Assembly: GCA_016932315.1 (NCBI GenBank)
Contig: JAFGDD010000014.1
Span: 1 to 64,000, forward strand
Source: Candidatus Woesearchaeota archaeon
Lineage (GTDB): Archaea > Nanobdellota > Nanobdellia > Woesearchaeales > SM23-78
Direction: 5' to 3'
Length of the DNA: 64,000 bases
The position numbers and the translations under genes are program-made. Below the pieces are notes generated by a model, which did not search any database, was not told where the DNA came from, and saw nothing but the letters and a program-made list of their open reading frames with translations. Positions 1 to 64,000 of this stretch are shown piece after piece; position 1 is the stretch's first letter, and every line of letters starts with the position of its first letter.

Positions 1-93
1 AAAAGAGCCAAAGAAAGCGCACAAATAATAGGACTAACAAAACTAGTAAAAGAAATAGAACAAAAAATAGAACCACTATACCAAGAGCAATGA
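1..93 (+). CDS. C-terminal end of an unknown protein (partial)
   Basis: An open frame runs in from the left edge and stops at TGA 91-93, giving 30 residues rich in Lys, Glu and Gln that look like an amphipathic helix. The codons are A-rich (AAA, GAA, ATA), like the exported-protein operon near 49.7-51.6 kb. It converges with the regulator ending at 97, leaving 3 nt between them. Too little is visible to assign a function. Confidence 0.55.
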   Translation, partial: KRAKESAQIIGLTKLVKEIEQKIEPLYQEQ

Positions 94-96
94 AAA

Positions 97-1011
97 TTAT
101 TCAGCGGTTAAAGCAAAGAAAGGCCCTGTTAAATCAACAATTTTTCTCACAATAGTGGCAAGATAATGAATAACTATTAAATCATCAGGCGTAACCTTAT
201 TTCTAATATCATACAATAATTCGAAAAGAAGCTTATCCTTTTTTAGATTAATAACCTTAATTTTACTCTTATCTTTGCTATAATAAGCATGGAAGAATAA
301 TTCAAACAAATCATTGGTCTCTTTGAAAAAAGAAAGGCACTCCTTGCTGAATTTCTTAGGTTTTGCTTCAGCGCCAAACTTATATATATAATCATATTTA
401 TTAGATGCTTTTTCAAGAATCTGAACTAACATGTACCTAAATATCAGAGAGTCATCATTTCTATGATGCTTGTTTAAAGTTCGCTTGCAAAAATCAGAAT
501 ATTTGGTAACCATAAAACGAACATAATTTATATTATTATACTCTTTAAAATCGTTATTCTTCACAGCATCGTATGTTTTCTGATTGTTCTGAAGAATTAA
601 TTGGAAAATCTTCCGTACCATATTGTCAAATTCCGAATCTAATCCTGTCGCCACATTTTTCAGAACACAATGCTTTGCATCAACATCCATCATTTCTAAT
701 CCCAGAAGAGTATCAACGATTTTCTGTATTTCAGAGGTTAAATCCTCTTTCTCATAAATTATTTCAATCTCATCATAACCCTTCTTATAAACGTTTGATA
801 TTATTGCCCGAAGGTAAGAGTGATTTCCTCTATCTACTTTAATAGAAAACTTATTAAGTGTCAGACCGGCCTTGCCATGAAACTCCAATACTGAACCATT
901 TTCACTTACTTCCACTTCATCTCCCTTCTTCAGCCCGTACTTCTGAGCCCACTTGCTTGGCAAACTAACTGTGAGCGTACTTTGTCCTACGAGGTTGATT
1001 TTCCTTTTCAT
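97..1011 (-). CDS. AbrB/SpoVT DNA-binding domain fused to a PhoU-like helical domain
   Basis: The 304-residue protein begins with an AbrB-type swapped-hairpin motif (residues about 5-40, with STLTVSLPSKWAQKYGLKKG). A long helical region follows, resembling the PhoU-like part of archaeal phosphate or stress regulators. The frame stays open upstream to 1293, but the ATG at 1011 is preferred: it begins directly at the AbrB motif, and the longer form would run into the divergent gene at 1193. The 181-nt divergent spacer holds a 12-bp palindrome. A DNA-binding regulator is well supported; its ligand is unknown. Confidence 0.72.
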   Translation of the reverse strand: MKRKINLVGQSTLTVSLPSKWAQKYGLKKGDEVEVSENGSVLEFHGKAGLTLNKFSIKVDRGNHSYLRAIISNVYKKGYDEIEIIYEKEDLTSEIQKIVDTLLGLEMMDVDAKHCVLKNVATGLDSEFDNMVRKIFQLILQNNQKTYDAVKNNDFKEYNNINYVRFMVTKYSDFCKRTLNKHHRNDDSLIFRYMLVQILEKASNKYDYIYKFGAEAKPKKFSKECLSFFKETNDLFELFFHAYYSKDKSKIKVINLKKDKLLFELLYDIRNKVTPDDLIVIHYLATIVRKIVDLTGPFFALTAE

Positions 1012-1065
1012 AGGCTTATTGTGATGAAAGTTAGTATAAATACTTTTCGCTTTCGTAATTATATA

Positions 1066-1077
1066 ATTACTAGTAAT
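1066..1077. promoter_or_regulatory. Palindromic operator candidate in a divergent spacer
   Basis: ATTACTAGTAAT is a perfect 12-bp palindrome in very AT-rich DNA between the divergent AbrB-PhoU gene (start 1011) and the Lrp-type gene (start 1193). Both neighbours encode DNA-binding regulators, so autoregulation is plausible. There is no direct evidence of binding. Confidence 0.35.
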
Positions 1078-1192
1078 AATTATAATTGAAAAAAGTATAT
1101 ATATTTTGCTACGAATACTATTGTAAATCTTCCGGTTAAGAGGAAAAATCTTCCTGCACAACGGAAAAAAAACATCACGAGGCGTAAAAAAA

Positions 1193-1654
1193 ATGCTCAG
1201 GCAAACGGACTTAAGGCTTATCGCAGAATTAAGAAAGAACGCAAGGGAAACCTTGACTAACATCAGCAAGAACATCAAAATACCAATAAGCACGCTCTAT
1301 GACAAGCTAAAAGCCCATGAAGAGTCCGTCATAATGAAGCACACCACATTATTGGACTTTGCAAGCCTAGGCTTTAGCTGCAGGGCCAACATAATGCTCC
1401 GAACAGGCAGGGAGAACAGGGAACAGCTTGGAAGCTACCTCAAAGCCTGCGCTGCCATTAACAACCTGTACAAGATCAACAACGGCTACGACTTCCTGGC
1501 AGAAGGAATATTCACCAATGTGAAAGAACTAGAAGACTTCCTGGAAGAGCTTGAGACCAAGTTCGAGCTGCAGGAAAAGAAAACCCATTACATAGTAGAA
1601 GACTTGAAGCGGGAAGAATTCATGAGCAGGAACGCACTAAGCAACGATTCATGA
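1193..1654 (+). CDS. Lrp/AsnC-family transcriptional regulator
   Basis: The protein has 153 residues. Residues 1-50 form an Lrp-type winged helix-turn-helix (LRLIAELRKNARETLTNIS, then a recognition helix near ISTLYDKLKAHE). The remainder is a RAM-like alpha/beta effector domain. The length matches single-domain Lrp/AsnC proteins, which bind DNA as octamers and sense amino acids or related metabolites. It is divergent from the AbrB-PhoU gene and followed by about 230 nt of AT-rich DNA. The ligand cannot be read from sequence. Confidence 0.8.
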   Translation: MLRQTDLRLIAELRKNARETLTNISKNIKIPISTLYDKLKAHEESVIMKHTTLLDFASLGFSCRANIMLRTGRENREQLGSYLKACAAINNLYKINNGYDFLAEGIFTNVKELEDFLEELETKFELQEKKTHYIVEDLKREEFMSRNALSNDS

Positions 1655-1825
1655 TAATTATATAATTATAAGGCATTATATATATTATAAGGAGAAATTA
1701 TATATAAAAACTGAGCTTAATAGACATAAGATTTCCGAAAAAATCATTGAAATTTACAGAAACAATGCAAGATTTACAGGAAAAGAATAGGAGGGTATAA
1801 GAACCACCTCAACGAAACAAAAACC

Positions 1826-1854
1826 ATGCAGGAGAAAAATAAAATCTCCTGCAT
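1826..1854. repeat. Perfect 10-bp stem hairpin upstream of the methyltransferase gene
   Basis: ATGCAGGAGA (1826-1835) and TCTCCTGCAT (1845-1854) are perfect inverted repeats with a 9-nt A-rich loop. The hairpin ends 32 nt before the start codon at 1887, in the 232-nt spacer 1655-1886. That spacer otherwise holds AT-rich, TATA-like DNA and no gene. It could be a leader RNA hairpin or an operator. Confidence 0.5.
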
Positions 1855-1875
1855 AAACCAAGCAAAAATAATAAA

Positions 1876-1918
1876 ACGGTGAAAATATGATGCAAACACA
1901 AACTAGCGAGAGCTATAG
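1876..1918 (+). repeat. Leader repeat, copy 1 (ribosome site plus first codons)
   Basis: The stretch from ACGGTGAAA through the first ten codons (MMQTQTSESY) recurs at 3278-3320 with only a few substitutions. Similarity then stops abruptly. The repeat carries the GGTGA ribosome site, the start codon and the N-terminal leader of two unrelated enzymes. Confidence 0.85.
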
Positions 1919-2669
1919 AAGGATAAAAACAACGGAAGGAGTTTTAAGCTTTAACTCGTTTACATTAGATGACTATTTAAAAGAAAGAGTTGAACTAAAC
2001 GAAAAAGAAATAAATTATCAAAATGCTAAAATAAAGATTAGAGAAAAAATTGCAGATGGAATTACCTTCATATACAAAGCAATTTTCAAGCCAAAAAAAA
2101 CAGAAAACGAGGCTCTCTGCGAAATTATCAACAGGGAAAAAAACAAAAAAACACTTCTTGAAGAGGGGGCGGGAAATGACACTCTGTACCTTGATGTTCT
2201 TGGAAAAATAAAGCCAGAAAAATATTATCGATCTGACGTTTCTGAAAATCAGTTAAATCAAGTGCAGGATTTGAGAGTTGAAAATATTATATATGATGGA
2301 ATTCGACATGATATTGAAGACAACAGCATCGACATTGCTTTTTCTAAGTGCGTTCTGCACCACATAGATAATGGTTGTGAGGCAGGAAGAGAAAGGAATA
2401 GGATTGACTATCTCATAGAACAAAAAAGAATTGTAAAAGAAGGAGGTAAAGTGATTACTGTCGATGTAAATGACCCTAGAAAAGGGAATTTAAAAGCTAA
2501 ATTTTGGCACTACATCAAACATAGGCTTATACTGGGAGAAGAAGAGCACAATTTTTTAGATGAGCAAAAAGCAGTATCCCTGTATCATAAAGCTGGCTTC
2601 AAGAATATAACGAACCAAAAGGTTGAGACTTATAAAGGAACATATTTCATTGTTATAGGAGAAAAATAA
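1887..2669 (+). CDS. Class I SAM-dependent methyltransferase
   Basis: The protein has 260 residues. After a leader and helical region of about 85 residues comes a Rossmann-fold methyltransferase: motif I EEGAGND (92-98), SDVSENQ (116-122), the motif IV region DIAFSKCVLHHID (about 149-161) and GGKVITVDVN (186-195). This matches methyltransferase type 11; the substrate is unknown. The first 10 residues are shared with the nucleotidyltransferase at 3289. It heads a same-strand cluster with a CYTH protein 12 nt downstream, which has its own GGAGG site. Codons are more A/T-rich than in the housekeeping genes nearby, which fits acquired DNA. Confidence 0.8.
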   Translation: MMQTQTSESYRRIKTTEGVLSFNSFTLDDYLKERVELNEKEINYQNAKIKIREKIADGITFIYKAIFKPKKTENEALCEIINREKNKKTLLEEGAGNDTLYLDVLGKIKPEKYYRSDVSENQLNQVQDLRVENIIYDGIRHDIEDNSIDIAFSKCVLHHIDNGCEAGRERNRIDYLIEQKRIVKEGGKVITVDVNDPRKGNLKAKFWHYIKHRLILGEEEHNFLDEQKAVSLYHKAGFKNITNQKVETYKGTYFIVIGEK

Positions 2670-2681
2670 GGAGGGTTTAAA

Positions 2682-3260
2682 ATGGAAATAGAAATTCGGG
2701 CATTTATCAAAAACTTCAGTTCAATAAAAGCAAAACTAAAGAAGCTACGATGTAAGAGATTATCCAAAACAAGCATTATCGACATCTGGTTTTGTAAGCA
2801 AGAAGCCAAAAGCTTTAATGAAATAAAAATGGACTCTGTTGGTTCAACAGGAATAAGGATAAGAAAAGAAAATGGAAAGTTAGCAGAACTTAATGTTAAA
2901 ACCATAACCAGAGTGAACGACCACAATGTGTTTGAGGAGCTCCAAACAGATTTCAAGAATATTGAAGAAATGAAAAAAATACTTGGAAGGCTGGGATATA
3001 AGCCATTCTGTGTGATAAAGAAAAAAAGAGAAATTTTTCAGTTTGATGAAATGAAAATAAATCTTGAAGATATAAAAGGGTTCCCTCCTTGCCTCGAAGT
3101 TGAAATAATAGCTGAAAAAGAGTACAATTCAAAATTAGATAAAATCAAAAAGCTCCTGTTGGATTTAGGTATAAGCGAGAAAGACCAGATTGAAAAAAGC
3201 ATAACGGCACTTTATATGGAGAAATACGCTTTCAAAACAGAAAAGGAATCTCAGAATTAA
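2682..3260 (+). CDS. cyaB: CYTH domain protein (class IV adenylate cyclase / ThTPase fold)
   Basis: The 192-residue protein starts with the signature EIEIR (residues 2-6), which binds metal and triphosphate in CYTH tunnel enzymes. Further conserved pieces are GIRIRKENG (57-65), a basic strand KKKREIF (113-119) and the acidic LEDIKGFPPCLEVEI (128-142), typical of CyaB. Family members make cAMP from ATP or hydrolyse triphosphates such as thiamine triphosphate or inorganic tripolyphosphate, and these cannot be separated here. It follows the methyltransferase by 12 nt behind a GGAGG site. A kinase and a nucleotidyltransferase follow, suggesting nucleotide chemistry. Confidence 0.82.
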   Translation: MEIEIRAFIKNFSSIKAKLKKLRCKRLSKTSIIDIWFCKQEAKSFNEIKMDSVGSTGIRIRKENGKLAELNVKTITRVNDHNVFEELQTDFKNIEEMKKILGRLGYKPFCVIKKKREIFQFDEMKINLEDIKGFPPCLEVEIIAEKEYNSKLDKIKKLLLDLGISEKDQIEKSITALYMEKYAFKTEKESQN

Positions 3261-3277
3261 CCTAAATAAATAACAGG

Positions 3278-3320
3278 ACGGTGAAAGTATGATGCAAACA
3301 CAAATTAGCGAGAGCTATAA
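3278..3320 (+). repeat. Leader repeat, copy 2 (ribosome site plus first codons)
   Basis: This is the second copy of the repeat at 1876-1918, encoding MMQTQISESY at the start of the nucleotidyltransferase. The substitutions seen are mostly silent or conservative (Thr6 to Ile), so the peptide as well as the DNA is retained. Confidence 0.85.
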
Positions 3321-4233
3321 AGAAGTAAAAAATGACGTTAGCTCACAAACAGAAACTCCATTTCGTAACGCTTTGATTAGCTATCAAGCTACAAATCTTG
3401 ATTTGATTATGACTCAAAGTGAACTCATTCAATTCAAAGAACATCTTAAAGTTCACTGCAAAAGAAGAAATGATATTGCAGGAATCCTTGTCACAGGAAG
3501 CTTTGTTCAATGTGGCCCATCACAAATAATTATTCCGCCAGTTAACTTTATTGGAAGTGCTGCAAAATATTATGAGATTTGCATGAGAAAAAAAAGAAAA
3601 CCGGCACCTCACAAAAATTCAGATCTTGATATATGGGTGTGCACTCGAGACTATAGCAAACAATCAAAATTAATAAAACAAGAAATCAATGCGAAAACTG
3701 CTTCGCTTCTTGAATGGTATGCGTCAGAACCTGAAGCCACGGCAGATGAATTTGATTATAGAACAAAGTTATACTTCGGACCATATTACAAGAACAGTGA
3801 CCTGTACAGTCTTACCTGGAAAAGTGAGAACCCAACACCTTGGTTAGCAGAAGGGTTTAAGGAAGAATTCTCTGAAATACTGCAAAAATGCTCGCCACGA
3901 ATCAAGGAAAAATTGCATTTAAATGTTGATGGGAGATCATTAGATGAATTCATCGAATTAAGAGCATATCCTGAAAGCACCTTTAACCTAAAACCTCATC
4001 TGACAAAATGTTATTATGGAATAAGCAGAGAACCGTTTCCATATTTTATCAGGGATCTTGTAACTTTGGAAAGAAATTGCATGGTACTTTACGAACAGGA
4101 AGGAGGCAAGACCATCTATCCTTTCGATAAAGAAGGTTTAAAACTTGGAGAAGAAGTAGCGCAAAAAATAGGATGGGATAGACAAAAAGAAGAAATCCTA
4201 TATCAAAAAAGGTTTATGGTGAATATACAATGA
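3289..4233 (+). CDS. Pol-beta-superfamily nucleotidyltransferase-like protein
   Basis: The protein has 314 residues. The shared leader occupies residues 1-10. A nucleotidyltransferase core is suggested by LVTGSF (68-72, GS motif) and SDLDIWV (111-117, metal-binding DxD). About 40 residues separate these, against roughly 10-15 in minimal nucleotidyltransferases, so an insertion is present. A third catalytic Asp is not obvious. The rest is helical and aromatic, without clear similarity. The next gene overlaps its stop by ATGA, so the two are translationally coupled. It might transfer NMP groups to an RNA, protein or small molecule; the substrate is unknown. Confidence 0.65.
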   Translation: MMQTQISESYKEVKNDVSSQTETPFRNALISYQATNLDLIMTQSELIQFKEHLKVHCKRRNDIAGILVTGSFVQCGPSQIIIPPVNFIGSAAKYYEICMRKKRKPAPHKNSDLDIWVCTRDYSKQSKLIKQEINAKTASLLEWYASEPEATADEFDYRTKLYFGPYYKNSDLYSLTWKSENPTPWLAEGFKEEFSEILQKCSPRIKEKLHLNVDGRSLDEFIELRAYPESTFNLKPHLTKCYYGISREPFPYFIRDLVTLERNCMVLYEQEGGKTIYPFDKEGLKLGEEVAQKIGWDRQKEEILYQKRFMVNIQ

Positions 4234-4910
4234 ATCCGTTTGAAGAATACAAGTCAGTTTTTATATTTGAAGGAATAACAGGATGCGGTAAATCCACCCA
4301 AATCCCGAAGATCATTCATCATTTAGAAACAAAAGAAGAACTATTAGTAGGTATCGCGAATTCAGAAGCAGAAGCCTATTCTACATCTAAGGATTATAGA
4401 CAATATCTTGCAAGGGTGAATACGCCTCTAATCCCTTATGCTTTAATACATCAGTCAACCAACTATCTCAAAATAGAGTCAGTAAAAAAACCAGCAGATG
4501 TTTTGATAGTGGATAGATTTGTATTGTCGGATCTAGTTTATCTTATCTCTCACTGTGAACTAAAAAAACAGCCAATAAATAAGGAAAAAGCAAGGGAACA
4601 GGTTTTGTTTCCATTAGGCATTGATATTCTGAAGGACACTTATACTGTTTGCCTGGATGTCAACCCGGGAATTGTAAAAGGCAGAACACAATCTCGCATT
4701 CAAACAGATTCTTTTGGAAAAACAAGGAAAGAGTTTGATTTTTCGCTTCAATCACATTCAAGAGAAAACTACTTAAAGGAGCTTAGAATAGCAAAGGAGA
4801 GAAACTTATTTGATTATACAATAATTGATGCAAATGAATCTGAAGATGAAGTATTCAAAAAAATCATCTATCAAATTGAAGGAAGGCTAAATGACCGCTC
4901 ACGACCCTAA
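4230..4910 (+). CDS. Thymidylate-kinase-like P-loop nucleotide kinase
   Basis: The protein has 226 residues. It has a Walker A motif GITGCGKST (15-23), a DRF segment (95-97) like the DR(Y/F) of dTMP kinases, a strand LDVNP (142-146) and an Arg/Lys-rich lid (about 148-170). The order matches thymidylate kinases and related deoxynucleoside kinases. As the only such enzyme in the cluster it may phosphorylate a modified or unusual nucleotide, though housekeeping dTMP kinase is also possible. Its ATG overlaps the stop of the nucleotidyltransferase gene. Confidence 0.75.
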   Translation: MNPFEEYKSVFIFEGITGCGKSTQIPKIIHHLETKEELLVGIANSEAEAYSTSKDYRQYLARVNTPLIPYALIHQSTNYLKIESVKKPADVLIVDRFVLSDLVYLISHCELKKQPINKEKAREQVLFPLGIDILKDTYTVCLDVNPGIVKGRTQSRIQTDSFGKTRKEFDFSLQSHSRENYLKELRIAKERNLFDYTIIDANESEDEVFKKIIYQIEGRLNDRSRP

Positions 4911-4980
4911 CAAAAAAATAGCTATTATGAATGAAAATGATGAAAATGTCTGTCAATATTTAAAAGGTGAGATTCGATGA
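4891..4980 (+). CDS. Possible 29-residue coupled mini-ORF
   Basis: An ATG at 4891, inside the last codons of the kinase gene, opens a 29-codon frame. Its TGA (4978-4980) overlaps the ATG of the next gene at 4977. It contains the acidic stretch MNENDENV. Overlap at both ends would allow reinitiation across an otherwise untranslated 66-nt gap. It may only relay ribosomes, or it may be chance. Confidence 0.3.
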   Translation: MTAHDPNKKIAIMNENDENVCQYLKGEIR

Positions 4981-5705
4981 ATTCACATTTGGGTTTTAGC
5001 ATAGGTGATATCAGGAGTTGGGAAAATTCGGCAAATCGCCAAGATTTGATAAAATACTTTAAAAATCTCCCGATCTCTGCAATAGAACTAACTTTTTCCA
5101 ACAAAAATGATCTTTTTTCATTTAAATTAAACCCAAAAAATAAAGCTTGGCTTAAAAAATTACCTTATGTAAGCATTCACGCTCCATTTAATTTTATGGA
5201 TGACTCGAGTAACAAAGCAGAATTAACAAGACAACTAAAGCAAATAAATTTCATATACAATCAAGTGAATGCTAAAAATGTTGTTTTTCATCCCGGACAG
5301 GTTCCTCCAAAAAAATTATTGAAAAAATACCGGTTTAAAGCTTCTTTAGAAAACATGTCAAAATCCCATGGTTTCTCATTGAGAAAACTTTCCGAAATCA
5401 TGAAAAAATATCCTGATCTTGGCTTTTGCCTTGATGTTGGCCATGCCTATCGGTATAGGCCTGATTATACTAAACTTATCCTTACTAAATTCAAAAAAAG
5501 ATTATCGCAAATACACTTACATGGTGTGCGTAAAGGAAAAGACCATTTCCCTCTAAACCAAGGCTCAAAAAAATTCATGAAATCGCTTGAACCAATTCTC
5601 AAGGTTAACGTGCCGATAATAATTGAATCTGATTTCAATAAAAAGGACATTAATCTCTTAAAGTCAGAGATACTTTTTATTCAAAATTATTTTGCGCTAC
5701 CTTAA
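4977..5705 (+). CDS. Xylose-isomerase-like / endonuclease IV-like TIM barrel protein
   Basis: The 242-residue TIM barrel has the metal-ligand pattern of the AP endonuclease 2 / sugar isomerase superfamily: SIHAPF (66-71), FHPGQ (104-108), SLEN (123-126), LDVGHA (152-157), HLHG (180-183), DHFPL (189-193) and IIIES (214-218). His, Glu and Asp residues at these positions normally hold two or three divalent metals. Members are sugar-phosphate epimerases, sugar isomerases or AP endonucleases, and the exact reaction cannot be decided. It is the last gene of the cluster; argS follows under its own promoter. Confidence 0.78.
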   Translation: MNSHLGFSIGDIRSWENSANRQDLIKYFKNLPISAIELTFSNKNDLFSFKLNPKNKAWLKKLPYVSIHAPFNFMDDSSNKAELTRQLKQINFIYNQVNAKNVVFHPGQVPPKKLLKKYRFKASLENMSKSHGFSLRKLSEIMKKYPDLGFCLDVGHAYRYRPDYTKLILTKFKKRLSQIHLHGVRKGKDHFPLNQGSKKFMKSLEPILKVNVPIIIESDFNKKDINLLKSEILFIQNYFALP

Positions 5706-5784
5706 CAACATAAAAGAATGAACTTGAATAAAGTTCATTAAGTCAATAAAAAAAATTTAAGTTTAGAAGCAAATTTTCAACAAC

Positions 5785-5793
5785 TTTATAAAC
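5785..5793 (+). promoter_or_regulatory. TATA box for argS
   Basis: TTTATAAAC is centred about 27 nt before the argS start codon, in a T-rich region. This spacing implies transcription starting at or within a few bases of the ATG, so the mRNA is probably leaderless. Confidence 0.55.
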
Positions 5794-5815
5794 TCTTTTT
5801 CTTTATTTCATTCCT

Positions 5816-7522
5816 ATGTTCAAGTTAGAGGTTGCTAAGCTCTTAGCCAAAGCTACGAGTCTGAAAGAATCCGAGATCGAGCCTCTCATAGAAGTGCCTC
5901 CTTCGCAGGAGCTTGGTGATTTTGCTTTTCCTTGCTTTATTCTTGCAAAGAGTTTGAAGAAGGCTCCGAATATTATTGCGCAGGAGCTTGCAAATAAAAT
6001 CAAGCCTGATTCTAAGTCTTCTATTTCAGATGTCAAGGCTGTCGGTGCTTATCTTAATTTCTTTGTTAACAAGAGCAAGCTGTCAGAAGGCGTTATCAAG
6101 GACATTATTAACTGCGGAGCTTGTTATGGCAGCTGGCCTTTGAGAAAAGAAAAGGTTATGGTTGAATATCCTGCTCCTAATACTAACAAGCCTCTTCATT
6201 TAGGCCATGTAAGGAATATTCTATTAGGCAATTCTATCTGTAACATCCTGGCCTTTGCAGGCTTTCAAGTCATCCCTGTTGACCTGGTTAATGACAGAGG
6301 AGTTCATATTTGTAAGTCTATGCTGGCTTATCAAAAGTGGGGTAAGAACAAGGAGCCTGACAAGAAGTCTGATCATTTTGTAGGTGATTTTTATGTATTG
6401 TATTCCAAGGAGGAGAAAGAGCATCCTGAGATGGAAGATGAAATCCAGGATTTGCTGAGAAAGTGGGAGGCTGGTGACAAGGAGACTGTTGCTTTGTGGA
6501 ATAAGATGAGGAAGTGGTCTCTTGACGGCTTCAGGCAGACTTATGCGTTGTTTGATGTGCATCACAAAAAAGTTTATTATGAGTCTGAAATTTATCAGCA
6601 CGGAAAAGAGCTTATCCTTGAAGGATTGAAAAAAGGATTGTTCAAGAAGGATGAGAAGGGCGCTGTTGTTGCTGACTTGGAAAAAGAAGGTTTAGGAACA
6701 AAGGTTCTTCTGAGAGAGGACGGAACAGGAATCTATATCACCCAGGACTTGTATCTTGCAAAATTAAAGTTTGATGAGTTCAAGATGGACAGCTCAGTAT
6801 ATGTTGTGGCCAACGAGCAAATATATCATTTCAATGTTTTGTTCAAACTGCTTGACATGCTCGGATTTCCATTTGCAAAGAACTGCCACCACCTGGCTTA
6901 CGGCATGATATCGCTGCCAGAAGGAAGGATGAAAAGCAGGGAAGGCACAGTTGTTGATGCTGATGATCTAGTCAAGGAAATGGAAGCTGAAGCAGAGGAA
7001 GAGATAAAGAAGCGACACAAGCTCGATGCAAATGAGGTGGAGAAAAGAAAAAAGATTATAGCAATGGGAGCATTAAAGTTCTTCATAATAAAATACGATC
7101 CAATGAAAGACTTCACCTATGACCCTAAGGAGAGCATTAGCTTTGAGGGAGAGACCGGACCTTATGTGCAATATGCTCATGCAAGAATCTGCTCAATATT
7201 CAGGAATACTAAGAAGTTTGATGCTGAAAAAGCTGATAAGATAAAGCCTGAGTTCAGCCATGAATTAGAGTTCAAGCTGATAAAATTACTCGCTGATTTC
7301 AAGAACATAGTGAATGATGCTGCTGAGCAGTACAAGCCAAGCCTTGTTGCAAGATACGCTCTTGAGCTAGCCCAGGCTTTTAATGAGTTCTATCATGAAT
7401 GCCCTGTATTGAAAGCAGATAAGAAATTAATGGAGTCAAGATTAGTGTTGATATTCTGCGTGAAGCAAGTATTAAAGAACTCTCTTGACTTGCTAGGAAT
7501 AAAAGCACCGGAAGAGATGTAA
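5816..7522 (+). CDS. argS: Arginyl-tRNA synthetase
   Basis: The protein has 568 residues and charges tRNA-Arg in the cytoplasm. It has an N-terminal Add-1-like domain (about 1-110), the class I signature PNTNKPLHLGHVRN (121-134, the HIGH motif), a KMSKS equivalent RMKSREG, and ETGPYVQYAHARI introducing the helical anticodon-binding domain. Length and order fit ArgRS well. The start follows a TATA box at leaderless spacing. Codon use (GCT, AAG, CCT) differs from the A-rich cluster just upstream. An intron-bearing tRNA-Arg gene lies about 4 kb downstream. Confidence 0.97.
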   Translation: MFKLEVAKLLAKATSLKESEIEPLIEVPPSQELGDFAFPCFILAKSLKKAPNIIAQELANKIKPDSKSSISDVKAVGAYLNFFVNKSKLSEGVIKDIINCGACYGSWPLRKEKVMVEYPAPNTNKPLHLGHVRNILLGNSICNILAFAGFQVIPVDLVNDRGVHICKSMLAYQKWGKNKEPDKKSDHFVGDFYVLYSKEEKEHPEMEDEIQDLLRKWEAGDKETVALWNKMRKWSLDGFRQTYALFDVHHKKVYYESEIYQHGKELILEGLKKGLFKKDEKGAVVADLEKEGLGTKVLLREDGTGIYITQDLYLAKLKFDEFKMDSSVYVVANEQIYHFNVLFKLLDMLGFPFAKNCHHLAYGMISLPEGRMKSREGTVVDADDLVKEMEAEAEEEIKKRHKLDANEVEKRKKIIAMGALKFFIIKYDPMKDFTYDPKESISFEGETGPYVQYAHARICSIFRNTKKFDAEKADKIKPEFSHELEFKLIKLLADFKNIVNDAAEQYKPSLVARYALELAQAFNEFYHECPVLKADKKLMESRLVLIFCVKQVLKNSLDLLGIKAPEEM

Positions 7523-7537
7523 AAAAAATGCAAAAAC

Positions 7538-7738
7538 TCATTCAGAAGCAGCTTTTGAAACATGAACTGCTCTTGCGCCCCTGTCGCCCTGCTCAACATC
7601 AAAGCTGACATCATCCTTATCCTTCAGGATAACCCCGGGGCTCAATCCCGATGTATGAACAAAATAATCCTTACCATCATCTCCTGTTATGAACCCGAAA
7701 CCTTTGCTTGCATTAAAAAATTTTACTTTGCCGTTCAT
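7538..7738 (-). CDS. Cold-shock-domain protein
   Basis: A 66-residue OB-fold protein with RNP1 KGFGFITG (about 12-19) and RNP2 DYFVHTS, which bind single-stranded nucleic acid. The start MNGKVKFF follows a GGAGG site; the frame remains open upstream, but the family begins at this Met. Its ATG overlaps the stop of the zinc-ribbon gene by 4 nt, so the pair is co-translated. CspA-type proteins are uncommon in archaea, which suggests acquisition from bacteria. Confidence 0.93.
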   Translation of the reverse strand: MNGKVKFFNASKGFGFITGDDGKDYFVHTSGLSPGVILKDKDDVSFDVEQGDRGARAVHVSKAASE

Positions 7739-7890
7739 TTTGAATCCTCCTTCTGAAACTTCTGAAACTTCTTCTGGCACGCAGCGCAATAATTAGTGAT
7801 TCTCTCGCCCTTATTCAGCAAGAACCTCTGGTGGCACTGCCTGCAATACTTTACCAGCCTGTAATTATTTGATGGTTTTAACCCTGCCAT
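7735..7890 (-). CDS. Small zinc-ribbon protein
   Basis: A 51-residue basic protein with two CxxC pairs (C16/C19 and C35/C38), enough for one structural zinc site, and a Lys-rich tail. The start MAGLKPSN is chosen because the zinc ribbon needs no more sequence; the frame is open further upstream. It is coupled by ATGA to the cold-shock gene, suggesting a joint role in RNA binding or translation. No specific family is recognised. Confidence 0.65.
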   Translation of the reverse strand: MAGLKPSNNYRLVKYCRQCHQRFLLNKGERITNYCAACQKKFQKFQKEDSK

Positions 7891-8079
7891 GATTATATCC
7901 TTCAACAGAAAAAAGCACAAATCTTTATGAACAAGTTTTTCTGATAATACAAGGTAATGCAAACAACTATATAAAGGATTCTGTTTTTAAGGCATAACGA
8001 CCTGTTTATGCGCAGGTTAATAGAGGGATTTCCCTTTCTGAACACAAAAAAAATTATTGCGACCTTTTCTTTTGGAAAG

Positions 8080-8105
8080 AAAAATTCGCGCTTAAGCGAA
8101 TTTTT
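8080..8105. terminator. Hairpin followed by a T run
   Basis: AAAAATTCGC and GCGAATTTTT form a perfect 10-bp stem around a 6-nt loop, followed by further Ts. It lies in the 329-nt spacer 7891-8219, which otherwise contains AT-rich DNA, the next hairpin and the promoter at its right end. It resembles a terminator, but its orientation is undetermined. Confidence 0.4.
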
Positions 8106-8110
8106 TTTCA

Positions 8111-8155
8111 AAAAATTGCGTGGAGTTTAAAGCCCTTAATTTAGGCGCAATTTTT
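8111..8155. repeat. Second AT-rich inverted repeat
   Basis: AAAAATTGCG (8111-8120) and CGCAATTTTT (8146-8155) pair perfectly across a 25-nt loop, directly after the previous hairpin. The A5/T5 closing stems resemble those of the structured elements near 11.0, 13.9 and 42.3 kb. Confidence 0.45.
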
Positions 8156-8219
8156 TGTAAGAAAAGCTCGTTAAAAGAAAAAAAGATTTATTAACTCATG
8201 CCGGTTTTTTACATTTGTT

Positions 8220-8882
8220 ATGAAGCTTTCAAGCTATAAAGCCAAGATTCCTGAGAAAATCTATTCTGAGATAGAAAAACGAGGCTTTCTTGAGCTTCGC
8301 CCCTGCCAGGCCAAGAGCATCGATGCAGGCCTTTTTGATGACAAGAACCTCTTGGTGTGCACGCCAACAGCATCTGGCAAGACTCTTGTGGCAGAGCTAG
8401 CTTTTCTTAATGCAATACTGCATGACAAGGGCAAAGCAGTCTATGTTGTTCCTCTCCGTGCCCTGGCGAATGAGAAGTTCAAGACATTCAAGAAAGATTA
8501 CCCAAACATTAAAACAGCAATCAGCTCTGGCGATATTGACAGCGCAGACTCATTCCTTGAAAGGTATGACTTAATTATTACGACGTCAGAGAAGTTTGAC
8601 TCTTTAATCAGGCACAAGGCTCCCTGGCTGAGAGGAGTAAAAACAGTTATTATTGATGAAGTTCACTTACTAAATGATCCTGGCAGAGGACCAACGCTTG
8701 AAGTGCTCATCACAATTCTTCGTTCTGTTCTTAAGAACTTACAACTCATTGCACTATCTGCAACCATAGGCAATCCTAAGGAACTTGCAGAATGGTTAGA
8801 AGCAAAATTAGTCATTGATGACTGGCGGCCAGTAAGGCTTGACAAAGGAGTTTATCTTGACGGAGAAATTGAGTACAGGTAA
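8220..8882 (+). CDS. Truncated Hel308/Ski2-like helicase (RecA1 domain only)
   Basis: The 220 residues correspond to the N-terminal RecA domain of archaeal Hel308: Q-like region (about 24-30), PTASGKT (49-55), PLRALANEK (78-86), TSEKFD (122-127), DEVH (146-149) and LSATIGN (179-185). Full Hel308 is about 700 residues, with RecA2, winged-helix and ratchet domains; none follows in any frame before purA at 8956. The coding sequence ends cleanly after the RecA1 boundary. It may be a decayed gene or a stand-alone domain. ATPase residues are intact, but duplex unwinding would need a second RecA domain. Confidence 0.85.
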   Translation: MKLSSYKAKIPEKIYSEIEKRGFLELRPCQAKSIDAGLFDDKNLLVCTPTASGKTLVAELAFLNAILHDKGKAVYVVPLRALANEKFKTFKKDYPNIKTAISSGDIDSADSFLERYDLIITTSEKFDSLIRHKAPWLRGVKTVIIDEVHLLNDPGRGPTLEVLITILRSVLKNLQLIALSATIGNPKELAEWLEAKLVIDDWRPVRLDKGVYLDGEIEYR

Positions 8883-8955
8883 AAAGCAATTATAATAACA
8901 AAATATAAAAATAAAATCAGATTCAGCAATTCTTAGAGGTGGGGGATGTGAGTTT

Positions 8956-10410
8956 ATGGGTGAAGCAGGAAAATCTACTGTTGGTATCGGATTGCAATAT
9001 GGTGATGAAGGCAAAGGCAGAGTAACTGACACCCTGCTACCTGGCTATGGCGCCGTTGGCCAGTTCAATGGCGGCCCGAATCGCGGGCACACTGTCAATG
9101 AAGGAAATATTGAGGTTAAGCTTCACCACCTTCCCAGCGGCATATTCCACAAGAACATACTTCTTTACACCGGAAGCGGCTGCGTTATCAATCCTGTAAA
9201 ATTAGTTGCAGAAGTAAAAGAAGTGGAATCCAAAGGGGTAAGCATTGATGGCAGGTTCTTTATTTCAGGCAATGTAAGCCTCATCCGGCCAGACCACTTA
9301 ATATTTGATGAAATATATGGGCGTGATATCGGAAGCACCAGTAATGGCATTGGCCCAGCCTATGTTGACAGGGCCATGAGGGCAGTGGGCAAAGAGATAA
9401 AGAACATCAGACTGGGAGATTACCTGTCAAACCCAGATAAATTCAAGCCGATTATTGCAATGAACCTTGAAAAAATAATCTGGGAGCATGACCTGGATAA
9501 TCCTGAATCAGAACTTGCTAAAGAGCGTGAACTAATCAGGCAGCTTCTCGATGTTGAGAAAGTAGTTAATAAATTTCATGAAAACACTCTTGCTATTGAG
9601 AAGTATCTTTGCAAAGACCCAATGATGATAACCAACCTTGTTGAAGGCGGGATGAATATCTTCTTTGAAGGATCCCAGTCTATAGGGCTTGATTGCACCA
9701 CAGGAATGGTTCCTTATGTTACTTCAAGCAACACACTAGCAGGAGCAGCTTATTCTGGTGGAGACCTGCCCCCTGAGTATCATCACAAAATAATTGGAGT
9801 AGCCAAAGCTATTATGTCGAGAGTCGGGCATGGACCTTTTGTTTCTGAATTTGGAGTTGGAAAGTCAGAAGAATACTGGGCAGAAGGCTTGGGACGCGCC
9901 CATACCAAGGAAAAAGAGCTGGCTCAATGGAATCCTAATGAACTCATTAAATCAGATGATCCTTTTTACATAGGAATAGCCTTGCGCATGCTTCAAGGGG
10001 ATGAGTACGGCGCCACAACCAAAAAGCCAAGAAGAATGGGCATGCTGGACTTGGTAATGCTTAGGCAGAACTGCAAGCTTAATGGAGTTGATGAGCTCTA
10101 TATTAACAAGTTTGACTGCCTCAACTTGTATTCAAGAACCAAGCTTCCCGGAATCCCAATGGTGATTGCGTATGAGCTGGACGGAAAACAAATTGATTAC
10201 ATGCCTTCATCTATGGAAGAACTAAGCAGGGTCAAGCCCGTAATCGAGTACCTGCCTTTTATCAAGAAGGATATATCTGAAATAAGGAAATATGAGAATA
10301 TTAGCTCTGAAGCCAAAAATGCTATCAAGTTCATTGAAGAACACGTTGGCACCCGGATATACGGCATCGGTGTTGGCCCAAAAAGAGAGCAGTTTATTAT
10401 GATAAAATAA
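8956..10410 (+). CDS. purA: Adenylosuccinate synthetase
   Basis: The 484-residue enzyme makes adenylosuccinate from IMP, Asp and GTP in AMP synthesis. Visible motifs are LQYGDEGKGR (13-22, with catalytic Asp17), GPNRGHT, STSNGIGPAY and, near the C-terminus, GVGPKREQ. It is longer than short archaeal PurA (about 340) and typical bacterial PurA (about 430), through insertions between about residues 150 and 220. The Asp of GDEGKG argues against the phage PurZ variant. The start ATG follows a G-rich GAGGTGGGGG site. No purB is in the window. Confidence 0.94.
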   Translation: MGEAGKSTVGIGLQYGDEGKGRVTDTLLPGYGAVGQFNGGPNRGHTVNEGNIEVKLHHLPSGIFHKNILLYTGSGCVINPVKLVAEVKEVESKGVSIDGRFFISGNVSLIRPDHLIFDEIYGRDIGSTSNGIGPAYVDRAMRAVGKEIKNIRLGDYLSNPDKFKPIIAMNLEKIIWEHDLDNPESELAKERELIRQLLDVEKVVNKFHENTLAIEKYLCKDPMMITNLVEGGMNIFFEGSQSIGLDCTTGMVPYVTSSNTLAGAAYSGGDLPPEYHHKIIGVAKAIMSRVGHGPFVSEFGVGKSEEYWAEGLGRAHTKEKELAQWNPNELIKSDDPFYIGIALRMLQGDEYGATTKKPRRMGMLDLVMLRQNCKLNGVDELYINKFDCLNLYSRTKLPGIPMVIAYELDGKQIDYMPSSMEELSRVKPVIEYLPFIKKDISEIRKYENISSEAKNAIKFIEEHVGTRIYGIGVGPKREQFIMIK

Positions 10411-10446
10411 GAGTAACAGAGAAGAATAAAAGAATTATTAAACTTT

Positions 10447-10932
10447 TCATATCACACCCATAGCTGGCAGCACTCCAAGGATTATCTGTAGCAGTATGAA
10501 GAACATGTTTTTGAAAACATCTTTTCTCATGAGCTTTTTATCAGGGTAGACGTCCATGTAAGAGTAGATTATGCTCAACAACCAGCTGGTTATGAAGAAT
10601 GCCATGGCTATTAGCGTGTTTAAGTAGATGGCTGCTATTATTCCGACTATATTCAGCAGGAAGGTGTAGCCGCTTAGGAAGGTTATCCAGCTAAGGAAAT
10701 CCCATTCTTTTGAATGAGGCGCATAGCTCAGTTTTGAGAATGACAATGCAGATGTTAGGAGTAAAGGTATTGCTAGTATGAGCTCTAATGCTATTATTTT
10801 CTTTTCCAGGAATATCTGCGGCCTGATGGTGATGATGAATATGAATATTGTAAACGCTACTCCTATAAGTCTGACAGTGATTGCTAGCTTGCTCGAGGAT
10901 TTCCTCTTCTTGATCTCCTTATCCATAACCAT
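10447..10932 (-). CDS. Small integral membrane protein, unknown
   Basis: 161 residues: a short basic cytoplasmic N-terminus (KEIKKRKSSSK) and about five hydrophobic helices spread from residue 18 to the C-terminus. No catalytic or binding motif is visible. Met3 is an alternative start. It stands between purA and a structured intergenic element and has no apparent operon partner. Confidence 0.6.
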   Translation of the reverse strand: MVMDKEIKKRKSSSKLAITVRLIGVAFTIFIFIITIRPQIFLEKKIIALELILAIPLLLTSALSFSKLSYAPHSKEWDFLSWITFLSGYTFLLNIVGIIAAIYLNTLIAMAFFITSWLLSIIYSYMDVYPDKKLMRKDVFKNMFFILLQIILGVLPAMGVI

Positions 10933-10993
10933 ATTATCATCGGTTATTAACTTGATTATTTAAACTTTTTCTCTAGCCATAAATTATTCAAAA

Positions 10994-11158
10994 AAAAAGT
11001 CGCCGCCACCAAACAAAAGCTCTGCTTTTGATGGTGCCAGAAATTTATAATTTCTGAGCACCCGCAACAGCACCGTAAAAAAATTTTGTTAAAAATTTTT
11101 AGGTGCTCGGTGGCTATGACTGGGGATGCGCCCTCCGGGCTGTCATAGACGACTTTTT
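10994..11158. repeat. Multi-branched hairpin element E1
   Basis: Nested inverted repeats: AAAAAGTCG (10994-11002) with CGACTTTTT (11150-11158); GCCACC (11005-11010) with GGTGGC (11109-11114); GAGCACC (11056-11062) with GGTGCTC (11102-11108). Inside lie hairpins CAAAAGC-tct-GCTTTTG (11014-11030) and AGAAATT-tat-AATTTCT (11039-11055). A side arm pairs TATGAC with GTCATA (11115-11147) around GCCC-tcc-GGGC. The same layout with covarying stems occurs at 13900-14054. The right part forms the coding end of rdgB. Confidence 0.8.
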
Positions 11159-11713
11159 GCAAGGCGCGAAATACTTTTTCTCCAGCCACTTCCTGAACTC
11201 CTCAAACGCAAGCTTTCTATGGGATATCTTGTTCTTCTCCTCCAGCGTCATCTCTGAGAATCTTTTGGAATATCCTTCAGGCATAAATATCTGGTCCCAT
11301 TGGAAACGAGTGTCGCCTGCAGGAGAGACTATTATTCCACGAATCCTGCCTTGAAAGACAAGAGGTTCATTACCAGGCTCACAATAGCCTATGCTAACCA
11401 TTGCAACAGCTCCTCTGTCCTTGTACTTGTTAGCGAGTTCATAAAGCCCAGTTAATCCCATCTTTCTTAAGAAACCCTTGATGTAAGGTCCTGGTAAGCC
11501 ATTCAGTGCATTGAAGCATAGGCTTGTGTCCTCAACAAAAACAGCTTTACTGGTTTTTTCTGCTGCAAGCCTCACCTTTTCCTTGACAATCTCATCAGGC
11601 TCTCCCTGCAGTTCTGGCAAGTCAATTTCTAGCTGTTCAACATCAAAACCTTTCAGTATATCTCTTACTTCCCTGAATTTTTCCTTGTTGCCTGTGACAA
11701 AGTAGAGTTTCAT
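11114..11713 (-). CDS. rdgB: XTP/dITP pyrophosphatase (HAM1/RdgB family)
   Basis: 199 residues. The family hydrolyses non-canonical purine triphosphates. Motifs are VTGNKEKF (5-12), the catalytic acidic pair in VEDTSL (about 60-65), GLPGPYIKGF, a WDQIFMPEG segment and ISHR. The catalytic core is complete. The last 20 or so residues (after EKKYFAP) are encoded by the right half of element E1 and end in a basic tail unlike the family, so insertion of the element probably replaced the original stop. Confidence 0.9.
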   Translation of the reverse strand: MKLYFVTGNKEKFREVRDILKGFDVEQLEIDLPELQGEPDEIVKEKVRLAAEKTSKAVFVEDTSLCFNALNGLPGPYIKGFLRKMGLTGLYELANKYKDRGAVAMVSIGYCEPGNEPLVFQGRIRGIIVSPAGDTRFQWDQIFMPEGYSKRFSEMTLEEKNKISHRKLAFEEFRKWLEKKYFAPCKKSSMTARRAHPQS

Positions 11714-11750
11714 TTTGAAAATAATAAAAAATAATACGAGCGCGTCCGGA

Positions 11751-11943
11751 CTTTCGCCAGATTTTCACATAGTTGGTAACGCGGAGGACTTAACGAAGTT
11801 AATGTCCTCCTTGCTTGTTTTTTACCAGATTCAACAAAAGCTTTAGCTTTTGATGTGCGAAGAAAAGCCTTGCTTTTCTAGCACAACGAAACAAGTTTCG
11901 TTTGCTCAAAAACTTTTGTTTTTGCTGTTTCGCAAAAATCTGT
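11751..11943 (-). other. T-loop intron (59/60) of tRNA-Arg
   Basis: UUCG on the 5' side pairs with CGAA on the 3' side as a 4-bp helix. It is flanked by 3-nt bulges AAA and AGU and closed on the intron side by CAGATTTT/AAAATCTG, a bulge-helix-bulge shape for the archaeal splicing endonuclease. Cutting at position 2 of each bulge restores the T loop. The 193-nt intron is packed with hairpins, including CAAAAGCT-aa-AGCTTTTG, CAAAAAC-aaaa-GTTTTTG-type arms and GGAGGAC/GTCCTCC, resembling element E1. Confidence 0.78.
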
Positions 11944-11964
11944 TTCGAACCGGAGTCTCCTGGT

Positions 11965-11999
11965 AACCACAGGTCCTTTACAAAGCGTAAAGGCGGCTT
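11965..11999 (-). other. Anticodon-loop intron (37/38) of tRNA-Arg
   Basis: A 35-nt insertion lies between G37 and A38, the standard archaeal position. Bulges GG|A and UU|A fit the cut sites. The intron contains a 7-bp hairpin, CCTTTAC paired with GTAAAGG. The central helix as drawn has one U-U mismatch. Confidence 0.8.
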
Positions 12000-12116
12000 C
12001 CGAAGCCAAGTGTGCTATCCAAGCTATACCACGCGCCCAATGAAGAGCATTAATAAAGAGATGTTTATATAATTAATCATAATTAATCAATATTTCATCT
12101 GAAATTTTAGATAATA

Positions 12117-12124
12117 TTTATATA
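12117..12124 (+). promoter_or_regulatory. TATA box for the PP-loop gene
   Basis: TTTATATA is centred about 27-28 nt before the ATG at 12148, fitting a leaderless transcript divergent from the tRNA-Arg gene. Confidence 0.5.
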
Positions 12125-12147
12125 GCTTCTGTGGTTTCTGGCAAAGC

Positions 12148-13245
12148 ATGAAAGCTGCAAAACTCAGTCATAATGGTCTGGAAGCCGTTCTTGAGCATAA
12201 TGGGAGAACAGAGCGTTTATTAGTCAAGGATTATCCTTATATCAAGGGCTTTGAACCAGTTTTTGCTCAATTCTGCGCATTCCACCTATTGGCGCCGCAC
12301 CTGCCCAAGAATGTCATTTCTAACTTTCCAATATCAAATCCTATGATTAAACTAATTAATAAGATGTATAGTTTTGAGGGCGAGCCATCTCCCAGAATAA
12401 GTAGTCCAAAAGTAAATATTGCAGGCATTCCATTCAAAACATCGAATGATAAGGCAGTAATATCATATTCAGCAGGCAAGGATTCTATGTGGAATCTTTG
12501 GTGGGCGCAGGAAGAATTTGGCAAGGATAATGTTCTTGCAGCCCACATAAGCGGCCTGAACAGATCCAATTCTTCTGATGAAACGAGATATGCACTAAGG
12601 CAGAGCAAAAAATTTGATTTTAGCCTTGAGATGCTCCAATTATGCAATGGCTCTGGCGGGAAAGGATACCAGGTAATGCGCTCCAGAGACATGTTCATGG
12701 TTGGAATTTTAATTCCTTATGCGTTAAATTTCGGGGCGTCAAATATTATTATTGAAGGATTCGGAGAAGATGTCAGGAGCAGCGAACCATTCACAGGGCA
12801 TGAACAAAACATGCTATTATTCAATAAAACTCTGAAAGAAATGAACATTCCAATAAGGGTTAAGTGGAGAAACAGGAAAGAAATGGATGTGGTCAAGGAT
12901 TTATACATCAACAAGCCAGACTGGATGTCTGAAGTATGCAATTGTTTTTCTCCAAGCCATTACAAAATTGCTCTTCATAATAGCTGGGAGAGAAGAACGC
13001 CATCAATAAGATTATATGATTCACAATGCGGCTCCTGCGTGAAATGCAGGATAATTAACATCGGCAGGATACTTTATGACCCTAATTTCGAAGCCACAGA
13101 GGAAGATATAACATATTATATAAAATCGACAGAGAAGTGGTATGCCGAGCATAAAATTACGCATAATGATATGATTGGCGGAAGCTTCTTAGAAGCCCTG
13201 ACAAAGGCAGCAAAAATCCATGATATTGATTTATCGAAAATATAA
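12148..13245 (+). CDS. QueC-like PP-loop ATP pyrophosphatase
   Basis: The protein has 365 residues. After about 110 N-terminal residues of unknown fold comes an N-type PP-loop, SYSAGKDS (about 109-116), which binds ATP and activates a substrate by adenylation. Near the C-terminus, CNCFSP and CGSCVKCR provide cysteines for a zinc site like that of QueC (7-cyano-7-deazaguanine synthase). QueC is only about 220 residues, so this is a larger relative and the substrate may differ. An archaeosine-type tRNA modification role is possible, but no other pathway gene is nearby. Confidence 0.7.
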   Translation: MKAAKLSHNGLEAVLEHNGRTERLLVKDYPYIKGFEPVFAQFCAFHLLAPHLPKNVISNFPISNPMIKLINKMYSFEGEPSPRISSPKVNIAGIPFKTSNDKAVISYSAGKDSMWNLWWAQEEFGKDNVLAAHISGLNRSNSSDETRYALRQSKKFDFSLEMLQLCNGSGGKGYQVMRSRDMFMVGILIPYALNFGASNIIIEGFGEDVRSSEPFTGHEQNMLLFNKTLKEMNIPIRVKWRNRKEMDVVKDLYINKPDWMSEVCNCFSPSHYKIALHNSWERRTPSIRLYDSQCGSCVKCRIINIGRILYDPNFEATEEDITYYIKSTEKWYAEHKITHNDMIGGSFLEALTKAAKIHDIDLSKI

Positions 13246-13281
13246 TTTCTAAGAACGCAATAAGAAAAAATCAAAAAATCT

Positions 13282-13560
13282 TTATTTCTTTACCAGCGTT
13301 ATCTCAATTGTGGATACCCGGACGTCCTGGCCTTCCTGGTTCTTGAATCCTTCAGAGTCAATCCTTATCTCTTTCAGGGCTATCTGGTCCTTGAGGAATC
13401 TCTTCATCACGACTTCTGCTACGTCAACTGCCCTGCTGATGAATTTCCCCCTAGCTTTTATGGTTACTTCCTGGGCTCCCTTTGTCGTGAACTGCACCAC
13501 GACTCCTGTGACATAGTTCATGAAAGGCTTGTTGCCTATAAATACTGAGTTGTCGTCCAT
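13282..13560 (-). CDS. albA: Alba chromatin protein
   Basis: 92 residues beginning MDDNSVFIGNKPFMNYV, the standard Alba start, with the basic DNA/RNA-binding hairpin region and the helical KARGKFISRAVDVAE segment. Alba dimers coat DNA and RNA. The ATG at 13560 follows a GGGTG site; a TTG one codon upstream is less likely. The Lys near residue 12 is the position acetylated in other archaea. Confidence 0.95.
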   Translation of the reverse strand: MDDNSVFIGNKPFMNYVTGVVVQFTTKGAQEVTIKARGKFISRAVDVAEVVMKRFLKDQIALKEIRIDSEGFKNQEGQDVRVSTIEITLVKK

Positions 13561-13654
13561 CAAAAATCACCCTGTTGATTTTTGGGGACCCCAAAAGTTG
13601 CACTTTTGTTGTCTGCCATTCCAATCCCCCTTGTTGTTGTTCGTCAATACTGCC

Positions 13655-13846
13655 TTAGCTTGCCTGAGCTTTGATCATCCTGGTAACATAGCCAGCTATG
13701 ATGTTCCTTAATTTCTTGGACTTTACAGTCACAAGCTCTGCCACTTTAATCTTGTTCTCCTCGTAATTAGCGCTAAAGCTATCCCTGTGCTCTTCTAGCA
13801 ATGAGTGCGTTATTGACTTCACTAGTCTAGTCTTGATTCTACCCAT
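13655..13846 (-). CDS. rps17e: 30S ribosomal protein S17e
   Basis: 63 residues with the S17e pattern GRIKTRLVKSIT at the N-terminus and a KSKKLRNIIAGYVTRMI C-terminal motif. The length is normal for archaeal S17e. It is on the same strand as the Alba gene, 94 nt upstream of it. A TTTATAAA-like stretch at about 13870 on the upstream side may be its promoter. Confidence 0.95.
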   Translation of the reverse strand: MGRIKTRLVKSITHSLLEEHRDSFSANYEENKIKVAELVTVKSKKLRNIIAGYVTRMIKAQAS

Positions 13847-13899
13847 GGAGGGATGAGAAAGGAGAGTGGTTTATAAAGGTTTTGGGGAAAAAGTCAAAA

Positions 13900-14054
13900 A
13901 AAAAGTCGCCGCAACCAGCAACAGCGCCAAGGACGATAACAAATTTTAATTTGTTGTATGCAAGAGTATACTCAAAACGAAGTTTTGTTGAGGACTTGGT
14001 GCAAGGTTGCTTTGATGGGGGGCGCCCCCTTCGGGGTGTCAAAGGCGACTTTTT
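13900..14054. repeat. Multi-branched hairpin element E2
   Basis: It has the same architecture as E1: AAAAAGTCGCC (13900-13910) with GGCGACTTTTT (14044-14054); GCAACC (13911-13916) with GGTTGC (14005-14010); GCGCCAAG (13924-13931) with CTTGGTGC (13995-14002). Internal hairpins are AACAAATT/AATTTGTT (13938-13955), GAGTATACTC (13964-13973) and CAAAAC-gaa-GTTTTG (13973-13987). The side arm pairs CTTTGA with TCAAAG (14010-14044) around CCCC-ttc-GGGG. E1 has GCCACC/GGTGGC where E2 has GCAACC/GGTTGC, a compensatory change. It abuts the stop codon at 14059. Confidence 0.8.
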
Positions 14055-14058
14055 GCAG

Positions 14059-14436
14059 TTAGAAATACTCACTTTTCTTTCCAGATATCCGAAAGCCATA
14101 AATTGACCAGAACTTGCCTTTTAATGCTTTTTTTGGGTCATAAACGCCTTTCTGAGCGCCCATGCAGCTCATGTTTGGCTCTCCAGTGCCCCTGCTTTCC
14201 AATAAAAAATCAGAATTTACAAAATAGGCATCATCAGGCAAAGGGCTTTTATCCACTCTTACAAAAGATGCGTTCGGAATCAATAGCCCTTTATCTTTCA
14301 TAACAAAAAAATATTTGGAGCCAAAAAAAAGGTTGTCAGCCATGCTTCCATTATATTTTCTTAAATAGTCTTCCAGACTCCCATTCCTTTTAGGAGAGTA
14401 AGGTTCTGCTCCAAACACGTCAGTTTCAAGACCCAT
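14059..14436 (-). CDS. Hypothetical protein
   Basis: 125 residues with no recognised domain. It is rich in Gly, Phe, Tyr and Ser and contains a segment GTGEPNMSCMGAQKGVYDP and a C-terminus GFRISGKKSEYF. No signal peptide or membrane helix is evident. The stop codon lies 4 nt from element E2. A TATA-like sequence precedes the start near 14460. Confidence 0.55.
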   Translation of the reverse strand: MGLETDVFGAEPYSPKRNGSLEDYLRKYNGSMADNLFFGSKYFFVMKDKGLLIPNASFVRVDKSPLPDDAYFVNSDFLLESRGTGEPNMSCMGAQKGVYDPKKALKGKFWSIYGFRISGKKSEYF

Positions 14437-14455
14437 AAGAAAGATGAAACCTTAA

Positions 14456-15190
14456 CTAGTTTATAAAAATATCTTTTTGATTAAGAAAATCAGTTATTTC
14501 TTTTGCAGCCAGTTCTGGCTCATCAATTATCCAAGTGTGTTTTCTTTGAGGCATCATTCTAATTTCTAAATTGTTAAAAATTCTTTCTAATTGTTGTTTT
14601 CCAGAATCATTCATTTGACAGAATTCGTCATTCTCTGCATAAAGTATCAATGTTGGCTTCTCAATTAAATCATGATCAGCATAATCAACATTCTTTGTTT
14701 CTATGCTTATTCTTAAAGTAGTGATTGGCTTTTTTAGGCTGTTGACAAAATAGAACTTCGCATCAAGATTCTTTTTTATTATAATACTGCCCCTGCTCAG
14801 CATGTATTTAACAAGATTTTCTTCCACTTTAACCGGAGGGCTAATTCCTACAATTTTTTGAACATTAGGCTCATTGCCAAGAAAGAATCCAACTGCTGCA
14901 CCTATGGAGTACCCGATCTGATTATGCTCTTTTATCTTAAGTTTGCTTAAAAAATCAGATGTCAACTCAGCATACCCTGTTATTGTTGTTGGCTGGTTTT
15001 TTAGGTAATTAATTCCATACATTTCTGGAGCAATTATCTCGCAATTCATTTTTTCATGAATTTTCTCAAATAACCGGCTGAAATGAAACAATCTATTGCC
15101 ATAGCCGTGCAGAAAAAGCAGCGGCTCACCTTTTCCTGTGGTCTGGTATTTAATCCTGTTCTGCCCAACAGTCATAACATGGTGTTGCAT
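14456..15190 (-). CDS. Alpha/beta hydrolase
   Basis: 244 residues of alpha/beta hydrolase fold: an HG oxyanion motif in LLFLHGYGNR (about 24-33), a nucleophile elbow GYSIGA, an acidic residue in ENDEFCQ near 190 and a catalytic His in RKHTWIIDEP near 225. No signal peptide is seen, so it acts in the cytoplasm. The likely chemistry is ester or lipid hydrolysis. Met6 is an alternative start. A short inverted repeat CACT-aaaa-AGTG lies in the 74-nt gap to the upstream gene. Confidence 0.85.
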   Translation of the reverse strand: MQHHVMTVGQNRIKYQTTGKGEPLLFLHGYGNRLFHFSRLFEKIHEKMNCEIIAPEMYGINYLKNQPTTITGYAELTSDFLSKLKIKEHNQIGYSIGAAVGFFLGNEPNVQKIVGISPPVKVEENLVKYMLSRGSIIIKKNLDAKFYFVNSLKKPITTLRISIETKNVDYADHDLIEKPTLILYAENDEFCQMNDSGKQQLERIFNNLEIRMMPQRKHTWIIDEPELAAKEITDFLNQKDIFIN

Positions 15191-15264
15191 AAAGCATATT
15201 CGGTCGTTTCAACTTTATAAATTTTTCGTTTAGTAATCACTAAAAAGTGGTAATCATTTATGTT

Positions 15265-16056
15265 TTAAGATAATTCAACAATTATCTTCGCAGCAAGCTT
15301 AGAAGTCATCTCATTAACGTCTTTCTCAGGGTTGACTTCGACAACATCAAACATTCCAATATTCCTGAGCATCTTGAGGCGATGGATGAAATAAATAAGT
15401 TCTCGTGTAGTTAATCCTCCTGGCTCTTGATATCCTGTGCCTGGCGCAAAAGCAGGGTCTAAGGCGTCTATATCAATGCTTATGTAAGCCTTTGGCCAGA
15501 GCCTTGCAACGCTCATCACACTGTCAGCAACCTCTATGAGACTTTCAAAACTGGTTTCTCTCATGGAATAAACCTTGATCTTGTTTTCATCAATGAACTT
15601 CTTCTCTTCCTTGCTCATATTCCTAATGCCAACGAGGATGACGTTGCTCTTGTCAACGATTTTCTCCTCAATAAGAACTCGTAAGTAATCCTCGTGAGTT
15701 GGCGGCTTGTGATATTCCTGAACATCAGGGTGGGCGTCAAAGATGATTATTCCTGCGCCAGGGTTCTGCTTTGCAAAAGCCTTGAATGCAGGGTAAGTTA
15801 ATGAATGGTCACCGCCAAGTAATCCAATGTAATAATTTTTTTCAAGCTCTCTTTGAATTTCATTCTGAATAGTGTTGTGAGCTTCTTCTAAGTTGGAATT
15901 GTCAATCCGAATATCAATCATGTCAAACAATGGGAGCATTCCTGTCTCTGACAAATGAAAGTCCTTCAGTGTCTCAGCTATCTTATCAGGCCCTTTCTCT
16001 AAGCCATGCCTTTTGGACAATGCCCCTGCATTAAGAGGTATTTTGAAGAGTTTCAT
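15265..16056 (-). CDS. speB: Agmatinase/arginase family ureohydrolase
   Basis: 263 residues. The two-manganese ligands are present in GGDHS (81-85), DAHPD (107-111) and SIDIDALDPAFAPGTG (about 193-208). The family hydrolyses guanidino compounds such as agmatine (to putrescine and urea) or arginine. The PGTGYQEPGG segment is usual in archaeal agmatinases, so polyamine synthesis is the most likely role. No arginine decarboxylase is in the window. It is transcribed toward the hydrolase gene. Confidence 0.9.
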   Translation of the reverse strand: MKLFKIPLNAGALSKRHGLEKGPDKIAETLKDFHLSETGMLPLFDMIDIRIDNSNLEEAHNTIQNEIQRELEKNYYIGLLGGDHSLTYPAFKAFAKQNPGAGIIIFDAHPDVQEYHKPPTHEDYLRVLIEEKIVDKSNVILVGIRNMSKEEKKFIDENKIKVYSMRETSFESLIEVADSVMSVARLWPKAYISIDIDALDPAFAPGTGYQEPGGLTTRELIYFIHRLKMLRNIGMFDVVEVNPEKDVNEMTSKLAAKIIVELS

Positions 16057-16101
16057 AATAACAAGAGAAGAAAATGGCTTGTTTTAAAGTTTTCTGAAAT
16101 A

Positions 16102-16740
16102 TTAAGAATTTCTCAGTATATCCACCGCTATCTTTGGGTCTTGGCTGTTGAAGATGTAGCTGCCAGCCACCAGGATGTCTGCTCCTGCCTCGATCACTTC
16201 ATGGGCTGTGTCTGCATTTATACCTCCATCAACCTCAATGATCAGGTCTGGCTTCTTCTTGGTTAAGCTTTTTATTTTCTTTATTGTGGCTTCAATCAGC
16301 TTCTGGCCTGGCTTGCCAGGCTTGACAGTCATCACAAGGACAAAATCAATATCATCTAGCAATTTTTCAATCTTTTTTATCGGCGTTGCAGGGCTGACAG
16401 CAATGCCTGCCAACACTCCCTTGCTTTTTATCTTCTCAATAAGCTTCTTCGGGCTCTTGGCTGCTTCTGCATGGAAGCTTATCATTGCAGCACCGGCGTC
16501 TATGAATTTATCCGCGAGCTTCTCAGGCTGCTTCGTCATCAAGTGGACATCCTTCTTTATTACGCCGGTGTTCACGCTCTTCACAAAATCAGAATCAAAA
16601 GTCTTGTCCTTGACAAACTTGCCGTCCATCACGTCAAAATGAATGAAGTCGGCGTTGCTAACGCGCATCACTGCTTGATTAATAATAGTAATATCACTAT
16701 AATCCAGGCTTAATATGCTTGCAGCAACCTTGATAATCAA
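16102..16740 (-). CDS. rpe: Ribulose-phosphate 3-epimerase
   Basis: 212-residue TIM barrel interconverting ribulose 5-phosphate and xylulose 5-phosphate. Conserved pieces are FDVMDGKFV (metal and catalytic Asp), DVHLMT, a variant phosphate-loop VKPGKPGQ where NPGFGGQ is usual, VDGGIN and LVAGSYIF. The start is a TTG behind a GGTGGTG site. With rpiB and transketolase within 7 kb it supplies the non-oxidative pentose phosphate route. Confidence 0.93.
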   Translation of the reverse strand: MIIKVAASILSLDYSDITIINQAVMRVSNADFIHFDVMDGKFVKDKTFDSDFVKSVNTGVIKKDVHLMTKQPEKLADKFIDAGAAMISFHAEAAKSPKKLIEKIKSKGVLAGIAVSPATPIKKIEKLLDDIDFVLVMTVKPGKPGQKLIEATIKKIKSLTKKKPDLIIEVDGGINADTAHEVIEAGADILVAGSYIFNSQDPKIAVDILRNS

Positions 16741-16807
16741 TCACACCACCTTTAGAGGATAAACTAGGCATTAATGTTTATAAAATTTGTTATTTTATTG
16801 ACGAAAA

Positions 16808-17713
16808 TTATTTTCTTTCTCCAACAAAGCTTATGAAATTTTTTCCCTCGTTTTCATAAAAATCCCCTAAAAAATAATGTGAAACCAGATTTCTGAACTG
16901 ATTATGTGTTGGTTTAAACGATATACCTACCACGATTTTATCTCCTGGTTTGATTTTTTCAAATTCTTTCAAAGTAGATTTTTTCCTAACCGTAAGAAAA
17001 CTCTCTATGTTAGAAGTTTTTGGGTTGAATCTTACCCCCGCTTCAAGGTAATCTCCATCAAATCCAACTGCTTCAAGCACCGGAGTAAACATATCATCAT
17101 GTTCTTGAGTCCTGTAATGGTCAACCAATGACTCTATTGAGCTGGTTTGTGGCTCGATTGAAAGGTAAACTCTATCTTCTTTAGACAGGCTTTTATGCAG
17201 AGTTTGTAAAATGCTGTGGGGCTTAAAATTCCCCATTGTTGCCCCCAGGTAAACAAATTTAGGTGCGGAAGTGCATAACCTGGCTATTTGTTCTTCAAAA
17301 TCCCCTTCCAATCCTATGGCAGGAACACCTAAAGAACTTATCTCTGCAAGTGCAATGTCTAAGAACATCTTATTGACATCAATTGCTAAATAGGATACTG
17401 ATTTATTTTGCCTGAGTGCTTCTTCTATTAGAAGCTTGCTTTTCTCTGCTTTTCCAGGCCCAAGGTCGAGATAAATAGTTTTGCGTGAGAATCCTTCGCC
17501 TACAATTTCTTGGAGGTTCTGTTTTATTAGGTTCATCTCCTTGGCAAGCATTCCACAAGCATATCGCTGATCTTCATGAAGTTTCAGGTAGAACTCTGCT
17601 TGTTCATGCATCAGGTACCACGTTTTTGAGTCATTTAGGTAAAACGTTCTTTTACCATCTTCCTCTAAGTAATCCTCAAGCTTGGCTTGTAATATTCTCC
17701 TAACTTCCTCCAT
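16808..17713 (-). CDS. EgtD-like histidine-specific methyltransferase family protein
   Basis: 301 residues matching the EgtD/Methyltransf_33 family: a SAM motif LDLGPGKAEKS near 80-90, FVYLGATMGNF around 153-163 (the family motif ending GNF) and an SIEPQ segment near 187. Known members trimethylate histidine for ergothioneine, or modify histidine as part of other pathways. No EgtB-like partner is nearby, so the amine substrate is uncertain. The start follows a GGTGATT site. Confidence 0.75.
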   Translation of the reverse strand: MEEVRRILQAKLEDYLEEDGKRTFYLNDSKTWYLMHEQAEFYLKLHEDQRYACGMLAKEMNLIKQNLQEIVGEGFSRKTIYLDLGPGKAEKSKLLIEEALRQNKSVSYLAIDVNKMFLDIALAEISSLGVPAIGLEGDFEEQIARLCTSAPKFVYLGATMGNFKPHSILQTLHKSLSKEDRVYLSIEPQTSSIESLVDHYRTQEHDDMFTPVLEAVGFDGDYLEAGVRFNPKTSNIESFLTVRKKSTLKEFEKIKPGDKIVVGISFKPTHNQFRNLVSHYFLGDFYENEGKNFISFVGERK

Positions 17714-17788
17714 CTGTAATCACCTAGCAGTAAATATATTTTTATAATATATTAATTTTTCTATCAATTTTTTTAATAAAACAAAAAA

Positions 17789-17796
17789 TTTAAATA
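17789..17796 (+). promoter_or_regulatory. TATA box for the tandem Lrp gene
   Basis: TTTAAATA lies in AAAATTTAAATACT and is centred about 27 nt before the ATG at 17820. This gives a leaderless mRNA. The intergenic region is shared with the divergent EgtD-like gene. Confidence 0.55.
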
Positions 17797-17819
17797 CTAA
17801 TTTTCATAAAATATTAATT

Positions 17820-18776
17820 ATGGCTAATCTGCTCCCAGACAAGAAAGACACAGCAATCCTTCAACAGCTAGACTTGAATGTGAGAGCCTCATGCAATCAG
17901 ATAGGAAAAAAGACGAGGCTTAGCAAGGAGGTTGTGCAATACAGGATAAAGCAGCTTGAAAAAAATCAAGTCATCACTGGATACTGGTCAGTGCCAAGCA
18001 TCAAAAACAATACTTCAGTCTACAAACTGCTAATAAAAAACAAAAGCCTTGGAATAGTGCAAAGAAAAGAATTTATTGCGTTCATAACCTCTCAAAAAGC
18101 CACTTCCTGGGCCGCAACAACAGAAGGACAATGGGACTTTGTAATAACATCATTTGTTCAGAAAGAAACTGATTTCTATGAATTTCTAAACAAGCTACTC
18201 TTACGCTTTGGAAAGTATTTCAGTGAAAAAAATATACTCCGGTCGGTGTCAGCCATTATTCTCAATGAGAAATATCTTCATCCGGACAACAAACACATAA
18301 TCAAGCAAGAAAATAATTTTCTCAATGAAGAAAAAGAAAAAGACGATGTTGATTCAGAGATAATAAAGGCTCTTTCAGAGAACTCAAGAAGCACATTCAC
18401 AGAAATAGGCAAGAAAGTAGGTTTGACTTCAGAAGCCATTTCTTATCGGTACAAGCAAATAATGAAGAAAAAGCTAATAACCAGCATGAAAGTCAGGATA
18501 AACCATGAAAAACTTGGCTTAAATTACTATCATCTTTTCTTATCATTGAATGATTATAAGGGAAAAAATGAGATAAAAAACTATTATATAATGCACCCCA
18601 ACTGCGTCTTCATCATGGAACACATGGGATTCTATGACCTGCACTTAGAACTAGTTGTTTCTGAGAATGATGTCCAGAAAATAATAGAAGACCTGTCGGA
18701 AAGATTTGGAAATGAAATCTCACGTTATGAACTAATAAAAATAAGGAAAGAGCATATAATCAATGTAATGAGATGA
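17820..18776 (+). CDS. Tandem-fused Lrp/AsnC-type regulator
   Basis: 318 residues containing two Lrp units in one chain. The first winged helix-turn-helix is at about 10-55 (DTAILQQLDLNVRASCNQIG) with a RAM-like domain to about 150. The second is at about 178-225 (EIIKALSENSRSTFTEIG) with another RAM-like domain to the end. Ordinary Lrp proteins have one of each, so this is a fused pseudo-dimer. It diverges from the EgtD-like gene and may control it. The ligand is unknown. Confidence 0.82.
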   Translation: MANLLPDKKDTAILQQLDLNVRASCNQIGKKTRLSKEVVQYRIKQLEKNQVITGYWSVPSIKNNTSVYKLLIKNKSLGIVQRKEFIAFITSQKATSWAATTEGQWDFVITSFVQKETDFYEFLNKLLLRFGKYFSEKNILRSVSAIILNEKYLHPDNKHIIKQENNFLNEEKEKDDVDSEIIKALSENSRSTFTEIGKKVGLTSEAISYRYKQIMKKKLITSMKVRINHEKLGLNYYHLFLSLNDYKGKNEIKNYYIMHPNCVFIMEHMGFYDLHLELVVSENDVQKIIEDLSERFGNEISRYELIKIRKEHIINVMR

Positions 18777-18799
18777 TTTAGAAGATTTTATTTCCTAAT

Positions 18800-19357
18800 C
18801 TATTTCTTATAATTTTTTCTTCTTTTCTCAAGCTCATTAAAAAGCTCTATCAGAAAAGGCTCTTTAATGGTTGTTCCTGCATCTTCCCAGAACTCATTTA
18901 GTTTTGAAGGCTCAACATCATTCTCATAATCCAACGCCTGAAAAGCCATTTCAAGCTTGTCAATTTGTTTGAGAATAATAGCTTCTCGCGTCTTTTGCTC
19001 TTCAAATTCCAGCCAAAGCTTAACATATTCTCCACTATGCTGTGCCTTAGAAAATAATCTAACCATGCCTGCCTTTTCTTTCTTAAATTTGTCTTTGAGA
19101 GAGCAGGTTATTTTTGTTCCTCGTTGCGAAACAATATCGCCAGTTTCTATTTCAGCCAGATCATGAATAAGCGCCATCTTCAACAATTTCTCCTTATTAA
19201 CTGCAAGCTTTTCACCAATTAAGCAGCAAAGCATTGCAGTGCCAAAGCCATGATCAGCAACGCTCTCAGAATCAGGTACGCCTTCCCTCGCCCATCCTGT
19301 TCTCTTAACTCGCTTTAGCTTTACAATCTCGCTGAAAAGGCCAATTAAATATCTCAT
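18800..19357 (-). CDS. HD-domain phosphohydrolase (YfbR/HDDC2-like)
   Basis: 185 residues. Residues for an HD metal site are present: ADHGFG (His), ALIHDLAEIETGD (HD pair) and a later KQIDKLEMA Asp. The order and the EGVPDSESVADH segment match 5'-deoxynucleotidases of the YfbR/HDDC2 group, which hydrolyse deoxynucleoside monophosphates. The start at MRYLIGLF is preferred over an ATG six codons upstream because the family begins here. Confidence 0.83.
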   Translation of the reverse strand: MRYLIGLFSEIVKLKRVKRTGWAREGVPDSESVADHGFGTAMLCCLIGEKLAVNKEKLLKMALIHDLAEIETGDIVSQRGTKITCSLKDKFKKEKAGMVRLFSKAQHSGEYVKLWLEFEEQKTREAIILKQIDKLEMAFQALDYENDVEPSKLNEFWEDAGTTIKEPFLIELFNELEKRRKNYKK

Positions 19358-19432
19358 AATAAACATAAAATACATCAGTATTTTAATAGTTTTGGAAAAT
19401 TTTATATAAAGGAAAGCTACTCAATGGTATAG

Positions 19433-19897
19433 GTGATATTTGTGGTTAAGGAAAAAATAGTGCTGGCTGCAGACCATGCTGGTTTTGAGCTTAAGGAAAA
19501 GCTGAAGAAAGTGTTAGAGCAGAACGAGATTGCTTTTGAAGACCTCTCCCCTAAGTTTGTTGATGGCGATGATTATCCTGATATTGCTTTCATAGCAGCT
19601 CAGAGAGTTGCCAGGAGCAAGCTGATGGGAGTTTTTATTTGCGGCACAGGATATGGAATGTGCACTGCTGCCAACAAGGTTAAGGGAATACGAGCAACTC
19701 CTGTTTATGACGAGAAAATGGCAAGGATTAGCAGGCAGGATAATGATGCTAATGTGCTCTGCCTAGGAGCAAGGCTTACTGATGAGAAGACTGCTGTTGT
19801 CATTCTTAAGACCTGGCTTAACACAAGGTTCCTGGAAGGCAGGCATGCAAGAAGAGTTGATAAGATTAAGAGGTTTGAAGGAGGCTTACCTATTTAA
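19433..19897 (+). CDS. rpiB: Ribose-5-phosphate isomerase B
   Basis: 154 residues of the RpiB/LacAB family: AADHAGFELK, DDYPD, a GVFICGTGYGM loop (catalytic Cys and phosphate binding), NKVKGIRA and a DNDANVLCLG motif. It isomerises ribose and ribulose 5-phosphates. The start is GTG (19433, or a second GTG 9 nt on); a TATA box TTTATATAAA at 19401-19410 gives leaderless spacing. Its stop overlaps the convergent TrmB gene by 4 nt. Confidence 0.95.
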   Translation: MIFVVKEKIVLAADHAGFELKEKLKKVLEQNEIAFEDLSPKFVDGDDYPDIAFIAAQRVARSKLMGVFICGTGYGMCTAANKVKGIRATPVYDEKMARISRQDNDANVLCLGARLTDEKTAVVILKTWLNTRFLEGRHARRVDKIKRFEGGLPI

Positions 19898-20646
19898 TTA
19901 ATTTTTACAGTTTCCCATATATGCTCAAAATATTTTCTAAAACTATCAGCTACTGCTTTGCTTTCAATCATAATAGCTACAGGGTCTGCTTCAATTAAAA
20001 TAAAAATTAGAACTTTGTTTTTATATATTTCAGTACTTGTCGGCATTTCAAAATTGTGTGGCAGAAACTTGAATTCTGTAAAAGGCAATTTTTTTCTTTT
20101 AGCATATAGAGACTTGTATTTTTCATTAAGTAAATGTCTATGCTTAATTCCTTTTTTAGCGCGTTCAATTTGCCTTTTATTGAAGTAATTTTCCCAAGAT
20201 GCGGGTTGTTCAGATAAACCCATGCTAAGCCATTCTTCTCCTTTCTTCAAGGTATTGATGATGTCCTCGTTTGCTGTTTTTAATCCATCAAAGCCTGTAA
20301 AAACCTTAACTTCGCTTTGTTTAGAAGAATTTTGTTTCAGTAGCAACTTAGGAATTATTTTTTGTACTGTTATTTTTTCTTCCTGAATCTCTTGTTCTTT
20401 TTCCATTAAATAATCTAAAATTTTATTAGGGGGTGAGGCTTCAAAGTACTTAACTCCATTTTTTACAACAAAACTTGCCAATCCTTTCTTAATTAATCTA
20501 TCTAAAACTTCATAGGTTTTTGAGCCTGAAATTCCGGATTTTTTTATTATCTTACCGGTTGATGATGATCCAGTGTCTAACAAGGAGAGGTATATTTTGA
20601 TTTCACCATCTGTTAATCCTATTTTTCTCAAGGCATCATTAAACAT
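19894..20646 (-). CDS. TrmB-family transcriptional regulator
   Basis: 250 residues: an N-terminal TrmB-type winged helix (about 1-70, LTDGEIKIYLSLLDTGSSS, then a recognition helix near SGSKTYEVLDRLI), a linker coiled coil (about 80-105) and a C-terminal effector domain without the large sugar-binding part of classical TrmB. Relatives control sugar metabolism, which fits its place between rpiB and transketolase; this is inference from context. Confidence 0.85.
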   Translation of the reverse strand: MFNDALRKIGLTDGEIKIYLSLLDTGSSSTGKIIKKSGISGSKTYEVLDRLIKKGLASFVVKNGVKYFEASPPNKILDYLMEKEQEIQEEKITVQKIIPKLLLKQNSSKQSEVKVFTGFDGLKTANEDIINTLKKGEEWLSMGLSEQPASWENYFNKRQIERAKKGIKHRHLLNEKYKSLYAKRKKLPFTEFKFLPHNFEMPTSTEIYKNKVLIFILIEADPVAIMIESKAVADSFRKYFEHIWETVKIN

Positions 20647-20708
20647 ATTAACGTATGTAGGGGGGAATAATATTTAAATATTATGATTTGTTTCCCTGCC
20701 TAGTCAAA

Positions 20709-21185
20709 ATGGAACATAAAGACGAAAAGAAACCAATAGTAAGGACAGACCTTCACGTGTATGTCGGCGTTAGACAATCGAAGAGTGACCTTTCTCAAAG
20801 TCACGACATCATTATTGCCAAATCTTTAGAAAGTGCAATTAATAAAATCCTAGAAGATGATAGAAGTTTAGCAGAAAGAACTGGAATAGTAAGAGACGCG
20901 TTCTTGGCTAAAGAAACAAAACGCATTGAAAGATATTTTCCAGGTTACAAATTCACTGTTCGAGATGTAAGTGATTGCTTTGTTTACGAAACAAGCAAAC
21001 TAAAAATTTTTACAAGCGAAGAAGTATTTCCAGAAATTACTGTAGCTTCTTCATATAAAAAGGCTTATCAAAAACTTGAATCAGGAGCAATTGAGGCAAA
21101 AGGCATATTGTTTCCTTCAGATGTAGGCTTTATAGCGCGGATTGGCCCTTATGATATATTCATTACAAGAAAGAAAAATTCTTAA
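20709..21185 (+). CDS. Hypothetical protein
   Basis: 158 residues. The ATG at 20709 is preferred to an upstream TTG. A TATA-like ATTTAAATA about 33 nt upstream serves as promoter. The protein is mixed alpha/beta, with segments HVYVGVRQSKSDLSQ and IARIGPYDIFITRK but no motif I recognise. No membrane or signal segment is seen. It diverges from the TrmB gene and may be one of its targets. Confidence 0.55.
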   Translation: MEHKDEKKPIVRTDLHVYVGVRQSKSDLSQSHDIIIAKSLESAINKILEDDRSLAERTGIVRDAFLAKETKRIERYFPGYKFTVRDVSDCFVYETSKLKIFTSEEVFPEITVASSYKKAYQKLESGAIEAKGILFPSDVGFIARIGPYDIFITRKKNS

Positions 21186-21208
21186 TAGAAACATGCTACT
21201 AATTTAAT

Positions 21209-23035
21209 CTATTTTATTACATCCTTAGCTGCTTTAACTATTGCTTCTGCATTTATTTCTTCATACTTCATTAGCTCGTCCGGCTTTCCTGAACAGGGCA
21301 TTTTCTTAACAGCCAAGCAACTTATTCTTATCCCTGAATTATTGAGTTCATTGCTTATGGCTTCTCCTATTCCACCTTCTGGGTAATGGTCTTCGACGAT
21401 GACTGCTTTGCTGCTGCTCTTCTTTATCTCCTCAATAAGTTTTTTTGCGTTCAATGGCTTGACGCAGTACAAGTCAATAATGCGTGCATTGATTTTTTCT
21501 TTTTGCAAAGCATCATAAGCCTTGAGCGCTTCATGAAGGGTTACGCCCGCACCTATTATTGCGACTCTGTCTTTTCTGCTCTCACGGATTACTTTGAAGC
21601 CGCCAACCACAAATTTTTCTTTGTTGCCATAAATGACTGGAGTTTTTGGCCTGCTCGTCCTGATATACTTGATTCCCTTGGTTTTTGCTGCTAATTCAAC
21701 AATCTTTTCTGTGCTCACAGCGTCTGAAGGATAGAACACGATGCTGCCTGGCAATGCCCTGAACATGGATATGTCTTCCAGTCCCATCTGGCTGGCCCCA
21801 TCCTCTCCAATGCTTACCCCAACGTGGGAGCCGCAAATCGTCAAGCTGGCCGATGAGAGCGCTGCCATTCTTATCTGATCGTGCGCTCTTGAAAGGAATG
21901 CTGCGAATGTTGAGGCAAAAGCAGTGAATCCCTTGACAGAAAGGCCAAGGGCTATGCCAAGCATGGCTTGCTCTGCAATATAAGCCTCGATGTATCTTTC
22001 AGGCTTTGCCTTGGCTAATTTTTCTGAAAAAGTAGAGTTGCTTACCTCAGCGTCAGCTGCAATGATGCTGTCATCAGCCTTTGCCAATCTCACAAGTGCA
22101 TTGCCGTATGCTTCTCTAGTAGCTACCATATCGTTAATCTTGTAGCTTGCAGGCTCAGGCTCGCCATTCTGAAGATGCTTAACATTAATCTTTAAAGGAT
22201 GCTTTATAGTAAAGACAGGCATCTTAGCATCAGGTATTTCTTTCAAAGCCTGCATTAATTGCTCATGGTTCAAGGGCTTGCCATGCCATCCTTCCTTGTC
22301 CTCGAGAAAAGACACTCCTCTGCCCTTATAAGTCTTGGCAAGGATTATAATTGGTCTTTCCTTTACAGTGCGAACCTTTTGAAAAGCTTTTTCCAAGGCA
22401 ACAACGTCATGCCCATTAACGCTCACAACCTCTGCTCCGAGCGCAGAGAACCTGCTGGCATAAGCTATCAAGTCATGGCCAAGCATTGTCTCTTTTGATT
22501 GGCCCAAGCGGTTAACATCTACTATAACGCAAAGATTATCAAGCTTATAATGAGCAGCTAAGGATACTGCCTCGTACACAGAGCCTTCTGAAGATTCACT
22601 ATCACCCATCAATACATAAGTGCGATAATTCCTGTGCTGAAGCTTAGCAGCCAAAGCCATGCCAACGCCAACAGCAGCGCCTTGGCCTAATGATCCGGTA
22701 GCTACCTTAGCCCAAGGAAAAGACTTAGGTACTGGATGGCCTTCAAAAGGGCTGCCAAACTTCCTCAAAGACAATAAATCATCATTGACAGCGCCAGCAT
22801 GGAATAATGCAGAGTAAAGAATTGGTGCAGCATGGCCTTTGCTGAGAACGAACTCATCATTATCAGGGTTAAAAGGATTCTTAACATCATAACTCATCTC
22901 AGAGAAGAAGAGGACGCTTATTATTTCTGCGCAAGACAAGCAGGTTGTAGGATGGCCGCTGCCAGCAGCAGTAGTCATTTTCAACACGTCACGGCGCAAG
23001 ACACTAGCGACGTCATTCAAAGTATTAGCAAACAT
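21209..23035 (-). CDS. tkt: Transketolase (single-chain)
   Basis: 608 residues with the thiamine-diphosphate domain first (SGHPTTCLSCAEI, LSKGHAAP, MGDSESSEGSVYEA) and the pyrimidine/C-terminal domains after about residue 300 (IAEQAMLGIALGLS, SIGEDGASQMGLEDISMFR). It transfers two-carbon units between sugar phosphates. Many archaea split this enzyme into two genes; here it is one polypeptide. The ATG at 23035 follows an AGGGG site. It completes the rpe, rpiB and tkt set of the region. Confidence 0.95.
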   Translation of the reverse strand: MFANTLNDVASVLRRDVLKMTTAAGSGHPTTCLSCAEIISVLFFSEMSYDVKNPFNPDNDEFVLSKGHAAPILYSALFHAGAVNDDLLSLRKFGSPFEGHPVPKSFPWAKVATGSLGQGAAVGVGMALAAKLQHRNYRTYVLMGDSESSEGSVYEAVSLAAHYKLDNLCVIVDVNRLGQSKETMLGHDLIAYASRFSALGAEVVSVNGHDVVALEKAFQKVRTVKERPIIILAKTYKGRGVSFLEDKEGWHGKPLNHEQLMQALKEIPDAKMPVFTIKHPLKINVKHLQNGEPEPASYKINDMVATREAYGNALVRLAKADDSIIAADAEVSNSTFSEKLAKAKPERYIEAYIAEQAMLGIALGLSVKGFTAFASTFAAFLSRAHDQIRMAALSSASLTICGSHVGVSIGEDGASQMGLEDISMFRALPGSIVFYPSDAVSTEKIVELAAKTKGIKYIRTSRPKTPVIYGNKEKFVVGGFKVIRESRKDRVAIIGAGVTLHEALKAYDALQKEKINARIIDLYCVKPLNAKKLIEEIKKSSSKAVIVEDHYPEGGIGEAISNELNNSGIRISCLAVKKMPCSGKPDELMKYEEINAEAIVKAAKDVIK

Positions 23036-23066
23036 AAACAAAATCCCCTAAAATATTATTTTACTT

Positions 23067-23504
23067 TTATCTTTCTACTTTTCCTTTTATAAAGCCGATT
23101 ATCTTGTGAGCCTCATTATCATCAACCAGTTGGTAAATAATCTCAACTGTTGCTTTGAAATCAGGGCCGGATATGCAATCCGTAGCATTGAACTGCTCCT
23201 TAGCCCTACTAGCAAATAATAATGATGATGGCTGAACTGGGCAGAAAACCTCATCTTCAGATACCATTCTTATGTTGCTTATGTTAGCATCATCCCCCAG
23301 GTTGTTTATCAGATAAAACCTTACCATGTCAGAGCTTATCTTGTAGTCAACACAATCCAAGCCCATCCCAATAGAGCACTGGGTCGGAGGAGCTGAAAAG
23401 TTAATAATGCCAAAATAAGATAATGCTCCTATTGCTATTATTGTAGCTAATATAGCCCAGCCATAAGTTGCCAAGAATTCAACTGCAGCTTGTGCCTTTT
23501 TCAT
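23067..23504 (-). CDS. Class III signal peptide pilin-like protein
   Basis: 145 residues beginning MKKAQAAVEFLATYGWAI, a class III (prepilin) signal with the Q-x-x-x-E motif cleaved by an archaeal prepilin peptidase, then a hydrophobic helix to about residue 35. The remainder is a secreted beta-rich domain with three or four Cys. It is a paralogue of the next gene upstream (23623), sharing CVxYKI and VRFYLxNNLGxDANI. It is a likely pilus subunit using the secretion locus at 25-36 kb. Confidence 0.85.
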   Translation of the reverse strand: MKKAQAAVEFLATYGWAILATIIAIGALSYFGIINFSAPPTQCSIGMGLDCVDYKISSDMVRFYLINNLGDDANISNIRMVSEDEVFCPVQPSSLLFASRAKEQFNATDCISGPDFKATVEIIYQLVDDNEAHKIIGFIKGKVER

Positions 23505-23622
23505 AAAAAATCCCTCTTTAATTATTATAACTAGCAGACAGGTTTATATTAATTTCGGAAAGGAAAAAGAAATATAAGAAAAAAAGAAAACAAAGAAAAA
23601 AAATTAAAAAATTTTATTGTAC

Positions 23623-24081
23623 TTATTCTGCCTTACCTGAGATTGAGCCTGTTGCGATATGAGTCTCTGTCTCGCCGCTCTTGAGATAGGTAATCTGCAG
23701 GTCTGCTTTGAATGTTGAGCCGAGACATGTTGCTGTTCCATTATTAGTCACGTTTATAGCTTGGCTCTTTTGACCATTTGAAAGGAACATCACGGCTCCA
23801 GCAACAGTACAGTCAGATGAAGCTCCTCCTGATGGTGTAATAGTTAATGATGTGATGTTTGCATCATTTCCTAAATTGTTTTGGAGGTAAAACCTAACTT
23901 GTGTTGTCGTTATCTTGTATTCCACACAGCTGAATCCTCCTGTCACCATGCACTTGCTTGGCATGAACCTGTCAGGGCTTAATACTCCGAAGTACGCCAA
24001 TGCTCCTATCGCTGCCAGAACTACTAAAATTGCCCAACCATAAGTCATTAAGAACTCCATGGCTGCTTGTCCTTTCTTCAT
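23623..24081 (-). CDS. Class III signal peptide pilin-like protein, paralogue
   Basis: 152 residues with the same arrangement as the pilin at 23067: MKKGQAAMEFLMTYGWAIL signal, one hydrophobic helix, then an extracellular domain with paired cysteines and Asn-rich potential glycosylation sites (NVTNNGT). A GGTGA ribosome site precedes the ATG. A poly-A/T-rich 118-nt gap separates the two genes, so each may have its own promoter; major pilin genes are often arranged this way. Confidence 0.85.
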   Translation of the reverse strand: MKKGQAAMEFLMTYGWAILVVLAAIGALAYFGVLSPDRFMPSKCMVTGGFSCVEYKITTTQVRFYLQNNLGNDANITSLTITPSGGASSDCTVAGAVMFLSNGQKSQAINVTNNGTATCLGSTFKADLQITYLKSGETETHIATGSISGKAE

Positions 24082-24194
24082 CGTTTCTTCACCTCACACC
24101 TTTTTATGTGTATTTTTAATAATTTATTATAATCCTCGTCTTTGTTGTTTATAAATCTTTTGGTGAAAAAACTTTCTGAGCCATATAATTTCTT

Positions 24195-24330
24195 CACTGG
24201 ACAGCAGAGCTAACGCTTCAGGCCTTGTAATTGCTTCACTGGACAACAAAAACTTCGTTTTTGAGTCCACTGCCTAAGGCACTGGACAACAAGAGTGCGC
24301 TCTTGAGTCCATTGGCTACGCCACTGGACA
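24195..24330. repeat. Tandem hairpin array, 42-43 bp period
   Basis: CACTGGACA recurs at 24195, 24237, 24280 and 24322. Units two and three form hairpins GGAC-aa-CAAAAAC-ttc-GTTTTTG-a-GTCC (24241-24268) and GGAC-aa-CAAGAG-tgcg-CTCTTG-a-GTCC (24284-24310). The base GGAC/GTCC is fixed while the inner stems differ but stay paired. The array occupies the 293-nt gap between the pilin gene and the Bro-N gene and ends just before the latter's TATA box. Confidence 0.8.
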
Positions 24331-24343
24331 TCCTTGCGTAAGG

Positions 24344-24351
24344 CTTATAAG
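24344..24351 (+). promoter_or_regulatory. TATA box for the Bro-N gene
   Basis: CTTATAAG is centred about 28 nt before the ATG at 24375, directly after the hairpin array, fitting a leaderless transcript. Confidence 0.5.
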
Positions 24352-24374
24352 CTTGTATTCTCTTCTGTAATGGC

Positions 24375-25232
24375 ATGACAGAAAAAATTAATGAGGATAA
24401 AGCATTGGTTGTTTTTCAGGATAAGAAGATAAGGAGAACATGGCATAATGACGAGTGGTTTTTCTCTGTTGTGGATGTTGTTCAGGCTTTGACAGAGAGT
24501 GCTGATGCTAAAGACTATTGGTATAGGTTAAAACAAAGAGAGGTAGAATCAAGCGGAATTGAACTATCGACATTTTGTCGACAGTTGAAATTGCCAGCAG
24601 AAGATGGTAAGCTAAGGGAGACTGATTGCGCCAACACTAAGAATATGTTCAGAATCATACAGTCCATTCCTTCTCCTAAGGCTGAGCCTTTCAAGCTTTG
24701 GCTCGCCAAAGTGGGCTATGAGCGCGTGCAAGAAATCCAGAATCCTGAGCTAGCTCAGAAGAGGATGAAAGAGCTTTACAAGGCCAAGGGTTATTCTGAT
24801 GAGTGGATTGAGAAGCGAGTAAGGGGCATAGCTGTCAGGCAGGAGTTAACTGATGAGTGGAAAAAGCGCGGAGTTGATGAGAAAGTCGAGTTCGCAATCC
24901 TTACTAATGAGATAAGCAAAGCCGCTTTCGGAAAAACAGTTGAGGAATACAAGCAATTCAAAGGTTTAAACAACCAGAACCTAAGGGATCACATGAATGA
25001 CTTGGAAATTATATTTACCATGCTTGGGGAGGCTTCTACAACTAAGATTGCTAAGGGTAAAAACGCTCAAGGATTCGGTGAGAATAAAGCTGCTGCTAAG
25101 AAGGGCGGGAGAATTGCAGGTGATGCGAGAAAAAATCTTGAGTTAGAGTCAGGTGAAAACGTCGTAACTCCTGAGAATTATTTACATGAACAGGAGCACT
25201 TGAGAAGGAAAAGAATTCATCATCGAAAATGA
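24375..25232 (+). CDS. Bro-N domain (phage antirepressor-like) protein
   Basis: 285 residues. The first 110 match the Bro-N fold (IRRTWHNDEWFFSVVDVVQALTE, then a LKLPAEDGKLRETDC region), which binds DNA in viral BRO and antirepressor proteins. The C-terminal part (about 125-285) is helical and basic, with a GRIAGDARKNLE segment and a His/Arg-rich end, and has relatives in bacterial and archaeal chromosomal Bro-N proteins. It suggests past contact with viruses or mobile elements. No phage structural genes adjoin it. Confidence 0.82.
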   Translation: MTEKINEDKALVVFQDKKIRRTWHNDEWFFSVVDVVQALTESADAKDYWYRLKQREVESSGIELSTFCRQLKLPAEDGKLRETDCANTKNMFRIIQSIPSPKAEPFKLWLAKVGYERVQEIQNPELAQKRMKELYKAKGYSDEWIEKRVRGIAVRQELTDEWKKRGVDEKVEFAILTNEISKAAFGKTVEEYKQFKGLNNQNLRDHMNDLEIIFTMLGEASTTKIAKGKNAQGFGENKAAAKKGGRIAGDARKNLELESGENVVTPENYLHEQEHLRRKRIHHRK

Positions 25233-25280
25233 GTCATAAACATTAATCTGCTTTTTCACTGCAAGTTATAAAAACAATTA

Positions 25281-26699
25281 TCAGAAGAATCCTGAGAACA
25301 TTCCTTTTATCAGGATTGATGCTATGGTGTAAAGGATGACGGATACGACTATGTATGACGGAATGCTGGATATGCCTTCTTTCACTCTGCCTTTTTTTAT
25401 AACGCTTACAATAGCTGCTGATGAGAGCGATGATATTATGAGCATCAAGTAGGAGAATAATCTGAAGTCGCTTAATTTTATTGAGTTTCCTGAGAAGCTG
25501 AAAGCAAACATTGAGCTTGATACTGTGCTAGTAGTGCCTAGCTTGCTGGTTATACCTTGAATTATAACTAATAATTGGGTTGCTAGCGCAAATAACACTG
25601 GCGCAGCTATTATGGTTGCGAATATTATGAAGATGACGTAAGTCGTAACATTAGCTGCCATTTCCTTCTTTAGAATCTTAGTCTCTTCTATATCAAGTGA
25701 TATCTTGTTAAGCAAGTCTGCCATTTCCCCTCCTGCAGCCATTCCCTCAAGCAGCAAGCTTATAGACCTCTTGATTGTCTTGGACTCATACTTGTCTGCA
25801 AAGTTGGTGAGCGCCACGCCAAGGTCTTCTCCTGCCATGGTGTTCTTGGCAACAGTCTCAATCTCTTTGGCTAATACTCCAAATCCAGGCCTTACAGCAT
25901 ACCAAAGAGCCCTGTCTATTGGCATGCCTGCGCTTATGTTAGAGCTGGCTAATTGCAGGAAGTCAGGGAATACTTCCTCTACTGCCCTTGTTCTTCGGAA
26001 TATCTTCATGTCTAGATAAAATAAATAGCCTACCCATATGAGAGCTAGAATCAGGAAGAATGCTGTAAGCCAGAAGCCAATGAGGAATATGAAAAGGTTA
26101 GCGAGCCCTTTGTGTGAGTAAATGTTAAGTATTATAACCAAGGCAGTCAGGATTAGGCAGAGCACTATATCTATCATGAAAATCTTTTTTGCGGCCTGTT
26201 TGGCATCAGTGTTCTCAAGACCTGCCTTTTCCAAATAGTTCTGGAGGCTTATAACTTTGACAAATCCTCGTATTGAGAACTTCTTTTTCTTCTTCTTGAA
26301 CAAGTCCTTGCTTTTCAGGCTCTTAAGCTGGTTGAATTTCTTACTGAGGCTCTTGTCTTTCTTTATCTTATCCTCAATCTCCTTTTCTTCCTGCTTGGAC
26401 TTTTCTGCTGCCTTGATTCTTGCTTCTGCCTTAGCAATCTTAGTCTCATGCTTATCCTGCTTAGCATCTTTTTTTATTTCTGCCTTCTGTTTATTTTCCT
26501 TTTTCCAGAAAAACCATTTTTTCTTTTTCTCAACCTGAGCCAAAGCTGGCTGCTCACCTGATTTTTTTTCTAACTTTAATTCTTCTGGTTTTTGCTCTGC
26601 TTTTTCTTTTTCTTTTTCCTGCGTTCTGCCAGCTAGCTTGTCCTCTAATGCCTGCAACTCCTTTTTTTCTTTTTTATTCTTGAAAGGATTAAGGTTCAT
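25281..26699 (-). CDS. Type IV pilus/T2SS platform protein (TadC/FlaJ-like) with charged N-terminus
   Basis: 472 residues. Residues 1-145 are an extremely Lys/Glu-rich cytoplasmic extension (coiled-coil-like). Then come transmembrane helices near 175-235, a T2SSF cytoplasmic domain (EVFPDFLQLASSNISAGMP, about 245-345) and further membrane helices to the end. Such proteins anchor the assembly ATPase. It pairs with the second platform protein at 26752 and the ATPase at 27635, all on one strand. The charged extension is unusual for the family. Confidence 0.88.
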   Translation of the reverse strand: MNLNPFKNKKEKKELQALEDKLAGRTQEKEKEKAEQKPEELKLEKKSGEQPALAQVEKKKKWFFWKKENKQKAEIKKDAKQDKHETKIAKAEARIKAAEKSKQEEKEIEDKIKKDKSLSKKFNQLKSLKSKDLFKKKKKKFSIRGFVKVISLQNYLEKAGLENTDAKQAAKKIFMIDIVLCLILTALVIILNIYSHKGLANLFIFLIGFWLTAFFLILALIWVGYLFYLDMKIFRRTRAVEEVFPDFLQLASSNISAGMPIDRALWYAVRPGFGVLAKEIETVAKNTMAGEDLGVALTNFADKYESKTIKRSISLLLEGMAAGGEMADLLNKISLDIEETKILKKEMAANVTTYVIFIIFATIIAAPVLFALATQLLVIIQGITSKLGTTSTVSSSMFAFSFSGNSIKLSDFRLFSYLMLIISSLSSAAIVSVIKKGRVKEGISSIPSYIVVSVILYTIASILIKGMFSGFF

Positions 26700-26751
26700 T
26701 TTACAAACTCAAATGTCTGATTGTATCGATAGTATCAAACTTTGTATCAAA

Positions 26752-27546
26752 TCATATCTCCATGGGCGGCCTTGCTGATTTTATTATTGCTAGGAACATT
26801 AGCTGGACAAATCCTACCATGCACGCAACTATTATCAGGAATACCATTGGAAGAGTGAATCCCATGAAAGTAGATAATACTATGAGTACTGTTGTTCCAA
26901 GGCTCGGCACTATTACAGCCATCATCATGTAAAACATAGCTAAGGGATTGAGTTTTCTGCCGTACTCCTTAACTGCAATCTGCTGCTGCCTCACAATCTG
27001 GTCCAGCACAGCATTCAATGAGTCAGCAACATCTGCTCCTGTGCGCATGGCATTGAGCACCTGCCACATCATTTTTCTGAGCTCAGGTGAAGGAGTAAGG
27101 GTAATGGCCTCATTAAGGGCGTCCTCCATGGTGGTGCCAAGGTTGACTTTCTCAACAATCTCATTAAAGAAAGGCCCTATTACATCATAATTCCTGCTCA
27201 GATTAACAAAAGCATTATACAAAGGAACTCCTGACTGCAGCTCAATTATCAGGAATCTGCCTGCAAATACTATCTCTTGGTTTATATTCCTCTTCATCTT
27301 CTCTATCTTAACGTCGACAAACCTCAGGAAATAAGCGAATGATATGAAGAATACGGGCAGGAAGAGCAGGAACACAGCCGGTTTCTTGACAAATGCAAAA
27401 GCAATTATTAATAAACTAAAGCTGAGGAATAGTGACGTCTGGAAAGTTTTCTTGACATAGTGCTCAGGATCCTCATTTATTCTGGCTCTTTCCAGCTTTA
27501 GTTTTAGCTCAGGAACATTCCTTGCCAGTATCTTAAAGAAACTCAT
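26752..27546 (-). CDS. Type IV pilus/T2SS platform protein (TadB/FlaJ-like)
   Basis: 264 residues: two N-terminal membrane helices (about 35-72), a T2SSF domain (FAGRFLIIELQSGVPLYNAF, about 92-200) and two C-terminal helices (about 205-255). It is shorter than its neighbour at 25281 and lacks the charged extension. Two platform proteins beside one ATPase match Tad-like archaeal pilus systems. Confidence 0.88.
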   Translation of the reverse strand: MSFFKILARNVPELKLKLERARINEDPEHYVKKTFQTSLFLSFSLLIIAFAFVKKPAVFLLFLPVFFISFAYFLRFVDVKIEKMKRNINQEIVFAGRFLIIELQSGVPLYNAFVNLSRNYDVIGPFFNEIVEKVNLGTTMEDALNEAITLTPSPELRKMMWQVLNAMRTGADVADSLNAVLDQIVRQQQIAVKEYGRKLNPLAMFYMMMAVIVPSLGTTVLIVLSTFMGFTLPMVFLIIVACMVGFVQLMFLAIIKSARPPMEI

Positions 27547-27634
27547 CTCCTAATTGCACCCCCTCTTTGATATGATTGTAATATGATTAAAAAAAATTTG
27601 AATGATAATTTGAATGATAACAAACTGAACAAAA

Positions 27635-29206
27635 TCATTCTGTGAACTTCTTATTAGCGTTTACATACTTCATTATTAAATCCTTGTCAGTATAATATTC
27701 TGCAATTATCTTTCCTACTTCATCAACATTTGTGATTTCGTTCTTTACAAGATAATTAAGCACCTTCTCCTTGTCTTTCAAATCACGCTTCATCTCTGCG
27801 TCGCTCATGCCTGTGAATAGCTTGATAGTCTTGAATAAAGCCTTGGAAGGGTTCTTCTTAACCAATGTGTCTTTTTTCTCATCGTACATCATTAGAGTAT
27901 TGGCAGTTGAATCATTAAGTATTTCTGCAATCTGGAAAGTCCTTCTCTTGCCAGTCCTCCTATTCCTGAACTGCACAACAATTAAGCTGATAGCTGGCAA
28001 CAATATTTTTGGGACATCAATAGGCGGGTTGGTAAGCCTATCAATGGTTTGCTCTGCATTGTTAGCGTGAAAAGTAGCATAAACAGAGTGGCCGGTGTGA
28101 ATGGCTTCAAACAGGGTCTCAGCCTCCCTCTTCCTTCTCACTTCTCCTACGAGAATCCTATCAGGCCTCATCCTTAAGCTGTTGACGAGCAAGTCTTCCA
28201 TTGATATTTCTCCCTTGCCCTCTGCATTTGCAACTCTTGTGTTCATTGGCACCCAGTGCAGGAATTTTGGCAGTCTTATCTCCCTAGTATCCTCAATACT
28301 TATGATTCTCTGGTTTGGCGGGAAAAAGTCAGCAAGGCAGTTAAGCGCAGAAGTCTTTCCGCTGGCAGTTCCTCCTGATATTATCGCGCTCATCTCATAC
28401 TGCATAGCCATCCATATTATGGCAGCTGCTTCCACTGAGATGGTCTTGGTCTGGATGAATTTTGTAATAGTCCAAGGATCTCGTGAGAATTTCCTGAAAG
28501 TGAGTGTGTTGCCATAAGTGCTTATAGGCATTAGTGTTGCATTAACTCTATCGCCTTCTTCAAGGTGGGCGTCAAGCAAAGGCTCGAGCACAGTAATCTG
28601 CCTTCCTACTTTTCTACCAATAATGCTGGCATAATGCCTGGTTTGCTCCTCATCCCTGACAAACACATTGGTCTTAAGCCAGCCGTGCCTTCTGTGATAA
28701 ACCCATATTGGCTCTGTAGCGTCATTAACAACAACTTCCTCAAGTTGATGATCATTCATAACAAACTCGATCATCCCAAGCCCCAAACTCTTTGTAAGCA
28801 AGTAGCTTGTAAGGAATCCCTTGGTCTCCTCGTCAAGGTCAGGAAAGTACTTGTTGATAAGGTCGGCAATTGTTTCCTCGAACTGGCTCTCAATCATCTG
28901 AGTCTTCTTAATATCAGTCAAGTCCACCATTTCAAGGTTGACAGCCTTGATAAGCTCCTGCCTAATCCTTTCTAGCATGAATTCTGTAGTCTTAGAAATG
29001 CTTGCAATACTGACCTCATAAAGTGGGACAAACTCTCCTTTCCTCTTAACTACAGTCACCTTTATAGGCACATTCTTAGCCTGATATTCATAGCTATCTA
29101 TAAGCTTACCCTCACCAGAAGAGTCTGTTGTAGATGCAGCATCCTTTTCTTTTGCTTCAGAAACCTTTCTCTTCCTTTCTCGCTTAGCTTTCTTCTTAGT
29201 AGCCAC
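27635..29206 (-). CDS. Pilus assembly ATPase (VirB11/TadA/PilT-like)
   Basis: About 523 residues. After a basic N-terminus come an N-domain, Walker A GGTASGKTS (about 279-287), an IEDTREI Asp box, Walker B in RILVGEVRRKREAETLFEAI and a HATFHA-like HSVYATFHANN His box. The C-terminal part (about 430-523) is a helical extension seen in archaeal secretion ATPases. The start is taken as GTG at 29206, 9 nt after a GAGGTG site. It powers pilin assembly. Confidence 0.92.
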   Translation of the reverse strand: MATKKKAKRERKRKVSEAKEKDAASTTDSSGEGKLIDSYEYQAKNVPIKVTVVKRKGEFVPLYEVSIASISKTTEFMLERIRQELIKAVNLEMVDLTDIKKTQMIESQFEETIADLINKYFPDLDEETKGFLTSYLLTKSLGLGMIEFVMNDHQLEEVVVNDATEPIWVYHRRHGWLKTNVFVRDEEQTRHYASIIGRKVGRQITVLEPLLDAHLEEGDRVNATLMPISTYGNTLTFRKFSRDPWTITKFIQTKTISVEAAAIIWMAMQYEMSAIISGGTASGKTSALNCLADFFPPNQRIISIEDTREIRLPKFLHWVPMNTRVANAEGKGEISMEDLLVNSLRMRPDRILVGEVRRKREAETLFEAIHTGHSVYATFHANNAEQTIDRLTNPPIDVPKILLPAISLIVVQFRNRRTGKRRTFQIAEILNDSTANTLMMYDEKKDTLVKKNPSKALFKTIKLFTGMSDAEMKRDLKDKEKVLNYLVKNEITNVDEVGKIIAEYYTDKDLIMKYVNANKKFTE

Positions 29207-29349
29207 TAAAAAACCCACCTCTTTTCCTAGCCAGCACAGTAATTATAATATGAATAATCTGCTCTTAACTAACTAACCTTACGTTATGAGAAAGTATATA
29301 TAAATATTACTATTAAATCTTATTATTTAAATTATTAATTGGTTACTTG

Positions 29350-29394
29350 AGAGAAATTCTGTGCCTGTTCGCATTCAAATAACAGAGAAATTCT
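29350..29394. repeat. Direct repeat upstream of the ATPase operon
   Basis: AGAGAAATTCT occurs at 29350-29360 and 29384-29394, 34 bp apart, in the 222-nt gap 29219-29440 upstream of the ATPase gene. The gap otherwise holds AT-rich promoter-like DNA. Each copy is partly palindromic (GAGAAATTCTC in the second), so an operator is possible. Confidence 0.35.
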
Positions 29395-29440
29395 CAGATG
29401 AAACAATAGATGAAACAAGCTAAACTAAACAAGTAAAGAA

Positions 29441-30601
29441 TTAATCCTTTCTGCTTATGTACTCTGTTAATTCATCAACTTTCTTAACGAACGAGCCTTT
29501 CTTCTTATCAAGCTCATCAAAGCTCTTCTCCAAGTCCTTGGTATAATTTTTAACATCACTGCTCTTAAGCGAGAGGTTGAAGCTCTTGGCTTTGCTGATT
29601 AATGCCTGCATCGCCTTCTCCAACTCCATTTTGTCCTTGTCTAAATCATTAATAAGCTCCTCTGTCTTAGCTTTTTTATCAAAGAAAGTCTTGAATTTCT
29701 CAGATGCTTCCATGCTCTGAAGCCTATACTTATCAATCTCCTTGTTCTTAGCAGCAATCTTCTTGAGTACAGACTCCTGTACTGCAAGAATTTTGTCCTC
29801 CTTTTCCTTTGCAGCCTTCATTACAGGCTCGAGTTCTGAGCTCATCCTTAACTTCAAGTCCTTCTGCAGCTTGTCCGCTTCCTTAACATCAGTGTTCATC
29901 TTTAGGAGTGACCCCCGAATGCTACTTTTCTGAGCTAGAATCTTATTATCAATGGACTTAACGATCTCCTGCAAAGCATCAATTCTCTTCCTGAGGTTAT
30001 CACCTCTTTTCTCTAAATAGCTCATCTCAACCTTTGCTTCCTCGATCTTTGAACGTTCAATGCCAAGATCATCCATGTAATCATCATACTTTTTCTTCTG
30101 CTCATTAATCTGTTTACGGACATTCTCTATCATGTCCTGAAAGTCAAGCCTCTGCTGGATTATGTCCTTGTCAATGTTCTTCTTCAAGTCCTCATAATGC
30201 CTTAATTCCTGTAACTCCTCTCTTACCTGGTCAATGTCGCTGCCAATTGATTCCTTAAGCTTGCCAAACTCCTCTTTTATTTTGTCCAAGCCTTCAGATT
30301 CCCTTTGCAAGGATTGCAGTGCAGTCTCAACCTTTCTTGTGAAAGCATCCTTCTTAGAAGAGTACTCTTTTGCTTTCTTCTCAACTTCTCCTTTGGAAAG
30401 CTTTCTCTCGCAAAGATAAGTCTTGCTAAGCTTGTACTCAATTGTTATTAAGCCCTCATCCTCAAGAAAATCAGCCCATTCCTGAACCACAGGTAGGCTA
30501 ACACCGAGCTCAGAAGCAGCCTCGTTAATGCTCACTCTTTGGCGCCGGTTAATCAGGTCAACCAGCTTGTCAACGCCAGTCTCAATGTTCTTCTGAGCCA
30601 T
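29441..30601 (-). CDS. Winged-helix plus long coiled-coil protein
   Basis: 386 residues. A winged helix-turn-helix (about 10-65, VSINEAASELGVSLPVVQEW and EDEGLITIEYKL) is followed by about 300 residues of heptad-rich Lys/Glu coiled coil. No signal peptide or membrane helix is present. It sits inside the pilus locus on the same strand, so a cytoplasmic scaffold or regulator for pilus assembly is possible. No named family is recognised. Confidence 0.7.
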   Translation of the reverse strand: MAQKNIETGVDKLVDLINRRQRVSINEAASELGVSLPVVQEWADFLEDEGLITIEYKLSKTYLCERKLSKGEVEKKAKEYSSKKDAFTRKVETALQSLQRESEGLDKIKEEFGKLKESIGSDIDQVREELQELRHYEDLKKNIDKDIIQQRLDFQDMIENVRKQINEQKKKYDDYMDDLGIERSKIEEAKVEMSYLEKRGDNLRKRIDALQEIVKSIDNKILAQKSSIRGSLLKMNTDVKEADKLQKDLKLRMSSELEPVMKAAKEKEDKILAVQESVLKKIAAKNKEIDKYRLQSMEASEKFKTFFDKKAKTEELINDLDKDKMELEKAMQALISKAKSFNLSLKSSDVKNYTKDLEKSFDELDKKKGSFVKKVDELTEYISRKD

Positions 30602-30681
30602 AAAAAACCTCTTTTTTAACCTTAATTCCAGCCATTATTTTTGTGGGTATAAAAACTTTTCTAAAAATTAAACTGTGTTAA

Positions 30682-31020
30682 TCAAAATCGAATTAGATCC
30701 TTTATTTTTGTCTTCCCAACAAATCCAACAGGCAGCTCAATCACATACATCGCCTTGGCTTTTGGCAAGTAGTAGCTGAAGGGCTTGAAATCTTTTTTTA
30801 TGTCAACTACTTTCTTGTTCTTATCAAGGAAAAGAACATCAATGGGAAAAAATACAAAGAGCATGTGAAGGTCTGCCCTCCTCTCATTGTTAAAAATAAA
30901 AACTAGTCCGTAGTCTGGCTTCTTGAAATGAAACATCAAGCCAAAAGCTTTTGAGAATACGTCCTTACACAACTTTGACTTTTTTACTATTATGAACTTG
31001 CATGTTTGGTTAATGATCAT
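30682..31020 (-). CDS. DUF192 family protein
   Basis: 112 residues with the DUF192 pattern: SKAFGLMFHFKK near 24-35, an HMLFVFFPIDVLFLD stretch near 52-66 and an AMYVIELPVG end. The family is small, all-beta and of unknown function, often exported or lipid-linked elsewhere, but no signal is seen here. It lies between the coiled-coil gene and the pilus accessory genes. Confidence 0.8.
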   Translation of the reverse strand: MIINQTCKFIIVKKSKLCKDVFSKAFGLMFHFKKPDYGLVFIFNNERRADLHMLFVFFPIDVLFLDKNKKVVDIKKDFKPFSYYLPKAKAMYVIELPVGFVGKTKIKDLIRF

Positions 31021-31056
31021 TTTTGATTGACGGAAATTCTTTCAAAACTCTTTCTT

Positions 31057-32061
31057 TCAGCATACAATGTGAGGTATATCCGCAATACAATAGTAGTCTG
31101 TCGGCGAGGTGTGGTTTGAGTCTATCTGAAACCAGTCCTTGATAGGGTCCATATCATCATAGTCACATGTCACATTATCGTATCCGCTAGCATTTCCAAA
31201 GAGTATATAATCGACGATGCTCTTGGTACTTGTATAGTTTACCAGCTGCACTTCAAGCTCGTGTATGTTAACCAGGCTTTCTATGCCGTAGGGCGAGGAT
31301 GACCAATTGCCTTCCATTCTCATCAAGAAATCTGGCGCTAGAGGGTTGGCTATGTAGTACGAGTTGTTTATGTGAATCTGCAAGTTGGTGGTGTCGTTGC
31401 CTCCGATTACGAACTCTGTCATATTAGTCTCCCTTATTGTGTTAGGCACCCTGCCGTAAGTGGCGACGCTGTAGACAGGATCTCTGATATTGCTGAGCGA
31501 AACTTCTGCGCTGTATATCTTAGCGAAATTCCAGTTCGCCAATCCTTTTCTGTCTGTTATGTCAACCAGCGTTGTAACGTTTACAGTCACGCTCCATGGA
31601 GACTGATGATAAAGAGTGATGTCTGTTACATTGATTGTGATGTCAATTCCTATCCTGCCAGCAATAATTTTAAGCCTGTCAAGGTAGTCCTTGTAAGTCG
31701 CGTTGATGAGCACATCAACCTGTGTGTTGTTTACTGTACCATTATAAAACGCAAGCTGGAAGGTTTCATGCAGTTGGCTGCGATTATTGAAGTATTGGCC
31801 TGAGCGCGCCACATAATCTTCCATGGCAATTAATGCCCTGAAGCCTGAGATATATATGACTCTGTCAGAATCAGCATCTATGCTCTTGATAAAGTCATTG
31901 ATGGTTCTCAGCCTGGTCTCCACCACCTGCTGCCTTTTAGTGTACCTGTATTCCTTATATGCTATGAAAATAAATATCATTACCATTATGAATACTGAAG
32001 CGAGCAATAAGTAGAACATGCCTTTCTTGTTTTTGGATAAATTGTTGATTCTCATTCTCAT
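31057..32061 (-). CDS. Exported pilus-locus protein with one N-terminal membrane helix
   Basis: 334 residues starting MRMRINNLSKNKKG, then a hydrophobic helix (about 14-35) and a large extracytoplasmic domain rich in Asn-X-Thr/Ser sites, with paired Cys at the C-terminus. The ATG overlaps the stop of the VWA gene (ATGA), so the two are coupled; an in-frame upstream Met would lie inside that gene. It probably assembles with the VWA protein at the cell surface. Confidence 0.7.
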   Translation of the reverse strand: MRMRINNLSKNKKGMFYLLLASVFIMVMIFIFIAYKEYRYTKRQQVVETRLRTINDFIKSIDADSDRVIYISGFRALIAMEDYVARSGQYFNNRSQLHETFQLAFYNGTVNNTQVDVLINATYKDYLDRLKIIAGRIGIDITINVTDITLYHQSPWSVTVNVTTLVDITDRKGLANWNFAKIYSAEVSLSNIRDPVYSVATYGRVPNTIRETNMTEFVIGGNDTTNLQIHINNSYYIANPLAPDFLMRMEGNWSSSPYGIESLVNIHELEVQLVNYTSTKSIVDYILFGNASGYDNVTCDYDDMDPIKDWFQIDSNHTSPTDYYCIADIPHIVC

Positions 32062-34841
32062 TGCCAAACCTTTGCTTTCACTATTGTTGGACCCCACAGG
32101 TACGGGACTGATGAAATCGTTGTTATCACAATCTCTATGTCTGTAGCATCAAGATTGACGAATATCTTGCCGTTGTCGTCAAAGTCAAGCGTCCTAAGCA
32201 GGTTAAACACTGCAACATCATAGGCATCAGTCTCATATTCGAGCGTATGGCTGGAATCAGTATAATTGCAGGCATCAGTTCCTGTATAATCTTCAGGGAT
32301 GGTTTTCACGCTGTAGCTGTCATCCTCGAACTGTATGGTCCAAATGCACCCGCCAGTAGATTCCACCACCCCTGAACGGGCAGTTGATGAAGGAACCAGC
32401 ACAGTGTAAATCATTGAGTTGTTGTTTGAGCATCCTGTCCTGTTAACAGGAGAGTCTCCTGTTTCAACTATGAGGGCATGCGTGCCATTGGACAAGAGAT
32501 TCACAGGTATCTGGATAGGATAAGGGTCTCCGAGGCGGGTGTAATCAGAGCTAAAAGATGATAGGTTGAATACGGTAGTGCCGTCGACAACAAGGGTGTC
32601 TGACCAATGATAGTCAGAATAGGAGACTATCTTGGCGTCCATCACCCTGATGCCGTCAGGAATTTCTATGTTTGGAGTGCAGCTGCCAAACTGCTCTGTC
32701 TGCAACACCAGGCTTATCTCATTAGGCTCAGGTGGAACAATGATAGGGTTATAAGTGAATTCTATATAGGAATCATTGTAAAGTATTGAAGGCGTTAAGT
32801 TTCCTTCGACAGTCACTATTTGTGCAGACTGTGTAGTTTCTGATACTATTTCATTTGAAACATTCCTGTAAAAATCACGGAGTATGGTGGCATTGCTACC
32901 TACAACAAAGCTCCCGTTGCCTGCTTCTGCTATGTGGCTGATAGTATAATTGGCATTAACGCAGGTCTCTAACGGACCAAAACCAATGCCATAGACTGTA
33001 ACATTCAAGTCATCATGCAATCTTTGCGCCGCATTAATTGCGCTGTTAATCGGGCCGTCGCAATCAGTTCCTGAGCAATCTGCTTCATCTCCTGTGCATC
33101 CTGTAACCTGCCACCAGTCAGGCCAGGCGCTATTGGTGCTTGTTCCTGTCTCGTTGCATCGCCAATCAAGTATGCCAGCCCAGTATCCACCACAACAATA
33201 GGTTGGTACTCCATCGGTCATCACAATAACTGATTTAGTCCTGTTCACACCGCTATAGGTATTAATTATTTCATAAGCCTGATTAATTGCACAGCAAAGG
33301 CATGTCCCTCCCTTTATCTCCTGCTGGCTCTTTGACTTGTACCTGTCATCAATCTCGTTCTCAATGTTGGTCTCTGTCAATAATGCAAGGTTAGAGCTGA
33401 AAAATGGATTAGCATCGTCTGAGAAATCAACCAACCAAAGCCTGTTAGTGTTGCCAGCCACTGAATCATTCATTATTATCGCGTTGACTTCTGAATCCAA
33501 GCAAGCTGCAACGCCGAGTCTTCTTGAATCAGGGTCGGTTATATCTTCCTCCTTGCAACCAGGAATAGCATTTCCAGGGTTACTCCAAGAATCCATCCTA
33601 TACTTCATGCTGCCTGATAAGTCTGTTATGAGCACAACATCAGCATTGGTTCCGAATACTTCTATGTAAGTCTCGTTGTAAGATGCGAACCTGAGCGGGA
33701 TGGTCTTATTGCTTAAATCATTATAATTAAGGTTTATTGGGAAATTGGTCAGCTCAGCATCTGCAAGGGTTACTGTCGTCTCCCCGCTTGATTGGTTCTG
33801 ATAAACAATTACATCACCCACTGACAGATAGGTTTTGGCTGCGCTGTTAAAGTGCAGATGCACAGTCATGTTAGTCAATGTCCCTGGTATGTAAAAAGAA
33901 TCATACAAGTTAGCCACGCCGATCACGCCCGGGAAATAATCTATTTTCTCCCCTATAGACAAGTCCTGTAGCTGCTCTTCAGTCTTGTAGTTTATTTTTA
34001 TGAAACCACCTGCAATGTAAGATTCATTGATCGCACCATGGAATATTATTTTGAAATCATTCCTTCCTGAAGTTACAAATGTCTTGCAGCTCGTTATGTT
34101 CCAGTAATCAGGGCTCATGTTGGTGCCTGATGGGATGAAATCGCCACAGTGATTCTCATTGATGTAGAGAGAGAAATCAGATCCTGCATCCATCTCCATG
34201 TCAATGAGATATATCTGATCGCTGGTCACATCATCAGGGATATCATCGACAAACGCTGACAAGTTGCCCTGGCCAATGAAGCCTCCGAAATATACCAGGC
34301 TGCTGGTTCTCTTGTCGTCTATTCTTCTAAGGTAAGCTAACGAGCTGAAGCCCTGCAAAGGAGAGCCGTTCACAATGCCTGTTATCATCCTCTGCCCTAC
34401 GACAAGGTTGGAAATATTTAGCTGTGACTGGTTGAAGAGCACGTGCTCTGCAGCTGATACATTGCCCTGCATTGATAGGTTAAAGCTCATGCCTTGCGGC
34501 AGTATGTCATCGAGCGTGAAGCTTGAAAGGATTCTGGCCTTGTCAACTTCTCCTGCTGCCCAATAAGTGCCTATCTGCTCGAGAACGCTGAGGTTCATGT
34601 TGGTGTATGAGCTTGACAAGTTGGTTGACACAAATGAGCTGTCTATCTCGCTCATGTTAAGCTCTGAAAGCGATGAGAGCAGGTCCATGGTTATAAACTC
34701 GATGTTCTCCTTTGGATGCTCTGAAATCAAGTGATGGGAGATAATCAGCAGCCCACCTATAAGGAGCATGGCTGCAAGTACAGCGTCGAAAGTGAACATG
34801 AAGCCTTTCCTATTCCTAATAATGAGCCTTCCTAATCCCAT
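32058..34841 (-). CDS. Large VWA-domain surface protein of the pilus locus
   Basis: 927 residues. There is a pilin-like N-terminal membrane helix (about 15-40, after RNRKGFMFTFDAVLAAML), a beta-rich region, and then a von Willebrand A domain from about residue 400 with a MIDAS motif DLSGSM and a later MTDGVP strand. Long inserts in the VWA domain carry many Cys (such as CLCC, YCCGG), implying disulphides. The C-terminal third is beta-rich. VWA domains bind ligands or partners, so a pilus-tip adhesin is a fair inference. It overlaps the neighbouring genes on both sides. Confidence 0.82.
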   Translation of the reverse strand: MGLGRLIIRNRKGFMFTFDAVLAAMLLIGGLLIISHHLISEHPKENIEFITMDLLSSLSELNMSEIDSSFVSTNLSSSYTNMNLSVLEQIGTYWAAGEVDKARILSSFTLDDILPQGMSFNLSMQGNVSAAEHVLFNQSQLNISNLVVGQRMITGIVNGSPLQGFSSLAYLRRIDDKRTSSLVYFGGFIGQGNLSAFVDDIPDDVTSDQIYLIDMEMDAGSDFSLYINENHCGDFIPSGTNMSPDYWNITSCKTFVTSGRNDFKIIFHGAINESYIAGGFIKINYKTEEQLQDLSIGEKIDYFPGVIGVANLYDSFYIPGTLTNMTVHLHFNSAAKTYLSVGDVIVYQNQSSGETTVTLADAELTNFPINLNYNDLSNKTIPLRFASYNETYIEVFGTNADVVLITDLSGSMKYRMDSWSNPGNAIPGCKEEDITDPDSRRLGVAACLDSEVNAIIMNDSVAGNTNRLWLVDFSDDANPFFSSNLALLTETNIENEIDDRYKSKSQQEIKGGTCLCCAINQAYEIINTYSGVNRTKSVIVMTDGVPTYCCGGYWAGILDWRCNETGTSTNSAWPDWWQVTGCTGDEADCSGTDCDGPINSAINAAQRLHDDLNVTVYGIGFGPLETCVNANYTISHIAEAGNGSFVVGSNATILRDFYRNVSNEIVSETTQSAQIVTVEGNLTPSILYNDSYIEFTYNPIIVPPEPNEISLVLQTEQFGSCTPNIEIPDGIRVMDAKIVSYSDYHWSDTLVVDGTTVFNLSSFSSDYTRLGDPYPIQIPVNLLSNGTHALIVETGDSPVNRTGCSNNNSMIYTVLVPSSTARSGVVESTGGCIWTIQFEDDSYSVKTIPEDYTGTDACNYTDSSHTLEYETDAYDVAVFNLLRTLDFDDNGKIFVNLDATDIEIVITTISSVPYLWGPTIVKAKVWQ

Positions 34842-35413
34842 ACATAAACCACCATTCTGACAATGTCTGAATTATAAACTGACAATCTTGTGAGTTTTAT
34901 CATGTTATCATATGATATTGAGGCAAATATAGGGTTAGTGCAGTTGGTTATGCCTGGCGCCGGCGTAGTATAGTTAATGACAATCGATGGATAGCCTATT
35001 TTGCAAAGCTCATCATTGAATTCTACCATATCATTGTACCTGTTCTGGAATATCACAAGAAAATCATGCTTGGCCTGAAGCTTGGATTTTAATGCAGTGT
35101 AGTTAAGGTAGCTGTTGTTCATGGCATGGAGAACTTTTGCCTGGTCAAGGCGATTGCCAGTGAGAAGCCCAGGCCTTATGGCGCTCTCATTAGTCCAATT
35201 AACAGGGTAGCCTTCTGAAAGAAATGTCTCGCTTATCTTCACAGCATCATCCTTCAGCTCTTCAAAAGCAGTGTTTGTATTGAAGCTGTTTATCAGGATC
35301 TTTACAGATATAAGCGCAGCTATGATGAACAAAAGCATTGCGATTGTGTAGTCCGATATCCACACCTGCGATTTTTTATTCGATGTTTTTTTATAAGTTG
35401 TTTTGCGCGCCAT
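34832..35413 (-). CDS. Membrane-anchored pilus accessory protein
   Basis: 193 residues: a basic N-terminus (ARKTTYKKTSNKKSQVW), one hydrophobic helix (about 22-42) and an exported domain with several Asn-X-Thr/Ser sites and two or three Cys. It resembles a minor pilin without a clear class III cleavage site. Its end overlaps the VWA gene by 10 nt, so it belongs to the same operon. Confidence 0.7.
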   Translation of the reverse strand: MARKTTYKKTSNKKSQVWISDYTIAMLLFIIAALISVKILINSFNTNTAFEELKDDAVKISETFLSEGYPVNWTNESAIRPGLLTGNRLDQAKVLHAMNNSYLNYTALKSKLQAKHDFLVIFQNRYNDMVEFNDELCKIGYPSIVINYTTPAPGITNCTNPIFASISYDNMIKLTRLSVYNSDIVRMVVYVWD

Positions 35414-35471
35414 TATTTTTCAGTTCAATTAGTTATTTATGTTAGCTTGTTATATCATGTCCTTTATTCAT

Positions 35472-35924
35472 TTATGAATTCGTGATTATCACGCTGTTTT
35501 CATTAGGCTTTGATATCTTGTTATTACCTTTCTGAAATGCGCCGCTGGTTATGTTAGGCATAGCGAAAAGATGCTCTGCGCCCCTGTAAGTAATAACAAT
35601 ATCATATGCAGTGCAGGTTATGGAATATTCCGAATCCCCTGCCTTCTCAGGTATCAATATCGTTCTTTCATAGCCAGGCTCAACTTCTGCTGCAAGTATT
35701 AATTCGCTCTGCAAGGCATAGCCCAAGTCCTGCAGCCTGTTGATGTTCTTCTCTTCAGAATAATCATGCGTAAGGACTAATACTACCCCCATGAACATGA
35801 CCATCACTACCATGGCTAATGACACCATCAGCATGAACTCAATAGCCACCTGGGCTTTTCTCTCATTAATGATGCTTACCCACCCCCTAAAAAATTTGAT
35901 TAAAAATTTAATAATCATAAGCAT
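35472..35924 (-). CDS. Class III signal peptide protein (minor pilin)
   Basis: The core is a prepilin signal ERKAQVAIEFMLMVSLAMVV followed by a hydrophobic helix and an exported domain of about 100 residues. The frame opens with Met at 35924, which would put an unusual 20-residue hydrophobic stretch before the signal. A shorter form with a non-ATG start after the GGGGTGGG site is likely but cannot be fixed. It belongs to the pilus operon. Confidence 0.7.
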   Translation of the reverse strand: MLMIIKFLIKFFRGWVSIINERKAQVAIEFMLMVSLAMVVMVMFMGVVLVLTHDYSEEKNINRLQDLGYALQSELILAAEVEPGYERTILIPEKAGDSEYSITCTAYDIVITYRGAEHLFAMPNITSGAFQKGNNKISKPNENSVIITNS

Positions 35925-35945
35925 AATCGCTCAAATTTATTATCA

Positions 35946-36395
35946 TTACTCACTAATCTTTACCTCACTGGATTCAAATGTTTCAACTGATTCAATAGAA
36001 ATGCGATGAATGCCCTCATTATAAAGCAGAGCGCTGTCGTCTGTTATGTTGGCAGCCAGCCACTTGACCAGCTCATAATCCCCGCTCGAAGATTCCACAG
36101 TGAATACTATCGCATTATCCTGAAAAGAAATCCCCTTTACATTGTCAGGCATGTAGACAATTATGGTTTTCTTGCTCGGAGTGCCCAGGTAATAAACTTC
36201 GTCGCCAGCATCCCTTATCTCGCTGGCAATCTTGTCAACCTGGCTGGCAGTGACTTCTGTGTTGATGTTGTCAGTTTGCTGGTAGAACAGGATAATCAAA
36301 GGAATTGTTAGCAAGAAGGCGAAGCCTACCACCATCAAGAACTCCAAGCTGACCTGCGCCCTAGCCTGCTGATTGATAATACCTCTTTTTTTCAT
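35946..36395 (-). CDS. Class III signal peptide protein (minor pilin)
   Basis: 149 residues beginning with a basic stretch and the motif RAQVSLEFLMVVGFAFLL, the class III signal. Then comes one membrane helix and an exported domain of about 110 residues without Cys. It is the first gene of the minus-strand operon running to 31057; a TATA-like TTTATAAA precedes it at about 36420. Confidence 0.78.
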   Translation of the reverse strand: MKKRGIINQQARAQVSLEFLMVVGFAFLLTIPLIILFYQQTDNINTEVTASQVDKIASEIRDAGDEVYYLGTPSKKTIIVYMPDNVKGISFQDNAIVFTVESSSGDYELVKWLAANITDDSALLYNEGIHRISIESVETFESSEVKISE

Positions 36396-36420
36396 CTGTT
36401 AATAAAGATTGTAAAAGGAA

Positions 36421-36429
36421 GTTTATAAA
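36421..36429 (+). promoter_or_regulatory. TATA box for the small gene at 36456
   Basis: GTTTATAAA is centred about 30 nt before the ATG at 36456. Because of its symmetry it may also serve the divergent pilin gene at 36395. Confidence 0.45.
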
Positions 36430-36455
36430 GTTAATTGAAGATTAACAACGCTAAT

Positions 36456-36587
36456 ATGCAGAAGAGAGGAATCCAATACTATGCTGTAATTGATGTGCGG
36501 CCTGCTACAAGCTATGACACTAGTGAAAAATCATTGATAGAAATGATTAAATCTGATGCAATGCTGAGAAAACTAATTTGGCAATAA
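36456..36587 (+). CDS. Small hypothetical protein, 43 residues
   Basis: ATG at 36456 to TAA at 36585-36587. The peptide starts MQKRGIQYYAVIDVRP and ends in LRKLIWQ. A TATA box at leaderless distance supports expression, and the next same-strand gene starts 33 nt later behind a GGAGGGAA site. The function is unknown. Confidence 0.45.
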   Translation: MQKRGIQYYAVIDVRPATSYDTSEKSLIEMIKSDAMLRKLIWQ

Positions 36588-36620
36588 CCAATAAATTGAA
36601 TAAGGAGGGAATTATTTTCG

Positions 36621-37193
36621 ATGGCAACACCAACAAGCGAATGGGAAACAATCAAAAGACCAGGGTGGTTCGGCGAGGGCAGGGATAATATTCTCTCCGG
36701 GTATGATAGGCAATATGGGCCAAGCAATTGGAGGATTAGGCACATTCTCGGCCCTCGAATTCTGGACTTTAATGAATCTGTTCAGCTTTATGAATTATCA
36801 TATGAGCTAGACTTTAATCATCCTGATAGGAGATACATCTGGAATAACCTCATCACGAGGGCAAAAGATGTTTGGACTGAACAGTTAACTGATATAAATT
36901 CAGGCATGGATTATTCAATCCAAAAAGCTCCAGCAGCACATTACGAGGATATTGCAATCAGGCGGATTATGGATAAATACGGTAAGAAATTTAAAGGGGA
37001 AGAATTAATCAGGGTCAGGGCGGATAGTGAAGACTTGGTAGGAAAGGTTCTTAGTTCAATACACATTCCATTCATCTATCCTGATTATATCGAGAGCCCT
37101 CCTGATGACAAAATATACTGGTGGAACAGGCACAAGGGATCTCTGGAATGCTTCTGGCATTTTAATAAAGTCCTTCAGGTAAAAAAAGAATAA
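36621..37193 (+). CDS. Hypothetical protein
   Basis: 190 residues, rich in Trp, Tyr, Arg and Asp (WETIKRPGWFGEGRDN at the start, YWWNRHKGSLECFWHF near the end). It has no signal peptide, membrane helix or recognised domain. A strong AAGGAGGGAATT ribosome site precedes the ATG. It probably forms an operon with the 43-residue gene upstream. Confidence 0.6.
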   Translation: MATPTSEWETIKRPGWFGEGRDNILSGYDRQYGPSNWRIRHILGPRILDFNESVQLYELSYELDFNHPDRRYIWNNLITRAKDVWTEQLTDINSGMDYSIQKAPAAHYEDIAIRRIMDKYGKKFKGEELIRVRADSEDLVGKVLSSIHIPFIYPDYIESPPDDKIYWWNRHKGSLECFWHFNKVLQVKKE

Positions 37194-37215
37194 TAAATTA
37201 GAAAAGAATAATAAA

Positions 37216-37992
37216 TCACCCTATATAGCTCGTGTCCTGGTGGCTCGCAGACGATAGTTTTTCTTCTTCGAGCAGTTCCTGCTGCTTGGCTATTGGCTTG
37301 ATGTCTTTCTCCAGCTTGGTTATGTCCTTCTCTACTTTGCTCATGTCCAGGCCAAGCTTGTATTTCTGCTCCAGAAGCTTCATTATTTCCTTGGCTTCTC
37401 TTAATCCTAAGTGCATTGGATGGGCAAATGTCTCTGACAACAAGCATGCTGCCCTTATTTTTTCTTCCTTGCTTAATCCTAGAAGAAGCCCTGATATTCC
37501 CATTATTGGCCCTACTATGCCGTGCAGCTTGTTATTTACGCCTAGCTTCACGAATTCATCGATAAATTTCTTGTCATTGCCTGTGCAAAACAGGCGCGGC
37601 TTTTCAGGCGGTGCTTGTAATCCTATGCCTCCGAGGGTTACTATTTCCTTGCATTTATACTTAACAGCAACGTCTATTACTGCGTGGGCAAAGGAGTATG
37701 AGTCTTCTTCCCTCATTGGCTGAACGTCGCCGACTAGGAATAAGAAGTCTTGCTTGCCTTTCTTCTTGTGCTTGAACTCTATCCTTGGAAGCTCTACCAT
37801 GTTGTCTTCCTGAACAAACACAGAATTGGGGAGGCAGTCTGAGAATAGTTTTATTATAGGCTCTGCTTTGAGCTGATCAACCATGATGTCTGCTGCTATC
37901 TTGCCGACGTTGCCAATCCCTGGCATTCCTACGATTAGCACTGGCTTGTTAATCTTCACTTTCTTGATAATAGTTGTTTTCCACTCTGGCAT
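37216..37992 (-). CDS. PAC2-family protein (proteasome assembly chaperone-like)
   Basis: 258 residues with a PAC2 domain (residues about 15-215): VLIVGMPGIGNVGKIAAD at the start, a GDVQPMREEDSYSFA middle and GPIMGISGLLLGLS later. The C-terminal 40 residues are a Lys/Glu helix. Archaeal members are related to the PAC2 proteasome chaperone, but their role is unproved. It precedes nop10 and the eIF2 alpha gene on the same strand. Confidence 0.87.
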   Translation of the reverse strand: MPEWKTTIIKKVKINKPVLIVGMPGIGNVGKIAADIMVDQLKAEPIIKLFSDCLPNSVFVQEDNMVELPRIEFKHKKKGKQDFLFLVGDVQPMREEDSYSFAHAVIDVAVKYKCKEIVTLGGIGLQAPPEKPRLFCTGNDKKFIDEFVKLGVNNKLHGIVGPIMGISGLLLGLSKEEKIRAACLLSETFAHPMHLGLREAKEIMKLLEQKYKLGLDMSKVEKDITKLEKDIKPIAKQQELLEEEKLSSASHQDTSYIG

Positions 37993-38060
37993 ATTACTTC
38001 TCTCATAATATTTCTTTGAATTATAAAATTAAAACTTAAAATTATTTTTAGGCGCCTCAA

Positions 38061-38079
38061 CAAAAACCAATGATTTTTG
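38061..38079. repeat. CAAAAA/TTTTTG hairpin
   Basis: CAAAAA (38061-38066) pairs with TTTTTG (38074-38079) around a 7-nt loop, inside a GC-rich spacer 37993-38125 between nop10 and the PAC2 gene. It belongs to the same hairpin type as those in elements E1, E2 and the tRNA-Arg intron. Confidence 0.5.
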
Positions 38080-38125
38080 AGCTGTCAGCAGAGCCGACAA
38101 CGCCGGCGGGGCTTTCAACGGGGAT

Positions 38126-38290
38126 TCATTTTTCTTCTTTATGCTCTTCCTTGTACTGCCGCCTATAATCTCCGTACTTATCTTCTGGGCTGTACTTGGG
38201 AGGCTTAGGCTTTGACCTTGTTCCTCCGCAGCTGCACTTGTCTTTTAATCCATAGCTTCCGCATTCGCGGCATTTAAGTATGTGAAGCAT
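38126..38290 (-). CDS. nop10: Ribosome biogenesis protein Nop10
   Basis: 54 residues: MLHILKCRECGSYGLKDKCSCGG, containing the zinc-binding Cys pairs, followed by a Pro/Lys segment PKPPKYSPEDKYGDYRRQ. It is part of the H/ACA RNP that makes pseudouridine in rRNA. The start at 38290 is chosen because Nop10 begins here; it lies 4 nt after the eIF2 alpha stop, so the two are cotranscribed. Confidence 0.93.
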   Translation of the reverse strand: MLHILKCRECGSYGLKDKCSCGGTRSKPKPPKYSPEDKYGDYRRQYKEEHKEEK

Positions 38291-38294
38291 GATA

Positions 38295-39077
38295 TTATTC
38301 TCCTTGCCTCTCAAAGGTTATTGCGCCTTTTTTTCCACCTACAATTTCAGTCATCTTATCCTGAGTTTTCTTGAGCAGGTTTTCTGCGAGCTTGTAATCC
38401 TTGGCAGTTATGAGCATCCTATAAGTGCCTCCTCCAAGGTAGTTGATGCTTGTGTCAGGAGCAATCTTTTTTGCTTCTTCAAAAGCCTTTTTTATTAGTT
38501 CCAAGCCTGTTTCCTCATAAGTCTGGATGGATATCTTGATAATAATCTCGACTTTTTTTGGTTTAACCTTTTCCCGGATTAATTCTTCAAGTTTTGCAGC
38601 AAGTTCTTTCTCAACGCCAAGTTTTTCGAGTGAGATATTCTTTTCAACCACGTCTTCAAAAGCTAGGTAGAGCCAGAGATAGTGCTTCATTAATGGCTGG
38701 GCTATTTCCTTGTAGAGCTGCTCCACAGGCTTCTTCAGCCTTTCAGAAAGCCCTATAATTATCTTCTCTGCCTTCTGCTCCTGCTTTATAGCATCTGTCT
38801 TGCTGCGCCTCTGAGACTCATTAACTCTTCTCAATGAGAGGTCTATGTGCCCTCTTTCAGGATCAACCCTTATAACCTTGCAGACTATCTTCTTATCCTC
38901 GATGACAAAGTCTCTTATGTTTCTTATCCTGCCAGCGCTTACTTCAGAAATTGGGATTAAGCCTTGCTTGTTCTCATACTCGTCGAGCAGGACTGTAACT
39001 GCGTGGTATTGTATCTTGGTGACTGTGCAGAACACCAGTTCTTCTTCCTGTGGGAATCCTTCACGCCTTAACAGCAT
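38295..39077 (-). CDS. eif2a: Translation initiation factor 2, alpha subunit
   Basis: 260 residues: an N-terminal S1/OB domain (about 10-85, QGLIPISEVSAGRIRNI and RGHIDLSLRRV), a helical domain (about 90-170) and a C-terminal alpha/beta domain (about 175-260). It forms aIF2 with beta and gamma and recruits initiator tRNA. It lies upstream of nop10 and downstream of S27e, the conserved archaeal order S27e-eIF2a-nop10. Confidence 0.95.
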   Translation of the reverse strand: MLLRREGFPQEEELVFCTVTKIQYHAVTVLLDEYENKQGLIPISEVSAGRIRNIRDFVIEDKKIVCKVIRVDPERGHIDLSLRRVNESQRRSKTDAIKQEQKAEKIIIGLSERLKKPVEQLYKEIAQPLMKHYLWLYLAFEDVVEKNISLEKLGVEKELAAKLEELIREKVKPKKVEIIIKISIQTYEETGLELIKKAFEEAKKIAPDTSINYLGGGTYRMLITAKDYKLAENLLKKTQDKMTEIVGGKKGAITFERQGE

Positions 39078-39119
39078 TTTTTTGCTCCGCTTTCAATCAA
39101 AAGTCTTTTCTTTCAAAGC

Positions 39120-39302
39120 TTACTCTAACACCTCAAGCACCCTGGCCTTGACCCTTGTCTTTCCGCCAGTGGGGCCTGCGAGTTCCTTGCCGCAAACCAG
39201 GCACCTGACTGTTGATGCTGACTTGCCGAACACTATCTGTTCATTCTTGCACTTCGGGCATCTTAGCTTGATAAACTTGCTCTTAGGTTCTTTAGCATCC
39301 AT
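39120..39302 (-). CDS. rps27e: 30S ribosomal protein S27e
   Basis: 60 residues with the C4 zinc finger: CPKC and, about 19 residues later, CLVC, plus the GGKTRVKARVLEVL tail. The ATG at 39302 is chosen because it follows a GAGGAGG site that lies within the longer reading. It is first in the S27e-eIF2 alpha-Nop10 operon. Confidence 0.94.
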   Translation of the reverse strand: MDAKEPKSKFIKLRCPKCKNEQIVFGKSASTVRCLVCGKELAGPTGGKTRVKARVLEVLE

Positions 39303-39405
39303 ACTACCTTCCTCCTCTTTCATACAATATTATGAGTTAGATGAAAAGAATAAGCAGGGATTTATAAAGGTTTGTCTCAGTAATCTCAGAAAATCTCAGA
39401 AAAAA

Positions 39406-40827
39406 TTAATAGTCTTCGTAGCCTGTTATTTTCTTTATTCCTTTGTTAACTCCTAATCCTATTAAACCTCCTCCTAAGGCTCCTAAGAGGCCGAATAGAA
39501 TGACTGAGGCTTCGCTGTAATCGTGCAAGTCAAATCCTTTTTTTGTGTTCTTGTTGTAAATATCAAATGTTAGTTTGGTTATCTCCCGGTAAAGTTTTTT
39601 GCTGTTGCCTTTCTTGCCGTTCATCTCGATGTCGATTAGCTCTAGTATCATCTTGTCAAGAACAGGAATGTTCTGCTTTGTATAAGCGATGCTGCTTATT
39701 ATTTCCTCAATAAGCTTGTACGCCCCTTGGCCTGCTAACAGGTTGGCTTTTGCCACTCGATACTCATATGGGCCAGCATCACTGCTCGAATTGGTTTCAT
39801 AAGAGTAACGTGGTCGAGCTGTTTCTTTTGCCTCTCGCCATCTGTCTGCTCCTGACTTTAGTTGATTCAGGTATGATTTTATGTCTGGTAGGTTAGCTTT
39901 TATAGTAGAACCATCGTACCATGTATTAGCTATTGCAAAGAATTCTGCTTCTGTTGCAGGAACATCTTTCTGGTTCATCCTGCTTTTCTGAGCCGCCATT
40001 TTCCCTCCAGAATTAATTTTTGATGTTGTGAGTATTTTTTCCTTGATATCCAGAGAAGGGAATCTAATGAGCAGTCTATCAAGGTCTTGAGACGCCCAGT
40101 CACCCATGCTTTTGTTAAAAACATATGTGTGGTCTGTGTGATCATAAACTGGTCTTGTACTTACAACTGGTGTTGTTGTTGAGTTCCCCTCTGAATCTGT
40201 TGTGGTTTGAAAATCGATATATATTTCTGTCCTGTATTTATTGTCATGGTCTTCATCCCAGGTATCAGCAAATTTATTGTTAACTGTATGAATATAACCC
40301 ATGAATTCAGAGAAATCATCAAGTTGTTTTAATGCTGCGTCTGCCTGCTGCGGTATTGCGGGCAATAGATTTCTGAGCTCGTAATGGTGGCGTTGGAGCG
40401 CGGCAAACTTTGGGTCTCTCCTAATTTGCAGTTCCTGCGCAAACATCTTTACTTCCTTAATCCTTTTCTTCGCGTCTGTTTCTTTTGCTTCTGTCAGGGC
40501 TTTTTGATAAGCTTCTGAATTGGCTGTGATACGGCATTCAAGTATTTTCATAAGGCAGTCACTAGTGCTTGTCAGGTAGCGCATTATTGGCCCTAGTGCT
40601 ATCCCTGCCTTTTCAGCATCCCTTTCAATCTGCGTTATTTCCGAGAATCCGAGTGGTTGCAGGTTGCTTTTCTTTTTCTCGCTGTCATGCACTGCAGAGC
40701 CGATCCATAATCCTCCAACTAATGCTCCTGTTATGAGCGCTGTAGCTGTGCCTCTAAGGACTGCCTTTAGTCCTTCTGAGAACATGATGCTTGTTCTAGG
40801 AGCCTCTTGTTTGAAATCATAATCCAT
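39406..40827 (-). CDS. Hypothetical membrane protein
   Basis: 473 residues. A hydrophobic glycine-rich helix near residues 25-45 and another near 445-465 bracket a soluble, mostly helical middle of about 390 residues. No recognised domain is present. The middle contains an acidic/polar stretch near 215-240 and one Cys pair. It may be anchored at both ends with the middle outside or inside the cell. It is transcribed alone, with a long AT-rich leader region upstream. Confidence 0.6.
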   Translation of the reverse strand: MDYDFKQEAPRTSIMFSEGLKAVLRGTATALITGALVGGLWIGSAVHDSEKKKSNLQPLGFSEITQIERDAEKAGIALGPIMRYLTSTSDCLMKILECRITANSEAYQKALTEAKETDAKKRIKEVKMFAQELQIRRDPKFAALQRHHYELRNLLPAIPQQADAALKQLDDFSEFMGYIHTVNNKFADTWDEDHDNKYRTEIYIDFQTTTDSEGNSTTTPVVSTRPVYDHTDHTYVFNKSMGDWASQDLDRLLIRFPSLDIKEKILTTSKINSGGKMAAQKSRMNQKDVPATEAEFFAIANTWYDGSTIKANLPDIKSYLNQLKSGADRWREAKETARPRYSYETNSSSDAGPYEYRVAKANLLAGQGAYKLIEEIISSIAYTKQNIPVLDKMILELIDIEMNGKKGNSKKLYREITKLTFDIYNKNTKKGFDLHDYSEASVILFGLLGALGGGLIGLGVNKGIKKITGYEDY

Positions 40828-40987
40828 GAATAGAAGGATACATTGTTAATTTTTAAATCTTTTGATATAGTAACCTCTTTAAAGTAGTTATTTTTAATTA
40901 AGAGAGTATTTGAGTCTCTCGATAAAAAAAATTCCTGCTTATAAAAAACACGAGAAACAATAAAGAAAAAAAGTTACTGACTTGTAT

Positions 40988-41299
40988 TTACACCAGCTCT
41001 ACCTTTTTAGCCCTGAAACCTTTACCTTGGGTGTGGGTCTTGTTGCACTCCTTGCAGGTAAACCTGAAGTCTGTTTTCTTGCTAAGCTTCTTACCGCTCA
41101 TCTTAGGCTTGGGAGGCTTGGAATATCTTCCAAGGTTACCATGACCCCTCCTGAGCCCTCTCGCCCGGACCCTCGCAGTTGAGCCCCTGGACATTGGCCT
41201 GGCAGCATTCCTTCCTCTCTTCTTTGCCAAGCTCACCTTTTGCTCAGTGTGCTTCCTGCAAAAAGGGCAGTATCTCCGCATAGTCTTCCTTATCTTCAT
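40988..41299 (-). CDS. rpl44e: 50S ribosomal protein L44e
   Basis: 103 residues with N-terminal CPFCRKHTEQKV and C-terminal CKECNKTHTQGKGFRAK zinc-binding Cys pairs and a very basic middle. The length fits L44e (eL42). The structured element E3 lies upstream, between this gene and the GINS gene, and could be in its leader. Confidence 0.95.
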   Translation of the reverse strand: MKIRKTMRRYCPFCRKHTEQKVSLAKKRGRNAARPMSRGSTARVRARGLRRGHGNLGRYSKPPKPKMSGKKLSKKTDFRFTCKECNKTHTQGKGFRAKKVELV

Positions 41300-41350
41300 C
41301 TTATCGTCGTTGGAGAAGCCCAGGGTTTAAAAAGGTTGTTGTTTTTTATT

Positions 41351-41479
41351 AAGTCCGTTACCGCCCTAAGGTGCAAACTTCTTAGAAAAAATTAATCGAG
41401 CGCGTAGCCGGGGGTTGCCCCATACGGGGAGGCAGCGCCATCAAAATAACAAGCTAAAGTTTGCAAGGCGGTAGGACTT
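41351..41479. repeat. Structured element E3
   Basis: AAGTCC-gtt-ACCGCC (41351-41365) pairs with GGCGGT-a-GGACTT (41467-41479), and TGCAAACTT (41372-41380) pairs with AAGTTTGCA (41457-41465). The interior has GGGG/CCCC arms near 41410-41430. It fills most of the 189-nt gap between the GINS and L44e genes. The AAGTC/GACTT ends recall E1 and E2. Confidence 0.7.
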
Positions 41480-41488
41480 AAACTTTTT

Positions 41489-42199
41489 TCAAGCCATCTC
41501 TGCCTTTCCTTTCTTCACAAGAAGGTCTGCAATGAAAGTGTCAAGCTCTACTTCTTCGCCCTCATTAAAGGGACCGAGAATCTCGTTGTTCCTTCCCATG
41601 AACTTAGGCATTGAGTCCAGGATTATTACCCTTTTCTTTTCAGGAATTGTTGCAAAGGTTGCCTGGGCTCCAGGATCAGGCAGGTTTTCATCATCAGATC
41701 TCTCTTCAACAACTTCCTTTCTGACTTCTGCTCTTGCTTTAGCTTCTTGAACTTCTTTAACTTCTTGAACTCCCTCTAGCTTTGCAGAGTCTTCTTCCTT
41801 CAGATTAAGTATTCTATCAAGCATGGTTTCCTTGTACTTGGTGAACAGGAGAACCTGCTCATTAAAGAATTCCCTCTCAGACGGCAGAAGGGCTGACGTA
41901 TCAATGACATCAGAGCCAGTTCTGGCCTTGCTCATGGCCATGGTCAGGATTTTCTTCTCTCTGCGCTCATAAAGCTCTTTTATTATTCTTCTGATGTTCT
42001 GGAATTGTATTTTGAGCTTCTCCCTCTCAGCAGAGGCAAAGAGCTCATCATCCTTCCTGCTCAATGAGTCCTTCTTCTCCTTGAGATAAGCAAGCACTTG
42101 CTCATAGAAATCCTTGTCAAGCGTCTGGAGCTCCTCACGATTCTTTTCCCTGCGCAAAAGGTCAAAGAGGGTTTCATAATTAATTCTAATGTCAACCAT
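41489..42199 (-). CDS. gins51: GINS complex subunit (Gins51-type)
   Basis: 236 residues: a helical A domain (about 1-140, starting VDIRINYETLFDLLRREKN), an acidic linker (about 140-185) and a small beta-rich B domain (about 190-236, PKFMGRNNEILGPFNEGEEV). This A-B order is that of archaeal Gins15/Gins51, which joins MCM helicase and Cdc45/GAN at the replication fork. The acidic linker is longer than usual. Confidence 0.9.
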   Translation of the reverse strand: MVDIRINYETLFDLLRREKNREELQTLDKDFYEQVLAYLKEKKDSLSRKDDELFASAEREKLKIQFQNIRRIIKELYERREKKILTMAMSKARTGSDVIDTSALLPSEREFFNEQVLLFTKYKETMLDRILNLKEEDSAKLEGVQEVKEVQEAKARAEVRKEVVEERSDDENLPDPGAQATFATIPEKKRVIILDSMPKFMGRNNEILGPFNEGEEVELDTFIADLLVKKGKAEMA

Positions 42200-42242
42200 A
42201 AGCTTGAAGAAAAAAAACGCTGTTTAAATAGTTTGTTGTCAA

Positions 42243-42278
42243 CTACTTCGCGCTAAGCGCGGAGCGTTAGCGCAGTAG
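42243..42278. repeat. Hairpin CTACT..GCGCTAA
   Basis: CTACT-tc-GCGCTAA (42243-42256) pairs with TTAGCGC-AGTAG (42267-42278), a 12-bp stem with a 2-nt bulge and 10-nt loop. It lies just upstream of the GINS start on the leader side and next to element E6. Confidence 0.6.
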
Positions 42279-42285
42279 GTTACTT

Positions 42286-42379
42286 AAAAATTATTCGCAC
42301 TCCATCCATCATCTAAAGCGCATGGCTTTTGCATTAGCAAATCCAAAACATAAGTTTTGTTATTAGGACGGTAATTTTT
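42286..42379. repeat. Structured element E6
   Basis: AAAAATTA (42286-42293) pairs with TAATTTTT (42372-42379), and CCATCC (42302-42307) pairs with GGACGG (42366-42371) with one mismatch. An internal hairpin CAAAAC-ataa-GTTTTG lies at 42344-42359. The layout is like E1 and E2. It occupies the divergent spacer 42200-42452. Confidence 0.6.
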
Positions 42380-42452
42380 GTTGTAAAAAACTTGTGAAGA
42401 AAAAAGTTTATAAAGGTCTAGCCATCACTATCACAGGCCGGAGGATGGTATT

Positions 42453-42854
42453 GTGAAACTGGAAGAAATAAAACAAGGCGAAATTGCTTTTGTAGAAAAG
42501 CTTTATGGTATTATGAACGGTTATGAAAAGCGTGCCAAAAAAGTCAAAGCGCCATATAAAGAAACGATTGTCAAAAACCTGTCTCAAATGCTGGATGTTT
42601 CTGAGCCAACCCTTGAAAAAATATTGAATTATTTACCAGAAAAGGTAAGCTTTGATACCATCAGGAATATAAGAGATTTAAGAGAAATTTTTCTTATACT
42701 TGATGAGTCTCTGCATAATGAAGGAATTTACGAATGGCTCAGCGGATACAATAAGTATTTAGAAGGCAAACAACCCCTGGAGTTGCTGCTGAATAAGGAC
42801 TATAAGCAATTGAAGCAGGCTGCGGTTCATCTGCGGGACAATATCTCTTTTTAA
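42453..42854 (+). CDS. Possible MbcA/ParS/Xre-type (DUF2384-like) antitoxin homologue
   Basis: 133 residues, all helical. A helix-turn-helix-like region (about 40-65, LSQMLDVSEPTLEKIL) is followed by a C-terminal stretch WLSGYNKYLEGKQPLELLL (about 98-116), which resembles the W...NxxLxGxxPxELL pattern of the DUF2384 antitoxin domain. The start is GTG behind a CGGAGG site, with TTTATAAA about 45 nt upstream. No RES-type toxin gene is adjacent, so it is an orphan or a regulator. The assignment rests on a short motif. Confidence 0.5.
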   Translation: MKLEEIKQGEIAFVEKLYGIMNGYEKRAKKVKAPYKETIVKNLSQMLDVSEPTLEKILNYLPEKVSFDTIRNIRDLREIFLILDESLHNEGIYEWLSGYNKYLEGKQPLELLLNKDYKQLKQAAVHLRDNISF

Positions 42855-42918
42855 TTCATACGGCAACTACTCGCGCATCAATTAACTATTTAAACTTCTC
42901 AGAAGTCCATAATGGGTC

Positions 42919-44139
42919 ATGGCAGTCTTGCAGTTCCAGGACCTTGAATTTGTAGACGAGAAAGATAGCGTCAAAGTGTTATTCCTCAAAATATACTATT
43001 TCCGCATTGAAAAGAAAGAGCTGGAAAGGATTGGCAATTTCAAAATATCTTTGCACAGTATTGAGTTTGACTGCTCTGAGAAAAAGGCATCAAACAAGTT
43101 TGGTCAACTACTGGAGAAAGGCTTTGCAGGGCTTAAGTGCAGCCTTAACAATCTTAAAACAGTTTATGTTCACAAAAATTCAGGCATCCCCTTGGTTGGG
43201 GCAGGTGTTTTTGGCTTGATTGACAGGAATACCAACTGCATCGAGGTCAAGCCTCTCACTGCCTGCAACCTGGACTGCTTGTTCTGCAGCGTTGATGCTG
43301 GCAAGAGCAGCAAGAAAGTGACTGATTACATCATTGAAAAGGATTATCTGGTTGAAGAATTCAATAAGCTCGCTGCAAGAAAAGAGCATCCTGTTGAAGC
43401 TCATATTGGGCCGCAAGGCGAGCCCTTGCTTTATGCTCCATTGACTGATTTAATAAGGGATTTGAGGCATAATCCAAAAGTAAAAATTGTCTCGATTGAC
43501 ACCAACGGAACCCTGCTCACAGAAAAACTCATTGATAATCTTGTAAGTGCCGGCCTCACGAGGCTTAACATATCAATTCATTCTCTTGACGAGAAAAAAT
43601 GCAGCTACATGGCAGGCGCTAGCTACAATATAAAGCACGTCCTTAAAATGGTGGAGTATGCTAGCAAGAAACTGAATGTTCTGCTGGCACCGGTAGTTGT
43701 ACCAAGCATTAATGATGAGGACTTAAAGAATATTGTTGAGGCTGGCAGGAAAATAATGTCAGAAAAATCTGAATTTCCGGTGTTGGGCATCCAGAACTAT
43801 CTTAATTATAAGCGCGGAAGAAACCCTGTTAAGCAGCGCAGCTGGGAAGAGTTCTTTGAAATGCTCAAGCCTTTTGAAAAAGTTACTGGGCTGAAGCTGA
43901 GGCTTGCAAAGGAGGACTTTGGCATACTTGCTGACAAGAAGCTTGGTAAGCCGTTTGAAAAGAAGCAAGTCATCAAGGCAGTGGTTGTCTGTGACGGCCC
44001 TTTGCTTGGAGAGAAAGTTGCTGCTGCAAACGGGAGGACAATTATCGTCGATAAAGCAGCCAGAGCCAAAAATAATTCTGTTATTAATGTCAAGCTAATC
44101 AGGGACAAGCACAATATTTTTAGGGGGGTTATGGAGTAG
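42919..44139 (+). CDS. Radical SAM protein with C-terminal TRAM domain
   Basis: 406 residues. The iron-sulphur motif CNLDCLFCSV (about 115-124, CxxxCxxC) lies after an unusual 110-residue N-terminal domain. Radical SAM core features follow (GPQGEPLLY, DTNGTLL, NISIHSLD). Residues about 345-406 form a TRAM-like RNA-binding domain (GPLLGEKVAAANGRTIIVD). A TRAM domain suggests an RNA substrate, perhaps tRNA, but the reaction is unknown. A TATA-like CTATTTAAAC is about 29 nt upstream. Confidence 0.82.
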   Translation: MAVLQFQDLEFVDEKDSVKVLFLKIYYFRIEKKELERIGNFKISLHSIEFDCSEKKASNKFGQLLEKGFAGLKCSLNNLKTVYVHKNSGIPLVGAGVFGLIDRNTNCIEVKPLTACNLDCLFCSVDAGKSSKKVTDYIIEKDYLVEEFNKLAARKEHPVEAHIGPQGEPLLYAPLTDLIRDLRHNPKVKIVSIDTNGTLLTEKLIDNLVSAGLTRLNISIHSLDEKKCSYMAGASYNIKHVLKMVEYASKKLNVLLAPVVVPSINDEDLKNIVEAGRKIMSEKSEFPVLGIQNYLNYKRGRNPVKQRSWEEFFEMLKPFEKVTGLKLRLAKEDFGILADKKLGKPFEKKQVIKAVVVCDGPLLGEKVAAANGRTIIVDKAARAKNNSVINVKLIRDKHNIFRGVME

Positions 44140-44179
44140 TTCAAAAGATTAGTCTGATAATTCAAAATTAACTTTTAAC

Positions 44180-46063
44180 TTAAGATTTCTTTCCGAACAG
44201 CCTGTTGAAGAAAGCAGATATTTCCTTTATTACCTTGGCAAAGAATCCTTCTTTTTTCACTGGCTCCTGTTTTGGCGGCTCTGGCTCTGGCTGCTCTTGC
44301 TGGGGGATATTGGTCTCTTGTTTTTTCTCAGCAGGTTTAACCTTGATAGTAAGATTCTTGCTGACCAGGAAATTCTTTGCCTCAATGCCTGCAAAGGTTT
44401 TTATCATTAGCTCAGTGTTATTAAAATCTTCAGGAATGAATAGTTTGTAAGTATAGGCTTGCCTGGTTTCTGCCCTGTCAAACAGCATTGTCTCGCTGGT
44501 ACTCGTCATACCGCCGCCAAGGGTCGCGCCTCTTGTGTACTCATCCCTCACTGTAACCTTGATGGATTCCTGGTTGTTATTAGTTATTTTAATAGTGATG
44601 GTTACGTTGTTGCCGGCAACCAATTCTTGTGTGTCTGCTGATTGCGATATGCTTATTGCATCTGCAACAGGAGTTACTGTAAAGCTTACTTTCTCAGAGA
44701 AGTTGCGGTTCTCGCTGGTTGATGTCTCGTAGCTTCCGCTGGCTATGATGTCATATGTTACTTTATTGTCGACAAAAGGAGCTTCTAAAGAATCATTAAC
44801 AATAATTGTCTTGGTAGCTTCTGGCATTAGCTCTGCAAGCTCTGCTGTTAAGTCAGGCAAGAATGTGCTTGTTACCTTGGCTTTGATGTTCCTGAAACCA
44901 ACTATTTTGTTGGGGTTATTGACAGAAAAGGCTATTCTAAAGATTCCTCCTTCTGACACGCTGGTCTCAAGCACTGAAAGTATTGGGTCAATTGGCTGAA
45001 TGTTGGATGTTAGGCTCAGATTTTTTGTCTCAGAAAAAACCTTGCCTTCTGAATCGAGCAGGCGTAGCTCAACAAGGAAATTGTACCTGCCTGATTTGAC
45101 TGGCTTGAGCAAAAGGTTTATCATCTTGTAGTTATCTGGCTTTATTATGCCTTTCCAGGAATACTTATCATTCTTCTTTTCAAGCTCTCCTGGCAATGAC
45201 TGCAGTGTTATGTAGCTAGGAATAGTTATTTTCAGCTCTGTAACATTAATGTCAACAGAAACATCATTTTCTACTCTTAAACTAATGGCTGTTTGCTCAG
45301 AAGCTTCAATGCTCGACGGAGAAATCGATGCTGAGAAGGTGTAAGGCTTAATTACCTTTACGCTTTGGCTTGAACTCTTTAACCCGTAAGATTTTCCTTG
45401 GTAAGTATGATTAACAATTGCTGAGTTAGAGAAGTCAAGATAGCCAGTAACCTTGAATGTGTAAGTAAATGTCTTCTCACTCTCAGATGCCAGGTTGCCT
45501 GAATAGCTTATGCTTTTAAGGCTGCGAGTTGTTCCTGAAGAAGAGGATAATATTTCAATTCCTTCAGGGTATTCCTCAAAATAGCTCAGGCTGTCTGTGC
45601 CATCACTTCCAGTGTTCTTTAGCACTACTGAAACAGTAACTTCGCCATTAAGTTCTGGCGTGTCATCTGAGAAAGTCCTGGTAACAGTGATGTCCGGCCC
45701 ATAAGTCTTTACTAGTATTGAGATGCCTGCATAAGCCCTGCCCTCAACAAACTTGATATGGTCGCCATCCTCAGCATTAAGCACATCCCTAAAGATTTCC
45801 TCTATGCAAGTCTCCCTTATGCCTGTAACCTTGCATTCACCCTCCTTAATGATATAGGAGTTCTTGTTAATCCCGACAATAACAGATGTGTCTTCTATAT
45901 CATAATGAGTTATGGTGTAAACATCTCCTTCAACAGAGAAGGTGTCGCCAGAGTAGTGCCAGTCATTATACAAGTCTTTGGCCTGGGCAAAACAGCATAA
46001 AGTCAGCAATAATAACAGGCTTGAAATGAAAAGAAGAGTTGCCTTTACAAAGTTTTGTTTCAT
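44180..46063 (-). CDS. Exported protein with CARDB/Ig-like repeats
   Basis: About 627 residues. A Sec signal peptide (KATLLFISSLLLLLTLCCFAQA) is followed by several beta-sandwich repeats resembling CARDB or archaeal surface NEW3-type domains (EVTVSVVLKNTGSDG, SPSSIEASEQTAISL). A Pro/Glu/Gln linker and a basic amphipathic tail FFNRLFGKKS follow. There is no clear C-terminal anchor helix. It sits next to the S-layer gene on the same strand and is probably a cell-envelope protein. Confidence 0.78.
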   Translation of the reverse strand: MKQNFVKATLLFISSLLLLLTLCCFAQAKDLYNDWHYSGDTFSVEGDVYTITHYDIEDTSVIVGINKNSYIIKEGECKVTGIRETCIEEIFRDVLNAEDGDHIKFVEGRAYAGISILVKTYGPDITVTRTFSDDTPELNGEVTVSVVLKNTGSDGTDSLSYFEEYPEGIEILSSSSGTTRSLKSISYSGNLASESEKTFTYTFKVTGYLDFSNSAIVNHTYQGKSYGLKSSSQSVKVIKPYTFSASISPSSIEASEQTAISLRVENDVSVDINVTELKITIPSYITLQSLPGELEKKNDKYSWKGIIKPDNYKMINLLLKPVKSGRYNFLVELRLLDSEGKVFSETKNLSLTSNIQPIDPILSVLETSVSEGGIFRIAFSVNNPNKIVGFRNIKAKVTSTFLPDLTAELAELMPEATKTIIVNDSLEAPFVDNKVTYDIIASGSYETSTSENRNFSEKVSFTVTPVADAISISQSADTQELVAGNNVTITIKITNNNQESIKVTVRDEYTRGATLGGGMTSTSETMLFDRAETRQAYTYKLFIPEDFNNTELMIKTFAGIEAKNFLVSKNLTIKVKPAEKKQETNIPQQEQPEPEPPKQEPVKKEGFFAKVIKEISAFFNRLFGKKS

Positions 46064-46237
46064 AAATGTTTTTCTTCTAATCAAGAATATAAATGTTTTT
46101 CGCTTATCAAAATATGCCTATTTGAATTGGTGGTAAAAAAGAGAAAAGAAGAAAAAAAAGAAAACAAAATTGCTAGAGAAATTTTGAATATTTTTTAAAA
46201 AGAAAAAAAGAAAAAAAGAAAAAATTTGTTTTTGGTT

Positions 46238-48760
46238 TTAGCCAACCTTGTTCACAGTGATTGTGTTCAGGTCTGCAACTACAACTTCTGCCTCAGTCCC
46301 TGAGAGGTCATAGTCTTCGTAGTCTGCTAGCACATAGCATGCGCCTAGTGTGTCCTGAGCTCCATAACCTGCTACGAGCAAGGCGTTCTTGTCAGCAAAG
46401 AGCTTGATAACTGCTTTGCCTGGAGTAAATCCTTCTGTGCAAGTTGCTGGGTTGCCCATTAACTCAGCTGCTGCTGTGTTGACGCAAGGTCCTCCAACCA
46501 CTATCATGTTCTCGCTTCCGAGAGCTGGGGCTTCTGTGTCAAGCACTGCTAATCCAACTGCAATTGGGTTGAGTGTGGTGCTTGATATTGTGCCTCCTGA
46601 TGTGGCTGTTCCTTCCTTGACTTCAACAACGCCTGCTGTCACAAACACTTGAGCACCCTTCTGTGTTAGCGGGTAGTCAATTGTTATTTCAGCTGCTTCT
46701 GTTCCAGAGCTTGGGTAGTACCTTGTGTACTTGGCGCCATATATGTCGTATCCGTATGAGTAGTCATCATTCTCTGGGTCGTCGACCAATGTTGGATCGT
46801 TCACTGTTGAACTGATCTTGTTAGCTGTTGCGCTGGTAATGGTCAAGTCGCTTGAGATTGGACCGTCTCCAGACTCATCAAACAGAGATGCTGGCGTTGT
46901 TATACTGACGTTAACTACATCGCTATAGTCAGTAATAGCGTATGGGTTGGTTAAGTTGTCATAACTGTCTCCTAAGCTGAAGATTTGTGTTCCGTTGCCT
47001 AGGTCAAGGACTGCTCCTCCCTTAGCTACTAGCTTTAACTCTGTGGCGTTGATTGCGTCATTTCCATCCAAGTCCATAGTCAATGCATAGTCCTCTGAAG
47101 CGGTTGCTGAGGATGCTCCTACATAGAAGTCGTGGGTTTTTCCTGCAACAATCAGCTCACCAGTTGCTGTTGAACCTACAGTTCCTGAGTATGACACAAC
47201 AATTGTGTCTCCTGCCAGGTCTCTGAAAGTTACTGTGCTGTCGCCTGTGCTTATTGACTGGTATCTCAATACGCTGCTTACTGCCTTGCTGTCATCAGTA
47301 GTGCCTGTTGCCCTGTCTGATAACAGGAAGTAGTCATTGTCTGAGATAAAGGTGGCGTTGTTCGTTGGAGTTGTACCAACAATTGGTCCCCAGTATGTTG
47401 GTTCGGTGAAGATGAAGTCATCATCATCGTCTCCATACTTGAAGATGCTGTTTTTGTTGGTTATGAAGGGGAAGCTGTATGCGTCTCCGTTCACATTGAC
47501 AAACTCTAAGTCATAGCTGTGGTCAGATTTGGCATTAAACTTTATTGTGCTTACGCCTGTGTTCATCAGGCCTGCGTACTTAATGTCCCATGTGTCTGTC
47601 AGCAATCCTTCTGGCTCTGTCATGTACTCCTTCACGCCTTTGCCTGCTGGCACATAGATGTCGTCGTCAGCAAGTACTTTGTACTTGATGTAGTTCAGCT
47701 TGGTTGTAGTGCTAGACTCAGCAGTTCCTTTTATTATTAAATAGGCATCGCTGATGCTTTCACTGTTAACCTTGACTGTGCCTTGTGCATAGGTGCTGTC
47801 TGTGAAGTCAGTGTCTGTCAACTCTATCTTGTTAGCTCCAAGGAAGAACTCAACAATACCTTCTCTTTGGTTTGTCAATATTTCTTGGACTCCAACAGTC
47901 ACTTCTGAGCTGAGGACATCTGTCTCTCCTTCATTGAGCTCTTTGGTTAACATTCCGTTAACGCTTAGCTTTGCAGACTGGTCGTCGCTGCTAATGAACA
48001 CAGCAGTCACTTCATAGTCCTTACCATCTATAGTATAGGTCTTGGTTTCGCCGTCCTTTAAGGTGTCAGCTACTTCTCCTCCCAATAAGGTAAGGCTCAT
48101 GTCGTTGCCGTTGGCCATTGAAGCAGTTGTTATGGTGAAAGGCGCGCCTAATATTGTTAAGACTTCACTTTCAAAGTCATTAAGGGCGTTACTCTCGTTG
48201 TCTGCTGCTGCTCCTTCTGTGAACTCCATGTGGTACTCAAATATTGTTGAGCCATCAGTGATTTTCAAGAAGTCGCCAACTTCATCGTCGTCATTCTCAG
48301 CATAGGTTACTGACATCGTGGTGTTGTCGAATTTCAGGTATTGATTGACTGGTGTCGTGCTTTCTCCTGTGTCAAAAACCCCTGACTTCAACGCATCCAA
48401 GTCAGTATGTCTAAAAGTTGACTTTACGCTGCCGATTGTTTCTCCAATTCGGATAAAGTCATTTCCAGTCTTGAACTCTGCTGAGTCTCCTGTCACTGTT
48501 GCTTTTCCAGCTGCATCTGGTAGCTCTACTTCTGTGGTTGTGCTGGCTGATGCCTGCAAACTAGCTGCGAGATCAATCGCTCCTACGACGTCAGATGTAG
48601 CTGCTTTTGCTCCGACAACAATCTTGCCGTCGAAGACGCCGTTGGCAACGAAAGGCGCAGGATAGTTACTCAGGTCAAGTGCCATTGCTCCCATAATAGT
48701 GGCTCCTACCATGGTAGTTCCAGCAACCAGAGCTGCTATCTTTTTTACTGTCTTTCGCAT
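46238..48760 (-). CDS. S-layer protein
   Basis: 840 residues. The N-terminus is MRKTVKKIAALVAGTTMVGATIMGAMA (signal peptide), followed by DLSNYPAPFV and a segment IVVGAKAATSDVVGAIDLA, characteristic of archaeal S-layer proteins of the methanogen/DPANN type. The mature protein is acidic and Thr/Ser/Asp-rich. The C-terminal part repeats a similar VVGGP..VN-AAEL fold. The ATG at 48760 is preferred; a TTG two codons upstream also lies near the ribosome site. That site (GGAGG) lies in the loop of an 8-bp hairpin. High expression is expected. Confidence 0.93.
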   Translation of the reverse strand: MRKTVKKIAALVAGTTMVGATIMGAMALDLSNYPAPFVANGVFDGKIVVGAKAATSDVVGAIDLAASLQASASTTTEVELPDAAGKATVTGDSAEFKTGNDFIRIGETIGSVKSTFRHTDLDALKSGVFDTGESTTPVNQYLKFDNTTMSVTYAENDDDEVGDFLKITDGSTIFEYHMEFTEGAAADNESNALNDFESEVLTILGAPFTITTASMANGNDMSLTLLGGEVADTLKDGETKTYTIDGKDYEVTAVFISSDDQSAKLSVNGMLTKELNEGETDVLSSEVTVGVQEILTNQREGIVEFFLGANKIELTDTDFTDSTYAQGTVKVNSESISDAYLIIKGTAESSTTTKLNYIKYKVLADDDIYVPAGKGVKEYMTEPEGLLTDTWDIKYAGLMNTGVSTIKFNAKSDHSYDLEFVNVNGDAYSFPFITNKNSIFKYGDDDDDFIFTEPTYWGPIVGTTPTNNATFISDNDYFLLSDRATGTTDDSKAVSSVLRYQSISTGDSTVTFRDLAGDTIVVSYSGTVGSTATGELIVAGKTHDFYVGASSATASEDYALTMDLDGNDAINATELKLVAKGGAVLDLGNGTQIFSLGDSYDNLTNPYAITDYSDVVNVSITTPASLFDESGDGPISSDLTITSATANKISSTVNDPTLVDDPENDDYSYGYDIYGAKYTRYYPSSGTEAAEITIDYPLTQKGAQVFVTAGVVEVKEGTATSGGTISSTTLNPIAVGLAVLDTEAPALGSENMIVVGGPCVNTAAAELMGNPATCTEGFTPGKAVIKLFADKNALLVAGYGAQDTLGACYVLADYEDYDLSGTEAEVVVADLNTITVNKVG

Positions 48761-48767
48761 ATTCAAT

Positions 48768-48787
48768 TTAAACACCTCCGTGTTTAA
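48768..48787 (-). promoter_or_regulatory. Hairpin presenting the ribosome site of the S-layer mRNA
   Basis: TTAAACAC and GTGTTTAA form a perfect 8-bp stem with loop GGAG (read on the minus strand), placing the Shine-Dalgarno core in the 4-nt loop 8-12 nt before the start codon. It could stabilise the 5' end or modulate ribosome access. The remaining upstream region 48788-49110 is AT-rich DNA with TATA-like sequences and no gene. Confidence 0.6.
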
Positions 48788-49110
48788 CTCTCTTTAACCA
48801 TGTTTCCAACAGTAGAATGCACCAAGTTTACGCAAGATAGCTGTTCTCACAACTATATTTTAAGCCCTGATACATTCATATGTCGTCAACTAATCGTTTA
48901 TCCCTCATAGTCAAGTTTTATTTATAAAGTTTTCGCAGTATGGGGAGGTGATTGGGTGATGATTTTTTTATAAGGCTTAAAAACTCTGAATTCGCTATAA
49001 TTAACCATTTTTAATTTTTGAGTGATTACAACATCATTTTTTAAATAGTCAATATTATCATGTATATTATATAATTAAATTATTAGTTCTGCCTGAAAGA
49101 AAAAAAGGTT

Positions 49111-49128
49111 ATGCGGGGAGAAGGATTC
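49111..49128 (-). repeat. Duplicated 3' end of tRNA-Leu
   Basis: The 18 bases at 49111-49128 are identical to 49208-49225, the acceptor 3' strand, 3' T stem and part of the T loop of tRNA-Leu. The copy lies 97 bp downstream of the gene in its direction of transcription. Only about 79 bp, with a short AACCTTT/AAAGGTT hairpin, separates the copies. It may be an integration scar or a slipped duplication. Confidence 0.75.
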
Positions 49129-49233
49129 CCACCAACCTTTAGCGCAAAGGTTGACGAAAAAATGCGGCATGCGTTCGCTTCGCTCACTTAGCCCCATAAA
49201 AAAGAGTATGCGGGGAGAAGGATTCGAACCCTC

Positions 49234-49337
49234 GCAGGCACTACTCCAAGGTTGGCACCTTGAATTGCCAAGGCCAAGCCTTGTCTACTCCAAGACTAGC
49301 GTCTTGTCCTGCCAAGACCTACATCTTGTCTAAGCCA
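49234..49337 (-). other. Expanded variable arm of tRNA-Leu: four tandem hairpins
   Basis: Between the anticodon stem and T stem, where about 14-20 nt are normal, lie about 104 nt. A possible variable stem GGC/GCC encloses four hairpins of about 24 nt, with stems AAGA/TCTT, CAAGAC/GTCTTG, CAAGGC/GCCTTG and CAAGGT/ACCTTG, mostly joined by GGAGTA or GGCA. The last stem pairs differ but remain complementary. It could be an unspliced arm or a third intron. Confidence 0.7.
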
Positions 49338-49343
49338 ACAGGT

Positions 49344-49366
49344 CTCTTAGACTAGAGACGCTGTCT
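49344..49366 (-). other. Anticodon-loop intron (37/38) of tRNA-Leu
   Basis: 23 nt. The central 4-bp helix CUUA/UAAG, 3-nt bulges GG|A and AG|A, and a distal GAC/GUC helix form a standard bulge-helix-bulge. Removing it gives the loop CUUAGGA with anticodon UAG. Confidence 0.88.
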
Positions 49367-49382
49367 CCTAAGCCTGTCCCGT

Positions 49383-49402
49383 AAAGCCACCTTTTTTTGG
49401 TT
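49383..49402 (-). other. Probable 20-nt D-loop intron of tRNA-Leu
   Basis: GGCC pairs with GGCU (one G-U pair), flanked by bulges AA|A and UU|A, and ACC pairs with GGU around an A7 loop: a minimal bulge-helix-bulge. Its removal leaves the usual tRNA-Leu D loop GGCCAAA. An unspliced long D loop is the alternative. Confidence 0.6.
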
Positions 49403-49496
49403 TTGGCCGCTCCGGCATCCCCGCATTTACCAGGTTACCTATTAGTGTGCTCTGCTGGTTTAAAAAATTTACTAAATGAAAACATTTAAATATTAA

Positions 49497-49526
49497 TAGT
49501 ACTAATAATGTATTAAATTAGTACTA
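49497..49526. promoter_or_regulatory. Paired palindromic operator candidate
   Basis: TAGTACTA occurs at 49497-49504 and 49519-49526, 22 bp apart (two helical turns), each within a TTAGTACTAA-like palindrome, just before the AbrB gene at 49545. The spacing would place two dimers on one DNA face. Autoregulation by the AbrB protein is inferred. Confidence 0.45.
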
Positions 49527-49544
49527 ATTAAGCGGAGCTTATCA

Positions 49545-49733
49545 ATGAAAGTAGTTCTTAACCGAGGCCAGTATAAGATAACCATTCCTAAGGATTTAGC
49601 AGAAGAAAAAGGATGGGGAGCTGGCACCAAGATAAGATTTGTCGAGGATGCAGATGGAAAAATATTCCTCAAAGTGATAGAACTAAAACCGCTCAAGAAA
49701 GAGATTGCTGCAAAAGATAAGACGAGAAAATGA
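49545..49733 (+). CDS. AbrB/SpoVT-type DNA-binding protein
   Basis: 62 residues: NRGQYKITIPKDLAEEKGWGAGTKI is the swapped-hairpin AbrB motif, followed by a short basic tail. It forms dimers that bind palindromic DNA. The stop overlaps the ATG of the next gene (ATGA), so it is coupled to the large exported protein at 49730 and probably controls that operon through the repeats at 49497-49526. Confidence 0.85.
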   Translation: MKVVLNRGQYKITIPKDLAEEKGWGAGTKIRFVEDADGKIFLKVIELKPLKKEIAAKDKTRK

Positions 49734-51667
49734 ATCATAACGAGAACATAAGAAAACTTGAAGAAACCCTAAACGAAGTAATCAGATTTACAAACGAGCT
49801 AGATGAAAAGCTGGCAAGAAACGAAATCGACGGCATCCATTATCATGTCTTGCTGAATGAAAAACTCAGCGGAAGAACAAAAGAAGAAATCATCAGCCAC
49901 ATCGAGCAAAAAATCAAAGAAGAAAAAAACAAAGCACGAGAGGGCAAAAAGAAGACTATAACAATCAGCGCAGCAGCTATCATACTAATAATAATAGCAA
50001 TAATAGGAATAATATACCCTAATCCAGGCGCATTAACAGGCTACACCACAGCAACCAAGCAAATAGAACAAAAAATTGATTATAACAGAGTATTTGAACA
50101 CTACACAGAAACACAACTAGACCTAACAAATCTAACGAGCCTCAAGATATCCGGAACACTAGAAGGAACAGGAGCAAAAATCAAACTAAGAATAAACGGA
50201 ACAGAATACCTGATAGCGCAAATAACCAATCCGACAGAACAACCAAGCCAAATAACAGGAATGGTAATAGAAGAAGAAACAACACAATACACAATAACAA
50301 CAGACAAAACAACATACACCCTCGGAGAAACAGCAACAATAACAATAACACCAACAACAAACAACCAATCACTATATGTTTCCTATGGCGAAGAAACACA
50401 CAAACTAGAAACAAACACATACAAACCAGAAACCACAGGAAACTATCAGATCATAGCACTAATAGTACTACCAGAAGACATCATAAGGATAAACACAAAC
50501 TTCACAGTAACAAGCAAAAATAATTCTATTTTTGCAGTTCCAGAAAAGTCAAACTTTTCTGAAACAGAAACAACCACAACAGAAGAAACGCCAAAAGAAA
50601 CAAATGAAACAAACCAAACAACACCAACAAACGAAACAACACCAACAGAAAACACAACAGTCAACGAAACAAACCAAACCAATGAAACCACACCAACAGA
50701 ACCAACAACAAACGCATTCGTATTCGAAAACCTATGCACAGAAACATGCACGCTAACAGAAAACAGTAACCCAGTATTGATAGTTGAACTGGATGACAAC
50801 ACAACACTAACCATAAACACACTAACAACAACGCAAACCAAAGAAAACCTTGCGCCAGAACAAAACAAAAACATACCCGACATAACACTCGCAAAAGGAG
50901 AATCAAGAACAATCAACCTAAACAACTACTTCAAAGACCCAGAAGAAGAAACAATACAATACGACATAAACAAAATACCAGAAATAACAACCACAATAAA
51001 CCAAAACGAACTAACAATAACATCACAAAACCTCGGAAAATACACAGCTTACATATACGCAACAGACGGAAACAAAATGATAGTAAGCAACACATTCACA
51101 ATCACCATAACAGAAACAACAGAAGAAACAACCACAGAAACAAACCAAACAACAAACGAAACAACAGGACTGCCAATAAGCAATGAAACCGAAATTGTTC
51201 TCACTCCAATAATTGATTGCGGCAATCCTAACCCCAACAACAGGCCTGTTGAGTGCATGATAGGACAGGAAGACAAGTACTTCAAGGACAAATCCATCTT
51301 CATAGAAAACCTTGACAAGACGCAAGTCGCAAGAATAACTGCATTCGGCAACATGGTGATAAGAGGAAAGCTATACGAGAACTCAATCTATGCTCCGAGC
51401 AGCAGGGACTTCAGGGTTAATTACTTCATCGATGATGGAGAGACAGAAGTGGTGAGCGCATGGATAGACACAGCAACAGGAGACTTGCATCTAAGAGGCA
51501 CAGCGCATGAAGAGCAGTTCAGCATCATCCCACCAAGCACTGGAGCATTCATCATCCAGAACAGGAAAGGAACCAACCTTGGATTCATAGACAAGATTAC
51601 AGGAGATTTGTATTTGAGAGGCAATCTGATACAAGAGCAGCCTGAAGAAAACGTGATAACACAATGA
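49730..51667 (+). CDS. Large membrane-anchored, Thr-rich surface protein
   Basis: 645 residues. The N-terminus (1-85) is cytoplasmic and helical, then comes a membrane helix (about 83-105, ISAAAIILIIIAIIGIIYP). Outside are beta domains, a Thr/Asn/Glu linker (about 280-335, with many NETT/NQTT repeats likely O- or N-glycosylated), another low-complexity Thr run near 465-485 and a C-terminal module with repeats ending in TGDLHLRG and TGDLYLRG. Codons in the linker are almost all A/C-rich (ACA, AAC, GAA). It is followed by ATGA overlap with the next exported protein. Confidence 0.75.
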   Translation: MNHNENIRKLEETLNEVIRFTNELDEKLARNEIDGIHYHVLLNEKLSGRTKEEIISHIEQKIKEEKNKAREGKKKTITISAAAIILIIIAIIGIIYPNPGALTGYTTATKQIEQKIDYNRVFEHYTETQLDLTNLTSLKISGTLEGTGAKIKLRINGTEYLIAQITNPTEQPSQITGMVIEEETTQYTITTDKTTYTLGETATITITPTTNNQSLYVSYGEETHKLETNTYKPETTGNYQIIALIVLPEDIIRINTNFTVTSKNNSIFAVPEKSNFSETETTTTEETPKETNETNQTTPTNETTPTENTTVNETNQTNETTPTEPTTNAFVFENLCTETCTLTENSNPVLIVELDDNTTLTINTLTTTQTKENLAPEQNKNIPDITLAKGESRTINLNNYFKDPEEETIQYDINKIPEITTTINQNELTITSQNLGKYTAYIYATDGNKMIVSNTFTITITETTEETTTETNQTTNETTGLPISNETEIVLTPIIDCGNPNPNNRPVECMIGQEDKYFKDKSIFIENLDKTQVARITAFGNMVIRGKLYENSIYAPSSRDFRVNYFIDDGETEVVSAWIDTATGDLHLRGTAHEEQFSIIPPSTGAFIIQNRKGTNLGFIDKITGDLYLRGNLIQEQPEENVITQ

Positions 51668-53505
51668 TGCAAAAAAATAATTTGCAAAAAATGATAAAGC
51701 AAACGCTCTGGCTAGTGCTCACTATAATAATATTATCTAATCTTGCAATGTTGGCATCTGCTGAGAATGATCCAGGCCACGACACATTATATATAGAGCA
51801 GACAGGAGACAGCGAGCTCACAGGAATGTTCAACGTCAGCGAGAACTTCACAGTAAAAGGAGGAAATGCATTCCTGAAAGACAACCTTGACATCTTCTTC
51901 AACGGCATCACGCCAGACTTGACTAATAGAAATGTAATATCAGGCTCAGCCACAGACTTATACCTTGACGCGAAATCAAGCGGCAATATTTATCTGAATG
52001 CTTTCAACAACGGAGGCAACATCTACGTCGGAGGAGCAGGCGACACAGTCAACCTTAACGTTACAGGAGCTCTTTATGTTGGAGGATTAGACTACTCTGC
52101 TACTAAAGTTTGCTTAGCCAACGGAAGCCATTGCCCGGCAGCAATAAGCGGAGCAAACCTCACAGCAAACAGCGCAACCTCAGGATATATTGTACAATTC
52201 CAGAATGCAAGCGTACTAAACAACTCAGTAATTTATCAGAGCGGAAGCAACATAGGAATAGGAACAACAAGCCCAAACGTAACACTACACGTAAACGGAA
52301 GCATAAACGTAACAACAGGATACGACGTATGCATAGAAGACGGAACATGCCTGAGTACAGTAAGCGGGGGAGACGCAAGCGAAAGAACACTAAACGCAAC
52401 AACAAACCTCTTGAATACTACAATACAAACAGCAGCAACAAACATAAGCGCAATAAACACAACAGTAACAACACTAGCAACAAACACATCAGCAATAAAC
52501 GACACAAGAAAAGCAGGAGACGACGCACTAAACGTTACAATAGTCCAAATAAACGGAAACCTAACACAAGCAGCAAGCAACATAAGCGCACTAAACACAA
52601 GCAAAGGAGGAACAGGAAACTGCGCAGAAGGAACACTAGTACAAAACACCACAACAACAGGAGTAGAATGCGCAGCAGCAGGTGGCGCCGACGAAGTTGG
52701 AACATTAACTAATACTTATGTGTGCTACACAGACGGAGACGCAGTCTTGTGCGACGACGCAGGAATGACATTCACAGCAGCAACCAACACAATAACAGCA
52801 GGAAACATCACAGTAACAACTAACATAACAACAGGAAACTTATCAGTAACCACACTAATAACAGCAGGAGCACTTAACTGCACTGACTGCATAGACGGAG
52901 CAGACTTAGCAGACACTGTTGAATTGGATGCTATTCTTGCAATCAATGGCTACAATGTTACTTTCAACACATCAGTCCTGCATGTTGACGTGACAAATGG
53001 AAGAGTAGGAGTAGGAACAGCAGCACCGGGCTATGCTCTAGAAGTTGTCGGCAGCGGAACTACGGTTATCAATCTAAAAGATAGTGCTGATAGCGTCGAG
53101 ACAATAATTTCAGCCCAAGCAGATAAAGGAAGAATAGGCACCAGAAGCAACCACGACTTGAATATAGTAACGAATAACGTTGCAAAGATGATTATAGCAA
53201 AATCAGGCTATGTTAGCATAAACACCACATCACCAGATGCTACGCTGGCAGTAGCAGGAAATCTAAGCGTTACCGGAACAACCAACAGCAGCATAGACTC
53301 AGGAACACTATTCATAGACGCAACCAACAACAAAGTAGGAGTAGGCACTGCCGCCCCTGATTCTTTGCTTGATGTGCAGAGCAGCAATATTGCCACTCAA
53401 TTAAGAGTCAGCTATGATGACACATATTATTCCAACATAAGCGCTGACGCAACAGGCAACCTTACTATAAAGGCTGTTAATCATGTAATTATTGATTTAA
53501 GTTAA
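51664..53505 (+). CDS. Secreted beta-repeat surface protein (tail-fibre-like)
   Basis: 613 residues. The signal peptide is near 10-33 (LWLVLTIIILSNLAMLASA). The body has repeated segments IGIGTTSPNVTLHVNG, VGVGTAAPGYALEVVG, a SINTTSPDATLAVAG form and VGVGTAAPDSLLDV, the pattern seen in phage tail fibres and S74-type adhesins. The central part (about 235-400) is Asn/Thr/Ala-rich and helical-repeat-like. No protease S74 domain follows. Overlap of the ATG with the preceding stop makes it part of the AbrB-led operon. Confidence 0.75.
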   Translation: MMQKNNLQKMIKQTLWLVLTIIILSNLAMLASAENDPGHDTLYIEQTGDSELTGMFNVSENFTVKGGNAFLKDNLDIFFNGITPDLTNRNVISGSATDLYLDAKSSGNIYLNAFNNGGNIYVGGAGDTVNLNVTGALYVGGLDYSATKVCLANGSHCPAAISGANLTANSATSGYIVQFQNASVLNNSVIYQSGSNIGIGTTSPNVTLHVNGSINVTTGYDVCIEDGTCLSTVSGGDASERTLNATTNLLNTTIQTAATNISAINTTVTTLATNTSAINDTRKAGDDALNVTIVQINGNLTQAASNISALNTSKGGTGNCAEGTLVQNTTTTGVECAAAGGADEVGTLTNTYVCYTDGDAVLCDDAGMTFTAATNTITAGNITVTTNITTGNLSVTTLITAGALNCTDCIDGADLADTVELDAILAINGYNVTFNTSVLHVDVTNGRVGVGTAAPGYALEVVGSGTTVINLKDSADSVETIISAQADKGRIGTRSNHDLNIVTNNVAKMIIAKSGYVSINTTSPDATLAVAGNLSVTGTTNSSIDSGTLFIDATNNKVGVGTAAPDSLLDVQSSNIATQLRVSYDDTYYSNISADATGNLTIKAVNHVIIDLS

Positions 53506-53589
53506 TAATTATCTTTTCATAAAAATTATTTTCAAAAAATATTTTTCATTTTCATTATTTTATAAAAAACGATTGAGAGTTGGCGAGTA

Positions 53590-54060
53590 ATGGAAAGAAC
53601 AAAAAACAACACAAAGAGTAGTACTGCTCTGAATTTTAGCTCGCCAACTAAAAAATCTCTTTCTGTGAAAGCCAGCTCTCAGTCAGGTATTAAAATATTT
53701 TTGCTGCTCATTATCTTTTTAGCAGCTTCATCACTTGCCAGCGCAGTTTATACATGCGACTATAGTACTGACAGCACCAGCGACACCTGCATTATTAATT
53801 CTACCATGAGTATCAACAGCTCAGAAACTTTCAAAGGAATATGGATTGGGGATAATGGAACTCTTACTCATGTTAATAATACTGTTACTCAAATTAATTC
53901 CATTAACATAACCTGCACCAACTTAACAATAGAGTCTGGCGGAAAGATTAATGTTACTGGCAAAGGATTTATTGGCGGTAATTCTACAAGTATTAACGGC
54001 ATCGGCCCAGGTGGGGGGAGGGGGAGGAGGAGCAGGAGGAGGAATATTTCTAGCAGTTAA
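53590..54060 (+). CDS. Glycine-rich surface protein, 5' reading frame
   Basis: 156 residues as read: a polar N-terminus, a hydrophobic signal/anchor (about 36-53, FLLLIIFLAASSLASA), then a beta-rich start of a Gly-rich domain. At a run of Gs (54011-54026) the frame leaves the Gly-rich sequence, becomes Arg-rich and stops at 54060. Deleting one G would join it to the frame running to 55807, giving 738 residues. A TATA box TATAAAAA near 53561 gives leaderless spacing. Confidence 0.6.
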   Translation: MERTKNNTKSSTALNFSSPTKKSLSVKASSQSGIKIFLLLIIFLAASSLASAVYTCDYSTDSTSDTCIINSTMSINSSETFKGIWIGDNGTLTHVNNTVTQINSINITCTNLTIESGGKINVTGKGFIGGNSTSINGIGPGGGRGRRSRRRNISSS

Positions 54061-55807
54061 CACAATAACAGGAGCAGGAAGCATAACAGCTGATGGAGGT
54101 GATGGAGCAGGCTCAGGGTACACCTCTGGAGCAGGAGGAGGAGGAAGAATAGCCATCTACTACACAACCTATGATTTCACAGGAGCCATGACAGCGCAAG
54201 GAGGCTCTTCAAATGGTGCAGATGAAGGAGGAGCAGGAACCATTTATCTCAAAAGCAGCACAGAAACATATGGCGGACTAATGATGAACAATTATGGAAG
54301 CTCAAACAGGACAACCAATGTTGATTATCAATATACTTTTGATTGGGCGAATGTAACTAACGCAACAATAAATGGCACTGCGATTATAACTATCATGAAT
54401 AATCTTAACATATTGCCAGGCACTCTTCATCTTAATAATCCTGTACAAGGGACGAGTTTTGTGGATGTTCAAAGCGGGGCCATATTAACGCATGCAAAAA
54501 ATAATGAAACAAAATCATACACCATTAACATAACCTGCACTAATCTAACAATACGGGGAGAAGGGAGTATAAACCTTACTGGTAAAGGATACGGCGGTGG
54601 AACTGCGACTCTTAATGGAAACGGCCCGGGAGCAGGAACCGGTGATGAAGATGACGCAGGTGGCGGTGGCGGGTATGGAGGAGCAGGAGGAGCAGGGGGA
54701 AACGGAGGAGCAGGAGGGGCAAGCTATGATAGCATAACCAATCCACTAGAGCTAGGAAGTGGAGGAGGAGGAGGGAATAGTGCCGCGCCAGGCGGAGATG
54801 GAGGCGGAGCAGTATTAATCAACGCCACAGGTACAATAAATATAATAGGTAACATAGCCACGAATGGAAAAGATGGTTCACCTGGGACCAGTACTGATGG
54901 AGGCGGAGGAGGAGCTGCAGGCAGTATATACTTAATAACTAACACTATTACAGGATCAGGGAATATAACAGCCCAGGGTGGAAACGGAGGAGACGACACA
55001 ATTAATGATGGCGGAGGAGGGGCAGGAGGGAGAATAAGCATAAATTATATTACCAACAGTTTTACAGGCATAATAACATCAACAGGCGGCACGGGTAATA
55101 CTACTGGAGGGAATGGAACTGTTTTTTGGTGCAAAACAATATCTGGCATCTTCTGCCCTGGCTTGTCAGACACTGTTGTTCTCGATACGCTTTTCACCCC
55201 TAATTCCAGCACTAATGTTAACAGAACAATTGCTTTTGCTTGGAACAAGAGCTTTGTAAAATGGAATGACACCCACACTGGAAGCGCGAACTTCACCATT
55301 ACTGGATTGAACGCTTCAAGAACATTTTATTTGTACAATAACTCTGTGAAATTTGACACAAAAAAAACAGATGCGAGCGGTAATTTAGCTGTTTTCAATA
55401 TGACATTTGCCAGCGAGCACGAGGTGATACTATCAGAAAGCCCTGGCTCAGTTTGCAATAGCACTTCAAGCTGCTTCATTCTTAGAGCGAGTGGTTCGCC
55501 AGTCGCTGTATTTGACAAATGGGGTGCTCTTGACATTAAAGGCAATATAGTGCAGTCCTCAACAGACTCGCCTGGAGCTAATGATTTTATTGTCAGGAAC
55601 TCCACTGGCGCACCTGTGGCGTGGGTTGATGACACAACTGGAAATATTACTTTATTGGGTGCTTTTAGCGAGAATAATGATGTGTTTTGCACTCCGCCAG
55701 AAAAGAGCTTTATCATCGTCGGCAACAACAGCGAGTGTGTAGCTTATGTTAATGAAACCGGCGACTTATGGATTAGAAGCGCTTCAAAAGAAAAACAGTT
55801 AAGCTAA
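53951..55807 (+). CDS. Glycine-rich surface protein, 3' reading frame
   Basis: This is the continuation of the gene above in the next frame; the Met at 53951 is nominal and real coding begins near 54010. It contains two Gly-rich domains (AGGGGG runs, about 54010-54150 and 54600-55050), each followed by a NITCTNLTI-type beta strand. The C-terminal module has FIVRNSTGAPVAWVDDTTGNITLLG and TGDLWIRS, like the end of the protein at 49730. As a gene 53590-55807 is probably one protein interrupted by one extra G. Confidence 0.6.
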   Translation: MLLAKDLLAVILQVLTASAQVGGGGGGAGGGIFLAVNTITGAGSITADGGDGAGSGYTSGAGGGGRIAIYYTTYDFTGAMTAQGGSSNGADEGGAGTIYLKSSTETYGGLMMNNYGSSNRTTNVDYQYTFDWANVTNATINGTAIITIMNNLNILPGTLHLNNPVQGTSFVDVQSGAILTHAKNNETKSYTINITCTNLTIRGEGSINLTGKGYGGGTATLNGNGPGAGTGDEDDAGGGGGYGGAGGAGGNGGAGGASYDSITNPLELGSGGGGGNSAAPGGDGGGAVLINATGTINIIGNIATNGKDGSPGTSTDGGGGGAAGSIYLITNTITGSGNITAQGGNGGDDTINDGGGGAGGRISINYITNSFTGIITSTGGTGNTTGGNGTVFWCKTISGIFCPGLSDTVVLDTLFTPNSSTNVNRTIAFAWNKSFVKWNDTHTGSANFTITGLNASRTFYLYNNSVKFDTKKTDASGNLAVFNMTFASEHEVILSESPGSVCNSTSSCFILRASGSPVAVFDKWGALDIKGNIVQSSTDSPGANDFIVRNSTGAPVAWVDDTTGNITLLGAFSENNDVFCTPPEKSFIIVGNNSECVAYVNETGDLWIRSASKEKQLS

Positions 55808-55860
55808 AAAAAGAATTCAAAAAATATATTTATATTTTATTCAGTTCTATTGTTAATATT

Positions 55861-56025
55861 CTATTTCTTCTTTCTCCAAGCGTATTTCCTTAGCCTGGCG
55901 CTCTTGCCATAACCGCAGTAGGCGCATCTCTTCTTTTTGATGTGATAAGAACGCTTACCGCACCTTCTGCATCTTATATGAGTCTTTTTGCCTGACTTCT
56001 TTCCCATTGACGGTGTTCCTTTCAT
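55861..56025 (-). CDS. rpl37e: 50S ribosomal protein L37e
   Basis: 54 residues: [28 protein letters not shown], then [17 protein letters not shown]. The two CxxC pairs bind zinc, as in L37e. An AAAGGTGAAATT ribosome site precedes the ATG at 56025. It lies 51 nt beyond the Sm-like gene and probably shares its transcript. Confidence 0.93.
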
Positions 56026-56076
56026 ACAATTTCACCTTTTAGAATGTGGCTCTTGAACAGTTCCCAAATTCTTTTT

Positions 56077-56301
56077 TTATTGCGTTGAGATTATTGTTAT
56101 TGTATCTCCTCTTACAAATACTGTCCCGAGCTTCCTCTTAACTTCACCGTCAACTCTTTCTTCAGCATCATTTAATACCACATTGATGTGAATGTCAAAC
56201 GCGTCAAGCTCGCCTATGTACTGCTTGTTATTCTTCAGCTCTACAATAACTCTTTTTCCTCGCGCCTTGTTCAAGGCGTCCAATGGTCTTGATGTGTCCA
56301 T
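56077..56301 (-). CDS. Sm-like (LSm) RNA-binding protein
   Basis: 74 residues covering Sm motif 1 (GKRVIVELKNNKQYIGELDAFDIHINVVLNDAEE) and Sm motif 2 (GTVFVRGDTI). Archaeal LSm forms a heptameric ring that binds U-rich RNA. It is upstream of L37e on the same strand, the standard archaeal LSm-L37e pair. Confidence 0.94.
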   Translation of the reverse strand: MDTSRPLDALNKARGKRVIVELKNNKQYIGELDAFDIHINVVLNDAEERVDGEVKRKLGTVFVRGDTITIISTQ

Positions 56302-56394
56302 AAAATCACCTACAAATCAAATTAAACTATTTCCTAGCAGTTCTGGTTGATTTATAAATGTTGTTATATTAAATTAATGAAAATTATCTTTTAG

Positions 56395-56582
56395 GAAATG
56401 CGCCGCCTGGGCCTTAAGGTGAGCGAGACCAATGTAAACTATGCATATAGTTTACTCAAAAATTAGCGCAATTGTGTTAATTTTTGTTGTAAAGCGGCAA
56501 AGCTCTGCACGCAAGGAACAGATTTTCTTCAGAGCAGGATGCAATTGGAAAATCTGGCGAGCGAACGGCCAAGGCGCATTTC
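56395..56582. repeat. Structured element E4
   Basis: GAAATGCGCC (56395-56404) pairs with GGCGCATTTC (56573-56582), and GGCC (56410-56413) pairs with GGCC (56567-56570). Three perfect hairpins lie inside: GTAAACTAT-gcat-ATAGTTTAC (56434-56455), CAAAAATTA/TAATTTTTG (56457-56486) and CAGATTTTC/GAAAATCTG (56519-56556). It fills the 369-nt divergent gap between the Sm-like and PC4 genes; the PC4 promoter lies just after it. Confidence 0.75.
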
Positions 56583-56670
56583 TTGTACAAGCCCATTCTA
56601 AAGCGAAACTTTTATATGCTAAACATTACTTACGAGTATTAGTAATATTAAATTATTAAGGGGGATTGTG

Positions 56671-56877
56671 ATGGAAGAGAAGGAGATTGGAAGGATTAAG
56701 AAGACCGACTCCACCAGCGTTGTTGTCAGGATTAACGAGTTTCAGGGTGAGGCTGGCGTCGATATCCGTGAGTACGTTGAGACGACCAAGTACACTGGCT
56801 TGACCAAGAAGGGCACTCGTATTCCTAAGAGCAAGTGGAAGGACTTCAAGGAGCTTATCAACAAGGTTGATTTCTAA
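56671..56877 (+). CDS. PC4-like transcription coactivator/ssDNA-binding protein
   Basis: 68 residues: EIGRIKKTDSTSVVVRINEF then VDIREYVETTKYTGLTKKGTRIPKSKW, the PC4/YdbC pattern (beta sheet with basic strands and KGTRIPKSKW end). PC4 proteins bind single-stranded DNA and assist transcription. A GGGGG site precedes the ATG, with TTTTATATGC about 60 nt upstream. A GTG one codon earlier is less likely. Confidence 0.85.
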   Translation: MEEKEIGRIKKTDSTSVVVRINEFQGEAGVDIREYVETTKYTGLTKKGTRIPKSKWKDFKELINKVDF

Positions 56878-56910
56878 TTAAAATTTTTTTTAGTTGCTTT
56901 TATCGTAATA

Positions 56911-56918
56911 TTTATAAA
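56911..56918 (+). promoter_or_regulatory. TATA box for S8e
   Basis: TTTATAAA is centred about 27 nt before the ATG at 56941, implying a leaderless S8e transcript independent of the PC4 gene. Confidence 0.55.
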
Positions 56919-56940
56919 GCGCTTATTTTTTCTGCGACTC

Positions 56941-57321
56941 ATGGTTATTATTCACGGTAAAGCAAAGAGAAAGCCTAGCGGCGGTAGGTATACTGCTTGT
57001 CGACCTAAGAGGCGCGCCCAGAAAGGAAGCATGCCTACTCATACCAAGGTTGGTGAGCAGGTTGCTAAGAATTCTAAGACTAAGGGCGGCGGTTTAAAGA
57101 CTAAACTTTTGTTCGCTGACAAGGTTAATCTGCTTGATCCTGCAACCAGGAAGTATAGCATCGAGTCGATTAAGACTGTTCTTGAGAATCCTGCCAACAG
57201 GCATTTTGTCAGGCGTAATATTATGACCCACGGAACTATCATTGAAACTTCTAAGGGCAAGGCAAGAGTCACTGGAAGGCCTGGCCAGGAAGGTATGGTT
57301 AATGCTGTTCTGATAAAGTAA
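56941..57321 (+). CDS. rps8e: 30S ribosomal protein S8e
   Basis: 126 residues with the S8e features KAKRKPSGGRY at the N-terminus, a KTKGGGLKTKLLFADKVN centre and a TGRPGQEGMVNAVLI end. The length is typical of archaeal S8e. It has its own TATA box at leaderless spacing. Confidence 0.95.
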   Translation: MVIIHGKAKRKPSGGRYTACRPKRRAQKGSMPTHTKVGEQVAKNSKTKGGGLKTKLLFADKVNLLDPATRKYSIESIKTVLENPANRHFVRRNIMTHGTIIETSKGKARVTGRPGQEGMVNAVLIK

Positions 57322-57367
57322 GTGTTTTATTATGTTTTCACTTCTCAGTGGTTAAAAAATCGAAAGA

Positions 57368-57375
57368 TTTATAAA
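57368..57375 (+). promoter_or_regulatory. TATA box for the gene at 57398
   Basis: TTTATAAA, centred about 26 nt before the ATG at 57398, fits a leaderless transcript. Confidence 0.5.
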
Positions 57376-57397
57376 TGAAAGAATCAATATCAGAGGC

Positions 57398-58078
57398 ATG
57401 GCATTAAAACCGCAAAGAAAAATCAAATGCTCTGAATGGCCGGAGTACCTAAAAAATCTATCTTTTCTCGGCAACATCGAGTTGCTGATAGAATATTACA
57501 CTAATCACCCCGAAAGGATTCTAAACAAGAATGAAAGCGACAGGGAAATACTGGCTGCAAAGAAAGCCCTAATCAAAACCCAGTACTCACACCTGACAGG
57601 AGTTGCAGGCGAGAAGGTTCCTGTGGATTTCGCCCATAACCCAAGGATTAACGAAGCCTTCAGGAAAATGTTCACAGACAAGAAAAACCTCTTTGACTAT
57701 CTTCAGCCATTAAGAGAAACAGCAGGAGTATACGCTTCTCCAGTAAGCAGATATGAAGAAAAAGTTCTAGTCGCATCACAGAAGCCGCAAGCCGAGCTTA
57801 CCGACCTAATTGCTGCAGAAAGAATTGCAGGCATAAGAAAGAATAGAGAGAAAAAGCGCAATCGCTTCCATCTGGCTCCTCCTAGTCCTGAGGAAATGGC
57901 GTACCAACGGCTTGAAAATAAATTGCATGAAATAATTGAAAAAATTCTCGAAACTTGCCCTGAAAAGGAGATTGCAGCAACAACAAAAGTTTTTGGTCAG
58001 TACACCATGCACACGTACAGGTCGTATGCTGACAGGGATTTTTACAGAAGGCACGGAATAAAAAAAGACCAGGCATGA
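57398..58078 (+). CDS. Hypothetical helical protein
   Basis: 226 residues, basic and mostly helical, without membrane or signal segments. It has an N-terminal part with an IKCSEWPEYLKNLS motif and a Lys/Arg-rich segment near 150. No domain is recognised. It stands alone between S8e and the convergent redox gene, behind its own TATA box. Confidence 0.55.
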   Translation: MALKPQRKIKCSEWPEYLKNLSFLGNIELLIEYYTNHPERILNKNESDREILAAKKALIKTQYSHLTGVAGEKVPVDFAHNPRINEAFRKMFTDKKNLFDYLQPLRETAGVYASPVSRYEEKVLVASQKPQAELTDLIAAERIAGIRKNREKKRNRFHLAPPSPEEMAYQRLENKLHEIIEKILETCPEKEIAATTKVFGQYTMHTYRSYADRDFYRRHGIKKDQA

Positions 58079-58116
58079 TTTTCTTAAGCTCTTCTTAAGT
58101 TATTCTTAAGATTATT

Positions 58117-59313
58117 CTAAACCAAACCAAGTATCATCGCTATGCCTAGGAGAACCAGTATCGCACCCGCTACTAGGTGAAGGTATTTTATGTTCCTCTC
58201 CTTCCACCCAGAAACATTCTCAACAGTAGTGAAGCCAAGATAAACTATTAGAGTTATGACGATCATTGGAATGATGAATATTAGGTTATACAGCACCAGC
58301 CAAGGAATTGTCTTAAGCAGCTCAATTGAAGAAAGCAATCCTCCCGCAATGAAATAAGGGCCCATGGTGCAGGGGATAAGGAATAAGGTAACCAGTAAGC
58401 CAATCACAAAAGCTCCTCTTACACTAGTTACAGATGCTATTAATTTTTTGACTTTAGGCCTTAGGAATATAGGCATCTCGGTTGCGAATCCCCCTGGCTT
58501 ATAGCTTACAAAGTCCCTTATGTTGAAGACTCCAAGGATTATTGCCAGGACCGCAAGCACATTGTAAATAACAGATCCTACCCCCTTAAGGGTCTGAGCC
58601 AATTGAAAGAATCGGATTATTATCAGGCCATAAACAATGTACATTAACACAATGGCAAGAGAAAATGCCAGGCCAACATGTAAAACCTTCTTCCTATTTG
58701 TAGGGTCTGCAGTCAGAATAGCAATCAGAATCATGGTCAGCACGGCTATCTCGCAAGGGTTGACAGCGTCAACAGCTGCCAATGAAAGAATCTTAACAAT
58801 GGTTAATTCCTGCTTTGGCTCAACACAGGCTCCGCCGCCAGAAACACTCTCATTCTCAACCAGCACTTCTGGCTTGCCAGGCAAGGAATCGCATGCCAGC
58901 TCGTTGAAATTCATGGCAGAGCCATTCATCAATGGGCAGGGATTCTCGCCTAAAGAGGCTACAGTAGACCCTAAGTTATCAATTATAGGGGAATCGCCGC
59001 GAAGATAAACATCTTTGCTGAATATTATCAATGGGATTCCCGGAGGGATGCCGTAGCTAGAAATATAGGAATCCATTACAGGCACATTGCTCTGCTCTTG
59101 GTAAAGCTCATACTTCAACAAAACCAGGTTAGGAGTGGCATTAAGGAAATCCTTTAGGAAAGCCTCAACTTTTGCACAATGGGGGCAACCAATCCCTGTG
59201 AAGTAGACTGCGCACACATAAGTCGCATTAGGCTCTCCAGCATGGCTTGCTGATGAAAAAGGGATGATAGCTAGCATTAATGATATCAGCAAAAACAAGT
59301 GTGGTTTTTTCAT
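58117..59313 (-). CDS. Membrane protein with thioredoxin-like domain and CcdA-like helices
   Basis: 398 residues. A signal peptide is followed by an extracytoplasmic thioredoxin-like domain with CPHC (about 47-50), a pair of further Cys, and then a six- to eight-helix membrane domain from about residue 175 with DAVNPCEIAVL and LIPCTMGPY motifs, as in CcdA/DsbD. It likely passes reducing power from the cytoplasm to exported proteins, matching the many Cys in the VWA and pilin proteins. The ATG at 59313 is chosen over one three codons upstream. Confidence 0.85.
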   Translation of the reverse strand: MKKPHLFLLISLMLAIIPFSSASHAGEPNATYVCAVYFTGIGCPHCAKVEAFLKDFLNATPNLVLLKYELYQEQSNVPVMDSYISSYGIPPGIPLIIFSKDVYLRGDSPIIDNLGSTVASLGENPCPLMNGSAMNFNELACDSLPGKPEVLVENESVSGGGACVEPKQELTIVKILSLAAVDAVNPCEIAVLTMILIAILTADPTNRKKVLHVGLAFSLAIVLMYIVYGLIIIRFFQLAQTLKGVGSVIYNVLAVLAIILGVFNIRDFVSYKPGGFATEMPIFLRPKVKKLIASVTSVRGAFVIGLLVTLFLIPCTMGPYFIAGGLLSSIELLKTIPWLVLYNLIFIIPMIVITLIVYLGFTTVENVSGWKERNIKYLHLVAGAILVLLGIAMILGLV

Positions 59314-59363
59314 TTTAATCATTGGGTTTTTATGAATTTATTTTTAAATTTTACTATTGATTA

Positions 59364-60113
59364 TTAATGCTCCAACAAAAATTTAAGCATAAGCATAAAT
59401 ATTATTCCAAGAAGAAAAAAGCCAAATGATATCAACGACTTCTTTAATTTTGGCTCCTTATGCAATTCAGGTATTAGGTCAGAGGCAGCTATATATATGA
59501 ATCCTCCTGCTGCAAAAGGCAGGATGAAAGGAACTGCTCCTTCAATGCTCTTTGAGAAAAAATATGCTGCGATTCCACCAATCACACACGTAAGTTGGGA
59601 TATAAAGCTGTAAATCAATGCCTTAGTCTTGCCAAAACCGCCATACACCAACACACCAAAATTCCCGAGCTCCTGCGGAATCTCGTGCCCAATGATTAGC
59701 AGCGTCGTGATGATGCCGAAAGGAACGCTCACAATAAAGCTGATGCCAATGATTATGCCGTCAATAAGGTTATGCACTCCGTCGCCAAAAAGGATCAGGT
59801 AAGATACTGGGTGGACTGCGCACTTGCCCCCGTGCTGGTGGCAGTGATGCCAGTGCAGGAACCTTTCTATTATAAAAAACATGATAAAACCAGCTAACAA
59901 GCATGCAAAAACATTCATTGCAGGAAGCTCTTCAAGGGCTTCTGGCAGGAGATGAAAGAAAGCGCCGCTCAGGAGCGCGCCTGCAGAGAAAGCCACTAGA
60001 ATCATTAAGAGCTTGTTGAAAAGCTTCTCATTCATCCATAAGGAAAAAACTCCAACAAGGCCTACGAGGCCATTAACAATGGTTGCGAAAAGTATCCAAA
60101 ATAAAACGTTCAT
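59364..60113 (-). CDS. ZIP-family metal transporter
   Basis: 249 residues with eight membrane helices. The metal-binding motifs HNLIDG (helix IV) and HEIPQELG (helix V) are the ZIP signature. A His-rich loop (HWHHCHQHGG) lies before helix IV. ZIP proteins carry zinc or iron into the cytoplasm. The ATG at 60113 is chosen because the upstream GTG lies in the AGGTGA ribosome site. It is part of the metal island. Confidence 0.92.
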   Translation of the reverse strand: MNVLFWILFATIVNGLVGLVGVFSLWMNEKLFNKLLMILVAFSAGALLSGAFFHLLPEALEELPAMNVFACLLAGFIMFFIIERFLHWHHCHQHGGKCAVHPVSYLILFGDGVHNLIDGIIIGISFIVSVPFGIITTLLIIGHEIPQELGNFGVLVYGGFGKTKALIYSFISQLTCVIGGIAAYFFSKSIEGAVPFILPFAAGGFIYIAASDLIPELHKEPKLKKSLISFGFFLLGIIFMLMLKFLLEH

Positions 60114-60127
60114 GAAAGTCACCTGTG

Positions 60128-60454
60128 CTAATGCATTCGGCGTCCTGGTCCTCTCCCAGGTCCAGTCATCGTGTAGTTGCCGCCATGTATTTTTATAGCT
60201 TTCCCATTCACTATTGCATCGGTTATTTTTTTCCTTGCAGACAAGAGAAGCCTGTGAAAGGTCGGCTGGGATATGTTCATCTTCTGCGCGGCATCTTCCT
60301 GCTCCAAGCCTTCAACATCCTTAAGTCTTATTGCCTCGTACTCTTCCACAGAAATTATTGATTCATCTAATTCTCTTAACCTTACTCCTGCCGGCTTAAA
60401 GTAAGTAAAGCCTGGAACTCCCATTACTCTCCTGCAGATTCTTGGCCTGGGCAT
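60128..60454 (-). CDS. DUF134 helix-turn-helix protein
   Basis: 108 residues beginning MPRPRICRRV, the standard DUF134 start, with an ISVEEYEAIRLKDVEGLEQEDAA segment and a sigma-70 region 4-like helix-turn-helix (about 50-80, AQKMNISQPTFHRLL). DUF134 proteins are small DNA-binding regulators commonly found with NifX-like and MinD-ferredoxin genes. It begins 3 nt after the ferritin-like gene ends. Confidence 0.9.
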   Translation of the reverse strand: MPRPRICRRVMGVPGFTYFKPAGVRLRELDESIISVEEYEAIRLKDVEGLEQEDAAQKMNISQPTFHRLLLSARKKITDAIVNGKAIKIHGGNYTMTGPGRGPGRRMH

Positions 60455-60457
60455 CTT

Positions 60458-60691
60458 CTAATCATGCTCCTCAAAAGCCTTGTCCTGCTCCTTGTCGTTT
60501 TTTCTTAGCCATTCCATGAGCATGGCAGCATGCTCTTTCTCCTCGTCACGGTTGTGCCCGAGGATATTCTTTAGAACAGGGTCTTTGGCATCTTCCATTC
60601 TGGTCTCGTACCAGTTGATGGCCTCAAGCTCCTCTATCATGCTCTGCCTTGCTTTCTTTAAGTCAGTGTTTTCAACTTCTTTTGCGTACAT
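60458..60691 (-). CDS. Encapsulated-ferritin-like (EncFtn) protein
   Basis: 77 residues: SMIEELEAINWYETRMEDA then ILGHNRDEEKEHAAMLMEWLRKN. The Glu..W-Y..R and ExxH spacing matches EncFtn, a two-helix ferroxidase that assembles as a decamer inside encapsulin shells. No encapsulin gene is in the window, and no obvious cargo-loading tail follows. It may store or oxidise iron without a shell. It shares a transcript with DUF134 and ZIP. Confidence 0.8.
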   Translation of the reverse strand: MYAKEVENTDLKKARQSMIEELEAINWYETRMEDAKDPVLKNILGHNRDEEKEHAAMLMEWLRKNDKEQDKAFEEHD

Positions 60692-60759
60692 TTTTATGCC
60701 ACCCCTATTTTATTAAACCTATTTTTAATGAAAATTAATCCTATTTTTAAATATTAGCA

Positions 60760-61644
60760 TCACTCTTCTACATTTCTTTGCCTAATATTTTTTAAAGTAT
60801 TCGAAAAAATCCCTGTGAACTGCTTATCATAAGCATTAACAGGCTTCATCTTGATGGTTGACTCCATTATTCTCTTGCTATAAGGTATCCTTCCTATTAC
60901 AGGTATCTTGTTCTTACTTGCAAATGCCTCTATCTTCCTGCAAAAGCTCTTTGAAAGGTTGTGCTTGTTTATCATTAGACCGCAGGGAATCCTGAAATGC
61001 CTTATAACCAGCAATACCCTTTGCAAGTCGCTTAATGCAGAGGGTGATGGCTCTGTTACTGCCACTGCATAGTCTGAGCCTGCTATAGAAGCAATTACTG
61101 GGCATCCGATTCCTGCTGCAGAGTCCACAATCATTGCTTCCATCTTTCTATTTGCTGCTATTTTCTCAGCCACCCTTATAGTCTCTACAACCAGCTCCCC
61201 TGATACTGGCTCTCCTACTTTAAGCTCTCCTGACACCAGGTTTATTCCAAAGTTTTTCCCATCATAGACAGAGCCTATTTTTTTGCTGCCTTCTTTTATG
61301 GCTCCTGAAGGGCAGACTGCCATGCAGGCCTTGCACCCAGTGCAGGTTTCAGGCACAAAAGCAGGGTATTTCCCAGGCACAAACACTATGGAATGCTGCT
61401 TGCAGATTTCAGCGCATTTGCCGCACTTAGTGCACTCGTCCAGTTTGAACTCTGGTATGAACTGAAGCACATCCTTAATCTTCTTTCTTTTCACAGAAAG
61501 TATAAGGTGGTCATTAGGGCAGTCAACATCAGCATCTACAAGCAAAGTTTTCTTTGTCTTTGAAAGCTCATACGCCAAGGCTGCTGCTACAGTCGACTTA
61601 CCTGTTCCGCCTTTTCCTCCAGTCACCACTATTCTCATTGCCAT
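60760..61644 (-). CDS. MinD/ParA-like P-loop ATPase with inserted 2[4Fe-4S] ferredoxin
   Basis: 294 residues. The deviant Walker A GGKGGTGKST (about 9-18) is of MinD/Mrp type. Residues about 70-115 insert a ferredoxin with two CxxCxxCxxxC clusters (CTKCGKCAEIC and CTGCKACMAVC). The ATPase continues to the end (VDSAAGIGCP). Such proteins are widespread in anaerobes next to NifX-like genes and are thought to act in iron-sulphur or metal cofactor assembly. The ATG at 61644 follows a GGTGAT site. Confidence 0.93.
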   Translation of the reverse strand: MAMRIVVTGGKGGTGKSTVAAALAYELSKTKKTLLVDADVDCPNDHLILSVKRKKIKDVLQFIPEFKLDECTKCGKCAEICKQHSIVFVPGKYPAFVPETCTGCKACMAVCPSGAIKEGSKKIGSVYDGKNFGINLVSGELKVGEPVSGELVVETIRVAEKIAANRKMEAMIVDSAAGIGCPVIASIAGSDYAVAVTEPSPSALSDLQRVLLVIRHFRIPCGLMINKHNLSKSFCRKIEAFASKNKIPVIGRIPYSKRIMESTIKMKPVNAYDKQFTGIFSNTLKNIRQRNVEE

Positions 61645-61704
61645 AATATCACCTTTGTAATGGTAATAATCTCAGATGCACACCCCTTATTATTTATATT
61701 ATCT

Positions 61705-62079
61705 TTATCTATATTGATGGTGCATCATCGGCCCTGTTGGTTCATCAATCTTCTTGAGCTTGCCATCAGCAAATGCTTTGATAGCATCAATTATTTTCCC
61801 AGTCACAGGGTAAATGCCTATGTTGAACTGGCTGAAGACGCTAAAAGCTCTTGGTCCCACATTTCCTGTGAGGACTGCCTGAGCTCCTTTTTTTGCCACT
61901 AGCTCTGCTGATGTTATGCCAACTCCTCCTGTTTGGTTGGCGCTTGTGTTCTCAACTACCTCGTGCCCTTTGATTTCTTTGCCCTCTAATTCCACAAATA
62001 TAAAATAAGGGCACCTACCGAATCTCATATCGACTTCGCTCTCCAAGCTATTGCCTGCTGCACTTATGGCTATTTTCAT
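61705..62079 (-). CDS. NifX/NifB C-terminal-like (dinitrogenase Fe-Mo cofactor family) protein
   Basis: 124 residues: MKIAISAAG at the start, DMRFGRCPYFIF (the family motif with one Cys), VGITSAELVAKKGAQAVLTGNVGP and an acidic/His end MHHQY. The family binds iron or iron-molybdenum clusters; here, without nitrogenase genes, a general iron-sulphur carrier role is more likely. The start follows an AGGTGA site. It precedes the MinD-ferredoxin gene on the same strand. Confidence 0.9.
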   Translation of the reverse strand: MKIAISAAGNSLESEVDMRFGRCPYFIFVELEGKEIKGHEVVENTSANQTGGVGITSAELVAKKGAQAVLTGNVGPRAFSVFSQFNIGIYPVTGKIIDAIKAFADGKLKKIDEPTGPMMHHQYR

Positions 62080-62141
62080 GTTTTCACCTTGCAAGTTTAT
62101 TTCTCAAAGTTATTTCTGATTCTAGTCTGGTTTCAGCAATT

Positions 62142-62393
62142 TTACTCAAGCTCTTTCAGCCGTTTGTCTATAGCTGCTTTCTCTGCTTCAAGTATTTTCT
62201 TTTGCTCTTCCTTACTTAATTCAACTGGCTCATTCAAGCCAAAGTCTCTGGCAAATCCAAATCCTCTGCCAAAGCCCCTGCCTTGACCTCTTCCGAATCC
62301 TCGGCCTCGAGCAAGCCCTCTTCCGCAAGGCCCTAAGCCCCTGCCTGTTGCAGGTCCTTGTCCTAAGGGTCCTGTTCCGTCTCCTCCTGGCAT
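62142..62393 (-). CDS. DUF5320 family protein
   Basis: 83 residues: MPGGDGTGPLGQGPATGRGLG, then a Gly/Arg/Phe repeat region (GRGFGRG) and a helical Lys/Glu C-terminus. This is the DUF5320 pattern found in iron-sulphur islands of anaerobes and archaea. The start follows a GGAGGTGA site. It is paralogous to the next gene upstream. Confidence 0.85.
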   Translation of the reverse strand: MPGGDGTGPLGQGPATGRGLGPCGRGLARGRGFGRGQGRGFGRGFGFARDFGLNEPVELSKEEQKKILEAEKAAIDKRLKELE

Positions 62394-62562
62394 AATTTTC
62401 ACCTCCTGCATTTTTATTGTTTTCTCTCGGAATTGAATACAAATTCAAAACCAATAATGAATAAGTATTCATAACTAGTATATAAAGTTTTCGGAATTAG
62501 AGCGAAAAAAAGTTTAGAAAACCATATATTCAAGCCATGTTAAAATAGAAAAAAGAAAAAAT

Positions 62563-62955
62563 TTATTGTTTAGGCTCCTCTTTGGCTTTCCGGTAATCGT
62601 TAATAATATCTTTTGTATGCGCCAGCACTTCATTAGCCGACTCCATTATTTTGGCAACTGCTTCAGTTATTTTTTCTAAATTAGAGCCCTGCCCCAAATC
62701 CTGCTCCTGCCTTCCATCATAGGGCCAAGGCGCATTAGGCCCAAATCCAAGCCCTCTACCAAAGCCCATGCCTCTACCAAAGCCAGCGCCCCTGCCGCCG
62801 CCAAAAGCTCTTCCTCTGCCGCCTCCATAAGGAGCAGATCCTCTTCCTGCCCCGCGAGGCGCATAACCCGCCCCTCCTGTGGGTCTGCAATAACCCATAC
62901 CACGGCCGGTCCGCGACCCTTCTCCTCTCGGCCCTGTTCCATCATATCCTGGCAT
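62563..62955 (-). CDS. DUF5320 family protein, paralogue
   Basis: 130 residues starting MPGYDGTGPRGEGSRTGRGMG, with a Gly/Arg-rich repeat section (about 25-75) and a helical C-terminus ending KAKEEPKQ. It is longer than the copy at 62142. It starts 4 nt after the DtxR-type gene ends, so the two are coupled. Confidence 0.85.
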   Translation of the reverse strand: MPGYDGTGPRGEGSRTGRGMGYCRPTGGAGYAPRGAGRGSAPYGGGRGRAFGGGRGAGFGRGMGFGRGLGFGPNAPWPYDGRQEQDLGQGSNLEKITEAVAKIMESANEVLAHTKDIINDYRKAKEEPKQ

Positions 62956-62959
62956 AATA

Positions 62960-63334
62960 TCACCTCCTTTTATTCATAAATTGCCTTAATTTATTTAGAG
63001 TAATGTTGCTCAGGCCATGCTCCATTTCGCAGGCATCCTTAAGAGCAATAGATTTGTTTACACCCAATATTTTGTGCAGAAAATTAAACAAGGTTTTATG
63101 TTTTTTATAGACTTCTTTTGCAAATATTTTTCCGTGCCCAGTCAATTTTATCAAGCCATACCTCTCAAACTCAATCAGGCGAGCCTTTGACATTTTCCTG
63201 ACGGCCTCAGTTACGCTAGGCAGCTTTACACCAAGGCTTTTTGCAACGTCCTTTACCCTCACCGCGCCTTTTTCCTGCTCTAAAAGATAAATAGCCTCAA
63301 GATAATCCTCAAAGCTTTTTGTTAGGCTACCCAT
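62960..63334 (-). CDS. DtxR/MntR-family metal-dependent regulator
   Basis: 124 residues: a winged helix-turn-helix (about 8-60, EDYLEAIYLLEQEKGAVRVKDVAKSLGV and the recognition helix PSVTEAVRKMSKA) and a dimerisation domain with metal-ligand Cys/Glu/His residues in KDACEMEHG. It lacks the SH3-like third domain. It heads the island and probably senses iron or manganese. A GTTAG/CTAAC operator lies just before its start. Confidence 0.92.
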   Translation of the reverse strand: MGSLTKSFEDYLEAIYLLEQEKGAVRVKDVAKSLGVKLPSVTEAVRKMSKARLIEFERYGLIKLTGHGKIFAKEVYKKHKTLFNFLHKILGVNKSIALKDACEMEHGLSNITLNKLRQFMNKRR

Positions 63335-63339
63335 ACAAT

Positions 63340-63355
63340 GTTAGGTTACACTAAC
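63340..63355. promoter_or_regulatory. DtxR-type operator candidate
   Basis: GTTAG (63340-63344) and CTAAC (63351-63355) flank a 6-nt centre, immediately upstream of the DtxR-like gene start at 63334. The half-sites resemble the TTAGG/CCTAA boxes of DtxR proteins, so autoregulation of the island is likely. Confidence 0.55.
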
Positions 63356-63409
63356 TAATATTTAAAATTTTCGATAAATTTTATATACTCAAAAAAAAAC
63401 ACTTTTCAT

Positions 63410-64000
63410 ATGAATAAAATAAAGCTAACATATACCCTGCTCTACAACTCCTACGGCCCCCAGGGATGGTGGCCTCTTACTTCTAAGTATAAGTTCATCC
63501 CGGAGCACAAGGGCGAAAAGCCTGACACTGAGCAGAGGAAGTTTGAAATAATTATCGGTGCAATAATGACGCAGAACACTGCTTGGGCTAATGTTGAAAA
63601 GGCAATAATCAACCTCAACAAGAAAAAGCTGCTTAGCATTGAAAAGATTAGGAAGCTGCCGGAAAAGAAGCTTGCAGAGCTAATCAAGCCGAGTGGATAT
63701 TACAATCAGAAGGCTAAGAAGATAAAGGCAATGATTAAGTTTCTTGATTCAAAAAAGCCAATTACCAGGGAAAACATTCTTTCTGTCTGGGGCGTTGGCC
63801 CTGAAACTGCTGATTCCATGCTTCTTTACGCTTATGAACAGCCTTATTTTGTTGTTGACGCTTACACCAAAAGATTATTTTCTCGGTTAGGTTTTTGCAA
63901 TGAAAAAGATAGCTATGAATTTTTACAAGCATTATTCCATCAGAATCTTGACAAGAACGTTGATGTGTTCAAGGAGTATCATGCATTGATTGTCGAGCAC
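63410..64000 (+). CDS. Endonuclease III-like DNA glycosylase (partial, 3' end missing)
   Basis: 197 residues are visible and run off the right edge. The HhH-GPD core is present: IIIGAIMTQNTAWANVEKAI (about 48-67), the helix-hairpin-helix VWGVGPETADS (about 129-139) and the catalytic Asp in VVDAYTKRLF (about 152-161). Where EndoIII has Lys (GxGxKTA) this has Glu, so it is a monofunctional glycosylase like MagIII rather than a lyase. It probably removes alkylated bases. A TATA box TTTATATA lies about 28 nt upstream. Confidence 0.85.
   Translation, partial: MNKIKLTYTLLYNSYGPQGWWPLTSKYKFIPEHKGEKPDTEQRKFEIIIGAIMTQNTAWANVEKAIINLNKKKLLSIEKIRKLPEKKLAELIKPSGYYNQKAKKIKAMIKFLDSKKPITRENILSVWGVGPETADSMLLYAYEQPYFVVDAYTKRLFSRLGFCNEKDSYEFLQALFHQNLDKNVDVFKEYHALIVEH

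Follow-up and report, generated by a model that had tools for sequence, protein, structure and literature searches.

A candidate intron of tandem hairpin units in the variable arm of a tRNA-Leu(UAG) gene from a Woesearchaeota-related archaeon

Archaeal tRNA introns and the present locus

In Thermoproteales and other archaea, tRNA genes are known that carry several introns each, at noncanonical sites and with relaxed bulge-helix motifs (PMC4033280, PMC4090602, PMC3218864, PMC8450103), and a maximum of three introns per tRNA has been stated in a review (PMC4033280). The relaxed forms of the bulge-helix-bulge (BHB) motif used in archaeal splicing include HBh' and BHL (PMC6379350). Introns in the variable (V) arm have been described in the intron-rich genome of Caldiarchaeum subterraneum (PMC3293823), and intron transposition among tRNA genes, with similar introns in several genes of one genome, has been reported for Thermoproteales (Fujishima et al. 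2010, as cited in PMC4090602). Here a stretch of 64,000 nucleotides from a Candidatus Woesearchaeota archaeon (contig JAFGDD010000014.1, assembly GCA_016932315.1; called the window below) was analysed, in which the variable arm of a tRNA-Leu gene is interrupted by an array of hairpins. Sequence comparison makes it very probable that this insert is an archaeal intron, noncanonically placed in the loop at the tip of the arm and enlarged by tandem duplication.

The locus resembles the noncanonical BHB/BHL introns in the presence of several introns per gene, in its relaxed bulge-helix motifs and in sites that include the D arm and the variable region; unlike them, it contains tandem units each with a terminal splice-like signal, and it belongs to a Woesearchaeota-related lineage. 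V-arm introns are shared with C. subterraneum; the passages of that account drawn on here mention neither tandem duplication nor internal splice signals (PMC3293823). That a genome has similar introns in several of its tRNA genes recalls the transposition in Thermoproteales, as far as that work is summarised in the citing paper, but copies of the window type are limited to one position in one isotype, tRNA-Leu, so that gene conversion or gene duplication would be enough to explain them. Multiple, noncanonical and variable-arm introns of archaeal tRNAs are thus already known, whereas a search of open-access papers turned up neither tandem duplication of a tRNA intron nor a comparable wealth of introns in Woesearchaeota, which is weak evidence of absence.

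A tRNA-Leu(UAG) gene with three insertions

The gene, from a Woesearchaeota-related archaeon, occupies 49424..49209 on the minus strand (GCGGGGATGCCGG...TCCCCGCA), where 216 nt, including three introns, encode a mature tRNA of 84 nt. It was reported by neither ARAGORN nor Rfam, both of which found nothing in the window. Exon 1 (49403..49424) comprises the 5' strand of the acceptor, the D stem and the D loop as far as GGCCAA, and is followed by a D-arm intron of 20 nt (49383..49402) with a GGCC/GGCT helix, AA^A and TT^A bulges and an inner ACC/GGT helix. Exon 2 (49367..49382; ACGGGACAGGCTTAGG) holds the anticodon TAG and precedes a canonical 37/38 intron of 23 nt (49344..49366; CTTA/TAAG helix, GG^A and AG^A bulges, inner GAC/GTC helix). 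Exon 3 (49330..49343; ACCTGTTGGCTTAG) provides the 3' strand of the anticodon stem and the 5' half of the variable arm, after which the variable-arm insert of 89 nt (49241..49329) runs through two tandem units with four hairpins, at a site that is empty (GGCTTAGTGCC) in a number of relatives and in two other Leu genes of this genome. Exon 4 (49209..49240) consists of TGCC, the T arm, the 3' strand of the acceptor and the discriminator A. The four tandem hairpins, here on the minus strand, had been noticed in a preliminary description, which overlooked the D-arm and 37/38 insertions; the arm length of about 104 nt given there corresponds to the 89 nt strictly inserted (49329..49241) plus an ordinary arm of about 15 nt.

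When all combinations of deletions were tried, ARAGORN called a tRNA-Leu(tag) only once all three inserts had been deleted, and no subset sufficed. The product spliced in silico is a standard tRNA-Leu(UAG) of 84 nt, with the anticodon loop CUUAGGA and the arm GGC-UUAGU-GCC, and it is one base apart (83/84 identical) from the intronless gene of a genome of the same order (G060). So flawless a tRNA speaks against a decayed pseudogene that gathered repeats, as well as against a repeat arising from assembly error, and the same is true of the pairing retained by the hairpins and of the matching two-unit array found in synteny in the separately assembled congener G002. With a partial copy of the tRNA 3' end just downstream (49101-49133), and with the window gene as the only Leu(UAG) candidate seen, albeit in an incomplete assembly, such a reading is not entirely without basis, and we consider it very improbable. 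A group I intron, with its conserved catalytic core, is not supported for the variable-arm insert: no Rfam match was obtained at the gathering threshold, and the insert is just 89 nt long.

The downstream copy at 49101-49133 takes the form of a short hairpin. Such hairpins are frequent beside the tRNA-Leu genes of this genus, repeating the gene's own 5' end when upstream of it or its 3' end when downstream (the window gene plus L033, L034, L035, L036, L038, L045, L046 and L049). Two large surface-protein-like ORFs adjoining the tRNA contain low-complexity, Asn/Thr-rich repeat tracts (50279-50713 and 52421-52869). In the whole genome, which is 91% complete, only 14 matches to RF00005 were obtained (L051-L064), most of them 100-142 nt long; its tRNA set is intron-rich and mostly missed by standard models.

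The hairpin array and its counterparts in relatives

Read on the minus strand, the four hairpins are CAAGA-TGTAGG-TCTTG (49328..49313), CAAGAC-GCTA-GTCTTG (49306..49291), CAAGGC-TTG-GCCTTG (49283..49269) and CAAGGT-GCCA-ACCTTG (49262..49247). A direct repeat of 35 nt (74% identical, 44-nt spacing) groups them into two double-hairpin units, each with a terminal GAGTAG: unit 1 (45 nt, 49285..49329), with the first two hairpins, and unit 2 (44 nt, 49241..49284), with the last two and without counterpart in the syntenic gene of G005. The end of unit 1 carries a complete 3' splice-like signal (H=4, inner=6). Folding of the array region gave a z-score of -2.4, with 1 of 200 shuffles equally good. 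The suggestion in the preliminary description that substitutions preserve base pairing was borne out across 12 homologous units, in which 143 of 144 cells of the local hairpins were paired (99.3%) with 10 two-sided changes; the values for pairing, two-sided cells and covariation were reached by none of 500 shuffles.

The units can also be folded into one long hairpin each, pairing the first CAAG with the last CUUG. Fewer cells are paired in this fold (90.6% versus 99.3% for the local hairpins), and as the sole fold it was rejected because its covariation is the weaker; it is, however, more stable than the local hairpins in 10 of the 12 units, and it is in this conformation that the splice motif is displayed. 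Both folds may be in use. In the two-hairpin units, none of the four strands departs from CAAG or CUUG; this would fit both pairings mattering, though recent descent could also account for it.

The empty variable-arm site reads GGCTTAGTGCC in many relatives and, within the window's own genome, in Leu(CAA) and Leu(UAA). The occupied site reads GGCTTAG-[insert]-TGCC, with insert lengths of 31-36, 43-48 or 89-90 nt; a gene on contig C22 of G002 and L072 are among the loci counted here. The named contigs with inserts are metagenome-assembled genomes labelled Woesearchaeota, DPANN or Euryarchaeota. At the syntenic locus, where the neighbouring proteins are identical in kind, the insert measures 45 nt in G005 (contig C15), 89 nt in the window and 90 nt in G002 (contig C5), which is the length polymorphism that had been proposed as a check. 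The possibility had also been raised that relatives would have a normal arm and that the present assembly was collapsed or chimeric; normal arms do occur in relatives, but the matching array of G002 contradicts an assembly fault. Among matches from the pattern scan, one on a Pseudodesulfovibrio contig (L067) was discarded as a chance match without a tRNA, and many GGCTTAG matches were set aside as ordinary genes matching through the GGCTTAG of the anticodon loop.

In unit-to-unit comparisons, unit 2 of the window is nearest to unit 2 of G002 (6 differing columns), while unit 1 differs in 7 columns from unit 1 of G002 and in 4-5 from the lone units present in G004 and G005; between the two units of the window itself, 13 columns differ. 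Because of these distances, which are between short sequences, the duplication probably predates the split from G002 and was followed by loss in G005. The modularity of the tandem hairpins, and the recurrence of one unit in several genes of a genome, might instead recall a mobile hairpin element or a CRISPR/REP-like repeat inserted into the arm. All ten exact matches to the unit core in seven congeneric genomes, however, fall within the variable arm of a tRNA-Leu gene and share one insertion site to the nucleotide, which leaves an element of this kind barely conceivable.

Several of the related genes have further insertions. The syntenic tRNA-Leu(UAG) gene of G002 (contig C5, ~85,480-85,860, minus strand; L034/L159) is 277 nt long although it encodes a tRNA of 84 nt: it is interrupted in the D arm, at 37/38, in the variable arm (by 90 nt) and in the T loop, and deletion of all four inserts yields a tRNA-Leu(tag). 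In a groundwater DPANN archaeon (JACOYC010000024.1, ~6,400-6,640; L072), the variable-arm intron of a tRNA-Leu gene measures 36 nt and its inner helix is compensated; the gene also seems to have a T-loop insert of 12 nt. In G003 (contig C29, ~73,600-74,600, minus strand; L158), a 253-aa ORF, judged by eye to resemble a LAGLIDADG homing endonuclease, precedes the 3' half of a tRNA-Leu gene that has inserts in its variable arm and T loop; a search of this 81%-complete assembly for the matching 5' half found none, and a split gene, a huge intron or a remnant is possible.

Predicted splice junctions, endonuclease and proposed excision

At the junction of the variable-arm insert, exon GCTT can pair with intron GAGT, followed by the bulges AG^A and AG^T and the inner helix CAAG/CTTG; judged by sequence, two 3-nt bulges 4 bp apart lie at the exon-intron junctions, as in a BHB. 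Of the other junction registers that were tried none was accepted, as only GGCUUAG^A / G^UGCC yields both helices. Shuffled sequences were as good in 46 of 5,000 cases. The same junction rule is obeyed by the D-arm intron (29 of 5,000 shuffles as good) and by the 37/38 intron (45 of 5,000), so that each of the three introns is matched in fewer than 1% of shuffles; in the syntenic gene of G005, the inner helix of the D-arm intron has compensatory changes and reads ACTT/AAGT.

The junction was compared over 19 loci, comprising the window and 18 others with an insert at exactly the same nucleotide, with bulges and helices counted from the insert boundary at which the mature arm is recovered. The 5' bulge is AG^A or AG^G and the 3' bulge AN^U. 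The inner helix starts one base inside the insert, and its first four positions are paired in 76 of 76 cells, with two-sided changes among CAAG/CTTG, CTGA/TCAG and CAAC/GTTG. The helix between exon GCUU (once ACUU) and insert GAGU, GAGC or AAGC has all four pairs in 17 loci, and three of four in the two loci with GAGA. The 19 sequences are related, and these pairing counts are not probabilities. The layout corresponds to the relaxed forms HBh' and BHL (PMC6379350).

Folding predictions were less uniform. In the unconstrained fold of 49340..49230, the GCUU:GAGU helix, the AGA bulge and the inner helix all form on unit 1, so that unit 1 alone may already count as an intron for the endonuclease; when the flanks were of other lengths, its exon:intron helix had a probability of ~0.3. 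In most copies the probability of this helix is predicted to be below 0.05, the ordinary arm stem outcompeting it, and it is high only in L074 and L072; the predicted fold does not contain the terminal splice motif of the complete 89-nt array. The weakness of this predicted helix is the main weakness of the intron proposal.

In favour of a retained array, which would make the molecule an extraordinary class II tRNA whose enlarged arm has a structural or regulatory role, one can cite the covariation and stability of the hairpins and the thermodynamically weak exon:intron helix. Against it, the arm is of ordinary size in two further Leu tRNAs of this genome, insert length ranges from 0 to 90 nt across orthologs and isoacceptors, and a single LeuRS would have to charge arms differing by up to that many bases. 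The insert also splits the loop (UU-A-G-U) right after A-G, a leucine identity element in Haloferax, where the variable-arm loop bases A47c-G47d help to set leucine identity (PMC9976931), and the D-arm and 37/38 inserts need splicing anyway. Of the two outcomes offered in the preliminary description, the giant class II tRNA is thus highly unlikely, while the variable-arm intron is strongly supported by the restoration of a tRNA on excision, the empty sites, the junction shared by 19 loci and the two further introns of the gene.

A splicing endonuclease (PF01974) is encoded in 37 of the 39 genomes searched, including five of seven congeners; the gene was absent from the 91%-complete assembly of the window's own genome and from G001 (74% complete). 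Among solved structures, the enzyme of a relative is nearest to the alpha subunit of Nanoarchaeum equitans, whose enzyme is of the (alpha-beta)2 type with broad specificity, single-subunit endonucleases being reported to handle relaxed motifs poorly (PMC6379350); no beta subunit was identified here.

For the variable-arm intron, the most likely cleavage sites lie directly 3' of GGCUUAG, in the bulge AG^A, and directly 5' of UGCC, in the bulge AG^U; the endonuclease would find them through the exon GCUU:intron GAGU helix beside the CAAG/CUUG inner helix, and an RNA ligase would then join the exons to give the ordinary loop UUAGU. The array probably arose from a single-hairpin intron (31-36 nt in relatives) through a two-hairpin unit of ~44 nt, and the presence of a complete splice signal at the end of each unit may be why duplication has been tolerated. 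Removal of unit 1 would recreate an identical 5' site ahead of unit 2, so the array could leave stepwise or at once. Somewhat short of an even chance, in our judgement, is the more specific proposal of recursive tRNA splicing, in which each ~44 nt unit is a complete intron, with an exon of zero length between them, and unit 1 is excised before unit 2.

Implications for archaeal tRNA introns

If recursive splicing holds, arrays of tRNA introns would be able to grow and shrink freely by tandem duplication. The natural 0-, 1- and 2-unit alleles of one intron site, with one and two units at a single syntenic locus, bear on how archaeal tRNA introns originate and lengthen. The blank ARAGORN and Rfam results in the window show why such tRNAs escape annotation. 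The four insertion positions of the G002 ortholog exceed the published three-intron maximum (PMC4033280), and the Woesearchaeota-related lineage is indicated as a hot spot of tRNA introns.
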